DNA from: a virus
IMG/VR virus record: IMGVR_UViG_3300017708_000870
Span: 1 to 41,411 of that record
Strand: one strand, 5' to 3'
DNA: 41,411 bases
Part shown: in pieces, positions 1 to 41,411 of the stretch
Layout of the letters: each line of letters begins with the position of its first letter
How positions within the stretch are numbered: position 1 is the stretch's first letter
Position numbers and translations under genes: made by a program
The notes under the pieces: generated by a model
The model's database searches: none
What the model was told of the DNA's origin: nothing
Seen by the model: only the letters and a program-made list of their open reading frames with translations

Positions 1-1
1 A

Positions 2-625
2 CCGTTTATTCTTGTGACAACTTCCGAGGAAGGATTCTGGAACAATCACCCGAGCGATGTTCCGTGGGGAGACACTTGGTCCACCGCAGAGCAAACACCA
101 TCGGGTCCGCTTCGCTACTTCTTAGGACAAGATCCACGACAGGATTTTGATTCACACTTTCCAATGGGTGATCTTCCCGATTGTGTCGGTGTGCCTGGTC
201 TTGGTGACAACTACCCGTGTGCTGGTGTCGCAACTCCATACCGATTGAACCAAACCAACAATCTGATCTTGGGTGAAAACAATGATATTTTTACATTGTC
301 AAGACTTATTGTTGTTGTAAATTCAAATGCTGAAAATGCAAAGATCGGCGAGAATCCTTTTATGCAACTTACCACAAAGGGAAATGTAAGATTCAAGGGT
401 GGTGTAAACCTGAATAAGTATGACGGGTTACCACACTGGAATTATTACGAAACCATTGGTTACTTCGGGGATGCTACTCAGTCCACAATCTGGGAAGACT
501 TGAACTATGATGACAGAGTAGATTTTGGAGACTTATTGATGGTTCTAAATGACGCAGAAAGATACGACGATGTGTTCGATGCAATCTTGACAATCCTCGC
601 CGCTTGGGGAAATTCAAATTCATAA
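2..625 (+). CDS. Secreted-type protein with C-terminal dockerin-like repeat (5' partial)
   Basis: The reading frame is open to the window's left edge, so the gene is probably cut off there; a GTG at 14 is the first internal start-like codon and has no convincing ribosome site. The C-terminal part carries a 12-residue calcium loop of the form DxNxDxxxxxxD (DLNYDDRVDFGD, codons 497-532), then a helix, and a final segment ending ILAAWGN. That layout is typical of dockerin-like repeats at the ends of secreted Planctomycetota proteins. The upstream part is rich in Asn, Gly and aromatic residues and matches no family I recognise. It precedes another secreted-type gene and a tail gene, so it could be a virion surface protein or a cargo protein taken from the host; function is unknown. 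Confidence 0.6.
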   Translation, partial: PFILVTTSEEGFWNNHPSDVPWGDTWSTAEQTPSGPLRYFLGQDPRQDFDSHFPMGDLPDCVGVPGLGDNYPCAGVATPYRLNQTNNLILGENNDIFTLSRLIVVVNSNAENAKIGENPFMQLTTKGNVRFKGGVNLNKYDGLPHWNYYETIGYFGDATQSTIWEDLNYDDRVDFGDLLMVLNDAERYDDVFDAILTILAAWGNSNS

Positions 626-628
626 ATA
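621..628 (+). promoter_or_regulatory. Possible T4-type late promoter (CATAAATA)
   Basis: CATAAATA matches the T4 late promoter octamer TATAAATA at 7 of 8 positions. It overlaps the stop codon of the upstream gene and lies 29 bp before the next ATG, with a ribosome site (GGAG, 647-650) in between. The phage encodes its own gp55 late sigma factor, which recognises this kind of element in T4. The match is short, so chance cannot be excluded. Confidence 0.35.
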
Positions 629-657
629 GGAAGTACTTACGAATATGGAGAAAAAAT

Positions 658-1281
658 ATGTTGAGAACACTTGCACTTGCTATAACTACAACCGCTGTGG
701 CGGATCTTGCTGGAATCGGAAATCCTGAATATTACCAACAGTCGGACGTATACGGAGAGCGGTGGAACGCTTTTGTTGAAACTGCTGTTTATACCGAAGA
801 TGATCAACAAGATTTTGTAGGTGTTCCAGACAATGCAATTCTCATAACATATACTCTACATAACAACATAGAATCAGAATCAGCGATTGAAGACTTTGAT
901 ATTTTCACAGGAATAAAAACAGATGAACTATCAGTTTTATCAATTCCAGGCTATCTAACATCTCCCATCGTAGATCAACTCGACGCACTCTATAACAATC
1001 CAGATTATGTTAATTTTGCATATGAGACAGGACTCTATAACTGGGACTGGGGGACTGAGGGAAACTTGGAATCCTCGGGTTTGATGCCTGGGGAGTTCGC
1101 TACGATGTTCGTGATCGCATACGCAGATTCTTGGATCGAAAGCCCTGGCATAATTCAAGGTGAAAGTGATGCAGGTATTTTCTTCACAGTTGTTCCAGAA
1201 TTTTATGTTATACCAACACCAAGCGTTTTATCACTCATGGGTGTTGCGATACTTGCCCGTAGTAGAAAACGATATACATAA
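658..1281 (+). CDS. Exported protein with PEP-CTERM-like sorting tail
   Basis: 207 aa. The start is set by GGAG at 647-650, seven bases before the ATG. The N-terminus (LRTLALAITTTAVADLAG) looks like a signal peptide. The C-terminus has the three parts of a PEP-CTERM/exosortase signal: a Pro-rich PTPS motif (residues 186-189), a hydrophobic helix (LSLMGVAILA, 191-200) and a basic end (RSRKR). In bacteria such tails direct proteins to exosortase for surface anchoring or release; the exact Planctomycetota form often reads PxPxxLxLLGLxGL plus RRRR. The middle (residues 25-180) is acidic, with no domain I recognise. Finding this in a T4-like phage, next to tail genes, is unusual; it may be a host gene acquired for surface display. 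The export role is inferred from the termini only. Confidence 0.65.
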   Translation: MLRTLALAITTTAVADLAGIGNPEYYQQSDVYGERWNAFVETAVYTEDDQQDFVGVPDNAILITYTLHNNIESESAIEDFDIFTGIKTDELSVLSIPGYLTSPIVDQLDALYNNPDYVNFAYETGLYNWDWGTEGNLESSGLMPGEFATMFVIAYADSWIESPGIIQGESDAGIFFTVVPEFYVIPTPSVLSLMGVAILARSRKRYT

Positions 1282-1284
1282 TGT

Positions 1285-1830
1285 ATGGGATACACTGCTG
1301 AGAACCAAATATCGATTTCAAACGCATTACAGGCACAGGCTTTAAGACAACCTGAGACTAACAATTATCTCATGAATACTTCGTTTAGGTTTACGTTAAG
1401 TAAAACACCGAAGATAACCTATTTTTGTCAGAGGGCGAATATACCTGATTTTACATTAGATGGAATCGAACAGCCTGTTAGATTCGGTGCTAGAGTTTTC
1501 AAAGCAGGAGACAAGTACAGTTACGGCGACCTACAGATTTCCTTTTTGGTCGATGAAAATTTAGAGAATTATTTAGAGATGCATAACTGGTTGAGAAGTT
1601 GTGCTAATTTAAAGGATGTGACAGAGTTTGAAGGTAGGGAAAGGTTTACAACTACGGCAGATTTGCATGTTTTGAATAGTAACTCAAGGGTTATAAAAAC
1701 TGTGAGATTTACGGATGTCATACCCACGAGTTTAGGTTCAGTGAATTTTGATTCTACGATTACTGACATTGAGCCTATTATAGTGGACGCAACATTCAAG
1801 TTCACACACTACGATATTCTGCCTGAGTAA
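1285..1830 (+). CDS. Tail-tube-like structural protein
   Basis: 181 aa. The pattern NTSFRFTLSKTP, then YFCQRANIP, GDKYSYGDLQISFLVDENL and NYLEMHNWL is that of small tail proteins common in marine T4-like myoviruses, which I associate with the tail-tube/baseplate-tube fold (gp19/gp54-like). In that fold, beta-strands stack into rings forming the inner tube of a contractile tail. The start ATG lies just after the upstream stop with only a weak ribosome site. It is directly followed by the uvsY leader. The structural assignment is by recalled family pattern; which T4 gene it equals is uncertain, and a baseplate or tail-completion role is also possible. Confidence 0.5.
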   Translation: MGYTAENQISISNALQAQALRQPETNNYLMNTSFRFTLSKTPKITYFCQRANIPDFTLDGIEQPVRFGARVFKAGDKYSYGDLQISFLVDENLENYLEMHNWLRSCANLKDVTEFEGRERFTTTADLHVLNSNSRVIKTVRFTDVIPTSLGSVNFDSTITDIEPIIVDATFKFTHYDILPE

Positions 1831-1833
1831 GAC

Positions 1834-1861
1834 TTGACTTTTTATGTAATCAGACTAAACT
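1834..1861 (+). promoter_or_regulatory. Candidate sigma70-like promoter for uvsY
   Basis: TTGACT (1834-1839) and TAAACT (1856-1861) are separated by 16 bp, matching the -35 and -10 consensus at 5/6 and 4/6 positions. The -10 element is followed after five bases by the ribosome site AAAGGAG, so transcription would start at or inside the ribosome site. The same -10/5 bp/ribosome-site arrangement is seen before the gene at 20785. Confidence 0.3.
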
Positions 1862-1878
1862 CTCACAAAGGAGTTTTT

Positions 1879-2313
1879 ATGTTATTGGACGAATTGAAAT
1901 CTATGGTACAAGAGGACTTAGAGATCGACAAAACAGAATTAGATGTCGAGGCTCTAAAGACACCACAACTTCATAACAAATATTTGAATTTTCTGTTAGA
2001 CGAAAAACTCATCTTAGCAAAAATTGAGAGTGAGTTCCGTATACATCGTAAAATCAAATGGTTGTACTATACAGGTAAAATGAGTATGGAAGAATTAGAG
2101 GAAAGAGAGTGGGAGCCTTTTGGTTTGAACATACTCAAACAAGACCTAGATAAGTTCATAGATTCCGATAATGAGATTGTATCGTTATCAAACAAAGTTG
2201 AGTACCAGAAAGAGAAGGTAGAGTATCTCAAATCAGTAGTAAAAACTATGTCTGACAGACAATGGTATATCAGATCTGCTATTGATTGGATCAAGTTTAC
2301 GAATGGTAACTAA
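1879..2313 (+). CDS. uvsY: UvsY recombination mediator
   Basis: 144 aa, close to T4 UvsY (137 aa). UvsY helps load the UvsX recombinase on gp32-coated single-stranded DNA in recombination-dependent replication and repair. Family signs include LHNKYLNFLLDEKLIL near the N-terminus, the K-W-x-YYTGK block in the middle, LKQDLDKFIDSD, and YQKEKVEYLKSVVK followed by a tryptophan-rich end (RQWYIRSAIDWIKF). The ATG at 1879 is preceded by a strong AAAGGAG site; an upstream TTG at 1834 in frame lies in the likely promoter and is not used here. It overlaps uvsW by 11 bp, an arrangement also seen in marine T4-like phages. Confidence 0.9.
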   Translation: MLLDELKSMVQEDLEIDKTELDVEALKTPQLHNKYLNFLLDEKLILAKIESEFRIHRKIKWLYYTGKMSMEELEEREWEPFGLNILKQDLDKFIDSDNEIVSLSNKVEYQKEKVEYLKSVVKTMSDRQWYIRSAIDWIKFTNGN

Positions 2314-3799
2314 TCTTATTACAATCAAACCATACGATAGTGTATATGTTAAAGTTGACTGTGAGAGATCTATAGCAAAAGAACTCTCAGACTTTTTTAC
2401 ATTCAAAGTTCCTAACTACCAATATACACCAGCCTATAAGAATAAAGTATGGGATGGTCAAATAAGACTATACAATATGCACTCGCAAACGTTTTACCGA
2501 GGTCTAATCGATTACCTCGCTGACTTTGCAAACGAAAGAAACTACACTCTTAAGAACGACTTAGAAATGGTATCACATACTATTTCTGACGATAGTTTGC
2601 TTAAATACATGCGTGATCATCTGAAACTTCCTTTTGACCCATACGAGCATCAAGTTTCTGCAATTAAGCACGCTCTAGAGCAGCAGAGAACCCTTCTCGT
2701 CTCTCCTACGGGGTCTGGTAAGTCTTTAATCATTTACACATTACTTCGTTATTATCTAAATAAACTTCCTCCCGACAAGAAAATTTTAATCATTGTACCT
2801 ACAACCTCTTTAGTTTCTCAAATGATGAGTGACTTTCGAGACTACGCAGAAAAGTGTGATTGGTCAGTGGATGACAATTGCCATTACATTATGTCTGGTC
2901 AAGAAAAAACCACGGACAAAAGAATAGTGATATCCACATGGCAGAGTATACACAGAGAACATGAAAAGTTTTTCAAGGACTTTCATTGTGTGTTCGGTGA
3001 TGAGTGTCACTTATTTAAGGCTAAATCTCTCACGGGTATCATGACTAAATTGAAAAACTGCGATCACAGAATAGGTACTACAGGAACGCTGGACGGATCG
3101 CAAACTCATAAACTTGTCATTGAAGGTTTATTTGGGTTGGTCAAGAATGTTACAACGACAAAAAAACTAATGGATAAAGATCTGTTGTCTAGACTAAAAA
3201 TCGATTGTCTTCTTTTGGGATATAATAAAGAATCTTGCAAAGAAAATAAACGAGCGAAATATATTGATGAGATCAAGTGGATAATCAACAATGAGCCGAG
3301 AAACAAATTTATCACGGATCTATCATGTAAACTAAAAGGCAATACTCTACTACTTTTCAATTATGTAAAAGAACACGGTGTTCCACTACATGAAATGATT
3401 TTAGATAAATGTCCAGATAAAGACATTCATTTCATACATGGGGGAACTGATGTAACCCAAAGAGAAAATATTAGAAAACTTGTAGATAATGTAGATCGTG
3501 ATTCGATACTCATAGCGTCATATGGTACATGCTCTACTGGTATCAACATTAAAAATATCAACAATATTATTTTTGCCTCTCCGTCAAGATCTGTTATTCG
3601 TGTTTTGCAATCTATTGGTAGAGGACTAAGAAAATCGGATGTAAAAGACAGGGTAAAACTTTTTGATATTAGCGATGATCTAAGACATCTGAAATACGTT
3701 AACCACACGTACCGTCACATGCAGGAGAGAGTGAAGATATATAATAAGGAGAAGTTTGATTTTACACATAAGAATCTAAACTTGGAAGGTAACACATGA
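2303..3799 (+). CDS. uvsW: UvsW DNA/RNA-DNA helicase
   Basis: 498 aa from the ATG at 2303, close to the T4 UvsW length. It is a superfamily 2 helicase that unwinds branched DNA and R-loops and shifts replication from origin-driven to recombination-driven. Visible motifs: Walker A SPTGSGKS (134-141), DECH box (233-236), TGT (260-262) and motif VI QSIGRGLRKS (436-445). The N-terminal about 100 residues fit the DNA-binding domain of the family. A TTG at 2282 would add seven residues but lies deep in uvsY; the ATG is preferred. Its stop overlaps the next start (ATGA). Confidence 0.93.
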   Translation: MVTNLITIKPYDSVYVKVDCERSIAKELSDFFTFKVPNYQYTPAYKNKVWDGQIRLYNMHSQTFYRGLIDYLADFANERNYTLKNDLEMVSHTISDDSLLKYMRDHLKLPFDPYEHQVSAIKHALEQQRTLLVSPTGSGKSLIIYTLLRYYLNKLPPDKKILIIVPTTSLVSQMMSDFRDYAEKCDWSVDDNCHYIMSGQEKTTDKRIVISTWQSIHREHEKFFKDFHCVFGDECHLFKAKSLTGIMTKLKNCDHRIGTTGTLDGSQTHKLVIEGLFGLVKNVTTTKKLMDKDLLSRLKIDCLLLGYNKESCKENKRAKYIDEIKWIINNEPRNKFITDLSCKLKGNTLLLFNYVKEHGVPLHEMILDKCPDKDIHFIHGGTDVTQRENIRKLVDNVDRDSILIASYGTCSTGINIKNINNIIFASPSRSVIRVLQSIGRGLRKSDVKDRVKLFDISDDLRHLKYVNHTYRHMQERVKIYNKEKFDFTHKNLNLEGNT

Positions 3800-4515
3800 G
3801 TAAAGACTACCGATTATTAAAACTAAAAAGTGGTGAAGAAATTGTGACCAGAATTGTGGGTCAGAAAAAAGATAGCGTTACAGTGCAAAGACCTTATGAA
3901 TTTTTAAACATGATGGTCGCTGATCCATTAGGTCGTAAGAAAGAAGTTACAGTTCTAAAGGACTGGCTTCGTCATAGTAATCAGATTAAAACCGTAATCC
4001 CAAAAGATTTTATTGTTAGTTTTCTGACACCAGATGTTGAAGTAATTAAATTATATGATGACTCTAAAGACAGAGATGATAAAATTCAAATGCAGCATGA
4101 TGCAATTGATAACATGACAGAAGAGGAAGCACAAGCGGCTCTTGAAGAGAAGATCGCTCAGATGTTAAGATCCATGAAAGATAAGTTCGATGATGATTAC
4201 TCAGAGGATAACATGGATAATATTGATCCAATTAATGGCGTACCTAATAAAGAATCTGAAAAAGAATTTGTAGTCATGAACATGATCTTTCCGCCTAGCA
4301 TCATTAAAAAATTCATCGAAGAAGGTTTTTTAGATCCAGAAGATATGATGGATCTCATGGATGATGATGTGGGTATGAGAACGTTCACCGAAACAGACAC
4401 AAGTGACCAAATTGATCGTGAAGATTTTGGAAAAGAGTGGACTGATTGGTCTTGGAATCCTAATGATTTACTAGACTCTAAAGACTCTAAAGATTCAGAA
4501 GAACAAGATGAATAA
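3796..4515 (+). CDS. Conserved T4-like phage protein with Sm/Lsm-like N-terminus
   Basis: 239 aa of unknown function. The N-terminal about 95 residues begin YRLLKLKSGEEIVTRIVG, followed by strands and VIKLYD, which is the layout of the small Sm/Lsm-like beta-barrel seen in hypothetical proteins beside uvsW in marine T4-like phages. The rest (100-239) is strongly acidic, with EEEAQAALEEKIAQM as a possible helix and repeated DSKDSKDSEE at the end. An RNA-related role is a guess from the fold pattern only. It overlaps uvsW by four bases, so it is probably co-transcribed and translationally coupled. Confidence 0.65.
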   Translation: MSKDYRLLKLKSGEEIVTRIVGQKKDSVTVQRPYEFLNMMVADPLGRKKEVTVLKDWLRHSNQIKTVIPKDFIVSFLTPDVEVIKLYDDSKDRDDKIQMQHDAIDNMTEEEAQAALEEKIAQMLRSMKDKFDDDYSEDNMDNIDPINGVPNKESEKEFVVMNMIFPPSIIKKFIEEGFLDPEDMMDLMDDDVGMRTFTETDTSDQIDREDFGKEWTDWSWNPNDLLDSKDSKDSEEQDE

Positions 4516-4532
4516 TTGTTCCCCCCTTTCCC

Positions 4533-4576
4533 CTTGACAAAGGTAATTCTAATGATAAGATGAGCATTGTGTCAAG
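4533..4576. repeat. Inverted repeat CTTGACA / TGTCAAG in the gp55 leader
   Basis: CTTGACA at 4533-4539 and its exact reverse complement TGTCAAG at 4570-4576 flank the predicted promoter, with 30 bp between them. The left arm includes the -35 hexamer and the right arm lies near the expected transcript start. It may be a protein-binding operator or a chance 7-bp repeat. Confidence 0.35.
4534..4561 (+). promoter_or_regulatory. Candidate sigma70-like promoter for the gp55 gene
   Basis: A perfect TTGACA (4534-4539) is followed after 16 bp by TAAGAT (4556-4561, 4/6 match to TATAAT). It sits in the largest gene-free gap in the window (4516-4593) and would give a leader of about 26 nt ending in the ribosome site AAGGA before the ATG at 4594. 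The position suits expression of the late sigma gene from the host polymerase. Confidence 0.45.
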
Positions 4577-4593
4577 AATAAAAAGGACAGAAT

Positions 4594-5118
4594 ATGAGTA
4601 AAAAAAATCAATACATTGACAACAAAGAATTTTTCAAAGCGATGTGTGAATGGAAAGATAATGTAAATGAAGCAGAGTCTATGGGAGAAGGTAGACCACC
4701 TGTTACTGAATATATTGGTAAGTGCTTTCTTGACATTGCTGAACACTTGTCTTTCAAACCAAACTTTATGAATTATCCGTTTAAAGATGAGATGATTGGT
4801 GATGGTATCGAAAACTGCTTGATGTATGCTCATAATTTTAATCCTGAAAAATCGAAAAATCCATTTTCATATTTTACTCAGATTGTGTATTATGCTTTTC
4901 TACGAAGAATCGAAAGAGAAAAGAAACAAAACTACATTAAGTTCAAGACTATACAAATGGAAGATTCGGAAGGTTCTCTAAGAAGATACTACTCCGAAAA
5001 TTACTTTGAAGATACCAGAAGTCTGGAACAACATTTTAATCTAAGTGACTCAGACATAGAAAGATTCACACCCAAGAAAAAGAAAAAGGACAAAAATGCA
5101 GATAGCAATACTGAGTGA
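4594..5118 (+). CDS. 55: Late-transcription sigma factor gp55
   Basis: 174 aa, near T4 gp55 (185 aa). gp55 is a minimal sigma factor that directs host RNA polymerase to TATAAATA late promoters, coupled to the gp45 clamp. Characteristic blocks: an N-terminal helix (NKEFFKAMCEWKDN), VTEYIGKCFLDIAEHLSFKPNF, YPFKDEMIGDGIENCLMYAHNF and NPFSYFTQIVYYAFLRRIEREK, the last corresponding to sigma region 2. The C-terminus is a lysine tract (PKKKKKDKNA). It overlaps gp47 by 23 bp. gp45, the expected partner, is also in this window. Confidence 0.92.
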   Translation: MSKKNQYIDNKEFFKAMCEWKDNVNEAESMGEGRPPVTEYIGKCFLDIAEHLSFKPNFMNYPFKDEMIGDGIENCLMYAHNFNPEKSKNPFSYFTQIVYYAFLRRIEREKKQNYIKFKTIQMEDSEGSLRRYYSENYFEDTRSLEQHFNLSDSDIERFTPKKKKKDKNADSNTE

Positions 5119-6127
5119 TACACACTGGGGAGCGAGAGGTGATTCTCAACTGTTCCTTGATTACTTTACTGAGTTTTTTCATGACACATTTTTCCCTTAC
5201 TTAGATGAGAATAATATCACCACAGTTTTACATGCTGGTGATCTTATGGATCGTAGAAAGTTTGTAAACTTTAACGTGCTAAATCATGTTCGTGAAAACT
5301 TTTTACAACCAATAAAAGATCGTAATATTGATTTACATTGCATATTGGGTAACCATGATGTTTACTACAGAAATACGAATCGAATCAATTCAATGCGTGA
5401 ATTGTTTTACGAAGATTTCAATATCTACGAAAAACCCAAAACACTAGAATTTGATGGGTTACGAATCGCCATGCTTCCGTGGGTGAATAAAGAGAACACA
5501 GAAGAATTCATAGACTATATCAAAAATGTAGATGCACCAATACTACTTGGTCACTTAGAGTTAGATGGATATGAGGTACTAAGAGGCGTTAAGCATAGGG
5601 GTGGTATGTCTCCCCAATTGTTCAAACGATTTGAGAAGGTACTGAGTGGTCACTTTCACTGCAAACAAAGCCGTGACAACATTCATTACTTAGGAACTCA
5701 TTATGAGATAACTTTCGGCGATCATGGTGAACCAAAAGGCTTTCACGTTTTAGATACAGAAACACGGGAACTTACATATATTGAGAACCCAAGTCGAATG
5801 TTCCACAAACTAAAATATGATGAAGACACAACCTACGATGAGTTATTCTATTCCAGTTATGAAAATCGTTACGTAAAAGTCTTTGTATCAAATAAAAAAG
5901 ATCCAGTGAAGTTTGATAAGTTCTTGGAGGGGCTGTATAACGCCCAAGTTGCAAACCTTACGATTGTCGAAGAAGAAGATCTTGAGCAAGAAAAGGTTGA
6001 CATTGACATGAAAAAGGATACACTAACACTGATTCAAGACGAAGTTGATTCTCTTAAGTGCGAAGGCGATAAAGAGAGGATCAAGAAAATGATTCGTGAT
6101 TTATACATGGAGAGTTTAACACTGTGA
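5096..6127 (+). CDS. 47: gp47 recombination nuclease subunit (Mre11/SbcD-like)
   Basis: 343 aa, similar to T4 gp47 (339 aa). It is the metal-dependent phosphoesterase of the gp46/gp47 complex that resects DNA ends for recombination. The five calcineurin-type motifs are visible: LSDTHWG with D8 and H10, GDLMDRR (48-54), GNHD (85-88), GHLELDG (152-158) and SGHFH (184-188). The ATG is inside the gp55 tail. gp46 follows after one intervening gene, so the two subunits are close but not adjacent. Confidence 0.94.
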   Translation: MQIAILSDTHWGARGDSQLFLDYFTEFFHDTFFPYLDENNITTVLHAGDLMDRRKFVNFNVLNHVRENFLQPIKDRNIDLHCILGNHDVYYRNTNRINSMRELFYEDFNIYEKPKTLEFDGLRIAMLPWVNKENTEEFIDYIKNVDAPILLGHLELDGYEVLRGVKHRGGMSPQLFKRFEKVLSGHFHCKQSRDNIHYLGTHYEITFGDHGEPKGFHVLDTETRELTYIENPSRMFHKLKYDEDTTYDELFYSSYENRYVKVFVSNKKDPVKFDKFLEGLYNAQVANLTIVEEEDLEQEKVDIDMKKDTLTLIQDEVDSLKCEGDKERIKKMIRDLYMESLTL

Positions 6128-6684
6128 ACATTTTTGTTTTAGATAATGATCCAATCAAGGCTGCGGAATACTCATGCGACAAGCATGTGGTGAAAATGAT
6201 CGTGGAGTCATGTCAAATGCTTTCGTCTGCACACCGTGTTCTTGACGGTTCTGAATGGACAGACTTCTCTAAGGGTAAGAAACCTCGCCGCATTAAACGG
6301 TGGAGACTTCAAGAACCTAGAGAAAGTTTGTTATGGAAAGCATCTTTCGTGGGTCATCCATGCACACAATGGATTATGCAATCAAAAGAAAACTATCGTT
6401 GGTTAGCGAGACACGCTGTTGCGTTGACCGAAGAATATACTATTCGATATGCGAAAAAACATTCGTGTGAGTCTTTATGTCGTTTCTTTGAAGATACATA
6501 TCCAGATAATCTATTATCAATTCACCAAACCCAGTTTGCACAAGCGATGCCTGAAGAATATAAAGTCGTAGGTGATGCTGTGCAAGCATATCGTAATTAT
6601 TATCATGGAGAGAAAGCATATTTTGCAAAATGGAAAACAAGCACTCCCCACTGGTGGAATGGAGTAATGTTACAGCATGATTAA
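6124..6684 (+). CDS. Conserved phage protein of unknown function (MNIFVLD family)
   Basis: 186 aa. The opening MNIFVLDNDPIKAAEYSCDK followed by HVVKMIVES is a pattern I recognise from many phage hypothetical proteins; later conserved parts are HPCTQWIMQSKENYRWL, TQFAQAMPEEYK and AYRNYYHGEKAYFAKWK. Conserved Cys, His and Trp residues suggest a folded enzyme or nucleic-acid-binding protein, but I know no proven function. It is inserted between genes 47 and 46 with four- and eight-base overlaps, so it is translated with the nuclease subunits. A role in DNA metabolism is plausible from position only. Confidence 0.7.
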   Translation: MNIFVLDNDPIKAAEYSCDKHVVKMIVESCQMLSSAHRVLDGSEWTDFSKGKKPRRIKRWRLQEPRESLLWKASFVGHPCTQWIMQSKENYRWLARHAVALTEEYTIRYAKKHSCESLCRFFEDTYPDNLLSIHQTQFAQAMPEEYKVVGDAVQAYRNYYHGEKAYFAKWKTSTPHWWNGVMLQHD

Positions 6685-8392
6685 GTTTACAAAGATTCGT
6701 TGGAAGAACTTTCTTTCAACGGGAAATACATTTACAGAAGTTGATTTGTGTCGTCATGGACTTACCCTAATTACAGGTGAGAATGGTGCTGGTAAGTCAA
6801 CAATTCTGGATGCATTGACATATTCTTTGTTTGGTAAATCATTTCGTGGTATCACCGTGTCCACTCTCGTAAATAGTATTAACGAAAAAGACTCTATAGT
6901 TGAGATAGAATTTACCATCGGTCCCAAGTCATATCTCGTTCGACGAGGACAAAAACCAAAAGTGTTCGACATCTATGTTGACGGTGAGATGTTACCACAA
7001 GAGGCTAAAGCGAAAGACTACCAGAGAATCTTAGAAGAGCAGATTTTAAAAATGTCTTATAAGTCTTTTTGTCAGATTGTCGTGTTAGGTTCATCAAACT
7101 ATGTTCCATTTATGCAGTTGTCTGCGACGGATAGAAGAGACATCGTTGAAAATCTATTAGACATTAACATATTCACTGTTATGAATATCATGGTGAAAGG
7201 TAAAGTGTCTGCTGTTCGTGAGATTATCAAGGACAAAGAAAACAATATTGATATCCTGAAGACAAAAATTGAAAGTAAAAAGGAATACATCGACAAGATT
7301 AAAGATCAGGCAAAAACTAATCTCGATAGTATTGATGATGAGATTACACAAAAGCGTCAGGAGATAGAAGACGCAAAAGATAGAATAAAGGATCTAGAGG
7401 ATAAGCATTTAGACTTAACCAGTGAGTTGTTTGATCATAATACAAACAAAGTTAAGTTGTCTGACTTGTCGCTTGAGAGAAGAGAGATAAACTCTAAAAT
7501 TTCTGACATCAATGAAGAAGTGGACTTCTTTTCAAAGAACGATCAATGTCCAGTGTGCCGACAAGATATAGGTGACAGTCACAAAAACCATATTGTCACA
7601 AACCAAAAATCAAGACAGGCACAGTATGAAGTCAATCTGCAAAAGTTGATAGAGAACATGGATGAAACGAAAAAGAGGCTAGACGATCAAGATGAAATAC
7701 AGCAGACGATCAGCGAGGTATTAAGTGAAAAGCAATATGAGCAAGCGAAGATAGATTCTTGTCAAACATATATTGACGGGATGCTCAAGAGAAAGCAACA
7801 AAATCAGAGCCAAGAGAATACGCTCGATGATGACATTGTAGAAATGAAAAAGTTTATTCATGATGGTATGGAACAAACAAAAGAAAAAGAAAGATTCATT
7901 GTTGATGAAAGTCACCTTGAGATTATCCAAAGTCTTCTAAAAGATACAGGAATCAAAGCAAGAATCATCAAACAGTATCTTCCTGTTATGAATAATTTGA
8001 TCAATAAGTACCTGAAGGCGATGGACTTCTTTTGCAAGTTTACACTCGATGAAAACTTCAACGAAGCAATCAAAAGCAGGTATCGTGATGACTTTTCGTA
8101 CTACAATCTAAGTGAAGGTGAAAGACTTCGTATCGATCTTGCTCTGCTGTTTGCGTGGAGAGAAGTTGCTAAACTGAAGAACAGTGTAAGTTGTAACTTG
8201 TTGATTCTTGATGAAGTTTTTGATTCAAGTCTTGACGCAGCGGGAACAGAAGAGTTTATGAAACTACTCAAGACATTTACTAGTGGTAACTCAAATATCT
8301 TCGTCATCAGTCATAAGACAGATCACCTCGCAGATAAGTTTCACAATCACTTTGTGTTTATGAAAAAGAACAACTTCAGTAGGATCAAGTGA
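6677..8392 (+). CDS. 46: gp46 recombination nuclease ATPase (Rad50/SbcC-like)
   Basis: 571 aa, close to T4 gp46 (560 aa). Order of parts: Walker A GENGAGKST (34-42), a long coiled coil (about 170-430), a zinc hook CPVC (291-294) in its middle, the ABC signature LSEGERLRIDLAL (478-490), Walker B LLILDEVFDSSLD (508-520) and the His switch SHK (545-547). The ATPase controls gp47 and clamps DNA through the hook. It overlaps its upstream and downstream genes by a few bases (TGATG junction at 8390-8394). Confidence 0.95.
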   Translation: MIKFTKIRWKNFLSTGNTFTEVDLCRHGLTLITGENGAGKSTILDALTYSLFGKSFRGITVSTLVNSINEKDSIVEIEFTIGPKSYLVRRGQKPKVFDIYVDGEMLPQEAKAKDYQRILEEQILKMSYKSFCQIVVLGSSNYVPFMQLSATDRRDIVENLLDINIFTVMNIMVKGKVSAVREIIKDKENNIDILKTKIESKKEYIDKIKDQAKTNLDSIDDEITQKRQEIEDAKDRIKDLEDKHLDLTSELFDHNTNKVKLSDLSLERREINSKISDINEEVDFFSKNDQCPVCRQDIGDSHKNHIVTNQKSRQAQYEVNLQKLIENMDETKKRLDDQDEIQQTISEVLSEKQYEQAKIDSCQTYIDGMLKRKQQNQSQENTLDDDIVEMKKFIHDGMEQTKEKERFIVDESHLEIIQSLLKDTGIKARIIKQYLPVMNNLINKYLKAMDFFCKFTLDENFNEAIKSRYRDDFSYYNLSEGERLRIDLALLFAWREVAKLKNSVSCNLLILDEVFDSSLDAAGTEEFMKLLKTFTSGNSNIFVISHKTDHLADKFHNHFVFMKKNNFSRIK

Positions 8393-9975
8393 TGTATGAG
8401 AAGAACACCAGTCTTATAGACTCAGACATTAACTGTAAGTTTGAGGACTTACTGTGCATGACTCCTGTTGAATTTCGATCATGGGTTTTGGATATGAAAA
8501 AACTTGTGATTGATATCTGGGATAATCAAAATATTCCACCAAGACAAGGCAAAACAGAAGATGAAATCATAAAACAATTTAATCAAATGATTTCATATCC
8601 AATTCATAAGTTTACACATTCGGATGAGTTGTCTTCTATACCTGATGATGTGATTGTCAACAAAAGTCGTTTAGGTTCAGAGGCAGACCAGTGGTTTGCG
8701 AACATGTATAAGACTCGAATTAATTACTCAGAAAAAGATAATGGTTATTCAATCTACGATCTTTTCGCCTTAGATAAATTTGAAGAAAAGATGTTCAAGG
8801 GTTGCATGAGACACTTTCGCAGAGATTCGATGTATCTTCATGCATTGACTTGTTTTAAAAACAATGTAAAACCAGCATTAGTTTCAGTTGATGATGGAAT
8901 CGAATTTGTAAATACTTTCCACGAAAATCAAAGTATAATCTTCAACGGATACAACTTCTTCCTCGAACAAGTTGCGTTGAAGGAAGGTATGAATACTGGG
9001 TACAATCAAGTAGATCAATCTAATACGTTGTCGTTAACCAGAGAGCAAGTTTTAGAATTAAAAAATAATGGACGATTAGAATACCGTCATTACTCTACTT
9101 TTGACATAGATAATATGCCAGAAGAAAAAGTTTATAATGTTCGCATATACAAAGAGGGAAACCGTGTATTCCCAAAGGGTTTTGCAGCGTTTCGAATCGG
9201 TTACATCCAACCAGCAGTTAACTTCCCCCCAATGACAGCAAAGTATCTTTATGAGAGGTTTACAGATGATATCAAAGATCAGGAAGTTATTAAGATCTAT
9301 GATCCATCCGCAGGATGGGGAGGTAGGATTCTCGGAGCGATGTCCGTTCGTGATGACCGAAGTATTCATTACATCGGCACTGACCCTAACGTTGATAACT
9401 TTACTCCAGATGGCACCAACAGATACTCCGATATTGCTGAGTTCTACAACACCAAAACCAACAGAGGAAACACATTTTTTTGCGGACCTGTTAACACTTA
9501 TGAAATCTATTGTTTGGGGTCAGAGGTAATTCAGTTTGATGAGGGTTTCCAGAAACATAAAGGAGATCTTGATTTAGTGTTTACTTCACCACCATATTTC
9601 AATCGTGAGGCATATAGTGAAAACGAGAATCAATCGTATAAAAAGTTTGGTTCGTCTTACGAATCATGGAGAGATGGATTTCTTCGTCCTACATTAGAGA
9701 CAGCCGTAAATTGGTTAAAATCAAATCGTTATTTACTATGGAATATCGCCGATGTAAAAGTAGGAGAAAAGTTTTTGCCTCTAGAAAAAGATAGTATAGA
9801 TATACTCGAATCGTTAGGTGTCGAATATAAATATACAATGAAGATGGCACTCGAAGGAATGCCTGGTCAAAATAGGTTGGACGAAAATGGAAAACCTAAG
9901 TGTAAAAACTATTGCAATATAAACGGAACGTATGTAAAATATGAACCAGTCCTCGTTTTTCTTAAGAAAGGTTAA
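8392..9975 (+). CDS. DNA amino-methyltransferase (N6-adenine/N4-cytosine type)
   Basis: 527 aa from the ATG at 8392. The C-terminal half holds the catalytic motifs of amino-methyltransferases: a SAM-binding motif IYDPSAGWGGRILGA (around 303-317) and the catalytic TSPPYF (around 398-403, the DPPY-type motif IV). A tryptophan/arginine-rich segment (ESWRDGFLRPTL) and LLWNIADVKVGE follow as in orphan phage methyltransferases. The N-terminal about 280 residues resemble no domain I know and may be a target-recognition or accessory part. No restriction nuclease is nearby, so it is probably an orphan enzyme that protects or marks phage DNA. Base specificity cannot be read from the sequence. Confidence 0.85.
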   Translation: MYEKNTSLIDSDINCKFEDLLCMTPVEFRSWVLDMKKLVIDIWDNQNIPPRQGKTEDEIIKQFNQMISYPIHKFTHSDELSSIPDDVIVNKSRLGSEADQWFANMYKTRINYSEKDNGYSIYDLFALDKFEEKMFKGCMRHFRRDSMYLHALTCFKNNVKPALVSVDDGIEFVNTFHENQSIIFNGYNFFLEQVALKEGMNTGYNQVDQSNTLSLTREQVLELKNNGRLEYRHYSTFDIDNMPEEKVYNVRIYKEGNRVFPKGFAAFRIGYIQPAVNFPPMTAKYLYERFTDDIKDQEVIKIYDPSAGWGGRILGAMSVRDDRSIHYIGTDPNVDNFTPDGTNRYSDIAEFYNTKTNRGNTFFCGPVNTYEIYCLGSEVIQFDEGFQKHKGDLDLVFTSPPYFNREAYSENENQSYKKFGSSYESWRDGFLRPTLETAVNWLKSNRYLLWNIADVKVGEKFLPLEKDSIDILESLGVEYKYTMKMALEGMPGQNRLDENGKPKCKNYCNINGTYVKYEPVLVFLKKG

Positions 9976-9977
9976 TC

Positions 9978-11072
9978 ATGAGATTAGTAAAATTAGACTA
10001 CATTTGGTTGGATGGTAATGATGCTGTTGGATTAAGATCCAAGTCAAGAAACGTTAACATTCCAACAGAAAACCCTCAAGTTCCACCTAGCATCGACAAC
10101 GTTGTTGAGCATGCACCAGAGTGGTCATATGATGGATCAAGCACCAATCAAGCAGTCACCGAATCTAGTGATCTTGTGCTGAAACCAGTAAAGGTTTACA
10201 AGAATCCTTTTGTTGCACCCAATGCACAGATTCCTGCGTTCCTCGTTTTATGTGAGGTATATGACTTAGATGGTAATCCACACGAAACAAACAATCGCTC
10301 GACTCTTCGAGATGCGTTTGCAAACAATAAAGATTCACACAACACTATCTTCTCTGTAGAGCAAGAGTATGTTCTTTGGAATCCAAAAGAGAACTGGCCT
10401 GCTGAGTGGGGTGACCACGGTAACGAAGTCGCACCACAAGGAAATTATTACTGTGGTGTCGGTGGTGATCTTGCACCACTTCGTTTTGTTGTTGAGCAAC
10501 ACGCTCAGGCTTGTGTGCAAACAGGATTGTTCTACGAAGGTAGTAACGCAGAGGTTATGCTGTCTCAGTGGGAGTATCAGTTGGGACCAATGGATGCTAT
10601 TGATGCAGCAGACAGTCTGTGGATCTCGCGTTATATCTTGCAACGTGTTGCAGAGAGTCGCGGTATTGGTGTGAACTATGATCCTAAACCAGTCGAAGGT
10701 GATTGGAATGGATCGGGCGCACATATCAACTTCTCGACAGATGCTATGAGAAACGGAGATATGTCACACATGTACACTGTATGTGAAAGATTGTCTGAGG
10801 GACATGCTGAACTCATGTCAAGTGGTGCTTATGGTGTAGGTAACGAAAGGAGACTTACGGGTAAGCACGAAACATCATCTATTGAAGAGTTTTCATATGG
10901 GGTAAGTGATCGATCTGCATCCATTCGTATTCCACCAGTTACGGTGAAGAATGACGGTGCAGGTTATTTGGAAGATCGTAGACCATCAGCGAACATGGAC
11001 CCATACCTTGCTTACGCTGCAATTCTTAACACTATTAAGGTCGAGGAAGATGCCGAAGTTATTACCGCTTAA
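9978..11072 (+). CDS. glnII: Type II glutamine synthetase
   Basis: 364 aa, the full length of the eukaryote-type (GSII) family. It makes glutamine from glutamate, ammonia and ATP in the cytoplasm. Family signatures in order: WSYDGSSTNQA (49-59), SVEQEYVLW with E128 and E130 for metal binding, YCGVG (158-162), EVMLSQWEYQLGP (192-204), NGSGAHINFST (244-254), GNERRLTGKHETSS (288-301), SIRIP (315-319) and EDRRPSANMDPY (332-343). All the active-site regions look intact, so the enzyme is predicted to work. A ribosome site AAAGG precedes the ATG. It lies between DNA-metabolism genes, not in a nitrogen operon. Phage-carried GSII is rare in my knowledge; it may supply glutamine for nucleotides and amino sugars. 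Confidence 0.93.
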   Translation: MRLVKLDYIWLDGNDAVGLRSKSRNVNIPTENPQVPPSIDNVVEHAPEWSYDGSSTNQAVTESSDLVLKPVKVYKNPFVAPNAQIPAFLVLCEVYDLDGNPHETNNRSTLRDAFANNKDSHNTIFSVEQEYVLWNPKENWPAEWGDHGNEVAPQGNYYCGVGGDLAPLRFVVEQHAQACVQTGLFYEGSNAEVMLSQWEYQLGPMDAIDAADSLWISRYILQRVAESRGIGVNYDPKPVEGDWNGSGAHINFSTDAMRNGDMSHMYTVCERLSEGHAELMSSGAYGVGNERRLTGKHETSSIEEFSYGVSDRSASIRIPPVTVKNDGAGYLEDRRPSANMDPYLAYAAILNTIKVEEDAEVITA

Positions 11073-11082
11073 ATATAAGAAC

Positions 11083-11403
11083 ATGAAGTCGGAGTCATAT
11101 GAGACTTATCTAACAAAGTCGTTAGAGAGTCTCGACTCCAACTTCAATGTTAAAGTTTACAAGACAGCAGGTGATCATGATAAGTGGTCATCATTTGAAC
11201 GAGGAACTGATCTTCGAATTCAAATGCGTTGGAAAAAAGAAGTCATCGACGAATTTGTTGTAGAAAAACAATTCTGGTATAAATCAAATCGTGATAAAGA
11301 AGATCGTATGTTTATGCGAGATCACGCACATGTTCACTATGACGAATTACACAGAGTGTATAAATTATCCAATGATAGAAAGAAGAACAAAAATGCCGTT
11401 TGA
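11083..11403 (+). CDS. Small protein of unknown function
   Basis: 106 aa from the ATG at 11083; an alternative ATG at 11050 would add 11 residues but sits inside the glutamine synthetase gene. The protein is highly charged with many aromatic residues (KWSSFERGTDLRIQMRWKKE, then VVEKQFWYKSN). The end is lysine-rich. No domain is recognised. It overlaps the next gene by 11 bp. Confidence 0.6.
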   Translation: MKSESYETYLTKSLESLDSNFNVKVYKTAGDHDKWSSFERGTDLRIQMRWKKEVIDEFVVEKQFWYKSNRDKEDRMFMRDHAHVHYDELHRVYKLSNDRKKNKNAV

Positions 11404-11920
11404 TCTGACTGCATTATTAACTTACGCTTGGGGTGGTGGAGGATGGGTTGATTCTTATGTTAGGCTTTCTGCTATTCAAGCGGGAAACGTTAATGATGCT
11501 GCAACAGTAAAACAATTCATCGATCAATATATTATACCTAATGGATTCACTAAGACTGAGGCGATTCAAATTTTTGATTTGATGAGTCAACTCAACAAAA
11601 GGCGGAGAGCAGAAAAGAGAATAGACTCTTTCGATTACGTAAGTAAGAGATCTGTGACACGACCCGAAAGAAGAGGCAGAAGACGTTACACTAGAGACTT
11701 TAGCAGAAATAGGCTGGAGGTAAAGGGTAACTTCAAAATGTTTGATGAATTGGGAAATTACACTGTCTATAATAAAGGTGATGTGGTATACTACGAAGGT
11801 AAATCGTATATCGCAACAAGTCGTGCGGTAGGTCATGTTCCCGAATCAACACACCCCGATAGTAAGTGGCGTCCAGTGGATAATCCAGACAACACAATCG
11901 ACGGTGGTGATACTTTCTGA
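11393..11920 (+). CDS. Protein with C-terminal carbohydrate-binding-like module
   Basis: 175 aa. The start ATG follows a purine-rich AGAAAGAAGAA. The N-terminal 75 residues are a helical region of unknown type with a glycine run (YAWGGGGWVDSY); a very basic linker follows (RPERRGRRRYTRD, 90-102). The C-terminus (about 121-162: GNYTVYNKGDVVYYEGKSYI, then PESTHPDSKWRPV) has the layout of the small CBM5/12 chitin-binding-like module, with G-D-V-V-x-Y, G-K-x-Y-x-A and a closing W. Such modules occur in phage tail and lysis proteins. It is oddly placed among replication genes, so it may be a virion protein or a lysis helper. The binding function is inferred from the pattern. Confidence 0.6.
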   Translation: MPFDLTALLTYAWGGGGWVDSYVRLSAIQAGNVNDAATVKQFIDQYIIPNGFTKTEAIQIFDLMSQLNKRRRAEKRIDSFDYVSKRSVTRPERRGRRRYTRDFSRNRLEVKGNFKMFDELGNYTVYNKGDVVYYEGKSYIATSRAVGHVPESTHPDSKWRPVDNPDNTIDGGDTF

Positions 11921-11926
11921 AAGAGG
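11921..11926 (+). promoter_or_regulatory. Ribosome binding site pointing to an ATT start for RNase H
   Basis: AAGAGG lies immediately after the upstream stop codon and seven bases before ATT at 11934, the ideal spacing. The only ATG/GTG/TTG-type candidates nearby are GTGs at 11904 and 11907, which lie before this site and have no good ribosome site of their own. Confidence 0.5.
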
Positions 11927-11933
11927 CAACAAA

Positions 11934-12770
11934 ATTATTCTTCTTGATAATAGTCAAGTTCTCATCTCAAATATTTTTTCTGTAGCAAAACAAGAGCAAA
12001 AAATTGATGAGAACTTTATACGTCACCTTGTGCTAAACACATACCGTATGGTTAAGACTAAGTTTGGTGACACTTATGGTGATCTAGTAATTTGTGATGA
12101 TACATCTAATTGCTGGAGAAAAGACTTCTTCGAACACTACAAAGCAAATCGCAAAAAGAGTCAGGACAAGTCACCATTCGACTGGTCTGAGGTTTTCGGT
12201 GTTATGAATATCATTCGGAATGAAGTCAGAGAAAACTTTCCATACCGATGCATGTCAATTGACAGATTAGAGGCAGATGATATCATTGCAGTCTTATCTC
12301 GCAGACATCACGAAGATGAAAAAATTCTTATTGTGTCTAACGATAAAGACTTTCAACAATTACAGAGATATAAAAATGTCGAACAATATAGTTTGATGAA
12401 GAAGCAATTTTTGGTTTGCGAAGATCCCGAAAGATTCTTGATTGAGCATATCGTAAAGGGCGATTCGTCTGACGGGATTCCAAATGTCTTGTCGGACGGA
12501 GATACTTTTTTGGTAGAAGGTAAGCGTCAAAAGCCTTGTAGCAAAAAAAGAGTTGAAGAAGTAATCAATGATCCATATAATGAATCGTGGAAAGACAACT
12601 TCGAACGTAACCAAACTATGATTGATATGACAAAGATTCCAGAAGAGTATGAATCATTAGTATTAGAGGAGTTTAACAATGATATGGTTATCACTGATCG
12701 TTCAAAACTCCTAGATTATTTTATTAAAAACAAGTTGAGAAACTTGTTACCAAATATAGGAGACTTTTAA
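11934..12770 (+). CDS. rnh: RNase H / 5'-3' flap nuclease (T4 Rnh-like)
   Basis: 278 aa from ATT 11934, or 288 aa from GTG 11904; T4 RNase H is 305 aa. It removes RNA primers and flaps from lagging-strand fragments. FEN-type motifs: LLDNSQ near the start, VICDDTSNCWRKDFFEHYKA with the YKANR block, RLEADDIIAVL, VSNDKDFQQL and GDSSDGIPNV. The set of acidic metal ligands is complete. The family usually begins just before LLDxxQ, which fits the rare ATT start preceded by AAGAGG (11921-11926). The alternative GTG would create a 17 bp overlap with the upstream gene. It is followed by the clamp genes. Confidence 0.9.
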   Translation: MILLDNSQVLISNIFSVAKQEQKIDENFIRHLVLNTYRMVKTKFGDTYGDLVICDDTSNCWRKDFFEHYKANRKKSQDKSPFDWSEVFGVMNIIRNEVRENFPYRCMSIDRLEADDIIAVLSRRHHEDEKILIVSNDKDFQQLQRYKNVEQYSLMKKQFLVCEDPERFLIEHIVKGDSSDGIPNVLSDGDTFLVEGKRQKPCSKKRVEEVINDPYNESWKDNFERNQTMIDMTKIPEEYESLVLEEFNNDMVITDRSKLLDYFIKNKLRNLLPNIGDF

Positions 12771-12774
12771 AGAG

Positions 12775-12945
12775 ATGTCTGAGAATGAAAAGAAAGAAGA
12801 AAAGGTTCAAAAAGAGTTTAGAACTAAGTCGAAAAAGAGAAAACAAAAAAGATCTAGTCGTCACAACTCTCGTAAAATTATGAAAGACTTAAAACAAGGT
12901 TATTTCGATCCAGAAGATTTCACGGATCGAATGGAAGGTGTATAA
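12775..12945 (+). CDS. Small Lys/Arg-rich protein
   Basis: 56 aa, not matched to a named family. An N-terminal charged stretch (NEKKEEKVQKEF) is followed by a dense basic region (KSKKRKQKRSSRHNSRK) and an end reading GYFDPEDFTDRMEGV. Its stop overlaps the gp45 start (TAATG), indicating coupled translation with the sliding clamp. The basic nature suggests nucleic-acid or polymerase contact, which is only a guess. Confidence 0.6.
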   Translation: MSENEKKEEKVQKEFRTKSKKRKQKRSSRHNSRKIMKDLKQGYFDPEDFTDRMEGV

Positions 12946-13631
12946 TGAGTAAAACAAAACTGTCCAAAGAAACACTCGCTATTCTTAAAAACTATTCTCA
13001 CATCAACTCTAATCTGTTGGTCAAAGAGGGTAACGTAATCAATACGATTTCCCCTGCAAAGAATATCGTTTCGGAATCTGTCGTTAACGAAAACTTTGAA
13101 GTAGAGTTTGGAATTTGGGACTTGAGTAAACTTCTAGGAACAATTAGTTTGTTCGAAGATCCAGAGTTTGAGTTCGGTGAAAAATCCATGACCATCTCTG
13201 GAAAAAATGGTGGTAAAGTTTCTTACTACTACTCAGAACCAAGACTTCTTACTACCCTTACACGAGAAGTTAAGATGCCTGAACCAGTGATTAGTTTTAA
13301 ACTCACCGAGAGTATTTTTGAATCCATCCAGAGATCTGCTTCGGTTCTTCAACTTCCCGATCTCTGCATTAAGTCAAGCAATGATGGAATGATTGAACTT
13401 GTTGCACTGGACAAAAAGACTCCAACAACAAATAGTTACACTGTCGAAGTTGGAACTAACCCTAAACCAGGCTCTACTTTTTCTTTCTATCTTAAGAATG
13501 AGAACTTGAAACTTTTGTCAGGTGACTATACAGTAGACGTATGTTCTCAAACTGTGACACGTTTCACACACACGGAGCAGGACACTACGTATTATATTGC
13601 ACAGGAAAGTGACTCATCGTATCATGACTAA
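12945..13631 (+). CDS. 45: gp45 sliding clamp
   Basis: 228 aa, the same size as T4 gp45. The clamp rings DNA, tethers the polymerase, and also activates late transcription with gp55. The sequence shows the family start (KLSKETLAILKNYSHINSNL), the pattern FGIWDLSKLLGTISLFEDP, then GKVSYYYSEP, and two repeated beta-alpha units as expected for the clamp fold. The order gp45-gp44-gp62-regA downstream strongly supports it. It overlaps gp44 by eight bases. Confidence 0.93.
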   Translation: MSKTKLSKETLAILKNYSHINSNLLVKEGNVINTISPAKNIVSESVVNENFEVEFGIWDLSKLLGTISLFEDPEFEFGEKSMTISGKNGGKVSYYYSEPRLLTTLTREVKMPEPVISFKLTESIFESIQRSASVLQLPDLCIKSSNDGMIELVALDKKTPTTNSYTVEVGTNPKPGSTFSFYLKNENLKLLSGDYTVDVCSQTVTRFTHTEQDTTYYIAQESDSSYHD

Positions 13632-14568
13632 TCAAGAAACTTATTTGTGGGTAGAGAAGTATCGACCCCAAACTGTTGACGAATGTATTCTCCCAGAGAA
13701 TATCAAAGACACATTCAAAGACATGATTGTTTCAGGCGAATCTCAAAACTTGCTGCTCAGTGGTGGTGCTGGTTGTGGTAAAACTACAATCGCAAAGGCT
13801 ATGTGTAATGAGTTGGGATGTGATCACATTCTTATCAACTGTTCAGAGAACGGGAACATCGATACTCTTCGGACCACCATCCGCGACTTCGCTAGTTCCG
13901 TTTCTCTGGACGGTAACAAGAAGGTTTGTATTCTAGATGAATTTGATTATTCTAACGCACAAAGTATTCAGCCTGCTCTCAGAGGAGCGATTGAGGAATT
14001 TGCTGATAATTGTCGCTTTATATTGACCTGTAATTATAAGAATCGAATCATTAAACCAATTCATTCTCGCTGCACAAACGTTGAGTTTCAGATTCCATCA
14101 AAGGAGAAACCAAAGTTAGCATCGAAGTTTTTGGAAAGGGTGAAGTTCATTCTCGATACGGAGGGTGTGGAGTACGAGGAGCGAGTTCTCGCACACCTGA
14201 TTATGAAATATTTCCCAGACTTCAGACGAGTGGTGAACGAACTTCAACGCTATTCTGTTTCGGGAAAAATCGACGTTGGTATTCTCTCTCAGATTGGTGA
14301 GATTGATGTAAAAGATCTGATGTCACGTATGAAAGAAAAAGATTTCAGCGGTGTTCGAAAGTGGGTTGTGTCAAATCTTGATAATGATCAGTCGGAACTT
14401 TTCAGAAAGATTTATGACTCACTTTATGATTATCTAGCACCAGAAAGTATTCCAATTGTTATACTTATTCTTGCAGATTATCAACACAAAGCAGCGTTTG
14501 TTGCTGACGCAGAGATAAATATGACAGCATGTTTAGTTCAAATTATGATGGAGGCACAATTCAAATGA
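13624..14568 (+). CDS. 44: gp44 clamp-loader ATPase
   Basis: 314 aa (T4 gp44: 319 aa). It is the AAA+ subunit that, with gp62, opens and loads the gp45 clamp. Motifs: WVEKYRPQTVDECILP at the N-terminus, Walker A GGAGCGKTT (47-55), Walker B ILDEFD (103-108), sensor TCNYKNRI and the arginine finger SRC (148-150). The ATG at 13624 lies within the end of gp45. The stop overlaps the next gene's ATG (ATGA). Confidence 0.95.
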   Translation: MTNQETYLWVEKYRPQTVDECILPENIKDTFKDMIVSGESQNLLLSGGAGCGKTTIAKAMCNELGCDHILINCSENGNIDTLRTTIRDFASSVSLDGNKKVCILDEFDYSNAQSIQPALRGAIEEFADNCRFILTCNYKNRIIKPIHSRCTNVEFQIPSKEKPKLASKFLERVKFILDTEGVEYEERVLAHLIMKYFPDFRRVVNELQRYSVSGKIDVGILSQIGEIDVKDLMSRMKEKDFSGVRKWVVSNLDNDQSELFRKIYDSLYDYLAPESIPIVILILADYQHKAAFVADAEINMTACLVQIMMEAQFK

Positions 14569-14864
14569 GTAATATTCCAAAAGCACAAGCAGATTACATT
14601 TTTGTAGAACGAGTGGACTACAACGAAGAACAAACTACCGACGCAGGTATTATCATTAAACGAAATCAGGTTCTCGATAGTAGTTTTGTAGAGACTAAGA
14701 TTCTTAGTTTAGGTAGCGGTCTTCCTCTTCCAAACGGAGAAGTCCCACCCGTAGAGTATCAAGTCGGTAGCACAATCATCTATGATGCACGCAATCGAAT
14801 CGGTATCTCTAAGGAATACGATGTTATTCGAAGAGAGGCTGTTATTGCGGTCGTGGAGGACTAA
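14565..14864 (+). CDS. GroES-like co-chaperonin (gp31-type role)
   Basis: 99 aa, the size of GroES (97 aa). It shows the GroES pattern: a first strand DYIFVERVDYNEEQ, a mobile-loop region TTDAGIIIKRNQVLD with the hydrophobic III tripeptide that would contact GroEL, a Gly-rich turn LGSGLPLPNGE, then YQVGSTIIYDARNRIGI and VIRREAVIAVVED. It would cap the host GroEL chamber and help fold capsid protein, like T4 gp31, although direct similarity to gp31 is not obvious. It lies between gp44 and gp62, which is unusual, and overlaps both by one to four bases. Confidence 0.82.
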   Translation: MSNIPKAQADYIFVERVDYNEEQTTDAGIIIKRNQVLDSSFVETKILSLGSGLPLPNGEVPPVEYQVGSTIIYDARNRIGISKEYDVIRREAVIAVVED

Positions 14865-15262
14865 TGAAACTTGGTGACTTTCTAAACTCGATTAACTACA
14901 CAAAAGAGGATATTTTTGAGGAAGATGCAGACCACGCATCCAAAAACTATCCTGCTTTTGTTGTAAATCGGTGTCTATCTTATTTTCCAGATACTTTGTT
15001 TCATGCAAACGAGATGAACATGCATCACTCATTAAGTGAGCGTGTCCAATATGACTACCTCAGATTATCAATCAGACCCAGAAAGCGGTTCAGTAAATGG
15101 TTGAAGAACGAAAAACCAGAGGATATTGAGGTTGTAAAGAAGTATTATAACTACTCTAACCGTAAGGCTGAGGACGCTTTACGTGTTTTGAGCAGTGATG
15201 ATATCGAAAATATGAAGCAGGACATGAACACAGGAGGCTCAAAACCTAATTCTTCTACATAA
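14864..15262 (+). CDS. 62: gp62 clamp-loader small subunit
   Basis: 132 aa, shorter than T4 gp62 (187 aa) but like the marine T4-like versions. gp62 holds four gp44 subunits in the clamp loader. Signs: KLGDFLNSINYTKEDIF at the start, the block FVVNRCLSYFPDTLFHANEM, and YDYLRLSIRPRKRFSKWLK. Position directly before regA in the conserved order supports it. The end is a low-complexity tail. Confidence 0.85.
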   Translation: MKLGDFLNSINYTKEDIFEEDADHASKNYPAFVVNRCLSYFPDTLFHANEMNMHHSLSERVQYDYLRLSIRPRKRFSKWLKNEKPEDIEVVKKYYNYSNRKAEDALRVLSSDDIENMKQDMNTGGSKPNSST

Positions 15263-15281
15263 AGGGTGAAAGGATTAGTTT

Positions 15282-15689
15282 ATGAGTGAAAATTTATTCA
15301 GAGGATTAGGTATAGAAATCCGATTGAAATCTGAGGACGATTTTTTGAAGGTCAAGGAAACCCTAACTAGAATAGGCGTTTCTTCGAAGAAAGAAAATGT
15401 GCTATATCAATCGTGTCACATACTTCACAAACAAGGTAGATATGCTATAATGCACTTCAAAGAATTGTTCGAAATGGATGGTTTGGAGTCGGATATTAGC
15501 AATACAGACAAAGGAAGAAGAAACACCATCACGTGCCTTTTGGAAGAATGGGGTCTTCTTGATATTGTCGAGGAAGAAAAGGTGGAAGAACCACAAGTGA
15601 GTTTAGGTAAAATGAAAATTCTACCATTCAAAGATAAAGATAATTGGGAGTTGATACCTAAGTATCATATTGGTAATAGAAAGAAATAG
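15282..15689 (+). CDS. regA: RegA translational repressor
   Basis: 135 aa (T4 RegA: 122 aa). RegA binds the start region of many early phage mRNAs and blocks their translation, including those of gp44, gp45 and itself in T4. Family pieces: EIRLKSEDDFLKVKETLTRI, ENVLYQSCHILHKQGRYAIM, HFKELFEMDG and the C-terminal part with TITCLLEEWGLLD. A ribosome site GAAAGGA precedes the ATG. It is the last gene of the core block here; the glycan island begins one base later. Confidence 0.93.
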   Translation: MSENLFRGLGIEIRLKSEDDFLKVKETLTRIGVSSKKENVLYQSCHILHKQGRYAIMHFKELFEMDGLESDISNTDKGRRNTITCLLEEWGLLDIVEEEKVEEPQVSLGKMKILPFKDKDNWELIPKYHIGNRKK

Positions 15690-15690
15690 T

Positions 15691-16365
15691 ATGTCAAAAC
15701 TAATTGTGAAGTTCCCTTCTCGCAACAGACCAGCGAAGTTTAGGGACATTCTAGATAATTATACATCACGAATCTCTGGTAAGCATGAGGTTCGTTTCGT
15801 CATTTCGATGGATACAGATGATGAAACCATGAACAATGATGAGATCAAAAACTACCTTGAGTCATTACGTGACTCTGGTATTGATTTGGTTTATTATTAT
15901 GGTGACTCTAAAACCAAAGTCGAAGCGTGTAATGCTGATCTTGCTGGTGAGAAAGGCGATGTGATTATGCTTATCTCTGATGATATGGTCTTACAGCAAG
16001 ACAACTACGATGATATTATACTTTCAGATTTTGCAAAACACTTACCAAATTTTGATGGTGGTATAAAATATCACGATGGACTTCGTGATGATGCATTGAT
16101 GACGTTACCCGTAATAGGTTGGAACTTCTACGAAAAATTAGGATACATCTACAATCCAGAATATACTTCTGTGTTTTGCGACACAGAACAAACTAGTGTA
16201 TTGATGATTCTTAATAAATTAGTGGTGAGTGAAACCTGCATCGCAAAGCATGATTGGACACCACAGCCTTTCGACGAATTGCACGCGAGAAATGAAAATG
16301 CTCAAATGTACGATAAGGATGGACACATTTTTTATAAAAACAGATTAACGAACTTCAACGTATGA
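15691..16365 (+). CDS. Glycosyltransferase, GT2-like (GT-A fold)
   Basis: 224 aa. Begins KLIVKFPSRNRPAKF, a GT2-type first strand, followed by FVISMDTDDETM and the acidic metal-site pattern MLISDDMVLQQDNYDD (about 93-108). The end has CDTEQTSVLMI and KHDWTPQPFDELHAR, seen in family 2-type enzymes of phage and bacterial glycan clusters. It would transfer a sugar from a nucleotide donor; donor and acceptor are unknown. First gene of the island, one base after regA's stop and coupled to the next gene by ATGA. Confidence 0.7.
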   Translation: MSKLIVKFPSRNRPAKFRDILDNYTSRISGKHEVRFVISMDTDDETMNNDEIKNYLESLRDSGIDLVYYYGDSKTKVEACNADLAGEKGDVIMLISDDMVLQQDNYDDIILSDFAKHLPNFDGGIKYHDGLRDDALMTLPVIGWNFYEKLGYIYNPEYTSVFCDTEQTSVLMILNKLVVSETCIAKHDWTPQPFDELHARNENAQMYDKDGHIFYKNRLTNFNV

Positions 16366-17237
16366 AAACTGTTCTGTCATATTGTTTATTTGACCCATTC
16401 AATATACACGCTCATAGAACATGGGATGAACACAATCTAGACAAAACAAGATACTGGTTTAATATTCCAGCATTGTATGTCGCTAATAAGATTTTATATC
16501 CTGACTATGAAATGAAAATGTTCCACAATGATTCTCTGAAACAAAACCCATTATTTAAGATGTTAGAGAATCTTGATATAACTCTACAACAGATAGATAT
16601 TCCTTTTGACAATACATCCGAACCGATGATGTGGAGATTGATTCCTATCTGGGAGGATTATGATTGCGTATTTCTACGAGACATCGATTCTATTCCAAAT
16701 AGACAAGAGTATCATAGCACTAAGTATTTTGAAAAGAATAAATATGCTATTCAAACTTTACGCTCACATGAGAATCATTATCATGAGATGGGTTGTGATA
16801 TATTAGGTGGTCTTTGTGGATTCAAACCCGACAAGATCCAATACAAACCAAATTCATTTAAAGAATACTACGACACTAAAATGGACATGCCTTGGGCGCA
16901 AGATCAATTGATGTTGAGTAAAACATTCATACACGATCAATCACCACTGTTCCTAGAGACAAACTTTCTAGATTGTCCAATTGACAATCAATCCAGAAAA
17001 GCACCATTCCCCCATACTGTCATACCACACTCGGTGTTAAATACCAAAGAATCAGACTTGCAAAAACAAATGGTGCTTTCTATAATCGAGAAGTATTCAC
17101 TAGCAGACTGGGCGGGTCAACCTTGTGATGCGAGAGGATCGGCTTTGAGTGAGTTATTAAAAATTGAGTGTGAAGCAACCGATCAAGTTAAGACTGCGTT
17201 TAATAATGATGTGATTAAACAATTTTATGGGGTGTGA
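16362..17237 (+). CDS. Putative GT-A glycosyltransferase
   Basis: 291 aa. The sequence MWRLIPIWEDYDCVFLRDID (90-109) contains a DxD-type metal site (D107, D109) and a tryptophan-rich approach as in GT-A enzymes acting on polysaccharides. The remainder has WAQDQLMLSK and DILGGLCGFKP, as in glycosyltransferases where the second domain closes on the acceptor. I cannot name the family. Coupled to both neighbours, so probably one operon with the rest of the island. Confidence 0.6.
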   Translation: MKTVLSYCLFDPFNIHAHRTWDEHNLDKTRYWFNIPALYVANKILYPDYEMKMFHNDSLKQNPLFKMLENLDITLQQIDIPFDNTSEPMMWRLIPIWEDYDCVFLRDIDSIPNRQEYHSTKYFEKNKYAIQTLRSHENHYHEMGCDILGGLCGFKPDKIQYKPNSFKEYYDTKMDMPWAQDQLMLSKTFIHDQSPLFLETNFLDCPIDNQSRKAPFPHTVIPHSVLNTKESDLQKQMVLSIIEKYSLADWAGQPCDARGSALSELLKIECEATDQVKTAFNNDVIKQFYGV

Positions 17238-17238
17238 G

Positions 17239-18030
17239 ATGAAACTATTTGTGACCATGAAAAACCATGCAAAGGGTGATACGTTTCGTGAACTGATTGA
17301 GATGTGGAAAGAGTCAAATTACATCGAGATTGAAGACAGTCACGATAGATTCTGCTGGACTGGGGACGGTGTTGGTGATGTTTTACTTTACGAATATGCA
17401 AGGTTTGACTTTTTACCAAAAACATGGAATAAGGGTTTATTCTCAAACACACAAGCGTGGAATGTTCCCATTGGGAAAAATCATCCGTGGATATTTTGGT
17501 CAAGACATCCCAGAAAACTAGAATCTAAAATTGAAGATGGTATTAAAGGCTTTGATAACAGAGACATAACTTCTATATTTCTTGGTAAGATCGAAAACCC
17601 CATACAGTATGAAAACAGAATGACACACGATTGGTCATCTTGCATACAAGAGTTTAGTATGCCTGTTTCTATTGGAAATGTATATGAGTATCCATACACA
17701 CAAGATCAGTATCTTGACATGGTTTCACGCTCACGTTACGGATTGGTTCTGCCTGGTTATGGTCCTAAGTGCAATCGTGAAATCGAATACTTTGGTCTTG
17801 GGACGGTTCCGATCTACACGAGGGGTTGTGGTCTAGAGTATTATGATAAGTTAGTGGAAGGTGTTCATTATTTTTACGCATCCTCTCCAGATGAGGTCGC
17901 AGGGATTGTGAATAACATTAGTTCCGCACAATGGAAAGAGATGTCTGATAATGGTAGGGACTGGTATGAAAGAAACTGTTCCCGTAAAGGTTCATACGAA
18001 ACAACAAAAAGAATCGTGGAGTCAATATGA
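17239..18030 (+). CDS. Exostosin-like glycosyltransferase
   Basis: 263 aa from the ATG at 17239, which directly follows the upstream stop. The second half has SRSRYGLVLPGYGPKCNREI and EYFGLGTVPIYTRG (about 163-196), the acceptor/donor pattern of exostosin-type and related GT-B enzymes, where C-N-R-E-x-E-Y binds the sugar nucleotide. The N-terminal half has HPWIFWSRHPRKLES and SIFLGKIEN. Predicted to add a sugar to a glycan; substrate unknown. Confidence 0.6.
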   Translation: MKLFVTMKNHAKGDTFRELIEMWKESNYIEIEDSHDRFCWTGDGVGDVLLYEYARFDFLPKTWNKGLFSNTQAWNVPIGKNHPWIFWSRHPRKLESKIEDGIKGFDNRDITSIFLGKIENPIQYENRMTHDWSSCIQEFSMPVSIGNVYEYPYTQDQYLDMVSRSRYGLVLPGYGPKCNREIEYFGLGTVPIYTRGCGLEYYDKLVEGVHYFYASSPDEVAGIVNNISSAQWKEMSDNGRDWYERNCSRKGSYETTKRIVESI

Positions 18031-18713
18031 TTACAGTTGTTCTGACAGTTTGGAAACGTGATAATTTTGCAGAGCAGTTAGCGGCGATTAAGAAACAAAC
18101 TGCCGATATTGACAAAATCGTTGTTTACCAAAATGAAAATCACATTGATCTAAGTCAATACCAAGATGGTTCGTGGGATCATGTTCAGTCTTCTACAAAT
18201 AGTAAATACCACGGTCGGTTTACTCTTCCTCTTTTGTTTACCTCCGAATACACAGCGATATTTGATGATGACACAATTCCTGCACCTAAGTGGTTAGAGC
18301 ATTGTGTTAACACATCTAAAAAACTAAACTGCATCTGTGGTGCGAACGGTCGTAACCGTAGCAACAAAGGATCTGTTGGTATTTGTGATGGTATTACTAA
18401 CCCAGTTCCAATCAAAGCAGATATTGTGGGTCACTGTTGGTTCTTTAAAACAGAGTGGATTCATTATATGTGGAAAGAACCTACGGTTTCTTATTCGACG
18501 GGAGAGGATATACAACTGTGTGCATCAGCACAGATCTTCGGAGACATATTCTCTTATGTTCCATCTCAACCGCTCGACCAACCCGAAGTTTGGGGAGACA
18601 CGAATCCCATGCTAGGGTCTGATGAACATGCATCATGGAAACTTCCCCACCACAATCCAGACAGAGAAAAACTTTACGAGCATTACTCTAGGTTAGGATG
18701 GATTACACAATGA
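18027..18713 (+). CDS. Glycosyltransferase, GT2/GT64-like
   Basis: 228 aa. N-terminal strand ITVVLTVWKRDNFAEQLAAI, then IFDDDTIPAPKWLEHCV with a DDD metal site (80-82), and later STGEDIQLCASAQIFGD, the second acidic motif of inverting GT2-type enzymes. The pattern also resembles the C-terminal domain of exostosin-like GT64 enzymes. It overlaps the upstream gene (ATGA) and the next gene by four bases. Confidence 0.75.
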   Translation: MITVVLTVWKRDNFAEQLAAIKKQTADIDKIVVYQNENHIDLSQYQDGSWDHVQSSTNSKYHGRFTLPLLFTSEYTAIFDDDTIPAPKWLEHCVNTSKKLNCICGANGRNRSNKGSVGICDGITNPVPIKADIVGHCWFFKTEWIHYMWKEPTVSYSTGEDIQLCASAQIFGDIFSYVPSQPLDQPEVWGDTNPMLGSDEHASWKLPHHNPDREKLYEHYSRLGWITQ

Positions 18714-19423
18714 TTGTAATCCCAGAGTTTCCAGAGTGTGGGTTTGGTAACAAAGCACTTTACTACAACAACATGAGACAACTCGCACACCAAATGGGGG
18801 TAGGATTTAGTTGTCCTACATGGGAGGGTTGTGATGTATTTGATATTGAGATAAAAAAAGAAACACCAACAGATCAATACGCCTTACCATTCTGTCTAGG
18901 CACTGAATACTTTGAGTGGAAAACTATTAGCACTAGAGATGTTTTCAAAATGTCTAATGTTCAGAGTTATGAAAGAACTTGCTCTATTCATATTCGTGAA
19001 ACAGACTTTCACGCATGGATGCCTGAGTCCGTCGATATAGGTCAACGTGTCGGGTATTATCAAAACGCTATTGTAGAATTATTAGATCGTGTGGATACAT
19101 TTTATATCTTTACGGATGATCCGAACTCATGGAGAATTGCAGAGATTATAGAATGTCTTGAGTTTAACAATAAAGCATATAAATTTGGTGAAAACACATC
19201 CGACAGAAGCAAATTTAAAAATGATTTTATCGAGATGTCACGCTGCGATCATATGATTTCAAGTCCATCTACTTTTAATATTGTAGCAGGGATGACGGGT
19301 ATCAAAAAAACAATTATCCATTCAAAAGATTGGATAGACTATCGTAAGTCAAAGAATGATGTTTTCTGGTGTAAGGTCGCCGAAGCAAACGATGAAGATT
19401 ACAACGTATGGAGACTAGTATGA
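18710..19423 (+). CDS. Fucosyltransferase-like GT-B enzyme (GT11/GT23-like), copy 1
   Basis: 237 aa from the ATG at 18710. It has the nucleotide-sugar motif HIRETDFH (94-101; compare H-x-R-x-D in alpha-1,2/1,6-fucosyltransferases), then FYIFTDDPNSW, and the donor-side SSPSTFNIVAGMTG followed by IIHSKDWI. The N-terminal GFGNKALYYNNMRQLAHQMG matches the other copy at 28672. Donor sugar is probably GDP-linked, but this is inference. Coupled to the neighbouring genes. Confidence 0.65.
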   Translation: MIVIPEFPECGFGNKALYYNNMRQLAHQMGVGFSCPTWEGCDVFDIEIKKETPTDQYALPFCLGTEYFEWKTISTRDVFKMSNVQSYERTCSIHIRETDFHAWMPESVDIGQRVGYYQNAIVELLDRVDTFYIFTDDPNSWRIAEIIECLEFNNKAYKFGENTSDRSKFKNDFIEMSRCDHMISSPSTFNIVAGMTGIKKTIIHSKDWIDYRKSKNDVFWCKVAEANDEDYNVWRLV

Positions 19424-20223
19424 GTAAAGTTTATCTGAAGACATACTTCTATGTCGAGCATGAGGTGAAGTTCCTCGCTATGAATCTGTTAGAGGCATAC
19501 GATCATATTGATGGTTTTATAATATGTGAACATAATCGCACGCACACGGGAAGACCAAGAGAATATATCTGGGATGAGGTAAAGGATCGACTTCCGAGTG
19601 AGTTTATGGATAAAGTGATATATCTACCATCTGACTTGAGTGAGAAGGCGGTCGAAGCATATGAAAACGAAGAAGCGATTCACCGTGTCAACGAACCTCT
19701 GATGCGTAGTTCATTTATGACTGATATGGAGTTTGATAAGGATGATGTGATTATTTCAATCGATGCAGATGAAATAATTTATCGTGACGCATACCCGAAA
19801 ATTCTAGAGGCTGTTGGTAGACAAAATTTAGTCGGGTTGAATCTACATCAATTTTTCTACAGAACAAACTACTTGTGGGAGGGTAAAGACTTTACATCCC
19901 CTATCGCAAGTAAGTATTGGGTATTCCAAGATCAATATCCTACAAATTGGAGAGACGTTGGACCCACTCTGTCTGGTAAGCATGGTTGTCATTTCTCTTG
20001 GTGTATGACTCCAGAGGAGATGGTTTACAAACTACATACTTATAGTCATCCGAGATATAGATTCTGTGCAGATAAAGAACTTTTAGAAAAAGCGATTGAA
20101 AATAAAGAATATCCGTTTGACCCTGACGTTGACTTTAGAATTCGTGAACTTGATAATGATGATGAGGTGATTCCAGAATGTCTAAGAAATCAGTTGCTAT
20201 ACTTGGAAAAGGCTCTAGCGTAA
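19420..20223 (+). CDS. Glycosyltransferase family 17-like (GlcNAc transferase type)
   Basis: 267 aa. Signs of GT17 (MGAT3-type beta-1,4-N-acetylglucosaminyltransferases): CEHNRTHTGRPREY, IISIDADEIIYRDAYP with a DAD metal site, GKHGCHFSWCM and KLHTYSHPRYR. In eukaryotes GT17 adds bisecting GlcNAc; bacterial and viral members have uncertain acceptors. The last 46 bp overlap the next gene, an unusually long overlap within this cluster. Confidence 0.75.
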   Translation: MSKVYLKTYFYVEHEVKFLAMNLLEAYDHIDGFIICEHNRTHTGRPREYIWDEVKDRLPSEFMDKVIYLPSDLSEKAVEAYENEEAIHRVNEPLMRSSFMTDMEFDKDDVIISIDADEIIYRDAYPKILEAVGRQNLVGLNLHQFFYRTNYLWEGKDFTSPIASKYWVFQDQYPTNWRDVGPTLSGKHGCHFSWCMTPEEMVYKLHTYSHPRYRFCADKELLEKAIENKEYPFDPDVDFRIRELDNDDEVIPECLRNQLLYLEKALA

Positions 20224-20771
20224 GCAGATGCACTAGAGAGTTTGTAGATAAGTTTAACATAGTTGTAGGTTGTGGTAGACCATTACTAGATGGATACGAT
20301 CATCTGATTGGTTCAAGACTACACTATGACTTTTCTAACAGAACATCTACCCCATACACACCTGATCAAATAATCAGGTATGGTATTCGTGAACACATTG
20401 ACACGGGAGGTCAGACCCCCATACGTGAAAAGTTTTCATATAAGGATTTAGATCCATCAACAGGAATCCTTGCCTTTGATAATTTTGTTCATGATGAAAC
20501 TGTAGGTGCAATTGCACTTATCGGTTTTGATCTATTCCAACATATGGAAAAGATGTATTACTTCAAAAACGAAGAGTTTGACCCTGCACTAAAATGGCTT
20601 TGGGACAATGGTACTTATGATACAGAGGGAAGACTCACTGAAGTTAGTGGTCACAATTTAGAGCGTACGTATGAATATCTTAATGACATGTTTGATTCTT
20701 ATCCCGAAAAGAATTTTTACATATTATCGTCATATCCATTTGAAGAAAAACAAAATCTCACTATAATGTGA
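20178..20771 (+). CDS. Possible sialyltransferase-like protein
   Basis: 197 aa. The opening SVAILGKGSSVSR resembles the nucleotide-binding GNGxS start of CMP-sialic acid transferases, and DPSTGILAFDNFVHD, then GAIALIGFDLF, resembles the PSTG...GFDxY region of GT29/GT42 sialyltransferases. A conserved His follows later (SGHNLE). The island also encodes NeuB, NeuA and a UDP-GlcNAc 2-epimerase, which makes a sialic acid transferase expected somewhere. The match is by motif only; it could instead be a Rossmann-type protein of another class. Confidence 0.45.
   Translation: MSKKSVAILGKGSSVSRCTREFVDKFNIVVGCGRPLLDGYDHLIGSRLHYDFSNRTSTPYTPDQIIRYGIREHIDTGGQTPIREKFSYKDLDPSTGILAFDNFVHDETVGAIALIGFDLFQHMEKMYYFKNEEFDPALKWLWDNGTYDTEGRLTEVSGHNLERTYEYLNDMFDSYPEKNFYILSSYPFEEKQNLTIM
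20740..20767 (+). promoter_or_regulatory. Candidate promoter and hairpin before the SIS gene
   Basis: TTGAAG (20740-20745), 16 bp, TATAAT (20762-20767) resembles a sigma70-type promoter with a weak -35. The -10 hexamer is the loop of a small hairpin TCTCAC-TATAAT-GTGAGA (20756-20773). The ribosome site AAAGGAG starts five bases after the -10, as it does before uvsY, so any transcript would start at the ribosome site. It lies at the end of the upstream gene. Confidence 0.3.
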
Positions 20772-20784
20772 GAAAGGAGTTTTT

Positions 20785-21363
20785 ATGTTAACAGTATTTG
20801 AAGGACTTGAAGAGAAGTTGTCTGAAGCAGTTGAGACTGAAGAGTGGAAAACACTTCAGAAACAATTCAATGAGGCAGAAGTAATTTATATGATCGGTAA
20901 CGGTGGTAACATGGCGGTTGCAAGTCACGGTGCTGCTGACGCCACAAGACTCACTAATAAGAAGGTACACTGCTTAGATAGTCAGTCGCATCTTACTTCA
21001 ATTGCAAATGATCATGGTTACGAAAATATTTTTGAACGCTGGTTAGAGTCATACGCTGACCTAGACAAGAAAACTCTAGTGTTAGGATACTCTGGTTCTG
21101 GAAACTCCGCTAATGTGTTGGGTGCTTTGCGTTGGTCCGACGATCAGGGTTTCGACACAACAATTATCACAGGTGTGAAGTCTGTAAGGTTAGATAGACA
21201 ATCAATCAACGAAGTATGTTTTGATAATATCTTCTTTCATTCACACGAGATTCTGTCAGTCATGTCGTTTTATGAGTTGATTCATGGAGCGGGTCATGCA
21301 TGTCCAACAATCAAAGCAGAAAACGAAAGAAAGTACGGAACGAAAGGAACAAAGCATGTCTAA
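20785..21363 (+). CDS. SIS-domain sugar isomerase (GmhA-like)
   Basis: 192 aa, the length of GmhA. GmhA turns sedoheptulose-7-phosphate into heptose-7-phosphate, the first step toward ADP/GDP-heptose. Phosphosugar site patterns are present: YMIGNGGNMAVASHGAADAT (compare GNGGSAADAQH), SHLTSIANDHGYE and LGYSGSGNSANV. The usual Ser after GNGG is Asn, and the final part ends HGAGHACPTI. No other heptose gene (GmhB, HldE) was seen nearby, so the true substrate may be a different sugar phosphate. Strong AAAGGAG ribosome site and a possible promoter directly upstream. Confidence 0.82.
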   Translation: MLTVFEGLEEKLSEAVETEEWKTLQKQFNEAEVIYMIGNGGNMAVASHGAADATRLTNKKVHCLDSQSHLTSIANDHGYENIFERWLESYADLDKKTLVLGYSGSGNSANVLGALRWSDDQGFDTTIITGVKSVRLDRQSINEVCFDNIFFHSHEILSVMSFYELIHGAGHACPTIKAENERKYGTKGTKHV

Positions 21364-22018
21364 CATCACCGCTTTAATTATGGTCCGCAGTGGATCTGTC
21401 CGATGTAAGAATAAAAATATCAGAGAGTTTGCTGATACAAACTTGTTAGAAAACAAAATTAAAACTCTCCAAAAGATCGAGGGTGTTCGTGAGATTGTTG
21501 TAAACTCTGATTGTCAAAACATGTTGGGTATCGCTATCGAGAATGATTGCAGAACTGTTCTTCGAGACAAAAAGTTTGCAACCTCTGATACAAACCCTCG
21601 TGATTTGTATAAGCATGTTGCTGAAACAATTGATACAGACTATGTTTTATCTGCTAGTGTTTGTTACCCGATGATGTCATCAGATACATATCAGCGTCTG
21701 GTGAATCTCCACAACAAAGAAGATAAAAATGAAAGTGTTGTAGCGTGTCACACAATCAATCACCATCTTTGGATTAATACTGATTATGGTTATGAACCAC
21801 TTAACTATGAACCAGGCAATCAACCCAACAGTCAAGAATTACCAGAGGTGGTGAGTATCTGTTGGGGTGGGATTATCACATCAAAGAAAACTATGTTGAC
21901 TGGTGATTTGATCGGAAGAAAGCCTATGTTTGTAGATATCCCTTGTCATGAGGCGATGGACATTGATACAGAGTTAGATTTCAGAATCTCAGAAGTGGTT
22001 TACAAGGGATTGAAATGA
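21356..22018 (+). CDS. CMP-sugar synthetase-like cytidylyltransferase
   Basis: 220 aa from ATG 21356 inside the end of the SIS gene. N-terminus ALIMVRSGSVRCKNKNIREF corresponds to the PARGGSKR...KN-I nucleotide-binding loop of N-acylneuraminate cytidylyltransferases, but with V-R-S-G-S in place of A-R-G-G-S. Later parts (VVNSDCQNMLGIA, YVLSASVCYPMMSS, MDIDTELDFRIS) match the family layout including the closing DID-T-E-x-D-F. The gene at 31683 is the more typical copy. This one may use another nonulosonic or related acid. Confidence 0.75.
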   Translation: MSNITALIMVRSGSVRCKNKNIREFADTNLLENKIKTLQKIEGVREIVVNSDCQNMLGIAIENDCRTVLRDKKFATSDTNPRDLYKHVAETIDTDYVLSASVCYPMMSSDTYQRLVNLHNKEDKNESVVACHTINHHLWINTDYGYEPLNYEPGNQPNSQELPEVVSICWGGIITSKKTMLTGDLIGRKPMFVDIPCHEAMDIDTELDFRISEVVYKGLK

Positions 22019-22737
22019 AATTTACATTTGGTATCACTACCGCACCACCAGAACAAACTTGTTTTGCATGGCAAGATAGAATCCGATGTATAGTTGAATC
22101 TATTCGTATTCAAAATATACCAGAATATGAAATCATCATCGTCGGTGGACCATTCGTCAAAGAGGGTAGACACGGTGGATCGCTTCATAATCGACAGGAC
22201 ATTGTACATATTCCTTTTGATGAGGACAGCGGACTTGCTGGTAACGAACAGTGGTGTAAGGAAAACCAAATCAAGCGAGGAGGTTGGATTACAAAAAAGA
22301 AAAACTTAATAACAGATCAAGCAAAATATGAAAACATAGTTTACATTCACGATTACCACGCATTTATGTCTGGATGGTTTGCAAATTTCGTGGTGTTTGG
22401 TGATGAATGGGATGTTTGCATGAATCGTGTCGAAGACATCTGGGGTAACAGATTTAGAGATTGGTTGTCGTGGGACCATCCTAATTACAGAAAACGTCAA
22501 CTGATGGATTATGAAGATTCTAACGCTGCAAAACACTCGTACATCTCAGGATCGTATTGGGTTGCAAAGAAAAAATTCATGCAAGAAAATCCATTGGATG
22601 AATCCCTTGTTTACAGTCAGTCAGAAGACTTGGAATGGTCACTTAGAATTAGAGACAAAGCAAATTATAGAATGAATCCGAAGTCCGTCGTGCGTCACAT
22701 TCGACCCAAGTACACAGGAGACGAACCAACATTATGA
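22015..22737 (+). CDS. Glycosyltransferase, GT2-like
   Basis: 240 aa. N-terminal FTFGITTAPPEQ, then EYEIIIVGGPF, GGWITKKKNLI and YIHDYHAFMSGW (a metal-site strand with HDY rather than DxD), followed by SYISGSYWVAKKKFM and QSEDLEWSLRIR, the acceptor-side E-D motif of GT2 enzymes. Predicted GT-A transferase of unknown sugar; the changed metal motif leaves doubt about the mechanism. ATGA overlaps on both sides. Confidence 0.65.
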   Translation: MKFTFGITTAPPEQTCFAWQDRIRCIVESIRIQNIPEYEIIIVGGPFVKEGRHGGSLHNRQDIVHIPFDEDSGLAGNEQWCKENQIKRGGWITKKKNLITDQAKYENIVYIHDYHAFMSGWFANFVVFGDEWDVCMNRVEDIWGNRFRDWLSWDHPNYRKRQLMDYEDSNAAKHSYISGSYWVAKKKFMQENPLDESLVYSQSEDLEWSLRIRDKANYRMNPKSVVRHIRPKYTGDEPTL

Positions 22738-23513
22738 AAAACGAAGATCTAAAAAATAAGTATGATGAAGTGTTCAAGGGAGGGTCAAATAACTTCTTTA
22801 CGTGCAACGTATTCGAAGAATCACACGCTCTTGCTGGTCGAGTGCTGAAAGAAACTGGAGGTAACCTATCAGACAAGTCAGTTCTTGATATCGGTTGCGG
22901 CGAAGGTATGCTAATCGCTATGCTTGCAGAGGCTGGTGCTTTGTCATCAGTTGGTGTAGATTATAGCGAAGAGGCTATAAAAAATGCATATGATAAGTTT
23001 GGACACAAAAACGCTGAGTATGTTTGTAAGGATTACAAAGAGTTAAATGAGTCTTTTGATGTCGTAACAATGCAAGGTGTTATGGAACACTTAGACGATC
23101 CGTGGAGTGAAGTTAAAAACATCATGGACACAAAGGTTAAAGACGGTGGTTTTTTTGTGACGAGTTCACCATCATTCATCAATCCTCGTGGATATGTTTG
23201 GATGACACTTGCAAAGTTATTTGATGTTCCAATGTCTCTGACAGATTTGCACTTTATATGTCCATTCGATATGCAAAAGTTCTGCGACGAAAACGACTAT
23301 GATCTAGAGTATGAATCTATTCATCAAGATTGGGGATCTGGTGATACGATGATTCGTGACTTTAACAAAAGACTCCGAAACGCATTGAGAGATGCAAATA
23401 TGGACAACAGCAAAGTTGACGATTTGCTTGAGTGGTTGTATGATGCGAATAAATATTATGAAACCAATGAGTCCACTGGTGCAATTGTAGTTTATAGAAT
23501 GAGGAAGAAGTGA
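22734..23513 (+). CDS. SAM-dependent methyltransferase (UbiG-like)
   Basis: 259 aa. SAM-binding motif SVLDIGCGEGMLIAMLAEAG (about 45-64), then VGVDYSEEAIKNA and VVTMQGVMEHLDDP, the class I pattern shared by UbiG and sugar methyltransferases of glycan clusters. It probably O- or N-methylates a sugar or a lipid-linked intermediate. Coupled to the gene before it (ATGA) and the GTG start after it. Confidence 0.85.
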   Translation: MKNEDLKNKYDEVFKGGSNNFFTCNVFEESHALAGRVLKETGGNLSDKSVLDIGCGEGMLIAMLAEAGALSSVGVDYSEEAIKNAYDKFGHKNAEYVCKDYKELNESFDVVTMQGVMEHLDDPWSEVKNIMDTKVKDGGFFVTSSPSFINPRGYVWMTLAKLFDVPMSLTDLHFICPFDMQKFCDENDYDLEYESIHQDWGSGDTMIRDFNKRLRNALRDANMDNSKVDDLLEWLYDANKYYETNESTGAIVVYRMRKK

Positions 23514-24601
23514 AGTCATTAACACGATGTGAAGAAGTAGTCAACTTTAGAGAGAAGACCAGAGAGTGCAAAGGCATACTCGCTGGTCAATATCCGCATG
23601 TCGTAGAGGATAAAATTTATTACCAAATGGAAACACCTAAAGAGGTTCACTATGCTCAACGAGGTGATGCAGGTTATCGTAAACCTTTGTATAACAATAT
23701 CATTAAAAAATCTTTATCTGCTCATAACTTTAGTGTCTTTTATGATTCAAATCCGAACACTCCTGATGATGAGCGATTTAAAGCAGTAGGCGGATATCAC
23801 GTTGGTCGAGCATCGGTAAAGACTCCGTGGACATTAGGTTTACATCAAGCGTCATTGTATGGTGAATTGAGTGATTGCGAGATCAGCAGCAACTTAGATG
23901 TGGTAGAGTTCAAAGACCCTGTGTGGCCTGAGTTTACTAAGTTACTATTTCACGATGATTTCTACCACCCCAGACACGCAAACGGTCTTTACGTATTCAA
24001 GTCACATAACGGTATCGAGTGGACGGAGTATCACGACAAACCAATATTCAGCACACTCACCGAATGTGAAAGTCCACACGAAGAGTGTCTCGCGTTCGAT
24101 ACTCATCCGAGTATTTTTTATGACAGAAACCGAGATGATTACGTCATATACATGAGAGGTAATCTAAAACTCGGTGTTCGTCATGTGATGTACGCAAGAT
24201 CTAAAGATTTGATTGAGTGGACAAAACCAAAACTAATTAAGACTGATCCATCCTTCGATTTTAATCAGGGTAATTTATATTTCATGTGTGCAAAACCATA
24301 CGCGAGTAAGTATCTTGCCTTTCCACCACACTTCAAAAACGAAGTGATCTCTGATAACAATCGTAGATACCACGACACAAAAACTCAAATTATGATTTCT
24401 GATGATGCAGAGAACTGGAGAGCGGTAGGTAGTTTGTTCGAAGGTCAAACAAACGGACACATGGACTTTCCTCATGTTGCATCTTTCAGAGTAGAAGATG
24501 ATAAAGTTGCTTTATATGTTCATGAGGGGTTTATGTCAACACAAGGTAAACTTGTAAGATATACAATTGATAAGGAGGAAGTGGATGCACTCTTTAAATA
24601 A
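23510..24601 (+). CDS. Beta-propeller glycosidase-like protein (GH32/43 type)
   Basis: 363 aa, GTG start preceded by GAGGAAGAA. Repeated blade-like pieces suggest a five-bladed propeller: FSVFYDSNPNTP, FYHPRHANGLYVFKSHNGIE, AFDTHPSIFYDRNRDDYVIY, HVMYARSKDLIEWTKPKL and MISDDAENWRAVG. The pieces with W-T after a DLIE or NGIE motif are typical of GH32/GH43-type sugar hydrolases or inactive relatives. There is no signal peptide, so it acts in the cell or in the virion. It could trim a glycan or bind it; catalytic acids cannot be assigned safely by eye. Confidence 0.6.
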   Translation: MKSLTRCEEVVNFREKTRECKGILAGQYPHVVEDKIYYQMETPKEVHYAQRGDAGYRKPLYNNIIKKSLSAHNFSVFYDSNPNTPDDERFKAVGGYHVGRASVKTPWTLGLHQASLYGELSDCEISSNLDVVEFKDPVWPEFTKLLFHDDFYHPRHANGLYVFKSHNGIEWTEYHDKPIFSTLTECESPHEECLAFDTHPSIFYDRNRDDYVIYMRGNLKLGVRHVMYARSKDLIEWTKPKLIKTDPSFDFNQGNLYFMCAKPYASKYLAFPPHFKNEVISDNNRRYHDTKTQIMISDDAENWRAVGSLFEGQTNGHMDFPHVASFRVEDDKVALYVHEGFMSTQGKLVRYTIDKEEVDALFK

Positions 24602-25409
24602 AGAAGGATACAATCTACAAGTTTCAAAATTTATACATTTTGGTAATAGTCTCGTTCAACTCACGAATGCTATTGATTTAGCAAAGAACACTAAGTCATT
24701 ATTGATGCTTCCAAACATGGGAACTTGCAATGAGGCTTATGAATTCTTGTCTAGACTACCAAACTTCTCTTATACAAACGGAGGTGGTTGCAACGAGACA
24801 TTAGAGAGCAAGTTTTATTTTAAGGATGAGTGTTGGGGTCACGAGATAAACAATGATACCCGCAGAGAAATACTCCAGTCAGACATTTATCCACATCTTG
24901 AATATGAGGATATAAACCTCACCGATGATGATTTGGTCATTCATATTCGAAGCGGAAATATTTTCGGAGGATGGGTTCACAAAAACTATGCTCAACCACC
25001 GATGAGTTTTTATGATAAAGTTATCAAAGAAGCGAATCCAAAAAAGATTATAATTGTAGCAGAGGATGATAAAAATCCATGCGTAAAAGGTATACTCGAA
25101 AAATATGAAAATTCATTTGTCTCTCACACAAATCTCAAGACCAGCATTAGTATTATTTTAAGTGCAAAGAAACTAGCGATTGGGTTTGGAACATTTGGAT
25201 GGATGCAGGCTCTGCTGTCAACGAACATACATACTTTGTGGTGTCCAAATGTTTGCACCGATGTTTTTGATACTGAGTTTGATAATGGAGATCCATTTAC
25301 AATTATAAGACATGTATTTGAAGATTACATTGATTTAGGTGAATGGGAATGCTCGGAAGAGCAACTCCAATTAATGATGGGAGATATAAATGTTGTTACA
25401 GTTATCTGA
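24585..25409 (+). CDS. Fucosyltransferase-like glycosyltransferase
   Basis: 274 aa from ATG 24585, which follows a strong AAGGAGGAA site. It has DLVIHIRSGNIFGGW (about 116-130), the H-x-R-x-G/D motif of GT11/GT23-type fucosyltransferases, and KIIIVAEDDKNPC with a later SAKKLAIGFGTFGWMQALLS for donor binding. The N-terminus (VSKFIHFGNSLVQLTNAIDLAK) fits the family's first domain. Donor unknown. Overlaps the next gene by 20 bp. Confidence 0.6.
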   Translation: MHSLNKEGYNLQVSKFIHFGNSLVQLTNAIDLAKNTKSLLMLPNMGTCNEAYEFLSRLPNFSYTNGGGCNETLESKFYFKDECWGHEINNDTRREILQSDIYPHLEYEDINLTDDDLVIHIRSGNIFGGWVHKNYAQPPMSFYDKVIKEANPKKIIIVAEDDKNPCVKGILEKYENSFVSHTNLKTSISIILSAKKLAIGFGTFGWMQALLSTNIHTLWCPNVCTDVFDTEFDNGDPFTIIRHVFEDYIDLGEWECSEEQLQLMMGDINVVTVI

Positions 25410-26040
25410 ATTAATAGGGAAGCATTCCCTAAACATCAAAGGTGTGTACCATATCGGTGCGCATCATGGTCAGGAGTTCGAGTCTTACAAGAAGTGGTGT
25501 ATCAATAACATTATCTTCTTCGAGGCGTTTGGACCAAATTACTTGAAACTAAGAGAATACATCGACTCTCAGGAAACTGAGGGTATGAATATTCACATGG
25601 AAAATATTGCTCTTGGTCATCGTGATGGTGAACACCCGTTGTATGTTGAGACAGAGAATAAATCTATGTCCTGCTCTCTTCTGAAACCAAAGGTGCATTT
25701 AGACTTATACCCTAAAATTACTTTTGACGAAGAGGTTAATGTGAAGCAGACGTTCTTGGATAAGTTTGTGATTGAAAAGAATGTTGATACTAGTAAGTTT
25801 AATTTTATCAATATCGATGTTCAGGGTTATGAACTTGAAGTGTTCAAGGGTGCTGCACATACACTAAATGACATCGACTACATCTACACAGAAGTAAACA
25901 ATGACGAATTGTATGAAAATTGTGTACAGATGAGTGACCTCGATGAATTTTTAGGTGACCTGTGGGGTTTTGAAAGAATAGAGACGAAGTTAGTCGGTAA
26001 CCAGAAATGGGGAGACGCACTCTATGTTAAGCGACAGTAA
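25390..26040 (+). CDS. FkbM-family methyltransferase
   Basis: 216 aa. FkbM pattern: VYHIGAHHGQEFESYKKW (SAM site), IIFFEAFGPNYLKLREYI, IALGHRDGEHPLYVE, then FINIDVQGYELEVFKGA and YIYTEVNNDELYE. The family O-methylates sugars and other small acceptors. The ATG at 25390 lies in the end of the upstream gene with GGGAG before it. Second methyltransferase of the island. Confidence 0.88.
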   Translation: MLLQLSELIGKHSLNIKGVYHIGAHHGQEFESYKKWCINNIIFFEAFGPNYLKLREYIDSQETEGMNIHMENIALGHRDGEHPLYVETENKSMSCSLLKPKVHLDLYPKITFDEEVNVKQTFLDKFVIEKNVDTSKFNFINIDVQGYELEVFKGAAHTLNDIDYIYTEVNNDELYENCVQMSDLDEFLGDLWGFERIETKLVGNQKWGDALYVKRQ

Positions 26041-26965
26041 GATTGCAATATTCTGTACGGGAGATAGTAATTATATCCCGCAAATGATGATGGCATTAAC
26101 GATTGCTTGCAAGAAAAATAGTTTCGATCCATTTATCATTACTGACGCTTCTGACTCTGAATTAAAATTAATTCACGACGCTGGTATCAATACGCTCCAA
26201 GTTGACCTCAAGGAGCAGTTTGATCGACATAACAAGAACTGGCCCTCTCAAAGTTTTTGGTGGTGTTACGGTCCCACCCAACTCCATGATCTAGGATATG
26301 ATTACAGTATTTTTATTGACGCTGATGTATTGTGTGTCCAAGAATTAGATACGAGTATTTTCACGGATGAACTTGAGATCGCTGCTCGACAATTAGAAAC
26401 TGAGAATGAATATAACTCTGGTGTAATACTATTCAACAACAAAAAAATGGTCAGTAAAAGACTTTACACTAGATTCATAGAGGCATATACCCCTATGTCA
26501 ACCTTGCTGTTCGAAGAGTTTCATGGTGGTAGAGTTCATGACCAACAAGTTTTATCTGCAATAGGATCAAAACCAAATCAATACACAGAGTTTTTATCTA
26601 AACTTGGATCTTTCAATATTACAAATTTAGGTGTAGAATGGAATTATCAGTTTCATCGTGCAGAGGGTCAAAACGATGAGTTCATGGACATGGATTATGA
26701 AGAAGTGAAAGAGAAAGTATACTTTGCACATTTTCTGTTATCACGACCGTGGTTACATCATACACAGTGGGGAGGGACACATGGACTTTTTAAAACTGAA
26801 GACTTCCCACATGGATGGGTTGTCAAAAGCAGACACGGTGAACCAAAACCTGAGACTAGATTACAGTTTGTTATGGACTGGAGAGAAGAGGTTCGCTCCA
26901 TCGAAAATGTTTTAGGTCTACAACTATTCAATGATTTCGGTAAACTGGAGGATATGTCGTTATGA
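26024..26965 (+). CDS. Glycosyltransferase, GT8-like
   Basis: 313 aa. YSIFIDADVLCVQEL holds the DAD metal site (99-101), preceded by WCYGPTQLHDLGYD; further on come YNSGVILFNNKK and AHFLLSRPWLHH, the order seen in GT8 (glycogenin/galactosyltransferase) enzymes. Retaining transferase predicted. Overlap of 17 bp with the FkbM gene and ATGA to the next. Confidence 0.7.
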   Translation: MLSDSKIAIFCTGDSNYIPQMMMALTIACKKNSFDPFIITDASDSELKLIHDAGINTLQVDLKEQFDRHNKNWPSQSFWWCYGPTQLHDLGYDYSIFIDADVLCVQELDTSIFTDELEIAARQLETENEYNSGVILFNNKKMVSKRLYTRFIEAYTPMSTLLFEEFHGGRVHDQQVLSAIGSKPNQYTEFLSKLGSFNITNLGVEWNYQFHRAEGQNDEFMDMDYEEVKEKVYFAHFLLSRPWLHHTQWGGTHGLFKTEDFPHGWVVKSRHGEPKPETRLQFVMDWREEVRSIENVLGLQLFNDFGKLEDMSL

Positions 26966-27750
26966 TAAAGAAAGTTATTGCATCACTTGGTATAAAAGAT
27001 GAAGAGTGGATTATCGAGAAGACACTAAAGGTCTTGGATAGATTTTGCGATAAAATTATTATTGTAGATGATCACAGCACAGATAACACTGAGAAGATTT
27101 GTAGATCATTCGATAAGGTAGAGTGGTATGTAAACGTCGAGCATGACTGGAAAGTTCGTACGGACGGTATTCAAAAACTCACTGCTATAAATGCAATCAA
27201 ACCTCACAATCCTGACTATGTTCTTTTTCTAGATGCTGATGAGATACCATTTAGAAACATGCCTCAGTTTATCGATGAAAGAGACGATACCATTGATCTG
27301 TGGAAACTCCCGTTTGTTCATTTGTGGGGGGACGAGAAGCATTACAGAGTTGATAAGTTTTATACATCCAAAGGTATAGAGGTAAACTATGATCCTTTCT
27401 GTGGTCCCGCTGTTTATGGTCTTGGTGGAGGATCTAAAAAAGGATTCTTAATGCGTTGGAGAGATGGTTATGATTATCAATACAGAACCGATCATCACGT
27501 TTTACCTATGGAACCAATGAACGTACCAGGCGATTACGGTGTATCAAACGAAACAGGTATTTTACACTATGGTAAAATATCAGACTATTTTAAGACTGGT
27601 AAAAAAGATGAAGATTACGCAGTCATGAGATCACATACGATGGGATTCGATCTTCAAGATAGAATCAAGCATCACGAAGAATGTCGAAATGAAGAAAACT
27701 TGATTGTCGATAAAGTAAAACCTGAATGGTTTTGGGAGGACATTACATGA
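26962..27750 (+). CDS. Glycosyltransferase family 2
   Basis: 262 aa. Clear GT2 start: VIASLGIKDEEWIIEKTLK, then IIIVDDHSTDNTEKI, and YVLFLDADEIPFR with DADE (91-94). The remainder (YDPFCGPAVYGLGG, ILHYGKISDYF) belongs to the acceptor domain. Inverting transferase, sugar unknown. Coupled to the next gene by ATGA. Confidence 0.82.
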   Translation: MIKKVIASLGIKDEEWIIEKTLKVLDRFCDKIIIVDDHSTDNTEKICRSFDKVEWYVNVEHDWKVRTDGIQKLTAINAIKPHNPDYVLFLDADEIPFRNMPQFIDERDDTIDLWKLPFVHLWGDEKHYRVDKFYTSKGIEVNYDPFCGPAVYGLGGGSKKGFLMRWRDGYDYQYRTDHHVLPMEPMNVPGDYGVSNETGILHYGKISDYFKTGKKDEDYAVMRSHTMGFDLQDRIKHHEECRNEENLIVDKVKPEWFWEDIT

Positions 27751-28688
27751 TAGATGTTGTAATTCCAACACACATAAAAGACACAGAGACATTGGAACTT
27801 TGCATAGAGCATGTGAAGAAAAATGTCATGAACTTAAATAAGGTGTACATTGTATCCAAAGATAGACTCTCGGACAATGCAGAGTGGATACCTGAAAGTG
27901 ACTTTCCATTTTCTCTAAATGATGTTATTGATATCATCGGAGAGAGTTGGAGAACGACTTGGTATTACCAGCAAGTTCTTAAGTTCTATGTGCATGAGGC
28001 ATGCGAGGATGTTCTTGATGATTATTTGATTGTCGATTCAGATACAATGTTACTTCGACCCGTAGACTTTATCGATGAAGTAATGAATGTTGTTTACTTC
28101 AATTACAGTCTATCAGAAAGATGTTTACCTTACTACGAACACATGAGTAAACTAGTCCCTACTTTGGGAACTACTGATGAAAAGTCTGGAGTGACTCATA
28201 GTATGGTTTTCTCTAGAGACGTTTTGAATGACTTGAAAGGCACAGTTGAAAGTATTCATAGTAAGTCACTGTGGGAAATGTTTTTAGAAATCACATTATC
28301 ACCATACACAACTGTTGTGGGTGATCAATCTATAAACGGAACTGGTAGAGCATCCGAGTACGAGTTGTACTTTAATTACATCAGACGTTTCCATCCTGAT
28401 AGAGTTAAGTTAAGAAAACTAAACAGCATCTTAGCCTACAAGGGACATTTGTTTGAGGTCGATCATTATCACGCTTCGAGAACAAACTCATCACCTTCGG
28501 TTGAATTCTTCAAGAACAAAGTTGAATTCAAAGATCTTGAGGATTCTTTCAGGTATGTTATTGACAAGTCGAAAGAAGAAAAGTACGATAGCGTAACATT
28601 TCAGAAACATACTCGTCAAAACTTTGAACACTATAAGTCAGACTCACTGACATATTTAAAAGAGAGCGTTCATGCTAAGAATCAATGA
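27747..28688 (+). CDS. Putative glycosyltransferase (DUF6492-like)
   Basis: 313 aa from the ATG at 27747. MIDVVIPTHIKDTETL at the start, WYYQQVLKFYVHE, DYLIVDSDTMLLRPVDF with DSD (97-99), and THSMVFSRDVLNDL form the layout of a GT-A-type family often labelled DUF6492. Activity is predicted from the DxD and context, not known. It overlaps the next gene by 17 bp. Confidence 0.65.
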   Translation: MIDVVIPTHIKDTETLELCIEHVKKNVMNLNKVYIVSKDRLSDNAEWIPESDFPFSLNDVIDIIGESWRTTWYYQQVLKFYVHEACEDVLDDYLIVDSDTMLLRPVDFIDEVMNVVYFNYSLSERCLPYYEHMSKLVPTLGTTDEKSGVTHSMVFSRDVLNDLKGTVESIHSKSLWEMFLEITLSPYTTVVGDQSINGTGRASEYELYFNYIRRFHPDRVKLRKLNSILAYKGHLFEVDHYHASRTNSSPSVEFFKNKVEFKDLEDSFRYVIDKSKEEKYDSVTFQKHTRQNFEHYKSDSLTYLKESVHAKNQ

Positions 28689-29517
28689 AATAACTCGTGG
28701 ACGCATGGGTAACAAAATCTTGCATTACAACACACTCGCTCAACTAGGAGCGTCTAAGAATCAAGATGTTTCATGTGCAGTGTGGGAAGATCAACGTTTT
28801 TTTGCGGATACGATCAAACACAGATCACCAGAAAATCCTGAAACAAAACTTTCTTGGAAAGAAATCGTCAACAATCCTACGATGAGTTTTCGAAAGGATA
28901 TCGATTATGAGATCGATGAATATGCAATTCATAATGTGTTCTGGAGAGTTACAAAACAAGACCCTCGAAACTTTTTAAAGATCGCAGATCAATACAAAAA
29001 GAAACTCAGAACTGATGTGATCACTGTAGGTGTTCATTTTAGGGGGACTGATATTCTTGGAGGAGATGGTAACGGTGGTCGTGAGATTCATACCCCAGAG
29101 TATTATAAAAACGCGATTGATTTTGTTGTAGATAATTATCCAGAAACACACTTCTATCTCTGCACAGATGATATGAGTTTTATAAGTTTTAGAGAGACTG
29201 TTGATTACTTACAGAGAGAGAATCTTAGTTTTAGTATAGGTAGTCCTGACAAGTATGATGATTTTTCTACACTCGCTGAATGTGATATATTGATCTCATC
29301 TTCTAGTACATTTGTTGTGTGTGCTGGTTTCTTGGGTAAGAAAAATAAGAAGATAATTCATAGTAAAGAGTGGATAAATAAGAATGTAGAGCATACACTA
29401 TGGCATCCAACAGACCCAGTAGATGTTAGAGAGTGGCAGTTAAGTTTCGATGAGTTTTGGGTAGAGTTGTATAGATCAGGTGGTAATGAATTTTATGAAT
29501 TATGGAGTGTGGTATGA
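28672..29517 (+). CDS. Fucosyltransferase-like GT-B enzyme (GT11/GT23-like), copy 2
   Basis: 281 aa. VHFRGTD (121-127) is the GDP-sugar motif of GT11-type enzymes; FYLCTDDMSF and ISSSSTFVVCAGFLG, with IIHSKEWI, follow as in the 18710 gene. The start RMGNKILHYNTLAQLGASKN is also shared. The two genes are about 9 kb apart and look like paralogues that have diverged well beyond recent duplication. This copy is longer by 44 residues. Confidence 0.68.
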   Translation: MLRINEITRGRMGNKILHYNTLAQLGASKNQDVSCAVWEDQRFFADTIKHRSPENPETKLSWKEIVNNPTMSFRKDIDYEIDEYAIHNVFWRVTKQDPRNFLKIADQYKKKLRTDVITVGVHFRGTDILGGDGNGGREIHTPEYYKNAIDFVVDNYPETHFYLCTDDMSFISFRETVDYLQRENLSFSIGSPDKYDDFSTLAECDILISSSSTFVVCAGFLGKKNKKIIHSKEWINKNVEHTLWHPTDPVDVREWQLSFDEFWVELYRSGGNEFYELWSVV

Positions 29518-30215
29518 TAATTGATTACGATACAAGTAAGTATGATTTCTCGGGACTGGTGGGTTCATTGTTTGACTCACCTTTGTCTGAACTTGATAAC
29601 CAAGAAGAAAAGAAGAATCTTACACTAGGTAACGATACTCGAACATCGTTTCATAAAGTGTTTTATCAAAGACTAGATGAAGGGTGGGAAGACTTCGAAT
29701 ATACCTACATCTCATTTGTTCGGGATGTCATCTTTCCTTTGTTTGAGGATGATTCGTTGATCTACCAAAAGACTCCAGGCATCCGTTTCAACAGACCAGG
29801 CGCAAAAGCAGTTTATCGATGGCACAGTGACGGTGACTCATTCCATAAACACCCGCTGGGTGAGATCAATGTTTTTCTACCACTAACTAAAGCATTCGAC
29901 ACAAACACCATGTGGGTAGAGTCACTGCCTGGTCTTGGTGACTTTAAACCACTTGAGATGGATTATGGTCAAGTTTATCTTGGTTATTTGAATCAATGTC
30001 GTCATGGTAACAAAGACAATGATACTGGTAAAACAAGAGTAAGTTTTGACTTTAGAGTTATTCCAGGCTTTGCTTATGATGACACCTGCACAAAGGTAAC
30101 CTGCACAACCAAGTCACCATTCTTAGTCGGTGGATACTATGAAAAGATGGAGAGAGATGATACTCCAAAAACGTTTGATGAAGATGAAAATGATAAGTTA
30201 GGGGCTGCTTGCTGA
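29514..30215 (+). CDS. StrG-like / 2OG-Fe(II) oxygenase-like protein
   Basis: 233 aa from ATG 29514. The core YRWHSDGDSFHKHPLGEINV contains an H-x-D metal pair, followed by FLPLTKAFDTNTMWVES, then QCRHGNKDNDTGKTRVSFDF, where a distal His and an Arg for the co-substrate fit the double-stranded beta-helix of 2OG/Fe(II) dioxygenases. The pattern resembles the streptomycin-cluster protein StrG. It may hydroxylate a sugar or a protein side chain. The enzyme class is supported by motif order; substrate unknown. Confidence 0.55.
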   Translation: MIIDYDTSKYDFSGLVGSLFDSPLSELDNQEEKKNLTLGNDTRTSFHKVFYQRLDEGWEDFEYTYISFVRDVIFPLFEDDSLIYQKTPGIRFNRPGAKAVYRWHSDGDSFHKHPLGEINVFLPLTKAFDTNTMWVESLPGLGDFKPLEMDYGQVYLGYLNQCRHGNKDNDTGKTRVSFDFRVIPGFAYDDTCTKVTCTTKSPFLVGGYYEKMERDDTPKTFDEDENDKLGAAC

Positions 30216-30859
30216 TGTTAGAAGTTTGTCTTAGAAAATATGGTTTGTCTGATCCGTGGGATGTAGTTGATTTGTTTGAACGAACAATTGCAGATTACGC
30301 AGGAAGTAAGTATGCTGTAACCGTTGACAGTTGCACTAATGCGATGTTTCTGTGTTTAAAATATCTTAAGTTCGAGGATGAAATTACTATACCCGCGAGA
30401 ACATATGTTTCTGTTCCATGCACGATCATCCACGCTGGTTGTCAGGTGAAGTTTGAAGATGCTGATTGGACGGGAGCATATCCACTCAAACCTACACCTG
30501 TTTACGATGGTGCTGTTCACATGTGTAGAGACATGTATAAATCCGACACGTTTCATTGTTTGTCATTCCATAGAAAGAAGCACATACCTATTGGAAAAGG
30601 TGGTATGATACTCACTGATAACAAGGAAGCGTACGAATGGTTTAAGGTTGCACGATATGAGGGAAGACACATGGACAGGTTCTATAAGGATGATGAGTTT
30701 GATGTCATCGGATGGAATATGTACATGACACCCGAACAAGCAGCAAAAGGACTGTTGCTCTTCCATGAAAAAATTAAAGATGTAAACCCCGACGTTGAAA
30801 CTTCTGGAAACTACAATGATTTATCGAGATTTCCAATGTACGAGAAAGCGAATAGGTAA
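30215..30859 (+). CDS. Half-length DegT/DnrJ/EryC1 aminotransferase
   Basis: 214 aa, while family members are usually about 370. It holds the large-domain parts: AGSKYAVTVDSCTNAMFLCL, ITIPARTYVSVPCTIIHAGC, and FHRKKHIPIGKGGMILTDN with the lysine that would bind PLP. The sequence then ends soon after YMTPEQAAKGLL, so the C-terminal small domain is missing. The stop is clean and the next gene follows at once, so this looks like a natural short form rather than an assembly error. Sugar transamination is the family role; activity here is uncertain. Confidence 0.72.
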   Translation: MLEVCLRKYGLSDPWDVVDLFERTIADYAGSKYAVTVDSCTNAMFLCLKYLKFEDEITIPARTYVSVPCTIIHAGCQVKFEDADWTGAYPLKPTPVYDGAVHMCRDMYKSDTFHCLSFHRKKHIPIGKGGMILTDNKEAYEWFKVARYEGRHMDRFYKDDEFDVIGWNMYMTPEQAAKGLLLFHEKIKDVNPDVETSGNYNDLSRFPMYEKANR

Positions 30860-30862
30860 GTT

Positions 30863-31681
30863 ATGCGAACAAAAATTATTGCCGAAATTGGTATCAATCA
30901 CAATGGTTCTGTGGAAATCGCCAAGTCTCTCATCGACGTTGCGAGTGTTGCTGGATGTGATTATGTAAAGTTTCAAAAGAGAAATCCAGACGTATGTGTT
31001 CCCGAAGAACAAAAACATAAAATAAAAGAAACCCCGTGGGGTAAGATGTCATATCTCACTTATAAAAAGAGGACAGAGTTCAACAAAGAGCAGTATGTAG
31101 AATTATTCGATTACTGTAAGCATCGTGGAATTGAAATGTTTGCCTCTGTTTGGGATAGAGACTCGGTTGACTTCATGCGTCACTTTACAAAAGTCATGAA
31201 GATCCCATCTGCATTGATTACTGATTTAGACTTAGTGCAATATGCTCGCTTCCATGCAGATTTTTTGATGATATCTACTGGTATGAGTACCGAAGATGAA
31301 ATTACTAGATGTGTAGAGGTTGGTAACCCAAGTTTGATTTTCCACACTAACTCATCATACCCCTCACCAGTAGAAGATTTAAATCTAAATTATATCGATC
31401 ACTTGAAAAGAACCTATCCAGAGAAAGAGATAGGTTACAGCGGTCACGAGTTTGGTTTGGTCCCTAGTTATACCGCTGTTGTCAAAGGTGCAACGTGGAT
31501 TGAAAGACACATTACACTCGACAGAACAATGTGGGGTTCTGATCAGATGGCATCTGTTGAACCGCACGGACTTATGAAGTTGGTAAAAGATATACGAAGC
31601 ATTGAAGCATCATTGGGTCAGGGAGGACGTAGAGAAGTTTTTGAATCTGAGTTATCAAAAAGAAAATCATTAAGAGGTTAA
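30863..31681 (+). CDS. neuB: NeuB-like N-acetylneuraminate (nonulosonic acid) synthase
   Basis: 272 aa. NeuB condenses a hexosamine with PEP to make a nine-carbon acid. The TIM-barrel is recognisable: IIAEIGINHNGSVEIAKSLI, DYVKFQKRNPDV, then FASVWDRDSVDF, KIPSALITDLDL, MISTGMSTEDEI, IFHTNSSYPSP, IGYSGHEFGL and WIERHITLDRTMWGSDQ. The C-terminal SAF (antifreeze-like) domain present in typical NeuB (about 345 aa) is absent. The SAF domain normally helps form the active site in the dimer, so activity must rely on the barrel or a partner. It directly precedes neuA. Confidence 0.9.
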   Translation: MRTKIIAEIGINHNGSVEIAKSLIDVASVAGCDYVKFQKRNPDVCVPEEQKHKIKETPWGKMSYLTYKKRTEFNKEQYVELFDYCKHRGIEMFASVWDRDSVDFMRHFTKVMKIPSALITDLDLVQYARFHADFLMISTGMSTEDEITRCVEVGNPSLIFHTNSSYPSPVEDLNLNYIDHLKRTYPEKEIGYSGHEFGLVPSYTAVVKGATWIERHITLDRTMWGSDQMASVEPHGLMKLVKDIRSIEASLGQGGRREVFESELSKRKSLRG

Positions 31682-31682
31682 T

Positions 31683-32318
31683 ATGAAAACAGTTGCATTG
31701 ATACCCGCGAGGGGTGGTAGCAAAGGTGTTCAGGATAAAAACGTTAGACTTCTGAACGACGAACCTTTAATTTTTTATACGATTACAGCGGCTAAATACT
31801 CTAATGTAGATGAGGTTTGGGTAAGCACCGATAGTAGTGTGATTAAGTCCGCTGCGTTAAGAGCAGGAGCAAAGGTCATTGACCGACCGAAAGAACTAGC
31901 AGGAGATAAAAGTCGAAGCGAAGAGGCTTTACTTCACTTCTGCGATAATGTTGAGGTTGATCGTTTAGTGTTTATACAAGCAACATCACCCCTATTGCAA
32001 CCAGATCACATAAATGGTGGTCTTGAAATGATGAATGAGTATGACTCTGTTTTTTCTGCTTTTAAAGAACATTGGTTGCCACGATGGACAATGGATGTAA
32101 AACCACAAAACTTTCATTCAGTAAACAGTCGTGGTATGAGACAAGACTATAAAGATGTATGGGTAGAGAACGGTGCTTTTTACATTACTAGTAAAGATCG
32201 ACTGGTCGAGTACAAAAGTAGACTAAGTGGAAACATAGGTGTGTATGAAATGAAACCACACCAAAGTGTCCAGATTGATACCGAACATGACTTTGAATTT
32301 TGTGAGAAACTATTATGA
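31683..32318 (+). CDS. neuA: NeuA-like CMP-sialic acid synthetase
   Basis: 211 aa. Activates the acid made by NeuB with CTP. Typical motifs: ALIPARGGSKGVQDKNVRLL, VWVSTDSSVIKSAA, LVFIQATSPLLQPDHI, and a closing SVQIDTEHDFEFCE. Length fits short bacterial NeuA. Follows neuB after one base, and its stop overlaps the HAD gene (ATGA). Confidence 0.92.
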   Translation: MKTVALIPARGGSKGVQDKNVRLLNDEPLIFYTITAAKYSNVDEVWVSTDSSVIKSAALRAGAKVIDRPKELAGDKSRSEEALLHFCDNVEVDRLVFIQATSPLLQPDHINGGLEMMNEYDSVFSAFKEHWLPRWTMDVKPQNFHSVNSRGMRQDYKDVWVENGAFYITSKDRLVEYKSRLSGNIGVYEMKPHQSVQIDTEHDFEFCEKLL

Positions 32319-32632
32319 TATACTGCTTTGACTTAGACGGAACTCTATGCACCCAAAGGGATGGTGATTACGAAAATGCGAAACCTTTCATGGATCGTAT
32401 TAAACATGTAAATAAATTACATAAGGCGGGTCACAAAATTATTATTGAAACTGCAAGGGGTAGTGGTAAAACAAAAGGTAAAGATTGGACTACCATTACT
32501 AACCTACAGTTGTTAGGATGGGGTCTTCTATTTGATGAGTTACGAACGGGTATAAAATTTAGTGCGGACGTTTATGTGGATGATCGCTCTATACACCCAG
32601 AACAGTTTTTTAACCCAGCGGTGAAACAATGA
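32315..32632 (+). CDS. HAD-superfamily sugar phosphatase-like protein
   Basis: 105 aa, a minimal HAD. CFDLDGTLC holds the nucleophile pair D6 and D8; IIIETARGSG is motif II and VYVDDRSIHP the metal-binding motif. Similar small HAD proteins occur in capsule clusters and dephosphorylate sugar phosphates. Between neuA and the 2-epimerase gene, it could act on a nonulosonic acid phosphate, but the pathway here may not need that step. ATGA overlaps on both sides. Confidence 0.8.
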   Translation: MIYCFDLDGTLCTQRDGDYENAKPFMDRIKHVNKLHKAGHKIIIETARGSGKTKGKDWTTITNLQLLGWGLLFDELRTGIKFSADVYVDDRSIHPEQFFNPAVKQ

Positions 32633-33639
32633 TTTTAGTTTGCTTCGGTACACGACCTGAATACATAAAAATTAAACCATTACTCGATAAGTTTGATGGA
32701 GTAGTTGACTATAAAATTTTATTTACAGGTCAACATCAGGATCTTCTCGATGGTGTTCATGCGGATCAACAGTTAGAAATTACAGACGGTGCAAACCGTT
32801 TAGACAGCATCACAGCGTCCGTAATGAACTCTATTGACTTCGAGGGTATAGATCAAGTATTAGTGCAGGGTGATACGGGAACAGCATTTGCAATCGCGTT
32901 GAGTGCCTTCCATCATCGTGTACCGATCATACACCTTGAAGCAGGTATGAGAACTTTCGATAAAGACAATCCATATCCCGAAGAATTCTATAGACAAGCA
33001 ATAACAAAGATTGCAGACATTCATCTTGCACCCAGTGATATCGAAAAGCAGAATTTGATTTACGAAAGATGCGTTCGTGGACCCGTTTTGACTTTTGAGA
33101 ATAAAGGAGATCATAACATCCATGTTGTTGGCAATACAGTCTTAGACAATCTTCGAGATGTGCCTGTATCTTATAACAAAAGGGTATTGATAACTCTACA
33201 CCGCAGAGAGAATCATCATTTGATTGCAGAGTATTTCAAAAGACTTTCGCAGATCGCTGAGGAGAACTCTGATTTAGAGTTTGTTATTCCTTTGCATCCT
33301 AATCCAAATGTACAAAAGCATAGAAATCTTTTAAGAAACATTAAAGTTATTGACCCCCTTCCATATGATGAAATGATTCAAGAAATCGCAAGATGTCGTT
33401 TTATAATTTCAGATAGTGGCGGTATACAAGAAGAGGCTTCTTTCTTACGTAAGAAGGTTATTGTGTGTAGAGAAAAGACTGAGCGAATATCAACAGTCGG
33501 ACTGAATTGTTTCTTATGCTCTCACCCAGCGAAGTTGAGTGACATGGTAAGATCGTTCCGAGACAACTACATAGTGTATAGTGATTGTCCTTATGGTGAT
33601 GGACATGCAAGTGAAAAGATATTGGAGATTTTAAAATGA
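32629..33639 (+). CDS. UDP-N-acetylglucosamine 2-epimerase (WecB/NeuC type)
   Basis: 336 aa. Family motifs: VCFGTRPEYIKIKPLL, LFTGQHQDLLDG, VLVQGDTGTAFAIALSAFH, HLEAGMRTFDKDNPYPEEF, VVGNTVLDNL, LITLHRREN and ISDSGGIQEEASF. It makes UDP-ManNAc (WecB) or ManNAc plus UDP (NeuC); the sequence does not decide which by eye. ManNAc is the precursor for NeuB; the UDP-sugar dehydrogenase at 34786 would alternatively turn UDP-ManNAc into the uronic acid. Confidence 0.9.
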   Translation: MILVCFGTRPEYIKIKPLLDKFDGVVDYKILFTGQHQDLLDGVHADQQLEITDGANRLDSITASVMNSIDFEGIDQVLVQGDTGTAFAIALSAFHHRVPIIHLEAGMRTFDKDNPYPEEFYRQAITKIADIHLAPSDIEKQNLIYERCVRGPVLTFENKGDHNIHVVGNTVLDNLRDVPVSYNKRVLITLHRRENHHLIAEYFKRLSQIAEENSDLEFVIPLHPNPNVQKHRNLLRNIKVIDPLPYDEMIQEIARCRFIISDSGGIQEEASFLRKKVIVCREKTERISTVGLNCFLCSHPAKLSDMVRSFRDNYIVYSDCPYGDGHASEKILEILK

Positions 33640-33893
33640 AAGTTGAAAATAAAAATGCACATCGTGCTGCTGATAAAGAATATTTCTTTGCTACTCATGT
33701 AAGAGATGGTGATGGTAGTGGTGATGATGTCGTGATGCTTTTACTCACCGACAAAGAACTTGAACGTGCGTCTAAGCGTGCTGAAAAGAACAAAGAAGAT
33801 TTACCAGAACATTTTGCAATTATTCAAGGCTCAAAAGAAACACCAAAACCAAAGAAGACCACTGGTGTCTTTGGTTGGTTGATGGGTGAATAA
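33636..33893 (+). CDS. Small protein of unknown function
   Basis: 85 aa. Charged, with HVRDGDGSGDDVVMLLLTDKE in the middle and a Pro/Lys-rich stretch (ETPKPKKTTGVFGWLMGE) at the end. No domain recognised. Overlaps both neighbours by one to four bases, so it is part of the glycan operon. Confidence 0.55.
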   Translation: MKVENKNAHRAADKEYFFATHVRDGDGSGDDVVMLLLTDKELERASKRAEKNKEDLPEHFAIIQGSKETPKPKKTTGVFGWLMGE

Positions 33894-34789
33894 TGAAACA
33901 TATTGTCACAGGTGGAGCGGGATTCATCGGATCTCATATTGTTGATCAATTGGTGTCTGAAGGACACGAAGTGATTGTAATTGATGATGAGTCATCAGAG
34001 TCTCACGATCAGTTTTATTATAATGAGTCTGCAACTTATCGTAAGTATGATATTGCAGTTCATAAATATTGGTTCAATAAATTATTCGAGGGAGTTGATA
34101 CGGTCTTTCACTGTGCAGCAGAATCTCGAATACAACCTGCTATAGAAAACCCCTTGAAGGCTGTTATGACTAATGCATACGGAACCTGTTCTGTACTGCA
34201 AGCAGCAAGAGAGGCTGGTGTACGTCGTGTAGTTTACTCTTCAACATCTTCTGCGTATGGGTTTAACGAAACACCAAACGTTGAAACACAACCAGATGAT
34301 TGTCTCAATCCCTACTCTGTATCAAAAGTATCAGGTGAAAAACTCTGCAAGATGTATTCAGACTTATTTGGTCTTGAGACTGTGGTGTTTCGATACTTTA
34401 ATGTTTATGGGGAAAGACAACCACTGCGAGGTCAGTACGCACCAGTGATCGGTAAATTTATAGAGCAGCACAAAAGAGGAGATCCCCTCACAATTGTTCC
34501 AGACGGAGAGCAGCGTAGGGACTTCACGCATGTGTCTGATATAGTGAGAGCGAACATATTAGCATCGACTGTGGAGTTAGAATCTTATGGTGGTGTGTTC
34601 AACTTGGGAACAGGAAAGAACTATTCGATAAACGAACTTGCTGCGATGATATCAGATAATATTAAAATGATTGATCCTAGACCAGGCGAGACTAGGATAA
34701 GTAAGGCAAACATAAACAAAAGCATGGAGACTTTAAACTGGACTCCAAATGTGAATCTTGAGGAATGGATCAAAAAGGCTATATCATGA
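33893..34789 (+). CDS. NAD-dependent sugar-nucleotide epimerase (extended SDR)
   Basis: 298 aa. GalE/WbpP-like SDR: IVTGGAGFIGSHIVDQL (NAD loop), FHCAAESRIQPAIENPL, VVYSSTSSAYG, the catalytic NPYSVSKVSGE (Y-x-x-x-K), FRYFNVYGERQ, and VPDGEQRRDFTHVSDIV. Probably a 4-epimerase of UDP-GlcNAc or UDP-Glc or a related sugar. It supplies donor sugars for the many transferases. Followed at once by the dehydrogenase gene. Confidence 0.9.
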   Translation: MKHIVTGGAGFIGSHIVDQLVSEGHEVIVIDDESSESHDQFYYNESATYRKYDIAVHKYWFNKLFEGVDTVFHCAAESRIQPAIENPLKAVMTNAYGTCSVLQAAREAGVRRVVYSSTSSAYGFNETPNVETQPDDCLNPYSVSKVSGEKLCKMYSDLFGLETVVFRYFNVYGERQPLRGQYAPVIGKFIEQHKRGDPLTIVPDGEQRRDFTHVSDIVRANILASTVELESYGGVFNLGTGKNYSINELAAMISDNIKMIDPRPGETRISKANINKSMETLNWTPNVNLEEWIKKAIS

Positions 34790-35661
34790 AAATAGGTGTA
34801 ATTGGAAATGGGTTTGTTGGTAACGCAGTTGCAAGTGGTTTTATCCCACTCAGAGAATCATTGCTCGGCAGTACATTATTAGAAGTCTTTGTTTATGACA
34901 TAGATAAAAGCAAATCACCAAATACTCTTGAAGAAACTTTACAGTGTAATTTTGTCTTTGTGTGTTTACCAACACCAATGACTGATGCAGAGGGAGGAAG
35001 ATGTAATCTTTCTTTGCTCGAAAAATTCTTTGATGATGTGTCAAAAGTTGAAACAGAAGCAGTCTTCATTATTAAGTCTACTGTTCCTGTAGGGACTACC
35101 GATAGAATGTGTGAACTTTACCCGCACATGAAGATTGCTCATAACCCAGAGTTTTTGACTGCTGCAAACGCAGTGCATGACTTTGTAAATGCAGACCGAC
35201 ACGTTGTGGGGGGAGAACCAGATGTTGTGAGTCATGTTGAAACATTGTATAAAACATACTTCCCCAACACAAAAATTTTCACCATGAAGTCAAAAGAATC
35301 TGAGTGTGTGAAATATTTTGCTAATTGTTTTCTCGCAGCAAAAGTTATGGTCTTCAACGAAATGAAAATGTTATGCAATAATATTGATGTTGATTATAAT
35401 AAAATTCTAAGAGGTGTTGGTTCAGATCATAGGATTGGTCATAGTCATACCTTTGTGCCTGGTCCTGACGGTGACTATGGATTTGGTGGGACATGTTTTC
35501 CGAAGGATATCAATTCCCTTATAAATATAATGATCGACAATGATGTTGATCCTATCGTGCTGAAATCTGTTTGGGAACAGAATAAAAATTATAGAGAAAA
35601 TTGGGACTGGTCAAATAATCAGTCTGCCGTTCTTAAACAAAGTGAAGAATATCGGGGTTAA
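34786..35661 (+). CDS. UDP-sugar dehydrogenase, short form
   Basis: 291 aa from ATG 34786. NAD loop IGVIGNGFVGNAVASG, VFVCLPTPM, IIKSTVPVGT, IAHNPEFLTAANA, then KYFANCFLAAKVMVFNEMK and the catalytic cysteine in GFGGTCFPKDINSL. These are the first two domains of the UDP-glucose/UDP-ManNAc dehydrogenase family; the C-terminal UDP-binding domain (usually taking the protein to about 390-440 aa) is missing. Oxidises a UDP-sugar to an acid if active. Overlaps the epimerase by four bases. Confidence 0.85.
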   Translation: MKIGVIGNGFVGNAVASGFIPLRESLLGSTLLEVFVYDIDKSKSPNTLEETLQCNFVFVCLPTPMTDAEGGRCNLSLLEKFFDDVSKVETEAVFIIKSTVPVGTTDRMCELYPHMKIAHNPEFLTAANAVHDFVNADRHVVGGEPDVVSHVETLYKTYFPNTKIFTMKSKESECVKYFANCFLAAKVMVFNEMKMLCNNIDVDYNKILRGVGSDHRIGHSHTFVPGPDGDYGFGGTCFPKDINSLINIMIDNDVDPIVLKSVWEQNKNYRENWDWSNNQSAVLKQSEEYRG

Positions 35662-35665
35662 TATT

Positions 35666-36985
35666 ATGAGTGAAATCGAAACTGTTGTGAAACCTGATGG
35701 TGTAACTGTAACACTGTGTATGATTGTAAAAGATGAAACACACATTATTAAAGAGTGTTTAGAATCAATGCTTCCATACATTGACCGCTATGATATTACA
35801 GACACGGGATCTACGGATGGTACTCCTGAATTTATCAAAGAGTTCATGGACGAACATGGTGTGCCTGGTGAAGTTTACTTATCTGACTGGAAAGGTTTTG
35901 GTAAATCAAGAACCGAAGCACTCGAAAACTGTCAAGGTCAAGCAAACTATGCATGGATGATTGACGCAGATGATAAGATTGATGGAACATTCGCCTATCC
36001 ACCAGTGATGGATGCAGATGCGTACTCAATTCGTTTGGGTAGACCAGACTTCTCTTGGTATAGAAATCAAATTTTCAAAGTAGATGATCCCAGTAGAACA
36101 TGGCATTATGTCGGTGTGCTGCATGAGTATGCTACGATGACTGATATTCCACCTCAAGAAATGAGGATTGTTAAGTGGGAAGGCAACTACTACGTAAATG
36201 CTCGAACACTTGGTGCGAGAAATGTTGGTATCGATCCCAAAGACAAATATTCTAGGGATGCGGAAATTTTAGATTCTGCATTGAATAATCCTGAAGACCC
36301 TAACTACGAACCAAACAATGTTAGATATCAGTTTTACCTTGCACAGTCATACTTCGATTCGCAACAGTGGGATAAATCACTCGAAGCGTATCAAAAGAGA
36401 GCAGACATGGGTGGTTGGGAAGAAGAGATATGGTTCTCTCTCTTTAGAGTAGCAATCATTCGAGGAATCAAGGGCGACATATGGCCTGTAATCAAAGAGT
36501 CATACCTAGAGGCGTATAACTACAGACCATCTCGTGCAGAACCTTTATATGAGATTAGTCGTGCTTATCGCTCTATGGATAAACCAAGACTCGCTTACAT
36601 TTATGCAAAACTTGGTTGTGATATCCCATACCCAGAACAGGACATTTTGTTTATCGCACAGGATGTTTATGATTGGAAGATGCTTGATGAGTTTGGTTCT
36701 ACTGCTTTCTATTCGGGTGATCTGGTGAATGGTCAAAAAGCATGTCAATATCTCGTCAGTAAGATGAATACCATCCCTGAATCTGAGCATGGTCGCATTC
36801 GTCAGAACAAAAATTCTTACGAGGAACAAATGCGAGGAATTCAACAACACAACCAGAGAATTATAGAAGAACGTCGTGAAGCAGAAAAACAGCAGAAAAA
36901 AGTAGAAAAAGAAGTAAAGAAATCGAAGCCTAAACTGTCAACTAAGATTGAATCCAGATCTGCTAAGAATAAAAAGAATAAATAA
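35666..36985 (+). CDS. GT2 glycosyltransferase with TPR-like repeats
   Basis: 439 aa from ATG 35666. N-terminal GT2 domain: VTLCMIVKDETHIIKECLES, YDITDTGSTDGTPEFIKEF, NYAWMIDADDKIDG with a DADD metal site. The middle (about 215-370) has helical repeats (YQFYLAQSYFDSQQWDKSLE, EEIWFSLFRVAI, PLYEISRAYRSM), like TPR, as in SunS- and protein-glycosylating enzymes. The end is a Lys-rich tail (KKVEKEVKKSKPKL). TPR and GT2 together suggest glycosylation of a protein. It is the last glycan gene before the fibre genes. Confidence 0.85.
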   Translation: MSEIETVVKPDGVTVTLCMIVKDETHIIKECLESMLPYIDRYDITDTGSTDGTPEFIKEFMDEHGVPGEVYLSDWKGFGKSRTEALENCQGQANYAWMIDADDKIDGTFAYPPVMDADAYSIRLGRPDFSWYRNQIFKVDDPSRTWHYVGVLHEYATMTDIPPQEMRIVKWEGNYYVNARTLGARNVGIDPKDKYSRDAEILDSALNNPEDPNYEPNNVRYQFYLAQSYFDSQQWDKSLEAYQKRADMGGWEEEIWFSLFRVAIIRGIKGDIWPVIKESYLEAYNYRPSRAEPLYEISRAYRSMDKPRLAYIYAKLGCDIPYPEQDILFIAQDVYDWKMLDEFGSTAFYSGDLVNGQKACQYLVSKMNTIPESEHGRIRQNKNSYEEQMRGIQQHNQRIIEERREAEKQQKKVEKEVKKSKPKLSTKIESRSAKNKKNK

Positions 36986-36997
36986 GATGGAGGTATC

Positions 36998-37450
36998 ATG
37001 TCATATCAAAGTCTTAAATACAACATAGCAGCAAACAAGGATACAGACTGTACTCTGTATTTACGTTACCTCGATGAGAACGACACAGTGGTGGATCTCA
37101 TCGGTGGTGGATACACAGCAGAAATGCAAGTGAGACGATTTGCTGATTCAGATACAAAACTATTACAGTTTATATCGACTAACGCAGGAACCGCAATCTT
37201 TGGTTCTGGTGGGGTAACAGCAGGTGTATCTGGTGGTAGTGGAGGCATACGATTAAACTCTACTTTCACGGGAGGTATCAACACTGGAATGTCTGGATCA
37301 ACGGGAGGTGTCTTCATTTTTGCAGACGCATCTACGATGAGTAATGTACCAACAGGAAGACATTTCTATGAGGTTGATATCATTCAAGGTAGCAGTGTTC
37401 TTCGACTTATCGAAGGTCGTTTCGAAGTTGTCGGGAATGTAAACCGATGA
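36998..37450 (+). CDS. Small structural protein upstream of the fibres
   Basis: 150 aa; strong GGAGG five bases before the ATG. The start KYNIAANKDTDCTLYLRYLD and the end FYEVDIIQGSSVLRLIEGRF resemble small phage tail/baseplate-associated proteins (BppU-N-terminus-like) found next to fibre genes. The middle is rich in Gly and Ser (TAGVSGGSGGIRL). A virion role is likely by position and composition. Its stop overlaps the next small gene (ATGA). Confidence 0.5.
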   Translation: MSYQSLKYNIAANKDTDCTLYLRYLDENDTVVDLIGGGYTAEMQVRRFADSDTKLLQFISTNAGTAIFGSGGVTAGVSGGSGGIRLNSTFTGGINTGMSGSTGGVFIFADASTMSNVPTGRHFYEVDIIQGSSVLRLIEGRFEVVGNVNR

Positions 37451-37575
37451 AAGTAGAGATTCGTAAAGAAGAATTTGTTTTAGTGTCTGAACTCAAACGA
37501 ATGAATGGATTAACTCCAGTGTTGGAGATTACTGTAAAACGTAAAATTAGTAATAACAGATATAGGATCTCATGA
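37447..37575 (+). CDS. Very small protein (42 aa) of unknown function
   Basis: A short open frame fits exactly between its neighbours: ATG in the upstream stop and TGA overlapping the next ATG. The peptide (KVEIRKEEFVLVSELKRMNG, then TPVLEITVKRKISNNRYRIS) is basic and beta-rich. The coupled overlaps favour a real gene. Confidence 0.55.
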   Translation: MKVEIRKEEFVLVSELKRMNGLTPVLEITVKRKISNNRYRIS

Positions 37576-38732
37576 TTGAACGGTTTTCTACATTCAAAAC
37601 CCAAAACTTTAGAGATGGTAATGCGAACATAGTCTCAAACAATTATCCTTTGGGTACACGTTTTATAATTGTTAACGAACAATCTACGTTTGAACACGAA
37701 ACAGAATTTACACTTACTGAATTAAGCGAAGATGCAGAAGTTATAAAATTTGGCAAGAGTGAGCATTCTTTGTCATTTGTTAATCTATTAAGTAATGTCG
37801 GAAAACAATACAAGGTGTATGGAAATGCGTCATTACTTAATAGTATGTTTGATGTTGTCGAAGAAAAGATTATCGAAGAAAAAACTATCGTACCTATTAA
37901 AGATGAAGTTAAAGTTGATGGTAAAAAAGGTGAACGTGGTCTTCGTGGTTTGATTGGTGAACAGGGTCCAGCAGGTTCGATAGGTATGGTCGGACCAAAG
38001 GGAGATCGTGGCGAACATGGTTTGCAAGGTATTCAGGGTGAACAAGGTACACAAGGTGAACGTGGACTCATCGGTGAGCAAGGTGAACAGGGTACACAAG
38101 GTATTCAAGGTGAGCGTGGAGAGCAGGGAGAAAAAGGTGACCTCGGTGAGCAAGGTATTCAAGGTTTCCGTGGTGAGCAAGGACCGAAAGGCGACCAAGG
38201 CGAAAAAGGAAATCGCGGAGAGCAAGGCATTCAAGGTGAAAGAGGTTTGCTTGGAGAACAGGGAAGACAAGGTATTCAAGGCGAACGTGGGACAGATGGT
38301 TTACAGGGGGTAAAAGGTGATCAAGGTGAACGAGGCGAACAAGGTCAAGTCGGTCCACAAGGTTTGCAGGGTCAACAAGGTCCGAAAGGTGACAGAGGAG
38401 AAAGAGGTAAAAAGGGAGACAAGGGAGAAAAAGGAGATCCCGCACCTCCATTCAAAATCCGTGAGGGTAATGGCTTAAAAATAAACGAACAAAGAAATGA
38501 ATTATGGTTAGATCCTAAAACATTTCCTCCTGTTCCCATAGGTCAACTAGGTGGTGCTGTCATCGGTGGTGGTGGTAGTAATACAGGTGTAAAGCAAAAC
38601 AATAAGAAGATTATGGATACAGCGAGATTTATAAACTTCGATAGCGGATTCACTGCTGAAAGAAGAGGTGGTGAAGGAAAAGGGACCGCTACAATTTCGA
38701 TAAATAACATAGACGGTGGTACTTTCGTTTAA
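37572..38732 (+). CDS. Collagen-like fibre protein
   Basis: 386 aa. The N-terminal about 116 residues form a non-repeat domain (attachment to the virion is likely), followed by an unbroken Gly-X-Y region from G117 to G288 (58 triplets), then a C-terminal head (about 290-386) with GQLGGAVIGGGGS and a final MDTARFINFDSGF part. Frequent triplets are GEQ, GIQ, GER and GPK. Collagen-like fibres form trimers and are common in phage tails. Ten Gly-X-Lys triplets put lysine in the Y position, where collagen lysines are hydroxylated and glycosylated in other systems. It starts at the preceding stop. Confidence 0.92.
   Translation: MIERFSTFKTQNFRDGNANIVSNNYPLGTRFIIVNEQSTFEHETEFTLTELSEDAEVIKFGKSEHSLSFVNLLSNVGKQYKVYGNASLLNSMFDVVEEKIIEEKTIVPIKDEVKVDGKKGERGLRGLIGEQGPAGSIGMVGPKGDRGEHGLQGIQGEQGTQGERGLIGEQGEQGTQGIQGERGEQGEKGDLGEQGIQGFRGEQGPKGDQGEKGNRGEQGIQGERGLLGEQGRQGIQGERGTDGLQGVKGDQGERGEQGQVGPQGLQGQQGPKGDRGERGKKGDKGEKGDPAPPFKIREGNGLKINEQRNELWLDPKTFPPVPIGQLGGAVIGGGGSNTGVKQNNKKIMDTARFINFDSGFTAERRGGEGKGTATISINNIDGGTFV
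37920..38441 (+). repeat. Gly-X-Y collagen repeat (58 triplets)
   Basis: Each codon triplet starts with a glycine codon from residue 117 to 288 without a break. The DNA therefore has a 9-bp period, with recurring GGTGAACAAGGT and GGTATTCAAGGT units. Long open frames on the other strand and in other phases here are by-products of this period. Confidence 0.95.
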
Positions 38733-38741
38733 GGATAACAT

Positions 38742-40475
38742 ATGGCAACTCATATTCAAATTCATAGATCAGCAATAGCAGGAGCAACCCCAAGTGTCGA
38801 AACGATGCTAGAGGGTGAAGTTGCTGTCAATTTGACAGACAAGAAGTTATTCGTAAAAGGTGCAACGGGTGAACTTATAACTCTTGCGGAACCACAGACC
38901 CACGCAAATACAAACCACGTTACCTCGTTTAATGGACAAACTGGAGTTGTTACATTAAATGATTTTGTGACGACATTCAACGGATCTACTGGTGCGATTC
39001 AAGGAATGTCATCATTCAACGGACTAACTGGAGATGTTACATCGGGTATATCCTTTAGCATTCATGGTATCACATTCTCTGATAACACATTCCAGAGATC
39101 CGCATCACGAAATGGATTCAGATATGTGACAGGTTCAGAGTCTGACGCTGCTAGTACCGCTGGACGTTTAAATGTAAACATGGATATATTGGGTGAAATT
39201 GATCTCATACAGGCTAACACGACTGACCTCGATGGAAATAATCTCACACCATTGTATACTTTGGTCCAACAAAGAGGTGGAATCGTATCTGTATTCGATG
39301 GTGATTTTAGCAATAAGTTTATCGCTATAATAAACCCAGACCCAGATTTTGATGGATCTTTTAGTTCAGGTGAGAATGAAACAAGCACAACCTCGACTCT
39401 CTTCAAACACTCTACTTCATCTACTTCACCACCAAATGTATCTACGGGTGGAATTATAGACAATGGATCTACAGATCTTGCTGCAAGTTTTGATCGGGAT
39501 GTATACGTTCAAATTATTCCAAACACAAATACATTTATTACAGAATTTAATGGATCGACTGGTGAGATCCTTGGTGAAGGTACATCAAATGCTAGAATTG
39601 GTATCGTAACTCATACATCACAATTCCCTGTGGGTGGACTGTCCGCAGACGGAATGATTGAAGTTTACAATTTTGGTATCTCTGGACCTAATGGCATTAC
39701 ATTCGACAATGGATTGAGATTAGACCCTGAAGGTGTTGGTCAATTAACTATCGTTCCAAAATCTGGTAATGCAACATTAGAGTTGGGATCTTCGACAGGA
39801 TTCATACAATCTCTAAATCAAGAACCGTCTGTTAAGATCGAGTCTGGTAATAAAATAACTATAGGTGATCCAGAGGAAGCGAGTGCAGGAACAAAACTTA
39901 TAGTTGATTCTAATACCGAGAAGGTTACAGTAGAAGCATCTGATGGACTTGAGGTAGATAGTCTAACTGGAATAATATCAAACAGTAATATTACTGTTGC
40001 GTCAAGCATTATCCATCAAGGTGACACCAATACATCGATTGAGTTTACTCCAGACACAATCAAAGTCGTTCAAGGTGGTGATCGACATCAACTCCAAAGA
40101 CAAAAAGATACCGCTCAGTTTGCAATCGTTTCAAGCAGTGCGGTTGACTCAGGAAACACTCTTGGACATAAGGTTCAAGGACTGAAACATATTCCTTACG
40201 ATGCTACGTTTACAAATGTATTTGTTCGTGGTTCAACACTCGGTGGTCTAGAACTCGCAATCAATAAAGCAGGTGGTGATCCGCTCGGACACGCAGCGAA
40301 TGGTGCGACAGAATTAATCACCGCAAATATACCTATCGGTTCACAGGGTGTTTCGTTCAGCAGTGGTTTCACTGCGTCGGGTGTGTCTGCGAACGACTTT
40401 ATTTACTTGAGAGTGAAAAGCAACAACGCTGGAGCGACAGCAATCCAAGCGTTAGTTACTTATACGAGGGACTGA
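38742..40475 (+). CDS. Tail fibre protein with FNGxTG repeats
   Basis: 577 aa. N-terminal ATHIQIHRSAIAGATP, then LEGEVAVNLTDKKLFVKGATG, is the common start of fibre proteins that bind the virion in marine phages. Repeats FNGQTG (63-68), FNGSTG (79-84), FNGLTG (92-97) and FNGSTG (269-274) follow, a motif known in T4-like marine fibre proteins. The rest is beta-rich with repeats of Gly, Ser and Thr and ends in a small domain (IQALVTYTRD). Host recognition is the likely role. Confidence 0.82.
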   Translation: MATHIQIHRSAIAGATPSVETMLEGEVAVNLTDKKLFVKGATGELITLAEPQTHANTNHVTSFNGQTGVVTLNDFVTTFNGSTGAIQGMSSFNGLTGDVTSGISFSIHGITFSDNTFQRSASRNGFRYVTGSESDAASTAGRLNVNMDILGEIDLIQANTTDLDGNNLTPLYTLVQQRGGIVSVFDGDFSNKFIAIINPDPDFDGSFSSGENETSTTSTLFKHSTSSTSPPNVSTGGIIDNGSTDLAASFDRDVYVQIIPNTNTFITEFNGSTGEILGEGTSNARIGIVTHTSQFPVGGLSADGMIEVYNFGISGPNGITFDNGLRLDPEGVGQLTIVPKSGNATLELGSSTGFIQSLNQEPSVKIESGNKITIGDPEEASAGTKLIVDSNTEKVTVEASDGLEVDSLTGIISNSNITVASSIIHQGDTNTSIEFTPDTIKVVQGGDRHQLQRQKDTAQFAIVSSSAVDSGNTLGHKVQGLKHIPYDATFTNVFVRGSTLGGLELAINKAGGDPLGHAANGATELITANIPIGSQGVSFSSGFTASGVSANDFIYLRVKSNNAGATAIQALVTYTRD

Positions 40476-40476
40476 T

Positions 40477-41411
40477 ATGGCACTAACTGATGTTTTTTAT
40501 TCACCATCGGGAGCAGGTTCACAAGATGGATCAAACGCTGCGAACGCAAAAGCAGCGATCACGGGAACTTCGTGGACAACTGCTATCGAAGGGGAAACGC
40601 GACAAAATACTCGTTGGATTTTTCTTGCGGGAACTTATACTTGTAATGAGGAGTTAATCCCAACATCTACCAACCCGAACGCAGACAATCCACACTTCTG
40701 GGCGGGTGCAGATGCAGACGGTAATCTTCTTGAACCAAAGTGGTCTGACGATTCACAGGCACATCTTGACACCACCGACTATCCAAAGATTATCCGAACA
40801 AACAACGGTGGGATTTATCAAAGTGCAGGAACATCTACACTTTACAAATGTTTGTATTTTGAAAACACAAGTTCTAGTTTCAATCAGGGTGGTGTCCTCA
40901 ACTCCACCTTCAGTGAAGCGATTCGACAATTATTCGTTGGTATTTTTATGCGTGCGCCTGCGAATGCAAGTGCGAGCAATAACAACTCAAGGGTTCACAA
41001 CAACTTTGGTGCAAAAAGTATCATGTGTGAGTTTGTTCATCTCGGAACAAAGTTAGACACAATTGTTCAAAATGGTGGCACTAATCAAGGCTCTTTGTTC
41101 AACTGTCGCATTTATGGTGCAGGAACATCTGGTAGCGGAAACGGAAACGGTGTAAAATGCGATACCAGCACACCACAGATTATCAACTGTGTGTTTGACA
41201 ATGTTCACGGTGACGGAATCTCTGACCAAGGAACATCAGAAAACAAAAATGGAAACTTTACTAACAATACGATAACACGATGCGGAGCGAATGGTATTGA
41301 CTCCGCTGGTGCTGCACAAACTCAAGGTGGTGTTCAAATTGAAAATAATATTATTTTTGATGTTGGTGGACACGCAGTGGTCGCAAATGCAAATGATGAC
41401 GATAGACTTCT
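40477..41411 (+). CDS. Right-handed beta-helix fibre or depolymerase-like protein (3' partial)
   Basis: An uninterrupted frame from the ATG at 40477 to the window's right edge (311 codons, no stop). N-terminus ALTDVFYSPSGAGSQDGSNA followed by TRWIFLAGTYTCNEEL fits the start of pectate-lyase-type beta-helix proteins. Recurrent rungs such as GSLFNCRIYGAG, PQIINCVFDNVHGDGI, NGNFTNNTITRCGANGI and GGVQIENNIIFDVGG show the stacked coil. Such proteins in phages are fibres or polysaccharide-degrading spikes. Catalytic residues cannot be judged from this part. Confidence 0.85.
   Translation, partial: MALTDVFYSPSGAGSQDGSNAANAKAAITGTSWTTAIEGETRQNTRWIFLAGTYTCNEELIPTSTNPNADNPHFWAGADADGNLLEPKWSDDSQAHLDTTDYPKIIRTNNGGIYQSAGTSTLYKCLYFENTSSSFNQGGVLNSTFSEAIRQLFVGIFMRAPANASASNNNSRVHNNFGAKSIMCEFVHLGTKLDTIVQNGGTNQGSLFNCRIYGAGTSGSGNGNGVKCDTSTPQIINCVFDNVHGDGISDQGTSENKNGNFTNNTITRCGANGIDSAGAAQTQGGVQIENNIIFDVGGHAVVANANDDDRL

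Follow-up and report, generated by a model that had tools for sequence, protein, structure and literature searches.

T5 Llp and T1/phi80 Cor are small phage-encoded lipoproteins that are sent to the outer surface and are thought to block receptors. A different surface address is used in PEP-CTERM/exosortase (EpsH) sorting (Haft et al. 2006, PMC1569441; models PF07589, TIGR02595 and PF09721), whose substrates carry a signal peptide, a Pro-x-Pro motif, one hydrophobic helix and a basic end; recognition by the exosortase at the PxP motif is the mechanism proposed for them (PMC1569441), and a connection with exopolysaccharide and the formation of flocs has been described (PMC1569441, PMC9012009). 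The open-licence papers found on PEP-CTERM/exosortase and phage apparently describe no phage-encoded substrates. The gene described here, pep, lies at the left end of a 41,411-nt stretch of viral DNA (the window, meaning the whole stretch analysed), and its product P0001 has the layout of such a substrate. It resembles Llp and Cor as a phage-encoded protein with a predicted outer-surface address, and differs from these lipoproteins in that an exosortase tag would serve as the address, together with partners bearing dockerin-like tails. We consider it likely that P0001 is a phage-specific secreted protein with a Phycisphaerae-type PEP-CTERM tail, encoded last in a cassette of doc genes; it may remodel or mask the surface of the infected cell. 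The features of the locus are as follows.

2..625, + strand: doc2 gene, truncated at the left end of the window (full gene in contig L001 at 3464-4300, 278 aa)
482..622, + strand: dockerin-like tail of doc2, STIWEDLNYDDRVDFGDLLMVL...ILTILAAWGNSNS, from the tail alignment
621..628, + strand: late-promoter-like element CATAAATA, 30-37 nt ahead of the pep start codon and overlapping the stop of doc2
658..1281, + strand: pep gene, protein P0001, from ORF and translation (207 aa, ATG start)
658..702, + strand: signal-peptide-like N-terminus of pep, MLRTLALAITTTAVA, from the sequence, with the cut predicted before D16
703..1206, + strand: pep core domain, a beta-sandwich predicted by AlphaFold2 (residues 25-181)
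1207..1278, + strand: pep C-terminal sorting tail, from the host-tail HMM
1285..1830, + strand: gp19-type tail tube gene, flanking the cassette directly on the right (tail tube family phrog_45, E 1.4e-36)

A ribosome-binding site (GGAG, 647-650) precedes pep. By inspection, P0001 begins with MLR, followed by the hydrophobic stretch TLALAITTTAVA and the A-x-A cleavage site AVA before D, from which the mature protein is predicted to begin DLAG. The A-x-A or an A-x-G before D is retained among the pep relatives, and the combination of a basic start, a hydrophobic stretch and A-x-A before D was seen in the window protein and nearly all of these relatives. The AlphaFold2 model of P0001 (16-row alignment, mean pLDDT 69.6) places helices at 2-13 and 188-203 on either side of a beta core at 25-181, the first helix coinciding with the N-terminal signal peptide expected of a PEP-CTERM protein. 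The C-terminus, VIPTPSVLSLMGVAILARSRKRYT, consists of VIPTPS, the hydrophobic helix VLSLMGVAILA (1225-1257) and the basic RSRKR (1258-1272), and therefore contains Pro-x-Pro, a single hydrophobic helix and a terminal basic cluster (VIPTPS-VLSLMGVAILA-RSRKRYT). Sequence, a host-tail HMM and the structural model thus confirm the signal-peptide-like start and the PTPS, hydrophobic helix and RSRKR end that the first-pass annotation had read here. As in most PEP-CTERM proteins, the core is without known homologue. Unlike them, pep is phage-encoded, and its family and cassette are spread among phages. The canonical Glu of Pro-Glu-Pro is missing, being T in the window and A or S in the relatives; the candidate Phycisphaerae hosts likewise have A or T at this position, so that Pro-Thr-Pro or Pro-Ala-Pro is common to both.

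Searches of P0001 against Pfam (including PF07589), NCBIfam and PHROGs returned no matches, and the protein lies below the curated cut-offs of both PF07589 and TIGR02595. A TIGR02595 search of the window record was also empty, a result that is uninformative because the control genomes were silent as well. The pep relatives scored 8-18.7 bits on PF07589, several of them at 15-18.7, and none reached the curated cut-off of 20.7. The first-pass annotation had proposed a search with PEP-CTERM HMMs; the expected signal is accordingly seen, below threshold, in the relatives and not in the window protein itself. Since the Glu is missing and the cut-offs are not reached, we describe pep as a variant of Phycisphaerae type and do not count it as an ordinary PEP-CTERM family member. 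Many Phycisphaerae host tails also fall under the PF07589 cut-off, and because of this weakness of the generic model a lineage-specific HMM was trained on host sequences only, namely 17 tails taken from three Phycisphaerae genomes. This model gave 21.7 bits on the window tail, a comparison with Phycisphaerae proteins that bears out the earlier reading, and 14.5-35.9 bits on 31 of 31 phage tails tested; the host tail L074, IIPTPSALALFGLAGLGGARRRRRN, is a nearly identical string to the pep tail. The result bears directly on whether P0001 is an ordinary phage protein that ends by accident in a hydrophobic and basic stretch. The missing score on generic PEP-CTERM models would be expected of such a protein, but none of 20,000 shuffled versions of the window tail attained 21.7 bits (maximum 12.8), 1 of 20,000 block-wise shuffles that kept the order of Pro, hydrophobic and basic parts did so, and the next-best of the 176 stop-to-stop frames of the window scored 0.8 bits. 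In addition, the tail is retained in every pep relative in which the C-terminus is present, and the partner doc genes bear a second host-type tail. Chance resemblance is thus refuted for the family as a whole, and for the window protein we regard it as extremely improbable.

The phage itself is T4-like, as the first-pass annotation had supposed: PHROGs matches include a gp19-type tail tube protein, SbcC/D-like proteins, a clamp, a clamp loader and a translation repressor, and a gp23-type major head protein is encoded in contig L001 of the same phage (E 1.5e-139). The gene order in L001, where the pep protein is 100% identical, is the gp23-type head protein, doc1 (360 aa), doc2, pep and gp19; in the window, pep is accordingly flanked by the truncated doc2 on the left and the gp19-type gene on the right. 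Scans of viral contigs gave about 30 relatives of pep at 42-100% identity, so homologues in other phage contigs, for which the earlier annotation had advised a search, are plentiful. The PxP-hydrophobic-basic layout is kept in all relatives with a C-terminus present, down to 42% identity, with both tail prolines nearly invariant, and diverged relatives carry textbook Phycisphaerae tails (L101, EIPAPGTLTLLGLSIIGNRSRRRR; L110, VPVPAPGALVLGGLTILTGGRRRRS). The same annotation had held that plain tail-protein homologues lacking a PEP-CTERM score and exported relatives would speak against its reading; instead, the relatives score on PEP-CTERM models, none of them is a tail protein and other secreted genes adjoin. 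A tblastn search for pep in named phage genomes gave just two matches at chance level. Whole-protein profiles of the phage families match Phycisphaerae class genomes at their C-terminal part only, and no host homologue of the pep core was found in the genome contigs or the Phycisphaerae class sample. Because of these two results, the tags look host-derived or host-adapted and the cores phage-specific.

A comparison of pep between contigs L007 and L009 indicates that core and tag have separate histories. The two genes have 2 differences in the first 524 nt, whereas from nt 525 onward most third positions differ; identity is 98% over the first 558 nt, and 60% in the tail, 61% downstream and 56% upstream. 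The near-identical island (L007 7034-7557, L009 341-864) takes in the signal peptide and the greater part of the core in phages that are otherwise diverged, and ends just upstream of the sorting tail. Between L002 and L009, dN is 0.008 and dS 0.17 in the core, against 0.37 and 1.1 in the tail. Fast evolution of the tail instead of recombination was considered and rejected, since silent differences jump too, from 11 of 186 third positions to 16 of 25; this pattern argues for exchange of the core and not for relaxed selection on the tail. The breakpoint lies about a dozen codons ahead of the PxP motif, which means that it was the core that moved, the tail remaining with the backbone. Judged from these alignments, core DNA has moved between phages, each of which keeps its own tag. 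A related case is doc2, which is 93% identical in DNA (780/837 nt) between L110 (1921-2757) and L001 (3464-4300), despite pep being only 44% identical and the genome contexts differing.

The cassette consists of one to three secreted-type doc genes followed by pep as the last gene, and the doc genes were directly upstream of pep on the same strand in every contig read. doc2 is a paralogue of doc1; the N-terminus of doc1 is signal-peptide-like, and that of doc2 is short and hydrophobic, without positive charges. The doc proteins have GR[LM]TP[FY]G in common and most end in CPSDLNEDGxVGFxDLLQVL...WGDC. Since searches of Pfam and NCBIfam, including the dockerin models PF00404 and NF041540, matched no doc protein, the term dockerin-like is used here solely for the alignment with host tails. 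A scan of the doc tail alignment against 84,980 species genomes gave 30 loci, with full-length matches in Phycisphaerales SS_bin_71, Phycisphaeraceae ACE_PLA6, Phycisphaerae MED835 and 6_bin.32, a bacterium without phylum name; matches of Bacteroidetes type spanned the first half only. By this alignment, the doc tail at full length appears almost only in Phycisphaerae. Its matches to two-repeat Phycisphaerae tails range from E 2e-10 to 1e-5 (tblastn), the host tails being two tandem repeats and the phage doc tail the first repeat plus a shortened second. The closest described group is that of GC-type dockerin domain-anchored proteins (NF041540), with CPxDLNxDGxVGFxDLLxVL...WGxC common to doc and the two-repeat Phycisphaerae tails; the host protein L033 scores weakly on this model, whereas phage doc, whose second repeat is without the loop, is unscored.

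The position of the cassette varies between phages. It lies between the gp23- and gp19-type genes in the window phage, before gp25- and gp6-type baseplate wedge genes in L130, L138 and L140, and before an Hsp20 gene in L110 and L141. The fibre-like gene at 40477-41409 of the window is 70% identical to the gene preceding the L140 cassette. A second cassette past the right end of the window, which this gene had suggested, is not claimed because a single pep gene was found in each of the 12 viral records checked. doc1 has spread more widely, with 59 viral loci at 65-100% identity, most of them on contigs without detectable T4 genes of the window phage; where such contigs were tested, their terminase, head-tail adaptor and head proteins belonged to different families, as would suit phages of the podovirus type. 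Non-T4 doc1 often adjoins an unrelated protein of about 150 aa (L083 9053-9517, L122 8990-9493, L134 2124-2591, L118 7125-7547 and L100 2172-2594) with a CPxC start, an internal hydrophobic stretch and a tail such as LPETGGLALGLLLLAKPNRKR, the tail types being LPETG..., VPASG... and an RKR end; two members tested against PHROGs gave no match. Of 145 genes lying no more than two genes away from doc1, 22 have a C-terminus that resembles a sorting tail, against 2 of 333 genes elsewhere (p = 2e-10, a value that is too small because the counted sequences are related). The doc partners, this wider spread and the swapping of cores go beyond what the first-pass annotation had noted.

To our knowledge, few phages are known for the class Phycisphaerae. 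The host of these T4-like phages is probably a member of this class of planctomycete bacteria, as the tail matches and the distribution of the full-length doc tail suggest, and the planctomycete-like host of the first-pass annotation is to that extent supported. All three Phycisphaerae genomes with the doc tail encode exosortase (PF09721; E 4e-44, 3e-42 and 9e-41), which was not found in two other genomes checked; PEP-CTERM proteins above cut-off were likewise present in the three exosortase-bearing genomes and numbered 0 in the two others. Among 120 sampled Phycisphaerae genomes, 117 have an exosortase, so that the enzyme predicted from the tail occurs in the expected host group. Against this host assignment, the GC content of the phages, about 41%, is far from the 56-70% at the nearest host loci.

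The pep protein is very probably a substrate of the host sorting system, and its export by the host exosortase is a well-supported prediction. In the proposed mechanism, the cassette proteins would be made late in the infected Phycisphaerae cell and cross the inner membrane via Sec. The C-terminal helix would then hold pep in the inner membrane, where the host exosortase would recognise it at the PxP motif and cut; pep would end up anchored to the exopolysaccharide or outer surface. The doc proteins would travel by the host's own pathway for dockerin-like tails. The surface would thereby be remodelled or masked in the late phase, for example against superinfection or the loss of progeny on debris receptors. 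Of the purposes considered for the cassette, masking of the surface or a block of superinfection is the likeliest, and we put it forward tentatively; a superinfection block and altered adhesion had been suggested in the first-pass annotation. In most loci the pep ATG is preceded, at a distance of about 30-45 nt, by a T4-late-promoter-like element with TAAATA, which would fit late expression; we limit this to an inference because a plain count shows no enrichment of the motif in the window and because, in some loci, the element shares bases with the stop of the gene before pep.

Structure prediction gave little guidance on the role of the core, which may lie in surface masking, lysis or adhesion. 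Fold searches with P0001 (Foldseek/VIA-align) returned Ig-like sandwich domains of many kinds, with a best Z of 8.4. Such matches reflect no more than a common arrangement and point to no function; the rows for pore-forming toxins and adhesins were discounted as functional evidence. The model of doc1 was poor and its fold matches were below Z 4. Cohesins appeared weakly, at rank 37 in one search and at rank 1 with Z 3.9 in another, and for this reason a cohesin-dockerin pairing of pep with doc stays a guess.

Three other roles would also agree with parts of these data. Lysis or egress factors, working in the periplasm or outer membrane like spanins adapted to a planctomycete envelope, would use the tail solely as a membrane anchor. 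In favour of this role are the neighbourhood of late structural genes and conservation across unrelated phages, as is expected of a core function; in such phages doc1 adjoins small proteins of lipoprotein-like or membrane type, several of which end in a PEP-CTERM-like tail. However, no endolysin or holin was identified adjoining the cassette, a plain membrane anchor needs neither a PxP motif nor an exosortase-type tail, and the doc proteins bear another, different host-type tag; we therefore regard this role as unlikely. A comparably low probability is given to an adhesion or aggregation factor, by which the anchored protein would alter the sticking of cells to particles or neighbours and bring more contact with new hosts. 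The connection of PEP-CTERM proteins with exopolysaccharide and flocs cited above (PMC1569441, PMC9012009), the surface-sugar gene cluster of the same phage and a weak likeness of the P0001 fold to Gram-positive adhesin domains point in this direction, the last of these being offset by the common-arrangement level of all fold matches.

Ig-like folds are common among phage decoration proteins, and P0001 could in principle be a virion component that decorates the head or tail, its hydrophobic ends being structural and not export signals. The place of pep between gp23-type and gp19-type genes, or elsewhere before gp25-type baseplate genes, would suit this role as well as the fold does. Nevertheless, the signal peptide has a cleavage site, the tail matches host sorting tails, the doc partners have host-type tails, the cassette also sits in other places, including beside an Hsp20 gene, and P0001 matched no PHROGs structural family, so that a virion role seems improbable.

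If the predicted sorting of pep to the host surface is correct, lytic phages exploit the host exosortase to display their own proteins on the cell surface, which would offer a direct handle on the role of exosortase sorting in planctomycetes and a sequence signature that may assign uncultured phages to Phycisphaerae. It would also be a natural case of cargo and address tag evolving apart, useful for studying tag specificity. A more speculative extension, which we hold to be rather doubtful, is that the cassette is a portable surface-delivery module common to phages of Phycisphaerae, in which phage-specific effector cores are swapped by recombination just before the tail, each phage keeps its own tag for the exosortase of its host and the surface-anchored pep protein holds the doc proteins; exosortase sorting would then be a host system hijacked by viruses for exchangeable cargo.

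Several other genes of the window deserve mention. A GlnII-type glutamine synthetase, unusual in a phage, is encoded at 9978-11072 (NF041605, E 3e-103, under the curated cut-off). A large surface-sugar cluster that includes glycosyltransferase-like genes by inspection extends over 15670-36985 and may be part of the same surface-remodelling programme as the cassette. The following genes belong to it.

20785-21363: GmhA-like isomerase
30863-31681: NeuB/PseI-like
31683-32318: PseF-like cytidylyltransferase
32629-33639: WecB-type epimerase
34765-35661: nucleotide-sugar dehydrogenase

Near the right end of the window, a protein with collagen-like G-X-X repeats is encoded at 37572-38732, followed by fibre-like genes at 38742-41409.

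Follow-up and report, generated by a model that had tools for sequence, protein, structure and literature searches.

The window examined here, a linear IMG/VR record of 41,411 bases, encodes a type II glutamine synthetase (GSII) within the replication block of an uncultivated T4-like phage. We consider it probable that this glutamine synthetase (GS) is a working GSII, carried as an accessory gene in a fixed slot of T4-like phages and supplying glutamine in step with the replication module. The analysis shows intact active-site residues, the predicted fold, purifying selection, a phage-only phylogenetic group, a slot with empty sites, and a domain fusion in relatives. During infection, the enzyme would most likely make glutamine independently of the controls that act on the host's type I enzyme (GSI).

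A type II glutamine synthetase in a T4-like block

The GS open reading frame (Table 1) begins with ATG and has no internal stops. A reading of the sequence alone had described a complete GSII with its signature regions in order, and all five quoted motifs were located in the full 364-residue frame: WSYDGSS (residues 49–55), EQEY (128–131), NGSGAHINF (244–252), GKHETSS (295–301), and DRRPSANMDPY (333–343). The best NCBIfam family is GlnII (345.5 bits, E = 3e-103), against 86 bits for type I GlnA and 53 bits for type III. The GlnII score does not reach the 500-bit equivalog cut-off of NF041605, and the protein is best described as a GSII homolog that is not filed as a GlnII equivalog. With Pfam, Gln-synt_C matched at 75 bits (cut-off 24) and Gln-synt_N at 30.2 bits, just under its cut-off of 33.4. 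Such sub-cut-off scores for GlnII and Gln-synt_N are consistent with divergence and also with altered substrate use. A PDB search retrieved plant, bacterial, fungal, and animal GSII structures, including a plant GSII at E = 2.6e-88. The AlphaFold2 model (pLDDT 90.3) had Streptomyces coelicolor GlnII (4bax) as its top Foldseek match (TM 0.87/0.92), and the predicted fold and the length agree with those of GSII (beta-grasp plus catalytic barrel, about 330–375 residues).

Table 1. Features of the GS slot and its flanks in the window.
Feature	Coordinates	Strand	Family or basis
gp46 (SbcC-like), T4-like block	6677..8392	+	
MTase-like gene, marks the slot; SPPY and DPSxGWGGR motifs	8389..9975	+	N6_N4_Mtase
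AAGG-type ribosome-binding site (AGAAAGGTTAATC) ahead of the GS start	9965..9977	+	sequence reading
Type II glutamine synthetase (GSII), 364 aa, no N-terminal thioredoxin-like domain	9978..11072	+	ORF, profiles, fold
Small conserved protein, cluster 11, just 3' of GS; likely start ATG near 11084, not 10951	11084..11403	+	
Small protein, cluster 7; weak tail-fibre-like match	11291..11920	+	
T4 RNase H / 5'-3' exonuclease, right border of the slot	11835..12770	+	PF02739, PF09293
gp45 sliding clamp and gp44 clamp loader, T4-like block	12945..14568	+	

Catalytic residues were compared in an alignment of 125 GS sequences. The window GS retains the metal ligands (E128, E130, E192, E199, H249, and E332), the arginines that contact phosphate, ATP, and glutamate (R292, R312, R317, and R334), and the ammonium-site residues (D52, S55, and E298). 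The tested positions do not vary across 36 phage sequences from the T4-like context, three from huge phages, and every cellular or eukaryotic sequence; in the other phage sequences, one truncated entry has gaps at D52 and S55. Against the two closest distinct relatives (L003 and L004), dN/dS was 0.069 and 0.066, values of about 0.07 that point to a gene maintained under strong purifying selection. Active-site conservation and dN/dS together argue against an inactive pseudo-enzyme.

In order, the surrounding block comprises tail tube, uvsW, late sigma factor, gp47, a pyrimidine-dimer glycosylase-like gene, gp46, a methyltransferase (MTase)-like gene, GS, two small genes, RNase H, gp45, gp44, gp62, and regA. 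The flanking MTase-like, RNase H, gp46, gp45, and gp44 genes bear out the earlier placement of GS between a DNA methyltransferase and RNase H in a T4-like core. The MTase stop (TAA, 9973–9975) lies 2 nt upstream of the GS start codon, a spacing that suggests translational coupling. The MTase-like frame scores 21.4 bits with N6_N4_Mtase, under the Pfam cut-off, and its product is 58–92% identical across 13 aligned relatives. This conservation is striking while the GS proteins of the same relatives are often only about 50% identical. Among phage records there was no full-length match to the MTase, and no record covered 80% of it. When gp46 is compared, cyanophages come closest among isolates (about 44% identity). 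The phage is apparently marine, a view drawn from its relatives and this kinship with cyanophages rather than from a sample record. A frame at 37572–38732, close to the right end of the window, encodes a long collagen-like G-x-y repeat.

A fixed slot with variable occupancy

An MTase profile scan of IMG/VR returned 367 relatives, and the best 80 of these 367 loci were read, 76 of them being informative. GS lies directly 3' of the MTase in 36 of the 76 (from a 63-nt overlap to a 12-nt gap), and in 16 of these 36 it is fused to a thioredoxin-like domain. In the other 40, GS is missing and the MTase is followed by the small genes, a different inserted gene, or RNase H, which rules out GS and the MTase as an obligate pair. 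The sample is skewed toward the neighbors of the window and includes near-duplicates, so that the 47% of loci with GS is not a population estimate. Mapped on the MTase tree, GS presence requires about 10 gains or losses, at least seven of them forced by supported branches. One pair of loci preserves a clean empty site. As far as the MTase end, L301 and L322 share 92% identity; L322 then has no thioredoxin-GS gene at all, and similarity returns beyond the missing gene. As compared across these loci, GS behaves as an accessory gene, gained and lost whole at one fixed slot 3' of the MTase-like gene. T4-like flanks, variable presence (36 with and 40 without, of 76), and a clean empty site are the marks of an auxiliary metabolic gene.

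Relatives are plentiful in metagenomic viruses. Scanning IMG/VR with the window protein gave 55 GS loci, and a profile scan gave at least 593 stretches encoding a GS relative. By ORF clustering, many loci share the order gp46-MTase-GS-small genes-RNase H-gp45-gp44; 43 GS loci, the window counted, have a member of the MTase family, and the rest occupy several quite different genome contexts. In one unrelated phage context (L162, L164, L166, and L189), one or two glutaredoxin-like genes come after GS (PF00462 in L166), which is a further association of GS with redox proteins. A 135-kb relative (L267-L273, the record of L142) carries a plain GS along with an IMP dehydrogenase/GMP reductase-type gene, ThyX, dUTPase, and a RimK/glutathione-synthetase-like ATP-grasp ligase. 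Across 50,697 phage records, only four clear GSII matches were found, all in huge-phage metagenome records and about 43% identical; other matches were 24–32% identical and, where annotated, were type I glutamine synthetase or plain glnA. The sequence-only reading had called the gene an unusual metabolic gene. That description holds for phage records, from which it is almost absent, but not for IMG/VR with its several hundred relatives, and viral glnA has already been described (PMC10721903, PMC12619734, PMC13288924).

Proposed glutamine supply during infection and its alternatives

Under the reading we favor, the phage GSII would convert glutamate, NH4+, and ATP to glutamine, and its slot 3' of the MTase-like gene would have it expressed together with the replication module. 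Adenylylation affects GSI, not GSII, and GSII has no counterpart of the bacterial GSI adenylylation region. For that reason, the phage enzyme would stand outside host GSI control and could keep fixing ammonium into glutamine whatever those controls do. Host enzymes would then draw on this glutamine for the purines, CTP, and amino acids needed in phage replication. Glutamine amidotransferase domains of class I or class II were absent from the window and from 16 related contigs, all of which may be incomplete; the search controls were positive in 14 of 14 genomes. Any glutamine sink must therefore be a host enzyme.

The same result leaves unsupported the earlier proposal that GS serves a downstream UDP-GlcNAc-using island, since no glutamine-using amidotransferase that could tie the two together was found in either the window or the 16 contigs. 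The island itself is a long sugar and glycan region (15670–36985) with many glycosyltransferase-like frames, a SIS-domain protein, two cytidylyltransferases, NeuB, a DegT aminotransferase, and epimerase/dehydrogenase-like genes, a content that suggests phage synthesis of a nonulosonic-acid surface sugar.

Two other functions were weighed. The protein could be a GS-fold ligase acting on an acceptor other than ammonium, such as an amine, a peptide, a nucleotide, or a surface sugar, for instance in a modification of phage DNA or surface that would match the neighboring MTase. The GS superfamily does include ligases with other substrates (PuuA-like enzymes and amidoligases), the score falls below the GlnII equivalog cut-off, and the fixed neighbor is an MTase-like gene. 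We nevertheless think this unlikely: D52, S55, E298, and all tested glutamate-binding residues are invariant, as in GSII proper, the MTase does without GS in 40 of 76 loci, and other phage lineages carry GS in unrelated contexts. Alternatively, the product could be a metabolic signal and not a supply of building blocks, with conversion of glutamate to glutamine shifting the glutamine/2-oxoglutarate balance and thereby switching host nitrogen-stress signaling. The lack of a phage-encoded glutamine-using amidotransferase in the window and 16 related contigs would suit such a role, and viruses with PII-type regulators have been described (PMC8115048). Yet a PII gene was not recognized in the window, and plain supply fits equally well, with nothing favoring signaling, so that we give this idea little credence as well. 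Glutamine supply by a working GSII remains our preferred account.

Phylogeny, thioredoxin-like fusions, and known systems

FastTree (125 rows) and IQ-TREE (60 rows) agreed: the GS of the window belongs to a set made up only of phage sequences, separate from the cellular and eukaryotic enzymes. In the IQ-TREE analysis, this set holds 43 rows on a branch with 95/84 support, and maize and yeast GSII cluster with the cellular enzymes; the root is a midpoint only, and "group" here means one side of a branch. The earlier label "eukaryote-type" gives way to a phage-only group separate from every eukaryotic or cellular GSII sampled, those of planctomycetes among them, and trees with bacterial/archaeal and planctomycete GSII rule out a eukaryotic or planctomycete origin. 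The first reading had also weighed the gene against membership in a well-known, common phage GS group; the group that the window GS joins is a common phage one, but it is not well described. Other phage GSII proteins, such as those of L166 and L059, cluster with Bacteroidota/Balneolota GSII, away from the window group, from which it follows that phages probably gained GSII more than once.

That adjacency to Bacteroidota GSII, and the occurrence of GSII in planctomycetes (12 of 149 genomes sampled), could be taken to favor a recent capture from a planctomycete or other bacterial host with no special phage adaptation, but we regard such a capture as very improbable and already disfavored, given that the window GS is deeply nested among phage sequences, with no cellular row inside the group, and that its slot is common to its relatives. 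Two frames at the left end of the window offer a possible hint about the host, as their ends resemble those often seen in secreted proteins of planctomycetes: one (604–1281) has a PEP-CTERM-like C-terminus (IPTPSVLSLMGVAILARSRKRYT), and the other (2–625) ends in a dockerin-like FGDLLMVLN...AAWG repeat. The PEP-CTERM-like frame had no match in 294 planctomycete genomes, in a search run without a positive control.

In 23 GS loci, the enzyme is extended at its N-terminus by a segment bearing CGWC and QCGTP motifs and a P/Q-rich linker. Both motifs are invariant in 17 of 17 aligned extensions, and all 17 match a PHROG thioredoxin family (best E = 1.9e-6). Pfam Thioredoxin reached 18 bits, under its cut-off, in one of two extensions tested, and PDB thioredoxins matched at E of about 1e-3; we call the domain thioredoxin-like on the basis of these motifs and weak profile matches. 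A fusion model searched against a viral fold library gave only partial amidoligase-like and thioredoxin-like matches, a result of limited value given that the N-terminal part is modeled less well (mean pLDDT 79). The domain-only scan found 29 fused loci and 26 loci in which the C-terminal partner differs, which marks the domain as a modular unit. The CGWC domain with its P/Q-rich linker occurs without GS, at other genome positions, in L203, L208, L210, L211, L218-L220, L222, L228, L231, L234-L236, and L239-L251. Phage records contained no match to the domain.

This fused form, with the CxxC domain in the same frame, belongs to sister phages and not to the window, where no frame matched the domain and a hidden copy is ruled out. 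The window's close relatives lack it too, while L144, which branches closest to the quartet that includes the window (99/96), has the fusion; more than one gain or loss of the domain has thus occurred. Where present, the CxxC domain would probably keep the enzyme reduced and stable, a redox protection that the window's lineage does without. Precedent for redox support of GSII comes from tobacco, where thioredoxin m overexpression raised the activity and stability of GS2 without a demonstration of direct redox activation (PMC8219043).

Set beside solved GSII enzymes from S. coelicolor (4bax), maize (2d3a), and yeast (3fky), the window GS shares fold, length, motif order, and the tested catalytic residues. 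It differs in being about 40–44% identical to them, in its phage-only branch, in scoring below the NCBIfam GlnII cut-off, and in insertions such as VPPSIDNVVEHAP. T4-like cyanophages, the closest isolates by gp46, have that gene and T4-like replication genes in common with the window, but no isolate record has a GSII of this type or a full-length match to its MTase. Virus-encoded glnA has been reported from metagenomes in SAR86 viruses (PMC10721903), moraphages of Bacteroidota (PMC12619734), jumbo phages (PMC13037316), and estuarine viruses (PMC13288924). In the accessible parts of these four papers, GS is treated as an auxiliary metabolic gene, as here, but neither the GS type, nor a T4-like slot, nor a thioredoxin fusion is named. 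GSII of Bacteroidota-linked phages falls in a different part of the present tree from the window GS. We found no paper on a phage-only GSII group, a fixed T4-like slot, or a thioredoxin-GSII fusion, with most subscription journals and preprints outside the search. Viral glnA is already known, then; what appears to be new, within the literature searched, is the fixed slot together with the thioredoxin-like fusion, and the window GS is a new member of a phage GSII family having plain and fused forms.

The Global Ocean Sampling survey (Yooseph et al. 2007) found marine type II GS to be abundant and diverse, an abundance described as surprising and unexplained in the accessible part of the paper (PMC1821046). 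The same part places more than 90% of GSII on bacterial scaffolds and reports a viral GSII group near mimivirus and eukaryotes; the T4-like phage group of the present analysis is not described there. A phage-only GSII toggling at a slot in the replication block could explain part of that abundance in a testable way. Only tentatively do we extend this to a phage-specific GSII that toggles at its slot in plain and thioredoxin-fused forms, makes up a noticeable share of the unexplained ocean GSII, is redox-protected, and lies outside GSI control. Close relatives with and without GS provide a system for studying nitrogen assimilation in infected cells, and the thioredoxin-GSII fusions connect these phages to the work on plant thioredoxin m and GS2.
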